Source: Prevotella sp. (lineage in GTDB: Bacteria; Bacteroidota; Bacteroidia; Bacteroidales; Bacteroidaceae). From it: 32,960 bases of DNA. The DNA lies in NCBI GenBank assembly GCA_017524385.1, contig JAFWSS010000057.1, positions 1-32,960 of the forward strand. The letters are read 5' to 3'. A program made the translations under genes and the position numbers. Below are positions 1 through 32,960 of this stretch, piece by piece. A model generated the notes under the pieces. It was not told where the DNA came from and did no database searches. It saw nothing but the letters and a program-made list of their open reading frames with translations. Every line of letters begins with the position of its first letter. Position 1 is the stretch's first letter.

Positions 1-92
1 AGGGACATATGTATATTTATTTTGGGGAGTTAAATGGGAGTTAAATGGGAGTTAAATGGGAGTTAAAGAGGAGTTAAAGGGACATATGTATA
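1..92. repeat. 11-bp tandem repeat flanked by 15-bp direct repeats
   Basis: About five head-to-tail copies of GGGAGTTAAAT lie at 25-79, the last two degenerate. They are bracketed by two identical 15-bp copies of AGGGACATATGTATA at 1-15 and 78-92. No coding function is visible. The rest of this gene-free stretch, to 396, is AT-rich and holds a promoter and a conserved upstream element, listed separately. Confidence 0.85.
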
Positions 93-178
93 CTTGTTTG
101 GGGGAGTTTTTTTAGGAGTTGAAAGGGAGTTTGCTGTTGCAAGGAATCATCATTTTTTTTGAATATTTTTATGATGAA

Positions 179-210
179 TTTGCATGGTTGTGAAAAAAAC
201 ATTATCTTTG
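179..210 (+). promoter_or_regulatory. Bacteroidetes-type promoter upstream of the first acidic membrane protein
   Basis: The -33 motif TTTG (179-182) and the -7 motif TATCTTTG (203-210) are separated by 20 bp, which matches the Bacteroidetes primary sigma consensus. It would give a 5' leader of about 180 nt before the ATG at 397. The conserved element at 258-314 would then lie inside the transcript, so a second, non-consensus promoter nearer the gene (around 346) is possible. Confidence 0.6.
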
Positions 211-257
211 CAAAATAATGACTATGAACGACAGGTTTGATTGCCTTCACGAAAGAG

Positions 258-314
258 AAAATGTCACGTTAAAAGGACTTTTCGTCATGAAAAACCGATG
301 TTTTGTGGAAGAAG
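258..314 (+). promoter_or_regulatory. Conserved upstream element, copy 1 (candidate LytTR operator)
   Basis: Bases 275-314 match 2936-2975 at about 30 of 40 positions, and both blocks end 83-86 bp before an ATG encoding MSKNEET. Two related cores, GTCACG (263-268) and GTCATG (284-289), are 21 bp apart, as in the second copy. LytTR regulators usually bind direct repeats about two helical turns apart, and CACGTTAAA at 265-273 partly fits their half-site. The regulator assignment is an inference from the LytTR gene lying between the two copies. Confidence 0.5.
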
Positions 315-396
315 AGCACTTCAAAAGGTAAATCATTCATTGTCTGTGTTTCTTTATTAACGTATTGATTGTTTAACATTTTAAATATCTAAGATT

Positions 397-1563
397 ATGA
401 GCAAGAATGAAGAAACTATGTATGGTGAAGTGAAATTCAGCATGGGTAGGCCAAAAAGTGGAGAGGGAGTCCTTTGGAAGAAAGTGGGTCTTGGTAGCAT
501 GGCCGGCATCCTTCTTGGTGCGGGAGCGCTCTACGGTTATGACCAGTTGGAGAACAATACTGGTTCAGTGAAAGCCACTACAACCGACGACGGCTTGGCA
601 CTGGTAGACAACAATGATAAGGAAGCCTCCGCTGATGGCAAGAACGATGAAGTAGTGGAAGAAAGGATTTCCACCGATGAGCACCTTGCCTCAGCAGACG
701 ACCCCAATGCGGTGATATATGACAGGGCACCGTTGGCCGATGTCGATGATTCCATGACGTTTGAAGAGGCTTTTGCGTCTGCGCGTCAAGAAGTGGGTCC
801 CGGAGGAGTGTTCTATTGGCATGGCGGCATTTACAACACCTATTATGAGGCAGAGTGGGATGCCATGAGCGAAACCCAACAGGCAGAGTTTGCGCAGTCT
901 CTTCATCCTCAGGTGTTACCCGAAGACATTCCAACGGATATCATCGAGGAGCACCCTGAAATGGTGATTCGTGTCCATGTAGAGGGAGAGGATGGCAAAT
1001 ACGTGGTGGAAATCTACGACGATGATAATGTTGTAGTCCATGAAGCCAACCCGGAAGATTTGTTTGCTGATGCCAATGTCGTGGGGCGTGAAGTTGTTGA
1101 TGGCAAGGAAGTCGTGGCTCTTGATACAGACGATGATGGCGAGGCAGATATGATGGTCATCGATGCAGACAAATCCAATAGCCTGACCGATGATGACTTG
1201 GTGCTGGATTTGAAGAGCGAGACAGTGGCAACCGTTGAAGAGATGATGGAGCCCGAGAATTTCATCGAGGGTGACGCAGTGATGGATTATGATGTCATCA
1301 ACGACCACGGCGCAGTACTCGTTGATACAGACCATGACAACGAGCCAGATGTGTTGGTTATTGATGCAGACAACTCAAACAGTTTGTCCTCAGACGACAT
1401 TGTGGTGAACTATGATGATAGGACAGCGGCAACTGTTGGTGACATTGTTGATGATGATGCCACAGACCCAATGTCTGATGATGATTCCTTGGCTTCCAAT
1501 GATGACATCCCTGACGTGTCGCCAGACATGCCCGACTATGTAGATGATGCCCCGTTGGTATGA
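397..1563 (+). CDS. Asp-rich single-pass membrane protein with MSKNEET N-terminus (paralogue 1)
   Basis: I do not recognise a named family. The 388-residue protein has a short, probably cytoplasmic N-terminus (1-29) starting MSKNEETMYGE. A glycine-rich hydrophobic segment follows (about 29-48; G33, G37 and G41 form a glycine zipper), preceded by two lysines that suggest N-in topology. The remaining 340 residues are very acidic. Residues about 105-185 form a core with GPGGVF, WHGGIY and EEAF motifs that is nearly the same in the paralogue at 3061. Two DxDxDG-type repeats near 243-266 and 310-333 resemble calcium-binding loops but lack a standard EF-hand twelfth residue. The C-terminus has a PDMPDYVDDAP motif shared with the paralogues. 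The caspase-like gene follows after 35 bp, so the two are probably co-transcribed. The start is supported by the identical context ATTATGAGCAAGAA at 3061. Confidence 0.85.
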   Translation: MSKNEETMYGEVKFSMGRPKSGEGVLWKKVGLGSMAGILLGAGALYGYDQLENNTGSVKATTTDDGLALVDNNDKEASADGKNDEVVEERISTDEHLASADDPNAVIYDRAPLADVDDSMTFEEAFASARQEVGPGGVFYWHGGIYNTYYEAEWDAMSETQQAEFAQSLHPQVLPEDIPTDIIEEHPEMVIRVHVEGEDGKYVVEIYDDDNVVVHEANPEDLFADANVVGREVVDGKEVVALDTDDDGEADMMVIDADKSNSLTDDDLVLDLKSETVATVEEMMEPENFIEGDAVMDYDVINDHGAVLVDTDHDNEPDVLVIDADNSNSLSSDDIVVNYDDRTAATVGDIVDDDATDPMSDDDSLASNDDIPDVSPDMPDYVDDAPLV

Positions 1564-1598
1564 TGAAACCATGGTCCATTTGAACAAGAAAGAATAGT

Positions 1599-2312
1599 AT
1601 GAGAAAACTTTTGGCAGCATTGTTGCTGCTGACGGCAGTGACTCTCCATGCACACTACTATGTGGTGTGCGTGGGGATTTCTGATTATCCCGGTTATGAA
1701 AATGACCTCAGGGTGAGTGCCAACGACGCGATGGTCATCCAGAAGATATATTCCGCCAACGGACATGCCGACGTGAGATGCCTCACAGACAAAGACGCCA
1801 CCGTGGCAAATGTGAAAAGGGCAATGAACGAAACATTCTCCAAGGCAAAAAAAGGCGATGTGGTGCTGCTCTTCTTCAGCGGCCATGGCGACCCAAGAGG
1901 AATAGGTTTCAGGTGTTATGACGAATTGCTCCATTATCATGATGTGACGATGGCTTTGATGAGCAGCAAGGCGAAGACAAAGGTGGTATTGGCAGATGCC
2001 TGCCTGGCTGGGAATATGCGAACATCCGGAGTGGAGGAAGACGCTGTTGGCAAGAAAGCCAAGGACGTTATGTTTTTCCTCTCCTCACGGAGTGGAGAGA
2101 ATTCCATGGAGTCACGTTATGCCAACAGCATCTTCACCATCTACTTGGAACGTGGGCTACGTGGAGGAGCCGATGTCAATCGCGACAGAGCCTTGACAGC
2201 CAAGGAGTTGTATGACTTTGTGCACAATGGTGTGATAGAAATGTCCCATGGGCGGCAGCACCCGGTGATGTGGGGCAATTTCGACAAAGACATGGTGCTC
2301 ATCAAATGGTGA
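1599..2312 (+). CDS. Exported caspase-like (C14 family) cysteine protease
   Basis: This 237-residue protein begins with a clear signal peptide (MRKLLAALLLLTAVTLHA), so it should act outside the cytoplasm. The rest is one caspase/metacaspase fold (peptidase clan CD, C14). The catalytic dyad is visible as H96 in SGHG, after a hydrophobic strand, and C135 in DACLAG. There is no membrane anchor or extra domain. Bacterial C14 relatives of metacaspase type usually cleave after Arg or Lys and some need calcium; which applies here cannot be read from sequence. It sits 35 bp after an acidic membrane protein with calcium-loop-like repeats, so that protein or its paralogues are candidate substrates or regulators (inference). 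Confidence 0.9.
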   Translation: MRKLLAALLLLTAVTLHAHYYVVCVGISDYPGYENDLRVSANDAMVIQKIYSANGHADVRCLTDKDATVANVKRAMNETFSKAKKGDVVLLFFSGHGDPRGIGFRCYDELLHYHDVTMALMSSKAKTKVVLADACLAGNMRTSGVEEDAVGKKAKDVMFFLSSRSGENSMESRYANSIFTIYLERGLRGGADVNRDRALTAKELYDFVHNGVIEMSHGRQHPVMWGNFDKDMVLIKW

Positions 2313-2321
2313 GAGTCGCTA

Positions 2322-2474
2322 TGACCAAGCCCCGCAAGTAAGAGGCCGGTGCGCACTTAGGGGTCGACGCCTCCGAGCGTCGCATTGACCAAGCCCCGCA
2401 AGCAAGAGGCCGGTGCGCACTTAGGGGTCGACGCCTCCGAGCGTCGCATTGACCAAGCCCCGCAACCAAGAGGC
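2322..2474. repeat. 64-bp tandem repeat with internal hairpins, about 2.4 copies
   Basis: Unit 1 (2322-2385) and unit 2 (2386-2449) differ at a single base, and a 25-bp partial third unit follows (2450-2474). Each full unit contains the hairpin CGACGC-CTCCGA-GCGTCG (2365-2382 and 2429-2446), with a 6-bp stem and 6-nt loop. The block fills most of the gap between the caspase and LytTR genes, and no open frame uses it. There is no run of T after the hairpins, so it is not a standard terminator, though it could attenuate or stabilise RNA. Confidence 0.9.
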
Positions 2475-2547
2475 TTCACCATTGCGAGGTTGATTTCCAT
2501 GAATAATTCCAGTTAGAGACCCGTCAAATCCTATCAATATCTATACC

Positions 2548-2907
2548 GTGAACTACATCATCTATTGCTCTCGCGACCATTTGATCAGACTTGAGATAGC
2601 AAAAATCATTTATTTCGAGGCTGACGGCAACTATACCAAGGTCGTTATGGCCAACAAACTGAAGTCGGTGTTGGCTATCAGTCTCGCCAATGTGGAGAAA
2701 AGCCTCATCACCCAACTTGGAGAAAACGCGGCAAAATTCATGAGGGTGGGGAAACGCTTCATCATCAATCGTACGTTCATCTATGAGGTGAACCTATCCA
2801 AGCAATGCCTCATCTTATCCGACTTCTCCCAGTTTGTCTTCCAACTTCCCGTTTCAAAGGCAGCACTCAAAAGCATCAAGGACTTGGTGGCCAATGTGAA
2901 GGAATGA
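2548..2907 (+). CDS. Stand-alone LytTR DNA-binding domain protein
   Basis: This 119-residue protein is almost entirely one LytTR domain. It shows the typical IIYFEADGNYT segment near residues 20-30 and the FMRVGKRFIINRTFIYEVN segment near 68-86, which matches the conserved 'RVHRSFLVN' region of the family. There is no receiver domain, membrane segment or histidine kinase partner nearby, so how it is controlled is unknown. The start codon is GTG; no in-frame ATG fits the domain start better. Its stop lies 7 bp before a 21-bp direct repeat upstream of the acidic membrane protein at 3061. It is likely the local regulator of both promoters carrying that element (inference). Confidence 0.85.
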   Translation: MNYIIYCSRDHLIRLEIAKIIYFEADGNYTKVVMANKLKSVLAISLANVEKSLITQLGENAAKFMRVGKRFIINRTFIYEVNLSKQCLILSDFSQFVFQLPVSKAALKSIKDLVANVKE

Positions 2908-2914
2908 AGTGGAT

Positions 2915-2975
2915 GGACATTTCATCACGGAAAAAGGATATTTCATCATCAAAACCCGTCATTTTGTGGAAAATG
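2915..2975 (+). promoter_or_regulatory. Conserved upstream element, copy 2, with 21-bp direct repeat
   Basis: Two adjacent 21-bp copies, 2915-2935 and 2936-2956, agree at 15 of 21 positions and at 12 of the first 13 (GGAYATTTCATCA). The second copy and its right flank (2936-2975) match 275-314. The element lies about 50-110 bp upstream of the -7 motif at 3010, a usual position for an activator site. Binding by the adjacent LytTR protein is inferred from spacing and position. Confidence 0.55.
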
Positions 2976-3009
2976 GGCGATGGCAATAGTATAATCTTTA
3001 TGAAAAGAG

Positions 3010-3017
3010 TATCTTTG
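3010..3017 (+). promoter_or_regulatory. -7 promoter element TATCTTTG
   Basis: This matches the Bacteroidetes -7 consensus TAnnTTTG, 43 bp before the ATG at 3061. No TTTG is seen at the expected -33 position, which fits a promoter that depends on an activator bound at the upstream repeat. Confidence 0.55.
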
Positions 3018-3060
3018 TATATGAAAAAAACATTGTTTAACATATAAAATCTTTAACATT

Positions 3061-4233
3061 ATGAGCAAGAACGAAGAAACCTTGTATGGTGAAGTGAATT
3101 TCAGTATGAGAAATTCGAAACGTAGTGGTGGAAGCCTGTGGAAGAAAGTGGGCTTCGGCTCTGTCGCTGGCATTCTCCTTGGTGCAGGGGCGTTGTATGG
3201 CTACGACCAATACCAGAATGGGTCACATGGAACGGGTGCGTCGTCGGCATTCGGCAGCAGTTCCAACGTATTGGCGGATGATAACAACGGTGAAAACGGC
3301 CAAAATGTTGTAAACGACCACGACCCTTCTGGCGACCAGTTGGCAGCTTCCACCTCAGGTCAGGCCAGTGGAAGCGGCGCGGGACACGTTGCAGCCACCG
3401 GTGCACATTCGCCTGTGCCGCACGTCGTAGATGTTGACGACCCAAACGCAGTGATCTACGAAGAGGCTCCTCTGGCGGATGTTGACGATGACATGACGTT
3501 TGAAGAAGCTTTCGCAGAAGCAAGGTCCGAGGTAGGTCCTGGTGGAGTATTCGTTTGGCACGGAGGTATCTATAGCACATACAATGAGGAAGAGTGGAAC
3601 TCCATGAGTGAGTCCCAGCATACCGAATATGCACAGTCTGTGGATGTCGAGATTCTTCCCGAAGACATTCCGGTAGATCTCATCGAGCAGCACCCCGACC
3701 AATACATTACAGTCACCGTCTCTAATGGAAATGGAAAAGAGGTAGCCATTGTCTCGGATTTTTCGGGTGATGAGCCGGAAGTGGTCGTTTACCATAATTC
3801 GGGCGTAGACCCAGCCAATGCCAACAATATTGTTGCTGCTGATGGATATGATGGGCAGTCAGATGATGTGGATGCTGTCGATGACGTGACTGTTGAAGTT
3901 GAAGAAGCACATTTCATTGAAGGAGACAATGTGCTCCAATATGGTGAAGTGGATGGCCATGAAGCCGCTGCAGTAGATTTGACAGGCAACGACGAAGTGG
4001 ACGTCTTTGTTGTTGATGCAGACGACTCTCACGACCTTTCCGACCCAGACGTGATGGTCTTTGAAAATGGCATAGTGACCACTTATGGTGATGCTGTGGA
4101 AGCAGTGGAAGCATCAGAAGATGTGGTCGAAGACCAAGACCCCGGAGCAGACATCCTTGCGAGTACTGATGACAACCCAGATGTGGCTCCAGACATGCCC
4201 GACTACATCGATGACGCCAATATCCTGGCTTGA
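3061..4233 (+). CDS. Asp-rich single-pass membrane protein with MSKNEET N-terminus (paralogue 2)
   Basis: This is a 390-residue paralogue of the protein at 397-1563, of unknown family. It shares the N-terminal tail (MSKNEETLYGEVNFSM), the LWKK boundary and the same glycine-zipper segment (about 29-48; G33, G37, G41). The GPGGVF/WHGGIY/EEW core is at about 125-210, and the acidic C-terminus has PDMPDYIDDA. Residues about 50-125 are a low-complexity Ser/Gly/Asn linker longer than in paralogue 1. Only one good calcium-loop-like repeat remains (about 306-330); the first has drifted. It has its own regulated-looking promoter and is followed after 45 bp by the short family member at 4279. The core is much better conserved than the linker, which suggests a folded functional domain outside the membrane. 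Confidence 0.85.
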   Translation: MSKNEETLYGEVNFSMRNSKRSGGSLWKKVGFGSVAGILLGAGALYGYDQYQNGSHGTGASSAFGSSSNVLADDNNGENGQNVVNDHDPSGDQLAASTSGQASGSGAGHVAATGAHSPVPHVVDVDDPNAVIYEEAPLADVDDDMTFEEAFAEARSEVGPGGVFVWHGGIYSTYNEEEWNSMSESQHTEYAQSVDVEILPEDIPVDLIEQHPDQYITVTVSNGNGKEVAIVSDFSGDEPEVVVYHNSGVDPANANNIVAADGYDGQSDDVDAVDDVTVEVEEAHFIEGDNVLQYGEVDGHEAAAVDLTGNDEVDVFVVDADDSHDLSDPDVMVFENGIVTTYGDAVEAVEASEDVVEDQDPGADILASTDDNPDVAPDMPDYIDDANILA

Positions 4234-4278
4234 CCCAAGGCACGGTAGCGATATCTTCAACCATTGATATACACCATT

Positions 4279-4713
4279 ATGAGTAAGAATGAAGAAACCG
4301 TCGAAATGGAATTGCCAGGCATCGACGACGACGTGATGCTCTTAAGCAAAGGCGGCGATATGAATGACGACGACGTGGTGGTCGTATATGAAAATGACGA
4401 TGACATCGTCGAAGACTACGACACATTCGCCCATGGTGATGACGATGTGTATGTCATCGGTACGGGAGATGATGTTTCCACCTTGGACGCTACGGGTGAT
4501 GACGTGGTGGAGGTAGTGGTGGTTGACATGGATGATGTCGATTTGCCTGCCGCCCCCGATGTATTGGTGTATGAAAGTGATACCTTCAACAACGTAGCCG
4601 ACTTGGTGGAAGAGTCTTCACCCGACGTAATGTGCGACGATGATGTCTTGGTGGATTACGATGCCATGAATGACGACTCCCCCGACTTCATCGAAGACTC
4701 TCCTTTGCTCTGA
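4279..4713 (+). CDS. Short Asp-rich MSKNEET-family protein without membrane segment
   Basis: This 144-residue protein is extremely acidic, with long runs of Asp/Glu mixed with Val. It keeps both ends of its larger neighbours: the N-terminal MSKNEET and a C-terminal PDFIEDSPLL that resembles PDYVDDAPLV. It lacks the membrane segment, the linker and the GPGGVF core, so it is probably soluble and cytoplasmic. I chose the ATG at 4279, not one 15 bp upstream, because it gives the same MSKNEE start and ATTATGAG context as both paralogues. It ends 34 bp before a strong terminator. Function unknown; it could be a decoy, buffer or adaptor version of the longer proteins (inference). Confidence 0.75.
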   Translation: MSKNEETVEMELPGIDDDVMLLSKGGDMNDDDVVVVYENDDDIVEDYDTFAHGDDDVYVIGTGDDVSTLDATGDDVVEVVVVDMDDVDLPAAPDVLVYESDTFNNVADLVEESSPDVMCDDDVLVDYDAMNDDSPDFIEDSPLL

Positions 4714-4747
4714 CAATGAAAATCGGAGACGGAAACCTGCATAGCAT

Positions 4748-4777
4748 GCACGCTCCTTCATGGAGCGTGCGTTTTTT
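4748..4777 (+). terminator. Intrinsic terminator closing the acidic-protein block
   Basis: A perfect 9-bp GC-rich stem GCACGCTCC/GGAGCGTGC (4748-4756 and 4762-4770) with a 5-nt loop is followed by a T run (4772-4777) and a second T run at 4781-4786. Confidence 0.92.
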
Positions 4778-4830
4778 GCTTTTTTGAACCCACTTTGAAA
4801 AATCCTGTTTGAGCAAATATCGGTGTTAGT

Positions 4831-4935
4831 TATCCCCTCCCCTCGAGGGAAGAGGCAGAGGTGGGGTCTGTAACTTGTTGTTTTTCAAGACTTATTCACC
4901 CCACCTCAACCCCTCCCCTGCGAGGGGAGGGGAGA
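4831..4935. repeat. MITE-like inverted-repeat element
   Basis: A left arm at 4831-4866 and a right arm at 4899-4935 are imperfect inverted repeats of about 36 bp, sharing CCCCTCCCCTCG and GAGGTGGGG blocks, around a 32-bp AT-rich spacer. Each arm is itself partly palindromic. There is no transposase. It lies in the gap (4714-5067) between the terminator and the kinase promoter. It could be a non-autonomous mobile element or a dispersed intergenic repeat. Confidence 0.7.
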
Positions 4936-4996
4936 TGCGCACCGCCCTTTTGCTCCCTGTCCGTTTTTTCAAGTGGTCTCTTTTTTCTTTTTATAA

Positions 4997-5027
4997 TTTG
5001 AAGTTTCGTTTTTTTTGTTTAATTTTG
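4997..5027 (+). promoter_or_regulatory. Bacteroidetes-type promoter of the kinase pair
   Basis: The -33 motif TTTG (4997-5000) and the -7 motif TAATTTTG (5020-5027) are 19 bp apart, close to the Bacteroidetes consensus. The ATG at 5068 is about 40 nt downstream. The repeat element seen before the acidic-protein genes is absent here, so the kinases are not obviously in the same regulon. Confidence 0.75.
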
Positions 5028-5067
5028 CATATCCGTTTCAAATATCTATCTCTTCAATCACACCTAT

Positions 5068-7275
5068 ATGCAAGACAATACTTATCCTTTCGCATTGGAA
5101 GTAGGGACTAGACTCAATAATGACACATACGAAATAGTCAAAGTCCTAGGTCAAGGCGGCTTTGGCATCACCTATGAGGCAAAGGATCTTAATCTCGACA
5201 GGCATCTCGCCATCAAGGAATTTTTCGTGGGCAACGCATGCCAAAGAGGACAGGATGGCAAGACCGTCGAGGTGCCATTGAAAACCACCAAAGACTTGTT
5301 TGATCGTCAACTGAAAAAATTCCAGGGTGAGGCAAAAATCCTTGCAAAATTGCAAAACAAGCATCTTGTCACCATATACCATTTTTTCAAAGAAAACGGC
5401 ACTTCCTATTTTGTGATGGACTATGTCAGAGGGAAGAGTTTGCGCGACTTGATAGCAGAAGTCCACCATCTTGATGAATATACCGTGAAGAATCTCTTTC
5501 TCGAGCAGATGCTCGAAACCCTTGAATGCATCCACAAACAGAATCCACCGCTTTGTCACTTGGACATCAAACCGGAAAACATCATGGTGGATATGGAAGA
5601 GAACAACATCATACTTATCGATTTCGGAGCCAGCAAATACACAAACGTCACTGGTGGCAGGTCGAGATTGTCTTCCATGGTTGTCTATTCTCCCGGATAT
5701 GCTCCTATTGAGCAAACATCGTCAGATTTGAACTCCATAGGTCCGTGGTGTGACTTCTACGCCTTAGGGGCAACAATGTTTACCATGCTCACGGGCTATG
5801 ATCCTTTCGAGCCGTCAGAAATCATGAACGACCACTCGCCGAAAAAGGAAATGACCATTCCGCTTCCACCGGCGCTGACAGAACAGATGAAGGAACTGGT
5901 CATATGGATGATGAATCCATTGAAAGATAAAAGACCGCATTCGGTAGAAGAGATACGTGATTTCCTGGGTGACCAACTGAGCCCCGAGGCGATGTTCAAT
6001 AAGGGTGAGGACTATTATGATGGAAAGAACGGATGCGAACAGGATGATGCCAAGGCTGTGAAATGGTATGTCAAGGCAGCCGACAAAGGCAATGCGGATG
6101 CCCAAAACTCTCTCGGCTTCATGTATCGTAACGGTCGTGGGGGGTTGGCTAAGGATGATGTCAAGGCAGCGGAATGGTATCGCAAGGCTGCTGAACAGGG
6201 ACATTCCGAAGCACAGAACAACCTTGGTTTCATGTATGAATATGGCTATGGTGTGGAACAGAGTTATAAAGAGGCTTCCAAGTGGTATGAGAAGTCTGAG
6301 AAACAAGGCAATGCGAGTGCACAGTTCAATCTTGCCATAATCTATTATGAAGGGAAAGGCGTGAAGAAGAACATGCAAAAGGCAAAAGACTTGTTCTTGA
6401 AAGCGGCCGAAAATGGGCATTCCGGAGCGCAATACTATCTTGGAAAAATGAATGCAGCAGGTCAGGGGGGGGCAAAGGACTTGGCAGAAGCCTTCAAGTT
6501 GTTCCGAAACGCAGCTGAACATGGTCATGTCTTTGCACAATATGAACTTGCCTTGATGTACAAGGAAGGTAAAGTGACTGACGTGGATGATGAAGAGGCA
6601 TTCAAATGGTTCCAAAATGCAGCGGAACAAGGGCATTGCAATTCACAATATGAACTTGCCTTGATGTACAGGGATGCCATAGGAACTGACAAGAATGAAA
6701 AGGAGGCAGCGGGATGGTTCCGAAAAGCTGCCGAACAGGATCATGTGCAAGCACAGTGCGAACTGGGCAAGATGTACGCGGAAGGCAAAGGTGTGAATAA
6801 AGATGTCCAGTTGGCTAAGTCATGGTTGGAAAAGTCGGCTGGCCAAGGCAATGAGGCAGCAAAACGGCTGCTGTGTCTTCCCCCGTTTGTCGTTAGGAAA
6901 AAGGTTTTCCTCTATTATGAAGGCCCCGATGCATTCTATCAATTAAACGAAGAAGGTGATGAAAACAAATACACCAGGCTTGGTTACAAATGCGAATTGG
7001 TTGAGAATAAAACGGTCTTTGGCCGCAAGGCAAGAACAGCCCTTGCCCCAATTCAGTTGGAAGACCGCTCGAAAGAAAAATTCATGAGCAGGGACCAGGT
7101 AGAATTCCATGTCACTTATGTGGACAACCAACCTAAGGTGACCGTTATGAGTTTGAAAAAAGATAACCTGGTAAGGATCAATGGGAAGCCGTCGCCAAAG
7201 GATGTAGAGACGGAGATTCACAACGGCGACAAATTGACCATGGGCAACAAAACAATCACGCTGAAAATCGAGTAA
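5068..7275 (+). CDS. Ser/Thr protein kinase with Sel1 repeats and C-terminal FHA domain (paralogue 1)
   Basis: This 735-residue protein has no signal peptide or membrane span, so it is cytoplasmic. The kinase domain (about 20-300) has the glycine loop GQGGFGITY (28-36), Lys50 in AIKEF, a catalytic HLDIKPEN with D166 (HLD in place of HRD), and DFG at D185. It therefore looks active. Seven Sel1-type repeats of about 36 residues plus a partial eighth span about 325-605 and should form a protein-binding solenoid. The FHA domain (about 645-735) has GRK at 652 and an SxxH-type site read as S674-R-D-Q677, with Gln where His is usual. FHA domains bind phosphothreonine, so self-recognition or recruitment of its own product is likely. 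The paralogue starts 73 bp downstream with no terminator between, so an operon is likely. Substrates are unknown; the MSKNEET proteins just upstream are candidates by position only. Confidence 0.93.
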   Translation: MQDNTYPFALEVGTRLNNDTYEIVKVLGQGGFGITYEAKDLNLDRHLAIKEFFVGNACQRGQDGKTVEVPLKTTKDLFDRQLKKFQGEAKILAKLQNKHLVTIYHFFKENGTSYFVMDYVRGKSLRDLIAEVHHLDEYTVKNLFLEQMLETLECIHKQNPPLCHLDIKPENIMVDMEENNIILIDFGASKYTNVTGGRSRLSSMVVYSPGYAPIEQTSSDLNSIGPWCDFYALGATMFTMLTGYDPFEPSEIMNDHSPKKEMTIPLPPALTEQMKELVIWMMNPLKDKRPHSVEEIRDFLGDQLSPEAMFNKGEDYYDGKNGCEQDDAKAVKWYVKAADKGNADAQNSLGFMYRNGRGGLAKDDVKAAEWYRKAAEQGHSEAQNNLGFMYEYGYGVEQSYKEASKWYEKSEKQGNASAQFNLAIIYYEGKGVKKNMQKAKDLFLKAAENGHSGAQYYLGKMNAAGQGGAKDLAEAFKLFRNAAEHGHVFAQYELALMYKEGKVTDVDDEEAFKWFQNAAEQGHCNSQYELALMYRDAIGTDKNEKEAAGWFRKAAEQDHVQAQCELGKMYAEGKGVNKDVQLAKSWLEKSAGQGNEAAKRLLCLPPFVVRKKVFLYYEGPDAFYQLNEEGDENKYTRLGYKCELVENKTVFGRKARTALAPIQLEDRSKEKFMSRDQVEFHVTYVDNQPKVTVMSLKKDNLVRINGKPSPKDVETEIHNGDKLTMGNKTITLKIE

Positions 7276-7348
7276 GAGGGGGTGTCTCTGAAAGATGAAC
7301 CGGCATCATATCATTTTATTTCAATTATAACTTATCAAACATACTCCT

Positions 7349-9742
7349 ATGCAAGATAAATATCCTTATGCATTGGAAATAGGCACCAGGCTACATGATG
7401 ATACTTATGAAATCATCAGGGTGTTGGGGCAAGGCGGTTTTGGCATCACATACGAGGCTAAGAACTTATTCCTGGACAGGCGCGTCGCTCTCAAGGAATT
7501 TTTCATGGGAGATAGCTGTGGACGAGGAGAAGACGGAAAGACGGTCATCGTACCCTTGAAGAATCTTGTAGGGCAGTTTGAGACACAACGGGGCAAATTC
7601 ATAGGAGAGGCAAAGAAGATGGCGAAATTGCGAAACAAGCATATCGTCACGGTCTATGCCTTTTTCAACGAAAACGATACTTCATACATTGAGATGGACT
7701 ATGTCGAGGGCCAGAGTTTGTATGATTGGCTTAACCTCAACCAGCAACCGCTGGATGAAGGTACTGTGAGGTTTGTCGTTCTCAAACAGATGCTTGAAGC
7801 CCTTGAATGCATCCACAACCAGGACCCTCCACTGTGCCATCTGGATATCAAACCGGAAAACATCATGGTGGACATGAAAGACTACAACATCGTGCTCATC
7901 GACTTCGGAGCCAGCAAATTTGCATCCAACAAGGGTGGGATGATGTCTTCCATGGTAGCGTATTCTCCCGGGTATGCTCCTCTTGAGCAAGCGATGCGAG
8001 ATGTGGAAAACATGGGTCCTTGGACAGACTTCTATTCTCTTGGAGCAACGATGTTCACCATGCTCACGGGGTATGAGCCTTTTCCTCCTTCGGAAATCCT
8101 GTCCGACCCTTCCCCTACAAAGGAAAACACCATTCCTCTTCCCCCAGACCTGAGTGATCAGATGAAGCAACTGATTTTATGGATGATGGCGCCCAATAGA
8201 GCAGAAAGACCTCAATCGGTGCAAGAAATCCGTGAGTTCTTGGATGGCCCACAGTCGTCATCGACGCCATCGCCTTATGAAACACAACCCCAGCCACAAC
8301 CCATGTCACCCGAGGAGATGTTCAACAATGGCGAAGAATGTTATTATGGAAGGAATGGAAATCCCCAGGACTACTCCAAGGCGGTGGAGTGGTATCGCAA
8401 GGCCGCTGAACAAGATTATGCCGATGCTCAAAACTCCCTTGGGTTCATGTTCCTGAATGGTAAGGGAGTGGAACAGAGCGATACCGAGGCTGTTGAATGG
8501 TTTCGCAAGGCCGCCAACCAAGGTCATGCCGCCGGTCAGTACAACTTAGGTCTGATGTATCAGAATGGCCTGGGGGTGGATAAGGATTTCACACAGGCCG
8601 CCAATTGGTTCCTTATGGCAGCAAATCAGGGATATGCCGATGCACAAGATAGTTATGGGTCGTTGTGCCAAGATGGCGAGGGTGTGGCTAAGAATGAGAA
8701 AGAGGCCGTCGCGTGGTTTGCCAAGGCAGCCAATCAAGGCAATGCCAATGCTCAGAACAACCTCGGGTACATGTATCGAAACGGCCGTGGTGGTTTGGCA
8801 AAGAGCGATGCCAATGCAGCTGAATGGTATCGCAAGGCAGCCGCCCAAGGGCATTCTGGCGCCCAGAACAACCTCGCATTCATGTATCATTATGGCTTCG
8901 GTGTGAAACGGAACATGAAAGAAGCCTTGAAGTTGTATGAAAAGTCTGCCAATCAAGGCAATACCAGTGCGATGTTCAATCTTGCCTTAATAAGTATGAA
9001 TGAATTTGGCGACCCGCAAAAGGCCTTGGGCTTGTTTGAAAAAGCAGCGCAAAACGACCACACAGGGGCGCAGTATTATTTGGGAAAGTTGTATCAAAGT
9101 GGCCAAGGTGTTACCAAGAACTTGAGTAAAGCCTTCCAATGGTATGCCAAGGCGGCAGAGAAAGGGTATGTCGGTGCACAATATGAACTTGCCTTGATGT
9201 GGAAGGATGGGCAGGGAACCGACAAGAATGAAATAGAGGCCGTCAAATGGTTAAAAAAAGCAGTAGGACAGGGTTATGACAAAGCACAGTGCGAACTGGG
9301 CAAGATGTACCTTTATGGCATGGACAAGGATGTCAAGGAGGCAAAGAAATGGTTGGAACAGGCAGCGGGACAAGGTAATGTTGAAGCAAGAAAGATTTTG
9401 AGTCGCCCTCCTTTTGTCTTAGAAGCAAAGAAGAAGGCTTACCTCGTCTTTGAGGGCAGAAAGTATGAGTTGATGAAGAGGGATGTGACCGTTGGGCGCA
9501 GGGCGGATTCCTCGAAAGCCGATATTCAGATAGAAGATCCATCCAATTACATGAGCCGCCACCATGCGGACCTCACTCTGACATTTGTTGACAACCAACC
9601 AAGGGTTACCGTCAAGAGTGTGAATGAAAGGAACCTTGTAATGGTCAATGGTTTGAAATTGCCTGTAGGTGAAGAGAAGGTTCTTAACAACCATGACCGA
9701 TTGACCATGGCAGACAAGACGATGATGCTGCTAATAGAATAA
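7349..9742 (+). CDS. Ser/Thr protein kinase with Sel1 repeats and C-terminal FHA domain (paralogue 2)
   Basis: This 797-residue tandem paralogue of the preceding gene has the same start (MQDKYPYALEIGTRL versus MQDNTYPFALEVGTRL). The kinase domain (about 19-300) carries GQGGFGITY (27-35), Lys49, HLDIKPEN with D166, and DFG at D185. A Pro/Gln/Ser linker (about 308-328), absent in paralogue 1, leads to nine Sel1 repeats and a partial tenth, two more than the neighbour. The FHA domain (about 710-797) keeps the canonical SRHH (S736 to H739) and GRR at 716, unlike the Gln-substituted site of paralogue 1. Duplication followed by repeat gain or loss and divergence of the FHA pocket suggests the two kinases bind different partners. 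Confidence 0.93.
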   Translation: MQDKYPYALEIGTRLHDDTYEIIRVLGQGGFGITYEAKNLFLDRRVALKEFFMGDSCGRGEDGKTVIVPLKNLVGQFETQRGKFIGEAKKMAKLRNKHIVTVYAFFNENDTSYIEMDYVEGQSLYDWLNLNQQPLDEGTVRFVVLKQMLEALECIHNQDPPLCHLDIKPENIMVDMKDYNIVLIDFGASKFASNKGGMMSSMVAYSPGYAPLEQAMRDVENMGPWTDFYSLGATMFTMLTGYEPFPPSEILSDPSPTKENTIPLPPDLSDQMKQLILWMMAPNRAERPQSVQEIREFLDGPQSSSTPSPYETQPQPQPMSPEEMFNNGEECYYGRNGNPQDYSKAVEWYRKAAEQDYADAQNSLGFMFLNGKGVEQSDTEAVEWFRKAANQGHAAGQYNLGLMYQNGLGVDKDFTQAANWFLMAANQGYADAQDSYGSLCQDGEGVAKNEKEAVAWFAKAANQGNANAQNNLGYMYRNGRGGLAKSDANAAEWYRKAAAQGHSGAQNNLAFMYHYGFGVKRNMKEALKLYEKSANQGNTSAMFNLALISMNEFGDPQKALGLFEKAAQNDHTGAQYYLGKLYQSGQGVTKNLSKAFQWYAKAAEKGYVGAQYELALMWKDGQGTDKNEIEAVKWLKKAVGQGYDKAQCELGKMYLYGMDKDVKEAKKWLEQAAGQGNVEARKILSRPPFVLEAKKKAYLVFEGRKYELMKRDVTVGRRADSSKADIQIEDPSNYMSRHHADLTLTFVDNQPRVTVKSVNERNLVMVNGLKLPVGEEKVLNNHDRLTMADKTMMLLIE

Positions 9743-9773
9743 GATGGCAATGACTTTCATGGTCATAGAAAGC

Positions 9774-9811
9774 GAGAGGATTTGAGAGGATGCGAGAGAA
9801 TGCGAGGGGAT
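9774..9811. repeat. Short degenerate GAGAGGAT-type tandem repeat
   Basis: About four copies of a roughly 10-bp unit (GAGAGGATTT, GAGAGGATGC, GAGAGAATGC, GAGGGGATG) lie in the gap between the convergent kinase and small exported protein genes. No coding role is seen. A weak hairpin precedes it near 9750-9766. Confidence 0.6.
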
Positions 9812-9815
9812 GTGC

Positions 9816-10178
9816 TCAGTATTTCGCCTTTTCCATCGCTTCCCGGGCCCATTTCATTCTGAGTTGTGCCTTTTCCCTTGCATCCTTTGCCCATGCCATC
9901 CTTAGTTTTGCCTTGTCAGTGGCATCGTTGGCCCATTGTATGTAGGTTTTGGCCCTGTCGGCATTGTTGTGGCGCGAGTAATAGTCGGCCTCGCGCAGGT
10001 AGCCTTGTGCCTTGTCGTTGTAGTAATTGGCCTCACGCTCATGTCCCTCAGCTTTCCGGGTATAGTAGTCGGCCTCGCGCATGTAATCTTTCGCCTTGTT
10101 GGTGTAATAGTCATTTTGTCCCCATGCCGGCAGGCTTAGTGCAAGAACGGCAAGGATGCAGAAAACCACTCTTTTCAT
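9816..10178 (-). CDS. Small exported helical-repeat protein
   Basis: Not assigned to a known family. The start at 10178 gives a typical signal peptide (MKRVVFCILAVLALSLPAWG) and a mature protein of about 100 residues; a longer frame upstream would place 14 polar residues before it. The mature part is built of YY-x-x-KA-x-x-Y-x-REA units of about 14 residues repeated three times, then Ala/Lys/Arg-rich helices ending AREAMEKAKY. It should form a charged amphipathic helix or coiled coil in the periplasm or at the envelope. It faces the kinase pair tail to tail. Confidence 0.75.
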   Translation of the reverse strand: MKRVVFCILAVLALSLPAWGQNDYYTNKAKDYMREADYYTRKAEGHEREANYYNDKAQGYLREADYYSRHNNADRAKTYIQWANDATDKAKLRMAWAKDAREKAQLRMKWAREAMEKAKY

Positions 10179-10296
10179 ATTCTTGTTATTGGTTGATATG
10201 ATATAGAGTGGTTTTCTCACCTTTTTCTATCAGTTTCCCGTGATTTCCTATCCAGGGGGCTGGTTGTGGCCTGTCACCCTCTCGGGGCTTGGCCGC

Positions 10297-11595
10297 CTAT
10301 TCCTCAAAAAATTGCATGAAAGCCTTGACGCAATAGACGTGGTCGTCGGTGCTGCCTGTTTCCCTGCAACTGTGCATGGCAAGGATGGCATTGCCCATGT
10401 CCACTCCTCTTATGGGGATGGAGGACGCCAGGATGTTGCCCAAGGTGCTTCCACCCGCCACATCGCTGTGGTTGACGAAACGTTGGCATGGTACATCGGC
10501 CTTCCTGCATATCTCCGCGAAGATGGCAGCCGACATGGCGTCTGTAGCGTATTTTTGTGCCGCGTTGAGTTTGATGACCGGACCTCCCCCCAATTGGGGG
10601 TGGTTGGTGGGGTCGTATCTCTCCGGGTAGTTGGGATGCCATGCGTGTGCGTTGTCGGCCGACACCATGAAGGCACGCTCCACCGCTTGGCTGAACGCCT
10701 CCTCTGTTCCTCCTTGAGCCACGGCGAGGCGTCTCAACATGTTGGCGAGGAACGGGCTGCCGGCGCCCTGTTTTGTAAGCGATCCCGTCTCCTCGTTGTC
10801 GAAGATGGCCAACACCTTGGTGGTGTCGTCTTTCTTTGAGGCAAGCAGTGCCTGCAAGCCAGCGAAGCACATGGAGAGGTCGTCAAGTCTTCCGGAAGAG
10901 ATGAACTCATTGTGTGCGCCGAAGGTGCATGCCGGCGTTGCATCAGCCAGGTAGAGGTCGAAGTCGAGGATGTCTTCTTTCTTGACGGGCATCTGTAGGT
11001 TGGCTTCTTCCAAGATGAGGTTCATCAGCATCTCACCCATTTCCAAGTGGTTGTTGATGATGCCCAGGATGGGTAGCATGTCTTTCTGCCTGCTGAGTTG
11101 AACGCCGTCGTTCACTTGACGGTTGAAGTGGATGGCGAGGTTGCTGATTTGCAGCAAAGGACGTTTGAAATGGAGCAGCAGCGTTTGTGGATGGAACACG
11201 TCGTCGCCCCTGACGATGACCCTCCCTGCGATGGTCAGCGGACGGTCGAACCAGGTGGACATGATGGGGCCGCCATACACCTCTGTGTTCAGTTTCACTA
11301 TCCCGCCCTCGCATAGCATTTCGGCATTGGGTTTGATGCGGAAGGTGGGTGAGTCGCAATGGGCGCAAATCATCTTGAAACCGCTGTCGGCCATTGGTTT
11401 GCTGCCTATATTGAAAGCATAGATGGATGAGTCGTTCTTTGTCACAAACAGTTTGTCGCCAGCTTTAATCTTGCCCAAGGGCTTGGTGGGTTCCAACCTG
11501 CGATAGCCGTTCTTCTCCAGTTCGTTGGCGATGTTCTTAACAGCAAGGAAACCAACTGGGGAGGCATTGAGAAAATCTAATAAACATTGTACCAT
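10297..11595 (-). CDS. M18 family aminopeptidase
   Basis: This 432-residue metallo-aminopeptidase of the M18 family removes N-terminal residues from peptides in the cytoplasm. Visible metal-site motifs are AHCDSP, LDDLS, DNEETG and, near the C-terminus, NHSDVAGGSTLG, in the order expected for a two-zinc enzyme. Length is normal for the family and there is no signal peptide. I chose the ATG at 11595 (MVQCLLDFL). The frame runs on to 11661, but those 22 codons are a 9-bp tandem repeat encoding Pro-His-Lys, and the -7 promoter motif at 11663-11670 would place the transcript start downstream of that upstream ATG. Confidence 0.92.
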   Translation of the reverse strand: MVQCLLDFLNASPVGFLAVKNIANELEKNGYRRLEPTKPLGKIKAGDKLFVTKNDSSIYAFNIGSKPMADSGFKMICAHCDSPTFRIKPNAEMLCEGGIVKLNTEVYGGPIMSTWFDRPLTIAGRVIVRGDDVFHPQTLLLHFKRPLLQISNLAIHFNRQVNDGVQLSRQKDMLPILGIINNHLEMGEMLMNLILEEANLQMPVKKEDILDFDLYLADATPACTFGAHNEFISSGRLDDLSMCFAGLQALLASKKDDTTKVLAIFDNEETGSLTKQGAGSPFLANMLRRLAVAQGGTEEAFSQAVERAFMVSADNAHAWHPNYPERYDPTNHPQLGGGPVIKLNAAQKYATDAMSAAIFAEICRKADVPCQRFVNHSDVAGGSTLGNILASSIPIRGVDMGNAILAMHSCRETGSTDDHVYCVKAFMQFFEE

Positions 11596-11617
11596 GGTTT
11601 TTGAGATTTTTTGGTGA

Positions 11618-11653
11618 TGATGGGGTTTATGAGGTTTATGGGGTTTATGGGGT
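11618..11653. repeat. 9-bp tandem repeat (GGGTTTATG) before the M18 gene
   Basis: Three to four copies of the 9-bp unit lie just 5' of the M18 start. On the minus strand they read Pro-His-Lys repeats in frame with the gene. They probably sit in the 5' leader. Confidence 0.75.
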
Positions 11654-11662
11654 AAGGACATG

Positions 11663-11670
11663 CAAAAATA
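11663..11670 (-). promoter_or_regulatory. -7 promoter motif for the M18 gene
   Basis: The minus-strand sequence TATTTTTG fits TAnnTTTG and is followed by GC, as at other promoters here. No clear TTTG is seen 20 bp upstream. Confidence 0.45.
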
Positions 11671-11704
11671 AATAAAAAAGGTGAATTATAAGTCAGTCTT
11701 ATGA

Positions 11705-11751
11705 TAAAAAAACAAAAAGGGTCGCAAATGGGGAAACACCCCACTGCGACC
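11705..11751 (-). terminator. Intrinsic terminator of the small Lys-rich gene
   Basis: An outer stem GGTCGCA/TGCGACC (11720-11726 and 11745-11751) and an inner stem TGGGG/CCCCA (11729-11733 and 11739-11743) are followed on the minus strand by a T-rich tract (A-rich 11705-11718 on plus). It lies downstream of the gene at 11833-12036. Confidence 0.85.
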
Positions 11752-11832
11752 ACTTTCATACAACCTTTTTCCTATTATTATCAGTTAAACGCTTATGTCT
11801 TTTTTGGTTCTATTTATTTTACTGTCATCCTT

Positions 11833-12036
11833 CTAAGCCAACTGTTTCCTCCATTTCTTCTCATTCTCCTTCTTCTGCTTTTCCCAAGACTTGTTGCCCT
11901 TCGTCGACTTGCCCTTGTCGGCAGAAAAGAACTTCTCTGTATGAGGCTTCATCTTCGCTTCGGTTGGCTTTGTTTGTGTGATGGTCATGCTGGCTGTGAA
12001 CAAACAAACCATGGCAATAGCAAAATACTTTTTCAT
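11833..12036 (-). CDS. Small exported Lys-rich protein
   Basis: A 67-residue protein, no family recognised. Residues 1-20 (MKKYFAIAMVCLFTASMTIT) form a signal peptide. The mature part is strongly basic and polar, with KGKSTKGNKSWEKQKKENEKK. It has a -7 promoter motif upstream (12101-12108) and its own terminator, which supports it as a real single-gene unit. Homologous short Lys-rich secreted proteins are common hypotheticals; no function can be assigned. Confidence 0.65.
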   Translation of the reverse strand: MKKYFAIAMVCLFTASMTITQTKPTEAKMKPHTEKFFSADKGKSTKGNKSWEKQKKENEKKWRKQLA

Positions 12037-12100
12037 ATTATTTGGGGTTGATTGATTTTATATGTTGTATCGTGAGAGTTGGCTCTCCTCTTTTCATTTG

Positions 12101-12108
12101 CAAAAATA
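12101..12108 (-). promoter_or_regulatory. -7 promoter motif for the small Lys-rich gene
   Basis: The minus strand reads TATTTTTG, matching the Bacteroidetes -7 consensus, about 65 nt before the ATG at 12036. A standard -33 is weak. Three TTCGACGAA palindromes lie just upstream (12138-12180). Confidence 0.5.
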
Positions 12109-12137
12109 CATCAACAACAGCTCAAATTAAAATTATT

Positions 12138-12180
12138 TTCGACGAATTGCCCGATTTCTTCGACGAATTACTTCGACGAA
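12138..12180. promoter_or_regulatory. Three TTCGACGAA palindromes (candidate operator)
   Basis: TTCGACGAA occurs at 12138-12146, 12159-12167 and 12172-12180. Each is a perfect inverted repeat (TTCG-N-CGAA) around a central base, with starts 21 and 13 bp apart. They lie 30-79 bp upstream of the -7 motif of the small Lys-rich gene, a position that suits a regulator-binding array. No cognate regulator is evident nearby. Confidence 0.45.
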
Positions 12181-12204
12181 ACGATGAAATCACCCTCTTT
12201 CATC

Positions 12205-13329
12205 TCACTTTTCCAAAGTCTCCACCACCTCTTCCAGCAAACTGATGATGGGAAGATGTTGGGGGCAAGCGCCTTCACATTGTCCACATTGGATGCAAGC
12301 CGATGCTTTCTCTCCCCCTGGACGCCAACCGTAATCATTACGAGCCTCCTTCAAGTTGCCATACATCTTGTATACGTTCATCACGGCGAAGATTTCAGGG
12401 ATGTGAATGTCCATGGGACAGCCGGGAGTGCAATAGTGGCAGGAGGTGCAGGCGATGCCGTCAAACTGCATCAAAGCCTTGCAGGCAGCTTCCAACACGC
12501 CTTTTTCTTCATCATTCAGGGGCTTCAACTGCCGCATGAACGACAAGTTGTCTTCCATCTGTTGCATGGTCGACATCCCGCTGAGCACCATCATCACGTT
12601 GGGCAGCGATGCGGTGAAGCGGATGGCCCACGAAGCAAAGGAGGCCTCGGGCGATGCCTGTTGCAGGATGTCCTTCACCTGTTGAGGTGGGTCGGCCAAC
12701 TTTCCTCCCTTTACCGGTTCCATCACAATGACGGGAGACCCATGCCGTGTGGCAATCTCATAGCATTGGCGCGAAGCAATCAGCGGGTCCTCCCAGTCGG
12801 AATAGTTGATTTGTAGTTGCACGAACTCTGTGTCAGGATGTTCGGTGAGCAGTTCGTCCAAGTGTTCGGGTGTGGAATGGAAGGAGAATCCATAATGTCG
12901 TATCAACCCTTCTTCCTTCAGCTTCCTCATGTAATCCCAAATGCCGTATCGGTCGAATTTGTCCTTGTTCCCCGAATCGATGCCGTGGAGTAGGTAGAAG
13001 TCGAAATAGCCCGCCCCGGTGCGCTCGAGGCTCACCTTGATTTCGTTCTTGGCCTCTTCCTCGCTCTTGCATGCGAAGTCGGAGGCGTTGAGTTTGTCAG
13101 CCAGGTAATAGCTCTCACGCGGATAACGGTCGCAGAGTGCTGCCTTTGTGGCCGCTTCCGACCCCTCGTACACATAGGCCGTGTCAAAATACTTGCCCCC
13201 GGCCTCCATGAAGGCATCCACCATCCTCTTGGTGTGTTCCAGGTCGATGTCTTTCGTGCCTTCCACCCTGGGCAGGCGCATCATGCCGAACCCCAGTTTC
13301 ATACAGTTGTCTATCAATTTGTTTTCCAT
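12205..13329 (-). CDS. Aldo/keto reductase with C-terminal 4Fe-4S domain
   Basis: This 374-residue cytoplasmic oxidoreductase has an N-terminal aldo/keto reductase barrel (about 10-280): GFGMMRLP, FDTAYVYEGSE with the catalytic Asp/Tyr, and a Lys in LADKLNASDF. A ferredoxin-like tail follows with two cysteine clusters, CTSCHYCTPGCP and CIQCGQCEGACPQ, expected to bind two 4Fe-4S clusters. The family with this architecture is common in anaerobes; the substrate is unknown. The length is normal and all eight cysteines are present. It is transcribed in the same direction as its neighbours but with gaps on both sides, so operon membership is uncertain. Confidence 0.92.
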   Translation of the reverse strand: MENKLIDNCMKLGFGMMRLPRVEGTKDIDLEHTKRMVDAFMEAGGKYFDTAYVYEGSEAATKAALCDRYPRESYYLADKLNASDFACKSEEEAKNEIKVSLERTGAGYFDFYLLHGIDSGNKDKFDRYGIWDYMRKLKEEGLIRHYGFSFHSTPEHLDELLTEHPDTEFVQLQINYSDWEDPLIASRQCYEIATRHGSPVIVMEPVKGGKLADPPQQVKDILQQASPEASFASWAIRFTASLPNVMMVLSGMSTMQQMEDNLSFMRQLKPLNDEEKGVLEAACKALMQFDGIACTSCHYCTPGCPMDIHIPEIFAVMNVYKMYGNLKEARNDYGWRPGGEKASACIQCGQCEGACPQHLPIISLLEEVVETLEK

Positions 13330-13356
13330 AACGAAAGAATTGGATTATTTGTGACT

Positions 13357-14733
13357 TCATCTTTTCACATCATATTGGATGTTGAAAATCTTGATGAAGG
13401 GATTTTGTAAAGTGAAGGGAGGCCAGGTGTCGCCGTCCTTTCCATCCGGGTTGCCGTATTTTGCGAAATTTGTCCAGCAGTCCATCATTTCATCGGCAAG
13501 CGCATAGTCGGCCTGCATCATGGGCCTCCAACTGCGGTCCAAGGTGTGGAACATGTACCATAGTTCAGCGGAATGGAACGCCCCGTCGTGAGTGCCTGGC
13601 AGTTTGCGGGCGAAAAGATACTGGTATGCTGGACGGCGGTCGAGAGAGTCTCTCAAGAAGCAGAAATCGTCTATCTGCTTCCCCATCGGCCGGATGTCAT
13701 CCAGCGTGCTTCCTATCATATACGACGCATCAGCCAAATGCTGGTTCCTGGCAGCATCGTCGAACGACTCCGTCAGCAACACACCGTCGACATGTGGCCG
13801 GAATAGCCCCATGCCTTCCTCCTTGAAAATCCTGAGCAGTTCTTCTGCCGGTGCGGCGCGCATCTCTTTCAAGTCATGGTATCCGAACTTGTCCATGAAC
13901 CCCTTGCCTGTAGCCTCGGCCTTTTCCTGCTCGTTTCCATTGTTGGATGCGACAGCAGTGCTGATGCCTCCACCGCTCTGTATGATTGCATGCTTGACCA
14001 AGTCTTTCGACAAAGGTGAGGACACCAGGTTCTTGATGCTTGCCGCGCCGGCGCTCTGACCCATCACGGTGATGTTTCCGGGGTCGCCGCCAAACTGTGC
14101 GATATTGTCGTGCACCCATTTCAGGGCAGCCACCTGGTCGTAGGTGCCATAGTTCCCAGACGTTCCATCGGGGCTTTCAGCCGACAGTTCCGGATGTGCA
14201 AGAAAGCCGAAGATGCCCAGTCGGTAGTTGATGGTGACGAGAATCACCCCCCGCTGTGCCCAGGCGTCGCCATCCATGGTGATCTCATGCCCATAACCGT
14301 TGAAATAGGCACCGCCATGCACCCAGAAGGCCACCGGCAGACGCTTTTCAGGATGCCCTATAGCATTGGTGGGTGTCCAGATGTTCAGATAGAGGCAGTC
14401 CTCGCTCTGCACGGTCTGCTCCTTCCAATAAAACTCATTGCCATAGAAAGTCCCTACGGCATTGCCAGGCTGCCAACAGATGTTGCTGAAAGTGTCGGCC
14501 TTCCTGACACCTTTCCATTTCACGACGGGCTGCGGGCGTTTCCAGCGCAGTTCGCCCACCGGAGGGGCGGCGTAGGGGACTCCTCTGAAGACAGTGACGT
14601 CCCGGGCAGCAGAAGTCATTCCTTGAATGCTCCCGCCCTCGACGTTGACGATGGGAGACTGCCCCCAGGCAAGTGCCGCCATTATGCTTGCAGCAAACAG
14701 TGCAATCTTTTTGTGGATGTTCTTCTTTTTCAT
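13357..14733 (-). CDS. Exported type-B carboxylesterase
   Basis: A 458-residue alpha/beta-hydrolase of the carboxylesterase type B family, which cleaves carboxylic esters. The start at 14733 (MKKKNIHKKIALFAAS) gives a signal peptide with cleavage near AWGQ; a longer frame would overlap the upstream gene. The oxyanion-hole motif WVHGGAYF and the nucleophile elbow GQSAGA (S227) are intact, and a candidate catalytic His lies in the HDGAFHSAELWYMF segment. It begins 32 bp after the S9B peptidase gene, so the two are likely one transcript. The substrate is unknown; plant-derived esters such as acetyl or feruloyl groups are possible for gut Bacteroidales. Confidence 0.9.
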   Translation of the reverse strand: MKKKNIHKKIALFAASIMAALAWGQSPIVNVEGGSIQGMTSAARDVTVFRGVPYAAPPVGELRWKRPQPVVKWKGVRKADTFSNICWQPGNAVGTFYGNEFYWKEQTVQSEDCLYLNIWTPTNAIGHPEKRLPVAFWVHGGAYFNGYGHEITMDGDAWAQRGVILVTINYRLGIFGFLAHPELSAESPDGTSGNYGTYDQVAALKWVHDNIAQFGGDPGNITVMGQSAGAASIKNLVSSPLSKDLVKHAIIQSGGGISTAVASNNGNEQEKAEATGKGFMDKFGYHDLKEMRAAPAEELLRIFKEEGMGLFRPHVDGVLLTESFDDAARNQHLADASYMIGSTLDDIRPMGKQIDDFCFLRDSLDRRPAYQYLFARKLPGTHDGAFHSAELWYMFHTLDRSWRPMMQADYALADEMMDCWTNFAKYGNPDGKDGDTWPPFTLQNPFIKIFNIQYDVKR

Positions 14734-14765
14734 AAATACAGTATTGGGGTAGGGTGAATCACTTG

Positions 14766-16848
14766 TCATTTCCATTTGGGTGGTTCTACACCCAGCAAAT
14801 GCTTGACGAAGAAATCGAAACGCTTGTGCTCGCCATATCTCTCACCCATCGTGTGATGGACGCCGGGGAGCACCACCAACTCAAAATCCTTGTTGGCCTC
14901 CACCAGGGCGTTCACCAACTGGTAGGTGCTGGAGGGGTCGACGTTGTCATCCAGTTCGCCCACCACCAGCATCAGCGGACGCTCGAGTTTTGCGGCATGG
15001 TAGACGTTGCTGCATTCCACGTAGGAGGAGTCCACGGGATAGCCCATCCACTGCTCGTTCCACCATATCTTGTCCATGCGGTTGTCGTGGCAGCCGCATG
15101 AACTGTAGGCCGCCTTGTAGAAGTCGCTGTGGAGCAAGACGGCAGTGGTGCTCTCCTGTCCTCCGGCAGACGCCCCGAAGATGCCCACGTTGTCGGCGTC
15201 CATGTAGGGGTGCTTGGCAGCTGCCGCCTTTATCCACAACATGCGGTCGGGGAATCCTGCATCTTTCAGGTTCTTGTAGCACACCTCCTCGAACTGCTTT
15301 CCGCGCCAACTGGTGCCCATCGCGTCGAGTTGGACCACGATGAATCCCAGTTCGGCAAGGGGAGTCATGTTCCAGTTGTAGGGCGTGAAACTCTTGGGAG
15401 CGTATGCGCTTCCCGGACCAGCATAGATGTATTCTATCACGGGGTATTTGCGTGAGGGGTCGAAATGCACCGGGTGCTGGATGACTCCCCACATGTCGGT
15501 TTTCCCGTCGCGTCCTTTGGCGACAAAGACTTCGGGTGCCCGCCATCCATTGGCCAAGAGTTTGCTGATGTCGGCCCGTTCAATGGTGTCCACCACATGG
15601 CCGTCGTCTGTGCTGCGGACGACGGTGACAGGAGGCTGGTCCACCAACGACCACGTGTCGGCAAGGTATTTGAAGTCTCGTGAATAGACCCCTTCGTGCT
15701 GACCTTTCACCGGGGTGAGACACCGCAAGCCCTTCCCGTCGATGCCGATGCGGTAATAGCGCACGAGGTAGGGGTCTTCATCCTTTTCCACACCGCAGGC
15801 ACTGAAAAACACCATGCCGTTCTCCTCATCCACATGTTGCACCTCGCGCACGCACCATGCGCCTTTGGTGACCTGGCGTATCACCTTGCCTGTCTTCATG
15901 TCATAGAGGTAGAGGTGGTTCCAGTTGTCGCGCTCGCTCATCCAAAGCAGTTGGGTGCCGTCGGAGAAATCGTGGCGGAAATGGCGGGTGTAGTTGACGA
16001 ATGTCTGTGCGGTCTCTTCCACCACGGTGCGCATGGCACCTGTGGCGGCGTCCATGGCAAGGATGCGATACACCTTGTGTCCGCGCTCGTTGTATTCCAT
16101 CGTCACTTCGCGGCTGTCGGGCGTCCATGCAAATTCCCCAAGGTCGTATTGGTGTGAGCATAGGTCGGTGCTGGCTTCAAGGCGTGTGCCGGCGTTGACG
16201 TCGAAGATGACGGGGGTCTTGAAGGGTAGGGCGTCGCCTGGCTTGGCATATTCCTGCTGGTGCAGGATGGGTTGCAACTGGTCGTGAGGCGAACTTTCCA
16301 CATAATAGGCGTAGCGTTTCTCCACGGGACGGCGCTTGCACACGAAGAGGTAGCGGCTGTCAGGCGACCACAACAGGCGGTTGCTGTAGTATTCCCCCGG
16401 TGTGCCGTCCTGGCTGAGCACATGTTTCTCGCTGTAGGGTCTGCCGGCGGCATGGACGACGACGTTGCATTCCTCTATCCACGCTTCCATCTTGCCGTCG
16501 GGCGAGAGCACGGGGTGGGGGAACTTCTCTTCGTCGACCTCCATCCAGTGGCGCTCCCTCCTCCGGCCGAATTGCGGCTTGGGTTCTTCACGCTTGGGAG
16601 CTGGCTCCTCGGAGAACAGGTGGTTGTCGGCATTAGGCATGGTATTTCGGACCGTCGTCGGTGTCCGTCCAGTAGGTCAGCACATGGGTGGAGTCTCTCC
16701 ACTTCACACCATGTGCCCAATGGCGCACGTTAGCAGATTTGAACTGTTCAGACAACGAATAAGCCCTGGCGTAGTCTTCGGCGGTGCCTTGGCAGAAGAC
16801 GGGCAGGGACGATGTCATCAGCAAAAATAGGGCGAATGGCTTTTTCAT
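14766..16848 (-). pseudogene. S9B dipeptidyl-peptidase-like gene split by a frameshift
   Basis: Two frames together make one S9 prolyl-oligopeptidase family protein of about 695 residues. The first (16848-16633) gives a signal peptide (MKKPFALFLLMTSSLPVF) and the start of a DPP-IV-type beta-propeller, ending DDGPKYHA. The second (16640-14766, 624 codons) continues from MPNADNHLF with the rest of the propeller and the hydrolase domain: catalytic Ser in GASAGG (codon 15168-15170), Asp in ELDDNVDP, and His in VHHTMGE. Removing one C in TACCATGCC near 16640 would join them as KYMPNADNH. It may be a true frameshift mutation, a sequencing error, or, less likely, translational recoding. The catalytic half is otherwise undamaged, but without its signal peptide it would stay in the cytoplasm. 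Confidence 0.82.
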
Positions 16849-16872
16849 CTCTCTTTGGTTTTGTCTTTTCCG

Positions 16873-16880
16873 CAAAGATA
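16873..16880 (-). promoter_or_regulatory. -7 promoter motif for the S9B/carboxylesterase unit
   Basis: The minus strand reads TATCTTTGC, a strong match to the Bacteroidetes -7 element, 25 nt before the signal-peptide ATG at 16848. The -33 half is weak. Confidence 0.55.
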
Positions 16881-17062
16881 GTGCTTTTCTGATGATTTCC
16901 TTGGGAAAGGAAGCAAAAATTTCGCATCTTGTTTTGTTTTTTGGAAGAATCTAGGGGAAAGAATCAAGGGGACAGGTTTTTGATTCACGTTGAACTGCGA
17001 ATGGTGTATTAGTCATAAGGACTAGCTTCATGCATATCCGAACATTATGCCACAAAACGGAT

Positions 17063-17096
17063 TCCGCCGAGACATTGCCATGGAAGTCTCGGCGGA
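17063..17096 (-). terminator. Hairpin downstream of the AAA-ATPase-like gene
   Basis: A perfect 11-bp stem TCCGCCGAGAC/GTCTCGGCGGA (17063-17073 and 17086-17096) with a 12-nt loop lies 28 bp after the stop of the minus-strand gene. Only a short T run (CCGTTTTG) follows, so it may be a weak terminator or an RNA-stabilising hairpin. Confidence 0.6.
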
Positions 17097-17123
17097 TGAA
17101 AATCTCTCTCGGGGTTAAGTGAG

Positions 17124-18713
17124 TCAAGCATTTCCTATGACCCATTCATCGAGGGTTCTGCTGTCGAGGTTGAAGTGCAGGCCGCACTTCACCACTCGGC
17201 GCCCTTCGGTGGCGTAAGCCAGGGCATAGCCCTTGGCTTCAATCTGTTCTAATGCTTTCTGGGCAGTCTCGTGCATCTTCAGCTCGAAGACGTAGGTGAC
17301 GGCGGGCATCAGCACCACCATGTCTATCCTGCCGCCATGGCACTTCACTTGTGTGCGGGCATATACGTTGAGCATTGAGAAGATGAGGTAGAAGGTGTAT
17401 TCGTAGAATCCCTCCACGTTGGCCATCTCCTCCAACTTCTTCTTGAAACCCTCCACGTAGGGCAGCCCAGCAAGGAAAGCCTGCATCTCCTGCAAGGCCA
17501 GCTCCAGGTCGTCCTTCTTCAAGGCTCGCCAGAACTTCAGGGCGAAGCCCATGCGCACCACATCGGTTTGCAAGCCGAGATACGTTGGCAGCAACCCCTC
17601 TGTATATCCCACCTGCACCTCCTGGTTAGGAATGGCGAGGGTGTATGTCTCCGTTTCCCTCTCATAGTCCTTGATGGTGAGGTATCCACTCTGGTATAGC
17701 AGCGGCAATGCCGAAGTCATGGCCTCAGTGGGTTTGTCGAAATCCGATACCGCAGCCTCCAAGTGGCCGAGTGTCGTGATGTCGGTCTGGAACTTCTGCA
17801 TCTGCAGGATAAGGTAGGCTGGTGTGCCACTGTCGAACCAGTAGTTGCCGACCTCGCCTAGGTCAAATGCCTTGAACAGGCTGAAGGGGTTGTAGATTTC
17901 AGGTGACTTGCGTGAGAACTTGTATCCGTCGTAGCGCGTCTTCAGCCGCAGGTGCATCTCCTTCGGCGTGCAGTCATTGTTCTCTGCCAGCAGGGCGATG
18001 TCGGGAGCCAGCGTGGTGGTCAGCTCCTCCTCGGTGATGCCGCAGAGGGCGGCATACTTGGGCAGCATCGATATGACGGTGATGTTGTTGATGGTGGAAA
18101 AAATGCTCAGCTGCGAGAATTTCGTTATGCCGGTAATGAAGCAGAACTTGATTATGGGTTCCAGCATCTTCAGCCGTTGGTAGAACTCCTGCAGCACCTC
18201 GCGCATGTCGTGAAGGCTCTCCCCTTCGTGAAGCACATCTAAAAGCGGCGCATCGTACTCGTCGATGATGATGGCCACCTGCAGTCCGGTCTGTTTGTAG
18301 GCCCGCTCCACGACACCAGCAAAGCGCATGCCAGGTGAGGTCTCGCTGTGATTACGACCATAGAGTGCTTCCATCTTTTCCATCTGCCGCCCCAGCTCAT
18401 CCTTCACTCCCTGCGGGGGCAGGTGCTTGGCGCCGCTGAGGTCGAAGTGCAATACAGGGTACTGTTTCCAGTCCCATTCCAGTTGGTCGGCCTTCAGTCC
18501 CTTGAACAGTTCGCGCTCGCCCGCAAAGAACGAGTGGAGCGTCGATGCCAGCAACGACTTGCCGAAACGTCGCGGACGGGCGAAGAAGAGGAAGGGGTTG
18601 TTCTCCTGTGCCAATTCCCACACCATGTCCGTCTTGTCCACATACACATAGCCTTCGCGCCTCAGTCGCGAGAATGTCTGTATTCCTACGGGGTATTTTC
18701 TCTTCATTGCCAT
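17124..18713 (-). CDS. AAA-ATPase-like protein with C-terminal PD-(D/E)XK nuclease-like domain
   Basis: This 529-residue protein belongs to a family abundant in Bacteroidetes (AAA-ATPase_like plus PDDEXK_9 architecture). Near the N-terminus are YVDKTDMV and a Walker A-like FFARPRRFGKSLL; Walker B is VAIIIDEYDAPL. The C-terminal nuclease-like fold shows RIDMVVLM followed by VFELKMHET, fitting D-x(n)-ExK. The family is often multi-copy and has been suspected of a mobile or defence-related role; the true function is unknown. I chose the ATG at 18713 because the -7 motif TATATTTG on the minus strand (18738-18745) rules out the longer frame at 18740. MKRKYP at 18707 is also possible. Confidence 0.88.
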   Translation of the reverse strand: MAMKRKYPVGIQTFSRLRREGYVYVDKTDMVWELAQENNPFLFFARPRRFGKSLLASTLHSFFAGERELFKGLKADQLEWDWKQYPVLHFDLSGAKHLPPQGVKDELGRQMEKMEALYGRNHSETSPGMRFAGVVERAYKQTGLQVAIIIDEYDAPLLDVLHEGESLHDMREVLQEFYQRLKMLEPIIKFCFITGITKFSQLSIFSTINNITVISMLPKYAALCGITEEELTTTLAPDIALLAENNDCTPKEMHLRLKTRYDGYKFSRKSPEIYNPFSLFKAFDLGEVGNYWFDSGTPAYLILQMQKFQTDITTLGHLEAAVSDFDKPTEAMTSALPLLYQSGYLTIKDYERETETYTLAIPNQEVQVGYTEGLLPTYLGLQTDVVRMGFALKFWRALKKDDLELALQEMQAFLAGLPYVEGFKKKLEEMANVEGFYEYTFYLIFSMLNVYARTQVKCHGGRIDMVVLMPAVTYVFELKMHETAQKALEQIEAKGYALAYATEGRRVVKCGLHFNLDSRTLDEWVIGNA

Positions 18714-18737
18714 ATACCTTATTGCATAATGTGATTG

Positions 18738-18745
18738 CAAATATA
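18738..18745 (-). promoter_or_regulatory. -7 promoter motif for the AAA-ATPase-like gene
   Basis: The minus strand reads TATATTTGC, matching TAnnTTTG, 25 nt before the chosen start. No clear -33 is visible. Confidence 0.45.
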
Positions 18746-19443
18746 CGAAAATTTCCCGAGAATCCTTTCTTTTTCCCCGAGATTTTCTGAAAATGGGAGA
18801 GTATGAGAACTTAACTTTGCAGAGATGAGTGTGTCACGAGAATAAATCGGCCATTTGTAAGGCTGTAGTTCGTAACTTCAGGTGAGATGATAGCAGGCCT
18901 ACTGCATACGGTGTACATGCACTGTTTGCAAACCACTTCATGCTGCTCTGATGGAAGCTGAAGGGTTGTGAGCGATGATTGGAAGCCTCTCTGCTGAGGG
19001 AAGGCAAGGTAAGGGGCAAGGAGTTTTACGCAAGTGAACCATTGATGAGGCGTCGTTAGCAAAAATAGGTCACACCAAAACCGAGGGTCTTTTCTTCTCT
19101 CGGGACGATGGCAGAGGAAACTTGTTTACTGACTGCTGGGTGTGCGGCGTAGAGATGGCAAGAACTTGCCCCAGGCTCTCTGAGGAACGTGAGAAGCAGG
19201 TGTGGAATGCCATAGGTAAATGTTTTACGATTTGGATTTTGTCTATCGATATGGGTACTATTTGAGAGGAATGAGGAAGTTTGTGTTGCGGAATATTTGA
19301 TGAAAGAAAAAGGTTGATGCCTCTTTTGTAGTTTCCTATTGTGTGGTGTTGTTCATAAAGTATTGTGAATGCGAAACAAGAAAATCTTCTATGTAAATGT
19401 GTTAAATGGTCTCTTCATCATGTGTTTTTGAAAAAAAAAAGTT
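18746..19443. other. Gene-poor stretch
   Basis: I find no convincing gene in these 700 bases. Two overlapping minus-strand frames are open across 18811-19062 (83 and 61 codons) but show no signal peptide, domain or good start context. The part from 18840 to 19050 is less AT-rich than its surroundings and could be a dispersed repeat, an RNA or gene remains. A TAACTTTG at 18812-18819 on plus resembles a -7 element without a -33. Confidence 0.5.
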
Positions 19444-19451
19444 TATCTTTG
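19444..19451 (+). promoter_or_regulatory. -7 promoter motif TATCTTTG
   Basis: A consensus -7 element followed by GC, with TTTG only 13 bp upstream and so not at ideal spacing. It could drive the 27-codon frame at 19469 and the CotH gene at 19610. Confidence 0.45.
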
Positions 19452-19468
19452 CACAAAAAGATAGTTCC

Positions 19469-19552
19469 ATGGACGAGATAAGAGGAGAGAGGAGGGAGCT
19501 TTTCATCTCGCAAGTGACAGGCCTGACGGAAGAGGAAATAGACATCCTATAG
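19469..19552 (+). CDS. 27-residue open frame, possible nuclease-family C-terminal remnant
   Basis: An ATG-started frame encodes a 27-residue peptide ending VTGLTEEEIDIL. That ending resembles the last residues of Rpn/PD-(D/E)XK transposase-type nucleases, which commonly end in a TGLSxEEIxxL motif. The frame sits just after a -7 promoter motif and before the CotH gene. It may be a gene remnant or a leader peptide; expression is unproven. Confidence 0.3.
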   Translation: MDEIRGERRELFISQVTGLTEEEIDIL

Positions 19553-19609
19553 GATTCACCACCTTTGTTCCTAGATGGCAATGGCTTTTATGATAACTGA
19601 ATAAGGGAA

Positions 19610-21652
19610 ATGAGAAGTTTGTTTTTGAAAATGGCAGTTTGGCTGTTGTTGCTTGCAACTCCCGTAATGGCGCAAGAGCATCATCGGCTGACAAACTTGC
19701 CGCACCTTTATGTCAACACCTTCGACGGGCGTGATGTCACCAGCAAGACCACGCAGGTGCTGGCTCGCTTGTGGCTGGTGGACGAGAATGACGAAGTGGC
19801 ATTCCATGATTCCATCCTCATCAGAGGGCGAGGGAATTCCACTTGGAACCTAGCCAAGAAACCCTATCGCATCAAGTTTCCCAAAAAGACACGTTTTCTG
19901 GGTGAGGAGCGTGCCAATGCCAAGAAATGGACCTTGTTGGCCAACCATGGCGACAAGACCCTCTTCCGCAACGCCTTGGCTTCTTATATCGGCGACCTCT
20001 GCGGACAGAAATTCACTCCTGCAGCCAAGTTTGTTGACTTCACGCTGAATGGTAATTACAGGGGGTGCTACCAGATCTCCGACCAGATAGACGTGCGCAA
20101 GAAGCGGGTTGACATCGAAGAGCAAGACCTCCCCCTGACATCCGAGAGCAACGTCACCGGCGGTTACCTTTTGGAGGCCGACGGGTTCAAGGACTACCAA
20201 AGTGGTGTCAGCGGATGGTCCACGCCCAAAGGGGTGCCGATGACCATCCATTACCCTGACGACGAGGAAATCAAGAACCGCCAATATGCCTACATCAGGC
20301 AATTTGTCAATGACTTTGAAACCCGGCTCTTTTCCAACACCTACGATGACCCGGAAAAAGGATATCGCGCATGGGTGGACAGCACCTCTCTGGTCTCATG
20401 GTACCTCGCTTCTGAAATCATGGCCAATCCCGACTATGTGTGGAGCCTGTATTTCTACAAGGACCAGAATGATGACCATCTCTATTTCGGACCTTTATGG
20501 GACTGCGACATCGCCTTCAACAACGACAACAGGTTGAGCAACACCACTGCCAGCCTGATGGCGGATGTGGCTTTTACAAACAATGGCATGGAAAGATGGG
20601 TCAGGCGCTTCTGGGCAGACGAATGGTTCCAGAGACTGGTTTTCAGAAACTATGTACATTTGTATTCCCAGGGTTTGGAAGAGAAATTGCTCCAAAAAAT
20701 CGACAGCCTGCAGACACTTCTGATGGAGTCGCAGCAACTCAACTACCAGAAATGGAGCATCAATGTGCGTGCGTTGCGTGAAAAAGTGCTGTATTCCACC
20801 TACGATGAATATGTTGACGACTTGCGCCGCTTCGTTTCCGGCCGCTTGCCGGCGCTGCTCCTGGCCTTCGCCCAGCGACAACCCGACGATGTGGATGTGG
20901 ATGAATACGACAGGGTGACACCGGGCTTCACCACTTCGGCAGAGTATTGCCATGTCATCACCAATGTGGGCACGTCGACCGTCTTCGACATTGATGCTGC
21001 AGGAAAGGTCGTCGCCAACGCCCGCAACAATCAGTCCTACAGCCAACAATGGCAAATCATCACCTTGGGCAACGGCTATCAACAGATACTCAACCGCATG
21101 AACGGCATGGCTTTGGCAGACCCCACCCAAGGGGAAACTACGGAAACCACCAACTTGGGGACCCAACTCATCGTTGCCTTTCCCGACTCCACCGACAAGG
21201 CACAGCAGTGGCATATCGTGAAACAGACGGAGGGACGCTACAACCTGAACAACAGGAAAACACATCATACGGCCAATCTGACGGGCGGAAACAGGGCCAA
21301 CGGAACGGTCATCCAAAGTTATTCCAACAACGAGCGTAACGCCACCAGCAATAACAGGTTGTGGGGCATCGACATCGTGGATAGCATCCCCGGCTACGAC
21401 ACGGCCATCCGTCATGTGGAAGAGTTGCCTTTGGAGTATGCCCTTGCCTACGACCCCACAGCCCACTTCCTGCATTTCGGTGCGGATGAACCAGAACGGC
21501 TTGCTTTCAAGGTGGATGTGTATGACCAACAAGGGCGACAGGTCATGCGATTTGTAGCAAGCAAAGGTGCCAGTGTGGAGCATCTGCCCAAAGGCATCTA
21601 TGTCATCTCCTGGTATTGCAATGGAAGGCATTCTGTGAAATTCCAACGATAA
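19610..21652 (+). CDS. Secreted CotH-family protein with ricin-like lectin domain and T9SS-like tail
   Basis: A 680-residue exported protein with a signal peptide ending VMAQ (about 1-22). A CotH kinase-like domain covers about 30-400, with IRGRGNSTW, KKPYRIKF, LLANHGDKT, NYRGCYQISDQ and the metal-site-like PLWDCDIAFNND. CotH proteins are atypical secreted kinases; the target here is unknown. Residues about 445-590 look like a ricin-type beta-trefoil lectin with repeated QxW-type motifs (QQWQII, QQWHIV). The last 65 residues (VDVYDQQGRQV and LPKGIYVI, ending SVKFQR) fit a type IX secretion C-terminal sorting domain, so the protein probably reaches the cell surface. The nitroreductase gene follows after 22 bp. 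Confidence 0.9.
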   Translation: MRSLFLKMAVWLLLLATPVMAQEHHRLTNLPHLYVNTFDGRDVTSKTTQVLARLWLVDENDEVAFHDSILIRGRGNSTWNLAKKPYRIKFPKKTRFLGEERANAKKWTLLANHGDKTLFRNALASYIGDLCGQKFTPAAKFVDFTLNGNYRGCYQISDQIDVRKKRVDIEEQDLPLTSESNVTGGYLLEADGFKDYQSGVSGWSTPKGVPMTIHYPDDEEIKNRQYAYIRQFVNDFETRLFSNTYDDPEKGYRAWVDSTSLVSWYLASEIMANPDYVWSLYFYKDQNDDHLYFGPLWDCDIAFNNDNRLSNTTASLMADVAFTNNGMERWVRRFWADEWFQRLVFRNYVHLYSQGLEEKLLQKIDSLQTLLMESQQLNYQKWSINVRALREKVLYSTYDEYVDDLRRFVSGRLPALLLAFAQRQPDDVDVDEYDRVTPGFTTSAEYCHVITNVGTSTVFDIDAAGKVVANARNNQSYSQQWQIITLGNGYQQILNRMNGMALADPTQGETTETTNLGTQLIVAFPDSTDKAQQWHIVKQTEGRYNLNNRKTHHTANLTGGNRANGTVIQSYSNNERNATSNNRLWGIDIVDSIPGYDTAIRHVEELPLEYALAYDPTAHFLHFGADEPERLAFKVDVYDQQGRQVMRFVASKGASVEHLPKGIYVISWYCNGRHSVKFQR

Positions 21653-21674
21653 TCATCAAATCAAATCCATATTT

Positions 21675-22295
21675 ATGAAAAAGAACCTATTTGCCATCGC
21701 GGCGCTGTCCCTCGTGTGGATGGGCGTTTGCGCACAGGAAGTGAAACAACTTCCCCAACCCGACATGACACTTTCCGTGACATTGATGGAAGCCTTGCAA
21801 AAGAGAAGTTCTGACAGGAGTTACAACGCCGACAAGCCTGTGAACGACCAACAACTCTCGCAAATCCTTTGGGCGGCCTGTGGCGTCAACCGTCCGGACA
21901 AGAACCTCTTGACCATCCCCACGGCCATCAACGCCCAGGACATCGTGGCTTATGTATGCACAAAGGACGGCGTGTCCATCTATGACCCTAAGAAACTCAC
22001 GCTGACCAAGGTGACCGCTGAGGACATCCGTCCCGCTCTCGCCGGCATGCAGGAGTCGATGAAATCGGCACCGGTGTTCATCCTCCTGGTGAGCGACCAG
22101 AGCAAGTTCCGCCAGGAGTCTCAAATTTACGGTGCCATGGACGCCGGGTATGCCTCACAGGACATCTGCCTGATGTGCGCCGCACTCGGTCTGAAAACCG
22201 TCCCGCGCGCCATGATGAACAAGGAGGCTGTCAGCAAGGCGCTTGGCCTGCCCGCCACCACCATCCTCGAACTCAACCACCCTGTGGGCTACTAA
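21675..22295 (+). CDS. Exported nitroreductase-like protein
   Basis: A 206-residue protein with a signal peptide (MKKNLFAIAALSLVWMGVCAQ) followed by a nitroreductase-fold domain. It shows the N-terminal ALQKRSSDRSYN region, which in the family binds FMN phosphate, and the SagB-like QLSQILWAACGVNRPD segment. It would be a flavin oxidoreductase acting outside the cytoplasm, which is unusual for a cofactor-dependent member. The C-terminal part (LMCAALGLKTVPR, ILELNHPVGY) is conserved in the exported Bacteroidales subgroup. It is 22 bp after the CotH gene and 47 bp before ldhA, suggesting one transcript. Confidence 0.85.
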   Translation: MKKNLFAIAALSLVWMGVCAQEVKQLPQPDMTLSVTLMEALQKRSSDRSYNADKPVNDQQLSQILWAACGVNRPDKNLLTIPTAINAQDIVAYVCTKDGVSIYDPKKLTLTKVTAEDIRPALAGMQESMKSAPVFILLVSDQSKFRQESQIYGAMDAGYASQDICLMCAALGLKTVPRAMMNKEAVSKALGLPATTILELNHPVGY

Positions 22296-22342
22296 CGCAT
22301 TCTCCATGCTTTATTTATCATAAAAACTATAAAACAATTCCT

Positions 22343-23341
22343 ATGGCTACAAAAATCGCTTTTTTCGACGCAAAGAGTTATGACCGTGACACTTTTGGCA
22401 AAGTGAACAGAGACTTTGGCTTTGACATCCATTTCTACAAGGAAAGGTTGAGCATGAACACCGTGCCCCTTACCCAAGGGGTGGAGGCGGTGTGCATCTT
22501 CGTCAATGCCGAGTGTGACAGAAGGGTGATAGAGCGGATGGCTTCCTATGGAGTCAAACTCATCGCCTTGAGATGTGCCGGATTCAACAACGTGGACGTG
22601 GCGGCGGCACGCGAATATGGCATCCGCGTGGTAAGGGTGCCGGCCTATTCGCCCCATGCCGTGGCTGAATATGCCGTCACGCTGATGCTGGCGCTCAACA
22701 GGAAGGTGTACCGGTCGGTATATCGCACCAGGGAGGGTAACTTCAAACTCAACGGCTTGCTGGGCTTTGACATGTATGGCAAGACCGTGGGTGTCGTCGG
22801 CATGGGCAAGATTGCCAAGGAACTCATCAAAATCCTCAAAGGATTCGGGATGAACATCCTTGCCTACGACCTCTATCCCGATGAGAAGTTTGCCAGTGAG
22901 TATGGCGTCAAGATGGTGACGCTCGACGAATTGTACGAGGGTTCAGACATCATCTCGCTGCACTGCCCGTTGACGGAGGAGACGAAATTCATCATCAACA
23001 ATGATTCCATCACCAAGATGAAATACGGGGTGATGATCATCAACACGGGGCGTGGGAAATTGATCAAGACCGAGGATCTGATTGATGGATTGCGCACCCA
23101 CCAGGTGGGGTCGGCTGCTCTCGACGTCTATGAGGAGGAGGCGAACTATTTCTATGAGGACCGTTCAGACAAGATGATTGACGACGACAAACTCGCCTTG
23201 CTGCTGATGATGCCCAATGCCATCGTCACCTCGCACCAGGCATTCTTCACCCAGGAGGCAGTGCAAAACATCGCTGTCACCACCCTCCAAAACATACGAG
23301 ACTTCGAGGAAGGCAAGGAATTGGTGAACGAGGTGAAGTAA
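22343..23341 (+). CDS. ldhA: D-lactate dehydrogenase (2-hydroxyacid dehydrogenase family)
   Basis: A 332-residue NAD-dependent D-2-hydroxyacid dehydrogenase, best matching fermentative D-lactate dehydrogenase, which reduces pyruvate to D-lactate. It shows RCAGFNNVD, the Rossmann motif GVVGMGKIAKEL, the catalytic Arg in INTGRGKLI, Glu in DVYEEEA, and His in TSHQAFFT. The ATG at 22343 starts MATKIAFFDAKSY, as is usual for the family; a longer frame overlaps the preceding gene. The 3' end is 6 bp from the end of the convergent GNAT gene, leaving no room for a separate terminator. Confidence 0.93.
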   Translation: MATKIAFFDAKSYDRDTFGKVNRDFGFDIHFYKERLSMNTVPLTQGVEAVCIFVNAECDRRVIERMASYGVKLIALRCAGFNNVDVAAAREYGIRVVRVPAYSPHAVAEYAVTLMLALNRKVYRSVYRTREGNFKLNGLLGFDMYGKTVGVVGMGKIAKELIKILKGFGMNILAYDLYPDEKFASEYGVKMVTLDELYEGSDIISLHCPLTEETKFIINNDSITKMKYGVMIINTGRGKLIKTEDLIDGLRTHQVGSAALDVYEEEANYFYEDRSDKMIDDDKLALLLMMPNAIVTSHQAFFTQEAVQNIAVTTLQNIRDFEEGKELVNEVK

Positions 23342-23347
23342 AACCTC

Positions 23348-24295
23348 CTACCCAAACTTCATCGTATAGATATCATAGCAGATGGCGCGGGCTCCAAACC
23401 CCTCCTTTTGGAAAAGAAGAGAGCTGTTGAGTTCGCTGCCATCGCCTATGGTAGACCTGCCAAAGTCAAAATAAGTCGCTGGGCTCCAGTCGTGTGACAT
23501 CAACTCGTTAAAGAGAAAGTCGAGTGTTCCGCAGGCTTTCCCTTCTTCCGTGGCCGAGATGTATTGGGTGTGCACCACACGGTCGGTGATATAAAGCAGC
23601 GTGCCACCCAACGCCTTGCCGTTTTCCATGACGACAAACAAGCGGATGTTGTCGGGAAAGCGGCTCATCAACAGACGCATCTCGTCGAGGGTGTGAACAG
23701 GCGACACATGATGGCGGATGGAGAGGTTTTCTTCCAGTATTTCCCAAAAATCTTCCAATCTTTCCTCTCCTCCCTCTTCAATGACAAGATTCCTTGCCAT
23801 AGCTTTGCGAAGGCCGGATTTCCGCGACTCCGTAAACGGTGTTCGCGAGCGAAGGTCGATGGTTGAAGAGACATGGCGGCTGGTGATACGTGCGCAACAG
23901 ACATGGTGGAGGGCGTAGAGATCCTCCTCGGCCGGGTAGGAGTGGTAAATCCAGGGTATGGCCTTGTAGGTCATCTGCCGAATGCCCGACTGACGTGCGA
24001 TGTCGCCCATCTGTTTGAAGATGGCACACATCCCTTCCACTGAGGCTTGTCTTCCCATGAGCCATCCGCCGTAGGTCAGTCCCTGGTGGCTGTTCAAGGT
24101 GTCGCCGTCGATGTTGGCAGGCAGCACGGCATATGGCCTGCCTTTATGCCAAGCCATGAGAGAATGGTCGGCAAAGCGGTCGCTGTGGTAGTCCATATAG
24201 TCGCGTAGGAACAGGAATGTACCGTTTTTCGACTGGCGTACAAACAGGTCCCAAGCATCTTTTTTCGCAGGCGTATATCTCTCTATTTCAAACAT
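23348..24295 (-). CDS. GNAT/FemAB-like acyltransferase
   Basis: A 315-residue cytoplasmic protein of the GNAT/FemAB-like acetyltransferase group. The N-terminal half carries the FLFLRDYMDYHSDRF pattern typical of FemAB-related proteins. The C-terminal half has a GNAT core with ALGGTLLYI and the AcCoA-site region around YISATEEGKACGTLDFLF. It overlaps the upstream ketoisomerase gene by 13 bp, so the two are translationally coupled. In other bacteria such pairs act on dTDP-sugars for surface glycans; here an N-acyl transfer to an amino sugar is plausible but unproven. Confidence 0.8.
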   Translation of the reverse strand: MFEIERYTPAKKDAWDLFVRQSKNGTFLFLRDYMDYHSDRFADHSLMAWHKGRPYAVLPANIDGDTLNSHQGLTYGGWLMGRQASVEGMCAIFKQMGDIARQSGIRQMTYKAIPWIYHSYPAEEDLYALHHVCCARITSRHVSSTIDLRSRTPFTESRKSGLRKAMARNLVIEEGGEERLEDFWEILEENLSIRHHVSPVHTLDEMRLLMSRFPDNIRLFVVMENGKALGGTLLYITDRVVHTQYISATEEGKACGTLDFLFNELMSHDWSPATYFDFGRSTIGDGSELNSSLLFQKEGFGARAICYDIYTMKFG

Positions 24296-24696
24296 CCCAC
24301 GTAAGTCAGGAATTCGTCGTATTCGCGGATATAATCTTGTTCGTCAAACAGATGAGAAGCAAGTACGAGGCATACTGCGCCCGAAGAGAAGTCGTCGAGC
24401 GTACGCCAGATGCCGGGACCGACATACAAGCCTTGGTAAGGGTGGTTGAGGTGGTATGTGGCGCGCTCCTCGCCATCATCGACGTTGACGTCAAACGAAC
24501 CGCTGGTGGCGATGATGAGTTGTTCCAACTGCCGGTGGGCGTGTCCGCCACGGCATTCTCCAGACGGCACGTCGTAGGTCCAGTAGGCTCGTGCGATGGA
24601 GAAAGGCACCTCCATCTCTTCTTGTGCGACGGTGAGGTTGCCGCGTGGGTCGGTGATTTTGGGGAGTTCTATGATGCGTACTTTTTCTTTTAGCAT
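24283..24696 (-). CDS. FdtA/WxcM-type sugar 3,4-ketoisomerase-like cupin
   Basis: A 137-residue single-cupin protein of the FdtA/QdtA/WxcM-like family. Members isomerise dTDP-4-keto-6-deoxyglucose to its 3-keto form for amino-sugar synthesis. Typical features are TDPRGNLTVAQ near the N-terminus, the metal/base-site block RGGHAHRQLEQLI (about 49-61), the VDDG turn, and GLYVGPGIWRTL. It overlaps the GNAT gene. No aminotransferase, dTDP-glucose synthase or glycosyltransferase is nearby, so the full sugar pathway would have to be encoded elsewhere. Confidence 0.88.
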   Translation of the reverse strand: MLKEKVRIIELPKITDPRGNLTVAQEEMEVPFSIARAYWTYDVPSGECRGGHAHRQLEQLIIATSGSFDVNVDDGEERATYHLNHPYQGLYVGPGIWRTLDDFSSGAVCLVLASHLFDEQDYIREYDEFLTYVGCLK

Positions 24697-24715
24697 ATCG
24701 TTTTGGTGTTGTCTT

Positions 24716-25216
24716 TCAAGTTTTTTTGTCGCCTAATACAATAACCTCGCAATCGGTGAATTTCGCGCCATCGATGGTCAGTCTTACCATCGTCCGCTCT
24801 TGTTGCCATCCTTGCAGTCCGGCTGCTCCGGGATTGATGTGCAGCAGGCCGAGTGTCTTGTCATACTTGATTTTCAAGATGTGTGAGTGCCCGCTGATGA
24901 AAAGTTGTGGCGGGTGGCTGTAAATCTGTCGTGCGATGCTGGAGTCATAGCGACCTGGATAGCCTCCGATATGTTTCATGAGCACATCCACTTCCTCGCA
25001 TTTGAAGCGTAGGATTTCGGGAAACATCAGGCGTAGGTCTCCGCCGTCACAGTTGCCGCAGACGGCACGTAGCGGACGGAATTCAGCCAGGCGGTCGGCC
25101 AGTTCTGTGGAGCAAATGTCGCCTGCGTGCCAGATTTCGTCGCAAGGGTCGAAATGGGTAAGGTAGCGTGGGTCCCAGTGGGAATGTGTGTCGCTGATGA
25201 TGCCTATTTTCTTCAT
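24716..25216 (-). CDS. YfcE-type metallophosphoesterase
   Basis: A 166-residue calcineurin-like phosphodiesterase of the YfcE/MJ0936 family. Its two-metal site is complete: SDTH (D9, H11), HAGD, GNCD and GHSH. Family members hydrolyse phosphodiesters in vitro, but the natural substrate is unknown. I chose the ATG at 25216 (MKKIGIISDTHSH); a longer frame only overlaps the upstream gene. The start overlaps the stop of the cytidylate-kinase-like gene by 4 bp, showing tight coupling. Confidence 0.92.
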   Translation of the reverse strand: MKKIGIISDTHSHWDPRYLTHFDPCDEIWHAGDICSTELADRLAEFRPLRAVCGNCDGGDLRLMFPEILRFKCEEVDVLMKHIGGYPGRYDSSIARQIYSHPPQLFISGHSHILKIKYDKTLGLLHINPGAAGLQGWQQERTMVRLTIDGAKFTDCEVIVLGDKKT

Positions 25217-25857
25217 CCTTCCGTCTCCTTTCTCAGTATGGCCATTCGTTCGTTGATGAACAGGGCTATGAGTCGTGTGGTGCCTTCCAGTCCGAGCAGT
25301 GTGGAGTTGACGCACAGGTCGTAGGACTGGCTGTCGCCCCATTTCTTTCCCGTGTAATAGTTGTAGTAGGATGCACGGTTGCTCTCCTTGGTGTGTATGA
25401 TTTTCAGTGCAGCCTCCCGGTCGCAGCCATGGCGGTCGGCCACTTGGGCGACGCGGTAGTCCAGGTCGGCTGTGATGAAGATGCTCACCGCCTCGCGCAT
25501 GTCGCGTAGGATGTAGTCGGCGCAGCGGCCCACAAAGACGCAGTTGCCTTCTGAGGCGGCCTTCAGAATGGCCTGCGCCTGGAATTGGAACAGACTCTCC
25601 TGCGAGAATTTGTTGGTGTAGAAATTGTTGTCGCTCATATGCTGCGCGTGGAGGTGGAAGAGCGATTTGAAAAACTGTTTGTGCTCGTCGTGCTGCTCGA
25701 AGAACTGCTCGCTGAAACCACTCTCCTTGGCTGCAAGGTTGAGCAGTTCCCTGTCGTAGAATTGGCAGTCGAACTCCTTTGCGAGTTGCTGCGCGATGAC
25801 ACGTCCTCCGGAGCCTAATTGCCGGCCCACGTTGATGATGATATGCTGCTTATCCAT
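25213..25857 (-). CDS. Cytidylate kinase-like family protein
   Basis: A 214-residue P-loop protein of the cytidylate-kinase-like family, distinct from housekeeping Cmk. It shows INVGRQLGSGGRVIAQQLA at the N-terminus, FDCQFYDRELL and FVGRCADYIL. A nucleoside-monophosphate kinase fold is clear, but the substrate of this subgroup is not established. It overlaps the MATE gene by 8 bp and the YfcE gene by 4 bp. Confidence 0.88.
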   Translation of the reverse strand: MDKQHIIINVGRQLGSGGRVIAQQLAKEFDCQFYDRELLNLAAKESGFSEQFFEQHDEHKQFFKSLFHLHAQHMSDNNFYTNKFSQESLFQFQAQAILKAASEGNCVFVGRCADYILRDMREAVSIFITADLDYRVAQVADRHGCDREAALKIIHTKESNRASYYNYYTGKKWGDSQSYDLCVNSTLLGLEGTTRLIALFINERMAILRKETEG

Positions 25858-27214
25858 TTGAAGGTTGTTCTGGTTTCTTGAATTGGCGCAATAGTTTCCA
25901 CATGACGAAGAAGGTCACCACGGCTGAGATGGCGTCTGAGAAGGCGAACGAGAACCACACACCGTCGAGTTGGAGGAAGCGTGGGAGGACCAACATCAGG
26001 GGTAGTAGGAAGAGCAACTGTCGCGAGAGTGAGAGGAAGATGCTCACCTTCGCCTTTCCGATGCTCTGGAAGAAATTGGTAGTGACGATTTGGTAACCCA
26101 CGATGGGAATGGCGGCGTTGGCCAGTATCAGTCCGCGTTCTGCCAATCGGATAAGGTTGTCGTCGGTGGTGAACAAGCGTGCGCAATAGTAGGGCAAGAA
26201 CTCGCTCACGGCCCATCCTGCGGTGGCTACGATGGTGGCGCAGACGATGGCGTAGCGATACACTTTCAGCATGCGGTCGTAATGCATGGCACCGTAGTTG
26301 TAACCTGCAATGGGTTGCATGCCTTGGTTCAGGCCGAAAATCACCATGAAGAAGAGGAAGGAGATGCGATTGACGATGCCGTAGGCACCCACGGCAAGGT
26401 CGCCTCCGTAGGCATAAAGGCTCTTGTTGAACACGATGACAATCAAGCAAGAGGTGGCGTGCATGAGGAAGGGCGACATGCCGATGCCCACGATGTTCTT
26501 TATGATATTGCTCTTCAGGCGGTAGATGCCTCGCTCGAGATGGATGATTTCCGACTTGTTGGAGAACAGTCGGAATTGCCAGCAAAGCGCCAGGAATTGT
26601 GCGAGGATGGTGGCGATGGCGGCCCCTCGTATGCCCATGTCGAAGACGTAGATGAAGAGGGGGTCGAGCAGGGTGTTGAGCACCACGGTGAAGATGGTGG
26701 CATACATAGCCTGTCGTGGCTTGCTTGCAGACCTCAGCACGGCGTTCTGCCCCAGGTACATGTGTGTGATGACGTTGCCAAAGAGGATGATTTCCATATA
26801 CTCCCGGGCGTATGGAAGTGTCTGGTCGCTGGCGCCGAAGAACATGAGTATGGGGTCGAGGAACGGCAGTGTGAGTATGGCGAACAGCACTCCGATGATC
26901 ACATTCAGGCTCACGCAGTTGCCGAAGATGTTCAACGCCGTGGGGTAGTCCTTCTGTCCCAGTCTTACGGAGATCATGGTAGAAGCCCCCACGCCGACAG
27001 CCGCTCCGAAGGCGGCGGATAGGTTCATGAAAGGAAAGGTGACTGCCAGGCCTGAAATGGCGAGCGCACCGACACCTTGTCCGATGAAGATGCTATCCAC
27101 CATATTGTATAGCGATGAGGCCGTCATGGCCACGATGGCAGGGAGGGCATACTGTATCAGCAGTTTGCCTACGGGTTTTGTTCCTAGTTCCAGCGTGGCT
27201 TGTTTGTTGTCCAT
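25850..27214 (-). CDS. MATE family efflux transporter
   Basis: A 454-residue inner-membrane protein with about 12 hydrophobic segments and the MATE pattern: PAIVAMTASSLYNMVDSIFIGQGVG in TM1 and the GLNQGMQPIAGYNYGA signature in the second half. It exports drugs or metabolites using an ion gradient. I chose the ATG at 27214 (MDNKQATLELGTKP) because the -7 motif on the minus strand at 27242-27249 would make the upstream ATG at 27244 untranscribed. It is the first gene of a five-gene minus-strand operon. Confidence 0.93.
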   Translation of the reverse strand: MDNKQATLELGTKPVGKLLIQYALPAIVAMTASSLYNMVDSIFIGQGVGALAISGLAVTFPFMNLSAAFGAAVGVGASTMISVRLGQKDYPTALNIFGNCVSLNVIIGVLFAILTLPFLDPILMFFGASDQTLPYAREYMEIILFGNVITHMYLGQNAVLRSASKPRQAMYATIFTVVLNTLLDPLFIYVFDMGIRGAAIATILAQFLALCWQFRLFSNKSEIIHLERGIYRLKSNIIKNIVGIGMSPFLMHATSCLIVIVFNKSLYAYGGDLAVGAYGIVNRISFLFFMVIFGLNQGMQPIAGYNYGAMHYDRMLKVYRYAIVCATIVATAGWAVSEFLPYYCARLFTTDDNLIRLAERGLILANAAIPIVGYQIVTTNFFQSIGKAKVSIFLSLSRQLLFLLPLMLVLPRFLQLDGVWFSFAFSDAISAVVTFFVMWKLLRQFKKPEQPSNG

Positions 27215-27241
27215 AAGGGAATCTCTCTTGGTTACGAATTG

Positions 27242-27249
27242 CAAAATTA
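27242..27249 (-). promoter_or_regulatory. -7 promoter motif for the five-gene MATE operon
   Basis: The minus strand reads TAATTTTGC, fitting the Bacteroidetes -7 consensus, 27 nt before the MATE start. No clear -33 TTTG is present. Confidence 0.5.
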
Positions 27250-27323
27250 AGCATATTTTCCCATTTTATCCCCTTTTCTCGCATTTTTTTGCTTGTTATC
27301 GTGGCTATGTTGAAAAAAACATC

Positions 27324-27331
27324 TAATTTTG
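27324..27331 (+). promoter_or_regulatory. -7 promoter motif for the subtilase gene
   Basis: TAATTTTG on the plus strand, about 95 nt before the ATG at 27427. The heptamer repeat at 27355-27411 would fall in the 5' leader. Confidence 0.5.
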
Positions 27332-27354
27332 TATGCGAAAATAGTTGGAGAATT

Positions 27355-27411
27355 GAGATTTGAGGATTAGAGGATTGAGATTTGAGGATTGAGATTTGAG
27401 ATTGGAGAATG
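27355..27411. repeat. 7-bp tandem repeat (GAGATTT/GAGGATT)
   Basis: About eight heptamers of the form GAGRTTT or GAGGATT run head to tail, one with an extra base, and end 15 bp before the subtilase ATG. Confidence 0.8.
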
Positions 27412-27426
27412 TAAATTTAAATAATT

Positions 27427-28836
27427 ATGTCATACAAATCATTACGTACCCTTATGCTGGTGGCAGTTATGGCCATCGGCTCAGCCTCCGCCCATGCGGA
27501 AGGCAACGATTATGTCCCTTTTCCTGGAGGGAAGACTTTCCTTTTTCGCGTGACCCTCACAGACAAGCAAGGGACGCCATATTCCATTACCAAGCCATTG
27601 GAATTCCTTTCGGAAAAGTCGGTGCAGAGGAGGCAGCGGCAAGGCCTGCCCGTCGACTCCACCGACCTGCCGCTCTCGCCTGTTTACCTCAAGCAGATCG
27701 CTGCGACACCGAAGGTGGAAATCGTATGTGTGAGCAAATGGAACAACACCGTTCTGGTGAAGGTGCACGACATGGCTGATGCCCTTCCTTTGATGGAAAA
27801 GCCGTTCGTGGAAAAGATGGACCATGTCTTCACTTCACCTGATTCCATTTCACCTTCGACCAGGGTTTTTTACCGGAAAGAATTGGACCCGTATAAAGAC
27901 GGAGAGGATGAATATGGAAGGGCGGCCGTCAATATCGACTTGATGAACGGACGTGAACTGCACAAAATGGGTTTCAGAGGAAAAGGCATCACCATTGCCG
28001 TGTTTGACGGAGGGTTCATGAATGTGGACTCCATCCCGGCTTTTAAAAACGTCCATATCTTGGGGAAGAAGGATTTCGTAGCATTCAAGTCCCAGAACAT
28101 TTGCATTGAGGGCGACCATGGCACACGTGTGCTATCCACCATGGCCTTGGATGTGAAAGGTGCCTTCGTGGGGACGGCTCCCGATGCCGATTACTGGCTC
28201 TTCAGGACAGAGGACAACTACACGGAGTTTCCTGCAGAGGAGGATTATTGGGCAGCAGCAGCCGAATATGCCGACTCCCTGGGTGTCGATATCATCAGCA
28301 GTTCCTTAGGCTACCAGGATTTCGACATCCATGACTTAGACCACAAATACTATGAGTTGGACGGAAACCACTCACTCATCTCCTGCACCTCCTCATGCTT
28401 GTCTTCAAAAGGCATCATACATGTCAACAGCGCAGGAAACGACGGCAATGATACTTGGAAGAAGGTGGGTTTCCCTGCTGATGCACGCGACATCCTCGCT
28501 GTAGGTGCAGTGACGAGGACAAGGATGAATGCCAATTTCTCCTCTGTCGGGCCTTCTGATGACGGAAGGGTGAAGCCCGATGTGATGGCGTTGGGAAGTG
28601 CCGCTGCCACAATCGGTGGACGAGGGACCGCCAATAGCGACATGGGCACGTCGTTCGCTTGCCCCATCACTGCAGGAATGGTGGCGAGCCTCTGGCAGTC
28701 GGCTCCCGACAAGACGGCCCACGAGGTGATGGATGCCGTGAGACGGAGCGGCGACAATTATGAAACCCCGAACAATGTGTTCGGATATGGCATCCCTGAC
28801 TTCATGAAGGCATACCATATCTTGAAGGGGCAATGA
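27427..28836 (+). CDS. Exported subtilisin-like serine protease (S8)
   Basis: A 469-residue protein with a signal peptide (about 1-24, ending SASAHA). An N-terminal prodomain-like region follows, and the S8 catalytic domain runs from about 165. The triad is visible as D194 in IAVFDGGF, H231 in GDHGTRVLS and S409 in GTSFACPITAG, with the oxyanion Asn in NSAGNDGND. It should degrade proteins in the periplasm or outside the cell. It has no obvious C-terminal sorting domain, ending YHILKGQ. It has its own -7 promoter and a repeat-rich leader. Confidence 0.92.
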   Translation: MSYKSLRTLMLVAVMAIGSASAHAEGNDYVPFPGGKTFLFRVTLTDKQGTPYSITKPLEFLSEKSVQRRQRQGLPVDSTDLPLSPVYLKQIAATPKVEIVCVSKWNNTVLVKVHDMADALPLMEKPFVEKMDHVFTSPDSISPSTRVFYRKELDPYKDGEDEYGRAAVNIDLMNGRELHKMGFRGKGITIAVFDGGFMNVDSIPAFKNVHILGKKDFVAFKSQNICIEGDHGTRVLSTMALDVKGAFVGTAPDADYWLFRTEDNYTEFPAEEDYWAAAAEYADSLGVDIISSSLGYQDFDIHDLDHKYYELDGNHSLISCTSSCLSSKGIIHVNSAGNDGNDTWKKVGFPADARDILAVGAVTRTRMNANFSSVGPSDDGRVKPDVMALGSAAATIGGRGTANSDMGTSFACPITAGMVASLWQSAPDKTAHEVMDAVRRSGDNYETPNNVFGYGIPDFMKAYHILKGQ

Positions 28837-28860
28837 AACTTTGGGCTTGGACCCCAAGGG

Positions 28861-28905
28861 CTTTAAGGACTTTAAAGACCTTAAGGCCCTTGAATCCCCT
28901 AAAGA
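28861..28905. repeat. 9-bp degenerate tandem repeat before xseA
   Basis: Five 9-bp units (CTTTAAGGA, CTTTAAAGA, CCTTAAGGC, CCTTGAATC, CCCTAAAGA) lie just before the chosen xseA start. They keep the upstream frame open as Phe-Lys-Asp-type triplets. Confidence 0.65.
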
Positions 28906-28921
28906 CAATAGACTTTTGATG

Positions 28922-30235
28922 ATGAGCAAGATAGAGGGAAAGAAAATGACTCTCCTTGAGTTGAACTGTCTGGTGCGTGACCTCATTGAGACTTGCATGG
29001 GCCAAAACTCCTATTGGGTGGAGGCGGAGATTGCAAGCCTGAACGAGAGAGGGGGGCATTGCTACCTAGAACTCATAGAAAAAAATGAGGTGGGAAACAC
29101 GCCTGTGGCAAAGGCCTCGGCAAGATGCTGGCGCAACACCTGGTATTTGGTGAAGGCGCATTTCCTCAGGGTGGCCGGAAAGCAACTCGCCGTGGGAATG
29201 AAGGTGCTGCTCAAGGTGTCGCCACAATTCCATGAGAACTATGGCTTCTCATGGATCGTGAGCGACATAGACCCCTCGTTCACACTCGGAAACATGCTTC
29301 TCAGAAGGCAGGAAATCATCAAACGGTTGAAGGAGGAGGGTATGTTTGATGCCAATCGTTCCCTGCATTTGCCTCTGTTCACCCAACGCATTGCTGTCAT
29401 CTCCAGTGCCACTGCCGCCGGTTATGGAGATTTCTGCAACCACCTGGCAGACAATGAGTTCGGATATAAGTTCCATACCACGTTGTTCTCTGCCATCATG
29501 CAAGGCGAGGGGGTTGAAAGAAGCGTCATCGCCGCACTCAACCAGGTGAACATGCGGGAGGATGAATTTGACTGCGTGGTCATCACAAGGGGAGGCGGGG
29601 CTACCAGCGACCTTTCCGGTTTCGACACCTACGACCTCGCCTGCAACGTGGTCAACTTCCCGCTGCCGGTCATCACGGCCATCGGTCACGACCGCGACGA
29701 GAGCGTGCTCGACATGGTCTCGAACGTCACGGTGAAGACCCCCACCGCTGCCGCAGCCTTCCTCATCGACAGGCTTCACAATGCGGGCCTGCGCATCGAA
29801 CAAGCCGAGACGCGAATCTTGAACGTGGTGGAGGGGCGGATGCAACAAGAACGGATGCGCCTCAAACACCTTTCCGTGCGCATCCCCACGCTCTTCGCAT
29901 TGGTCAAGGCAAGGCAGACGGGAAAACTCGATGCTTGGCAGAGTCGCATGGAGACCGTCGTGAGGATGAAGGTGGAGCGTGGAAAGACGGATGTGGAGAG
30001 ATGGGAGAGCAGGGCGGTGAACGCCGTGGCGGCCCTCCTTTCCAACGAACGGCATCGCCTGCAACTGTTGGAACAGCGGCTGGATGCCGTGGACCCCAAG
30101 AGAATATTGGAGAGAGGATACAGCATCACCCTCAGAGAGGGAAAGGCCGTGCGCAGCGTAGCAGAACTGAAGGCAGGCGACCGCATCGAGACCCGGTTGA
30201 AGGATGGCAGGGCGACTTCCGTGGTGACGCCATGA
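28922..30235 (+). CDS. xseA: Exodeoxyribonuclease VII large subunit
   Basis: A 437-residue homologue of XseA, which with the small subunit XseB degrades single-stranded DNA. It has the N-terminal OB-fold (about 8-100; YWVEAEIASLN, GHCYLELIEK), the catalytic domain with RIAVISSATAAGYGDF and TRGGGATSDLSGFD, and the GHDRDESVLDMV block, then the helical C-terminus ending with ILERGYSIT. I chose the ATG at 28922 (MSKIEGKKMTLLEL); the frame is open further up, but that part is a 9-bp tandem repeat. The xseB gene usually found next to it is missing: 30236-30422 has no frame longer than 20 codons of that type. Confidence 0.93.
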   Translation: MSKIEGKKMTLLELNCLVRDLIETCMGQNSYWVEAEIASLNERGGHCYLELIEKNEVGNTPVAKASARCWRNTWYLVKAHFLRVAGKQLAVGMKVLLKVSPQFHENYGFSWIVSDIDPSFTLGNMLLRRQEIIKRLKEEGMFDANRSLHLPLFTQRIAVISSATAAGYGDFCNHLADNEFGYKFHTTLFSAIMQGEGVERSVIAALNQVNMREDEFDCVVITRGGGATSDLSGFDTYDLACNVVNFPLPVITAIGHDRDESVLDMVSNVTVKTPTAAAAFLIDRLHNAGLRIEQAETRILNVVEGRMQQERMRLKHLSVRIPTLFALVKARQTGKLDAWQSRMETVVRMKVERGKTDVERWESRAVNAVAALLSNERHRLQLLEQRLDAVDPKRILERGYSITLREGKAVRSVAELKAGDRIETRLKDGRATSVVTP

Positions 30236-30331
30236 TTGAGGTGTCGGGCGGTGAAGAAAGGATGAAAAAGGGTGAAAAACGGCAGAAATGAGGGCTGAAA
30301 AGGCCTTGACGCACTTTTTTTGTGCGAATCA

Positions 30332-30363
30332 TTTGCAACTTTCATCCTTTTTTCATATTTTTG
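30332..30363 (+). promoter_or_regulatory. Bacteroidetes-type promoter of buk
   Basis: TTTG (30332-30335) and TATTTTTG (30356-30363) are separated by 20 bp, a near-ideal match, 59 nt before the ATG. Confidence 0.8.
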
Positions 30364-30422
30364 CGGTAAATATACAATCATACTAAAAACACAGCATTTT
30401 GTTTGCCTAAGCATTTACTATT

Positions 30423-31484
30423 ATGAAAATACTGGCTATCAACCCCGGAATGATTTCCACCAAGGTGGGAGTGTTTGTCGATGAGGAAATCGTGATGCAT
30501 GCCTGCATCAACCATCCCTATGAGGAATTGTGCCGTTATCCCTTCATCATGGACGAGTTCGATTATCGGAAGGAGAAGTTGGTCGAGGAACTGCAGCGTC
30601 AGGGCTTCGGCATGGACTTCGATGTGGTCGTTGGAAGAGGAGGACTGGTGAAACCCATTGAGAGTGGTGTTTATGAACTCAACGAGAAGGTGATAGAGGA
30701 CACCATGCACCCACGTCTGCACCATGCTTGCAACCTCGGTTCGCTCATCGCCCTCAGCATTGCCAAGGAAATACCCGGATGCCGTGCCTTCACCGTGGAC
30801 CCAGGCGTGGTGGACGAACTGGAGGATGTCGCAAGGATCAGCGGACTGCCCGAAATGCCGCACCAGACCATCTGGCACGCTCTCAACCAAAGGGAGATCG
30901 CCAAGAGGTATTGCCTGGAGCACGGTGTGAAATACGAGGAGCAAGACCTCATTGTGTGTCACCTGGGAAGCGGCATATCATTTGCCATGCACCACCACGG
31001 ACGTGCCATCGCCTGCAGCGACGCCCTCAGCGGCGACGGGCCTTTCAGTCCGTCAAGGGCCGGTACGCTGCCTTCCGTCCAACTCATACAATTGTGCTAT
31101 AGCGGGAAATATACGGAGAAGGAGATGCTCCGCAAGGTCAATGGGCATAGCGGACTGACCGCTCACCTGGGCACCAATGATGTGAGGATTGTGGAGAAGC
31201 GCATCAAGGAGGGTGACGAGCATGCCAAACTGATACTCGATGCCATGCTCTACAGTGTAGCGAGATACCTCGGTTCGCTCGCCCCGGTCACCTGCGGTCA
31301 CGTGGATGCCGTGTTGCTCACTGGAGCCATGTCGCAAAGCAGTTATGTGAGTGGCGAACTGACGCGCCGGCTGCAATACCTTGCTCCCGTCTTCGTCTAT
31401 CCGGGGGAGGACGAACTCACGGCATTGGCACACAACGTCTATCGTGCACTCACCGGAAAGCAGGAAATCAAGGTCTATAAGTGA
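30423..31484 (+). CDS. buk: Butyrate kinase
   Basis: A 353-residue ASKHA-family acyl kinase that interconverts butyryl phosphate and butyrate with ADP/ATP. Motifs include the phosphate-binding NPGMISTKVG at the N-terminus, VVGRGGLVKP, and CHLGSGISFAMHHHGR. Length is typical. Phosphotransbutyrylase (ptb), the usual partner, is not in the window, and the gene has its own promoter. Some relatives prefer branched-chain acyl groups, so the substrate is not certain. Confidence 0.93.
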   Translation: MKILAINPGMISTKVGVFVDEEIVMHACINHPYEELCRYPFIMDEFDYRKEKLVEELQRQGFGMDFDVVVGRGGLVKPIESGVYELNEKVIEDTMHPRLHHACNLGSLIALSIAKEIPGCRAFTVDPGVVDELEDVARISGLPEMPHQTIWHALNQREIAKRYCLEHGVKYEEQDLIVCHLGSGISFAMHHHGRAIACSDALSGDGPFSPSRAGTLPSVQLIQLCYSGKYTEKEMLRKVNGHSGLTAHLGTNDVRIVEKRIKEGDEHAKLILDAMLYSVARYLGSLAPVTCGHVDAVLLTGAMSQSSYVSGELTRRLQYLAPVFVYPGEDELTALAHNVYRALTGKQEIKVYK

Positions 31485-31503
31485 AAAGATGAGGTGAAAA
31501 TTC

Positions 31504-31532
31504 TTGTTTCTCGTATTTATTGAGTACCTTTG
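31504..31532 (+). promoter_or_regulatory. Promoter of the P-type ATPase gene
   Basis: The -7 motif TACCTTTG (31525-31532), followed by GC, has TTG at 31504-31506, 18 bp upstream. The ATG at 31554 is 21 nt downstream. Confidence 0.55.
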
Positions 31533-31553
31533 CAGCCCATTTCTAGGCTTTGC

Positions 31554-32960
31554 ATGAGAGAAACCCGTCATCATCATTATTCAGGCTTGACCGATGCCCA
31601 GGTGCTCGAAAGCCGCGCGGAACATGGGGTTAATGTGTTGACTCCTCCCGAAGAGGAGTCAATATGGCAGAAGATAAAGGACTGCATGCACTTTTGGTTG
31701 CTCAAGGTCGATTTTGCCATTTTCATCATTGCCGCTATTGTTGCGTTTGTATTCCCTTTGCTGGGTGTCTATAGCCATCCCGGACTTTGGGTCGGTCCTG
31801 TTCTGTCGTTTGTGCTGTTTGTCTTGACCTATCTCGTTGCCTACCTCGGGGGTGAATGGGACGAGGAAGAGAAGACGTTCCACATCGACTCGCTTTTTGC
31901 CATTCTCCTCTTCGCCCTTCTGCTCTCCGGTTCCATAGCGTTCCACGACGGCGTCTATGGCGGTGTGGAAGGGTGGGGCCCCTATCTGGAACTGATAGGC
32001 ATTGCCGCCGCCGTGCTCCTGGCAACGACGGTGACGCATATCCTGGAGGCCCAGAACGAGAAGACTTTCAAGAGTTTGAATGAGGTCAACGACGACACCC
32101 TTGTCAAGGTGATCAGGAACAATAATGTCTGCCAGGTCCCACGAAAGGACATCGTCGTCGGAGACATCGTGATTTTGGAGGCAGGCGAGGAGGTGCCAGC
32201 GGATGCGGAGTTGCTTGAAAGTATGAACCTCACCCTTGACGAGTCTTCCCTGACAGGCGAGCCATTGTGTTCCAAGACAACCAATCCTGACGAGTTTGTA
32301 AAGGATGCGACATATCCCTCCAACCATATTATGAAGGGATGCAATGTCATGGAGGGCGATTGCATAGCCAGGGTCTTTGCCGTTGGCGATGCCACCGCCT
32401 GCGGCAAGGTGTTTGAGTCTGCACAGGTGCAGGACGGCGATGCTACGCCTTTGAGTGAGAAGTTGGATCAACTAGCCGGTTTGATAACCAAGGTCAGTTA
32501 CGCCTTGGCTATCCTTATCGTTCTTGGCAGGCTTGTCAGGCATGCGTTGATGCTTCCCTCTCCCAACCATGGCGCTTTGGCGGGTTATCTCCTCGGTTCG
32601 CTTGCCTTGTCGGTATTGGTGTATTACGGTCTGAACAAGAAAAAGAATGACGAGAACAAGGAAAGCGTCGAACTGTGGCAGGTGTTTGCTTTCATGGTGC
32701 TGCCCATCCTGGGCGTCTTCCTATATTTTGCTTTCGGCACCACAGAGGATACCGACTGGTCGGTGCTTGTCCAGCATGCGTTGGACTCCATTATGATAGC
32801 GGTGACGCTGATTGTTGTCGCTATTCCAGAAGGCCTGCCCATGGCGGTGACGCTGAGCCTCGCTTTCAGCATGAAGCGACTGATGAGGCAGAACACGCTC
32901 CCTCGCACCATGCACTCGTGCGAGACGATGGGAGCCGTCTCTGTCATCTGTTCCGACAAG
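31554..32960 (+). CDS. Calcium-translocating P-type ATPase (partial, runs off the window)
   Basis: The first 469 codons of a P2-type cation ATPase, most like plasma-membrane Ca-ATPases, which export Ca from the cytoplasm. Visible are the cation-ATPase N-terminal region, three to four hydrophobic segments (about 55-150), the actuator-domain motif LDESSLTGEP, and the transmembrane ion-site motif VAIPEGLPMAVTLSL. The window ends at CSDK, exactly at the phosphorylated Asp of the DKTGT motif. The reading frame is intact to the last base. Other P2 substrates cannot be ruled out without the rest. Confidence 0.9.
   Translation, partial: MRETRHHHYSGLTDAQVLESRAEHGVNVLTPPEEESIWQKIKDCMHFWLLKVDFAIFIIAAIVAFVFPLLGVYSHPGLWVGPVLSFVLFVLTYLVAYLGGEWDEEEKTFHIDSLFAILLFALLLSGSIAFHDGVYGGVEGWGPYLELIGIAAAVLLATTVTHILEAQNEKTFKSLNEVNDDTLVKVIRNNNVCQVPRKDIVVGDIVILEAGEEVPADAELLESMNLTLDESSLTGEPLCSKTTNPDEFVKDATYPSNHIMKGCNVMEGDCIARVFAVGDATACGKVFESAQVQDGDATPLSEKLDQLAGLITKVSYALAILIVLGRLVRHALMLPSPNHGALAGYLLGSLALSVLVYYGLNKKKNDENKESVELWQVFAFMVLPILGVFLYFAFGTTEDTDWSVLVQHALDSIMIAVTLIVVAIPEGLPMAVTLSLAFSMKRLMRQNTLPRTMHSCETMGAVSVICSDK

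Follow-up and report, generated by a model that had tools for sequence, protein, structure and literature searches.

A gene set found repeatedly in part of the Bacteroidota probably encodes a kinase/phosphatase/FHA switch that acts, via a scaffold in the membrane, on an exported caspase specific for basic residues. The evidence consists of the gene set itself, its repeated neighborhood, kinase and caspase motifs, a motif in the scaffold tail, and a lower lysine content of the scaffold outer part in caspase loci, from which phosphorylation, binding, cleavage, and role are proposed. If the proposal is true, the kinase, PP2C phosphatase, FHA domains, and caspase form one recurring Bacteroidota system of eukaryote-like signaling parts, and an exported bacterial caspase gains a regulator and a membrane partner. 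The dependence of scaffold lysine on caspase presence also yields a direct prediction of the location and specificity of the protease. No description of the gene set was found among the open-access papers searched.

Genes and signals of the window

The window is a stretch of 32,960 nucleotides from Prevotella sp. (contig JAFWSS010000057.1), and all features given here lie on its forward strand. The initial annotation had placed five genes within 397–4713, and all are confirmed: gene A (397–1563, 388 aa), a putative exported caspase-like protease of family C14 (1599–2312, 237 aa), a one-domain LytTR DNA-binding regulator (2548–2907, 119 aa, GTG start), gene B (3061–4233, 390 aa), and gene C (4279–4713, 144 aa). 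The start of gene C is taken as the ATG at 4279; the mechanical open reading frame starts at TTG 4264. The shared N-terminal peptide and related acidic C-termini also hold, with MSKNEET identical in A, B, and C. Genes A and B encode the scaffold proteins, which share 50% identity in alignment. Each carries a hydrophobic helix at residues 30–46, preceded in A by a tail of residues 1–29, then the core (~112–171 in A, ~137–196 in B) within an acidic outer part, which is 341 aa long in B. Gene C has the MSKNEET start and an acidic C-terminal tail, no core, and, by inspection by eye, no hydrophobic segment.

Gene A matched no Pfam family above cut-off and none in NCBIfam at E 0.1. The core domain of B (GPGGVF; 3469–3648) is predicted to fold as helix-strand-strand-helix-helix in a model from 7 sequences (mean pLDDT 84, pTM 0.65); a model of the whole of B was too poor to use (pLDDT 33). 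The core alignment took in 30 of the 32 core copies of the search.

The block was described as bounded by promoters and a strong terminator. Promoter-like TAnnTTTG motifs, which we take to be the Bacteroidetes −7 element, were found by motif scan before gene A (203–210, with TTG upstream) and before the first kinase (5020). A further promoter-like motif before gene B, TATCTTTG (3010–3017), was read by eye and is outside the scan list, since the scan required TTG or TTT upstream. An intrinsic-terminator-like hairpin of 11 pairs with a T run after it lies at 4746–4772; as a class, terminator-like sites are not enriched (9 found, shuffle mean 8.7). The limits of the block were too narrow, as two kinases with FHA domains (5068–9742) follow on the gene C side and belong to the same module. 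Both are Ser/Thr kinases with Sel1 repeats and a C-terminal FHA domain. The first (5068–7275, 735 aa) contains the kinase motifs, and its FHA “SRxH” reads SRDQ; the second (7349–9742, 797 aa) has SRHH. Window position 1 is the contig end, and therefore the region upstream of gene A is missing. The scan of ten flanking window proteins gave, for the most part, ordinary enzymes plus a transporter.

In the window contig, a six-frame profile scan detected neither a PP2C gene nor a stand-alone FHA gene in the vicinity of the core. Elsewhere in the genome, FHA-membrane, zinc-ribbon/FHA, and PP2C genes stand side by side on contig C70, which may derive from another organism given an assembly contamination of 6.56%.

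The protease and the regulator bear out their assignments. The regulator matches the LytTR profile with an E of 5.2e-10 (39.9 bits, cut-off 22.6). The caspase matches Peptidase_C14 with an E of 4.9e-20 (72.7 bits, gathering score 21.4), and its dyad is intact, with His96 (codon 1884–1886) and Cys135 (codon 2001–2003); Asp43 and Asp133 are also present. Across the caspases compared, His, Cys, and Asp133 are found in 37 of 37 and Asp43 in 34 of 37. The proposed S1 pocket of TbMCA2 names Asp95 and Asp211 in the portion of that report available (PMC4357240). Asp43 and Asp133 may be equated with these positions, and the caspase would then cleave after basic residues in the manner of metacaspases and orthocaspases. 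Its N-terminus is hydrophobic and signal-peptide-like, and a hydrophobic segment close to the N-terminus was scored in 27 of 31 caspases; the protease is thus predicted to be located outside the cytoplasm. In one locus (L076), a PP2C is fused to the caspase via a signal-anchor-like segment. Membership of the EACC1-associated caspases (NF047832) was considered, and the score of 67.7 bits is under the 140-bit threshold.

Recurrence of the gene neighborhood

Neighborhoods were counted by a six-frame profile scan of 50 loci holding the GPGGVF core and 20 control stretches. The loci are not all independent, as three pairs share genomes (L075/L076, L108/L109, and L110/L111) and the near-copy L047 is counted. 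The most frequent neighbors are a zinc-ribbon/FHA gene (45 of 50), an FHA-membrane-zinc-ribbon gene (40), a PP2C phosphatase (40), and a kinase (39). A caspase is present in 32 and LytTR in 25; among the 28 loci whose flanks reach 5 kb or more on both sides, the counts are 21 and 14. No caspase was detected in 18 of the 50 loci, some of which are cut by contig ends. The control stretches contain one PP2C and zero of the other module families; an earlier scan of them gave one borderline LytTR (E 4.9e-5). The initial annotation had proposed that co-occurrence of the core with C14 and LytTR genes would support a system, and this is what the counts give; a core mostly without caspase or LytTR neighbors did not occur.

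The gene order is found again in many loci across different families, and gene content differs from locus to locus. On a Runella rosea plasmid, FHA, core protein, FHA, PP2C, and caspase stand in a row. Of 18 genomes with the core, 17 have the FHA-membrane gene, compared with 8 of 183 genomes without the core. A caspase occurs in 17 of 101 family genomes, and 13 of these also belong to the set carrying the FHA-membrane gene; the genome samples look nested.

Composition of the scaffold tail and outer part

The core proteins are built alike: a short tail in which an acidic-Thr motif recurs is followed by a single glycine-rich membrane helix and then by an outer part that is acidic and has few basic residues. 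The tail is predicted to lie inside the cytoplasm and the outer part outside. The motif [DE][DEKA]T.[LIVFYMW], defined after inspection of the tails, occurs in 32 of 51 tails and in 7 of 337 background N-termini (shuffle mean 2.6, maximum 7). Zinc-ribbon/FHA proteins carry it as well (17 of 38, compared with 55 of 337 for longer background proteins). In the window, MSKNEET-M-Y matches it with Y at +2, and motif enrichment suggests Thr7 of A (415–417), in MSKNEETMY, as a predicted phosphosite. Composition and motif counts leave out L047, a near-copy of L051, and tail and outer-part counts leave out L106, which is too short.

Loci with a caspase have less lysine in the outer part. Lysine amounts to 0.43% in caspase loci and 2.7% in those without, with exceptions, and K+R to 1.6% (33 outer parts from caspase loci) and 3.8% (18 from loci without; p = 3e-5). 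Against the proposal, arginine shows no difference between the groups; lysine alone differs. No such difference is seen in tails, FHA proteins, PP2C, or kinases. Counting against the proposal, the outer parts of PP2C are not depleted (13 caspase loci against 6), as judged with older caspase labels. Those labels used a longest-ORF choice, and antisense ORFs hid caspases, e.g., in L044, L046, and L056; with them the K+R contrast had p = 0.0007. Along a tree built from the 66-residue core only, the contrasts take the expected direction in 24 of 28 informative cases. In the composition tests, L039 was set caspase-positive by hand because its caspase is ~11 kb off on its contig; it is outside the 32 caspase-positive loci of the neighborhood count. 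D+E also differs slightly for the seven “not cut” loci without a caspase, a hand-made list (p = 0.049). In the window, the outer part of B has two basic residues only, Arg155 of the core and Lys226, in 341 aa, and that of A has 13 although A adjoins the caspase gene. K+R remains at 2.6–5.9% in four caspase loci from outside the order, and the Runella rosea outer part, examined last, has 3.7% (14 of 381).

Proposed mechanism, alternatives, and related systems

In the proposed mechanism, the kinases would phosphorylate the acidic-Thr motif of the cytoplasmic tail (MSKNEET in the window) and PP2C would remove the phosphate. FHA domains, supplied by the kinases themselves in the window and by separate membrane and zinc-ribbon proteins elsewhere, would bind the phosphorylated tail and build an inner-membrane complex. 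Beyond the membrane, the exported caspase may be held or gated by the core domain and acidic outer part of the scaffold. The protease would cut after basic residues in other proteins of the envelope, and the scaffold, having lost residues of this kind, would be spared. Expression would be adjusted by LytTR, and the trigger is perhaps envelope stress or phage attack. A stricter version, a transmembrane relay in which FHA-read Thr phosphorylation controls a Lys/Arg-directed caspase and the outer part has been purged of its cleavage residues, is put forward tentatively. Such a relay would be a bacterial analogue, in Bacteroidota, of caspase control by receptor scaffolds. The initial model of a regulated envelope protease with membrane partners stays reasonable and gains indirect support from the outer-part lysine loss. 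It omitted the commonest partners (two FHA families, PP2C, and Ser/Thr kinases), and its LytTR regulator is found in only half of the loci.

An accidental placement of an acidic protein pair beside a caspase and LytTR is extremely improbable. Acidic low-complexity proteins are easily over-read and gene content varies between loci, but the control stretches, with one PP2C and none of the other families, speak strongly against chance, as does the gene order that recurs across families. Signaling from outside in, where an envelope signal would lead the caspase to cut the scaffold at a conserved core Arg, and loss of the outer part would alter the tail/FHA/kinase complex and inform the cell, is rather unlikely. 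In its favor, of 33 outer parts from caspase loci, 15 contain no more than three basic residues in 135–411 aa, the core Arg being one of them in all 15, and this Arg is the sole basic residue in L041 (6760–7689), L099, L100, and L108. However, the Arg is present in 54 of 57 core copies, including loci without a caspase, the three copies with His instead (L053, L055, and L056) are all in caspase loci, and the residue lies inside helix 13–24 of the model.

An anti-phage or abortive-infection role, with the caspase as a killing effector freed by a kinase/phosphatase sensor, is similarly doubtful. To our knowledge, an exported caspase is unusual among such systems, which counts against this role. 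The distribution is patchy (27 of 301 family genomes), and there are matches to generic PADLOC models for caspases and kinases. Yet these models and one weak zinc-ribbon match (8.9e-4) form no coherent PADLOC system for the ten proteins scanned, among the matches listed (the best 25 of 32 for the two kinase lists), and the flanking proteins are of the ordinary kinds noted above. In favor, an FHA-bearing kinase/phosphatase module, KKP, confers phage defense according to the available part of its report (PMC11341870). KKP resembles the present set in its PP2C, paired kinases, and FHA on a kinase; unlike the present set, it includes no scaffold or caspase in that part of the report (PMC11341870). 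The window kinases have Sel1 repeats and no cold-shock domain match at E 1. Neither the cold-shock-domain kinase nor the adjacent PP2C of KKP was found near the window core.

The proposed switch may also be compared with the threonine-phosphorylation pathway of T6SS, in which PppA, a PP2C, opposes the kinase. There, PpkA kinase and Fha act on Thr14 near the N-terminus of inner-membrane TssL, in the portion of the report available (PMC3953482). A Ser/Thr kinase and FHA are likewise present in the window. Unlike that pathway, A and B of the window have no TssL-family match in Pfam, and a caspase belongs to the set. The VipB (PF05943) sheath gene had 0 matches in the window’s genome, and of 14 control genomes only E. 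coli matched. Among metacaspases and orthocaspases, the closest solved sequence to the window caspase is 3bij (GSU0716, E 8.3e-10). They share the p20 motifs, His/Cys, and an Asp two before Cys; the window caspase differs in its signal-peptide-like N-terminus and short 237-aa form. Conflict systems, as far as the accessible parts of two reports cover them (PMC7159879, PMC8195603), are built round NTPases and the like, and no NTPase is among the recognized recurring families of core loci, part of the recurring clusters being annotated. Caspases, kinases, and FHA domains are among the effectors of conflict systems, as here, but the present caspase, unlike theirs, appears to be exported.

The window locus and its host genome

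The five window genes proposed in the initial annotation, encoding the scaffold proteins A and B, a caspase, a LytTR regulator, and protein C, are all borne out. In scaffolds A and B, a tail of 29 residues leads into a hydrophobic, glycine-rich segment (residues 30–46), beyond which lies an acidic outer part. According to the positive-inside rule, the topology of a membrane protein can be read from its basic residues; these precede the helix in both proteins, which suggests that the tail is inside and the C-terminus outside. Protein C starts as A and B do and ends similarly, with the core absent. Downstream of a terminator-like hairpin come two kinases that carry Sel1 repeats as well as an FHA domain, and on another contig of the genome, C70, the FHA-membrane-zinc-ribbon (hereafter FHA-membrane), zinc-ribbon/FHA, and PP2C genes adjoin one another.

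The assembly, of which the window is contig C57, comprises 5.05 Mb in 272 contigs, with 6.56% contamination. In the caspase–LytTR gap (2311–2474) is a 64-bp unit in 2.6 copies, which has 33 matches across many contigs of the same genome and is thus an interspersed repeat; its sharing argues for the window contig being part of the assembly. At the contig end 5′ of gene A (25–82), GGGAGTTAAAT is repeated about five times, an array that might be regulator sites or merely the repeat that broke the assembly. A 42-bp tandem repeat (2.7 copies) is found 3′ of the second kinase at 9826–9937. Further along are genes for an AAA-ATPase/PDDEXK_9 protein (17127–18740) and a CotH kinase with a ricin-type lectin domain (19610–21652).

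Composition and distribution of the module

The module is real and recurring. In a six-frame profile scan of 50 core loci, zinc-ribbon/FHA genes were found in 45, FHA-membrane and PP2C genes in 40 each, kinases in 39, caspases in 32, and LytTR genes in 25; the profiles were partly derived from the core loci themselves, which favors recall there. Among the 28 loci flanked on each side by more than 5 kb, the counts were 27 (zinc-ribbon/FHA), 24 (FHA-membrane), 25 (PP2C), 25 (kinase), 21 (caspase), and 14 (LytTR). The same families were represented by a single PP2C in 20 control stretches from 17 genomes, where an earlier scan gave one LytTR besides (E 4.9e-5). Gene maps show a recurring order in the family of LytTR, FHA-membrane, core protein, caspase, zinc-ribbon/FHA, PP2C, and kinases, and outside the family the caspase often follows PP2C (loci L074, L099, L110, L111, and Runella). 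A relative, L035, has the window's compact form, with caspase, LytTR, core protein, C, and one FHA-bearing kinase. The core itself seems optional, as the four core-less FHA-membrane loci that were read (L049, L142, L143, and L144) have nearby a protein with a glycine-rich hydrophobic segment, an acidic part, and a PDYxND-like end.

Relatives of protein B occur in 27/301 family genomes and 12/30 genera, own genome counted, and two named Prevotellaceae MAGs (L034 and L035) have them too; the window's own genus is represented by 20 listed genomes, none of which matched. The core profile was found in 14/393, 6/395, and 5/395 genomes of the order, class, and phylum samples, sets that overlap and all include the own genome. 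Across 201 family genomes, the core is present in 18, the FHA-membrane gene in 25, and both in 17. A complete annotated case is the Runella rosea plasmid NZ_CP030851.1, with FHA, a core-bearing hypothetical protein, FHA, PP2C, and caspase. LytTR, FHA-membrane, core, zinc-ribbon/FHA, and PP2C genes are also carried by L078 (MT838606.1) from human faeces, labelled ‘UNVERIFIED: Bacteriophage sp.’, the DNA of which looks bacterial.

The 66-residue core is modelled with a mean pLDDT of 84 as a predicted helix-strand-strand-helix-helix, and no solved fold stands out in comparison. Predicted viral proteins show a weak likeness to the stretch of about 38 core residues described next, with a best E of 0.014. 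These residues are similar to a stretch in proteins from three IMG/VR contigs, at residues 558–596 of 4054–6912 (L112), 170–206 of 8174–9052 (L113), and 915–949 of 7259–10495 (L114); by eye, these proteins adjoin genes resembling virion genes.

The caspase and lysine content of the outer parts

The caspase set holds 37 sequences (36 ORFs from 33 loci and Runella). The His, the Cys, and the Asp two before the Cys are kept in all 37, and Asp43 in 34. A hydrophobic segment was scored in 27/31, close to the N-terminus in the rows inspected. In L076 (7272–8837), PP2C and caspase are fused in a single 521-residue protein, the linker of which, by eye, is basic then hydrophobic and lies below the hydropathy cut-off; its resemblance to a signal anchor would place the two enzymes on opposite sides of the membrane, phosphatase inside and protease outside.

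Median K+R of the outer part is 1.6% in caspase loci (n=33) versus 3.8% without caspase (n=18, p=3e-5), and p=0.0014 against seven non-caspase cases classed as uncut. On the core-domain tree, 24/28 informative contrasts run in the same direction, whereas ranking the contrasts by size gives a weaker result (p=0.018 with K+R, 0.087 with K alone). The difference is in lysine, 0.43% versus 2.7%; arginine is equal, as is D+E in the full comparison (p=0.53), and D and F singly differ slightly (p=0.014 and 0.035, 20 residues tested). The outer part of relative L108 contains a single basic residue over its 411 positions, where 65 are predicted from its neighbours' composition. No difference between the two kinds of loci was seen in tails, FHA proteins, PP2C, or kinases. 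Grouping by zinc-ribbon/FHA instead gives p=0.005, with only 4 cases lacking that gene. However, there are counter-cases: window protein A (13 basic residues), four caspase loci outside the order (K+R 2.6–5.9%), Runella (14/381), and PP2C outer parts, whose composition is normal without depletion under older caspase labels. Owing to these, lysine loss is shown to hold only within the window's order (p=1.8e-5, 29 caspase versus 14 non-caspase), inferred to be Bacteroidales from its Prevotellaceae relatives.

A putative phosphothreonine switch

The acidic-Thr motif, [DE][DEKA]T.[LIVFYMW], occurs in 32/51 tails, against a mean of 2.6 and a maximum of 7 over 500 shuffles, a count that is partly circular since the pattern was defined once the tails had been read; background N-termini have it in 7/337. 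Less circular is its presence in 17/38 zinc-ribbon/FHA proteins (21/523 Thr versus 64/7411 in background proteins), in 14 of which it lies at residues 43–91, C-terminal to the zinc ribbon. Recurrence is weaker in kinases (55/2393 Thr), and PP2C, FHA-membrane proteins, and caspases are at background or lower.

Searches for the gene set in an open-access library listed no paper that describes it. The best reading of the module is a phosphothreonine-controlled exported-caspase system, a putative mechanism. Because kinase, phosphatase, and FHA genes sit alongside, it is natural to infer that the acidic Thr is a putative phosphosite read by FHA; according to PMC3953482, a phosphosite read by FHA is shown for Thr14 of TssL in Agrobacterium.
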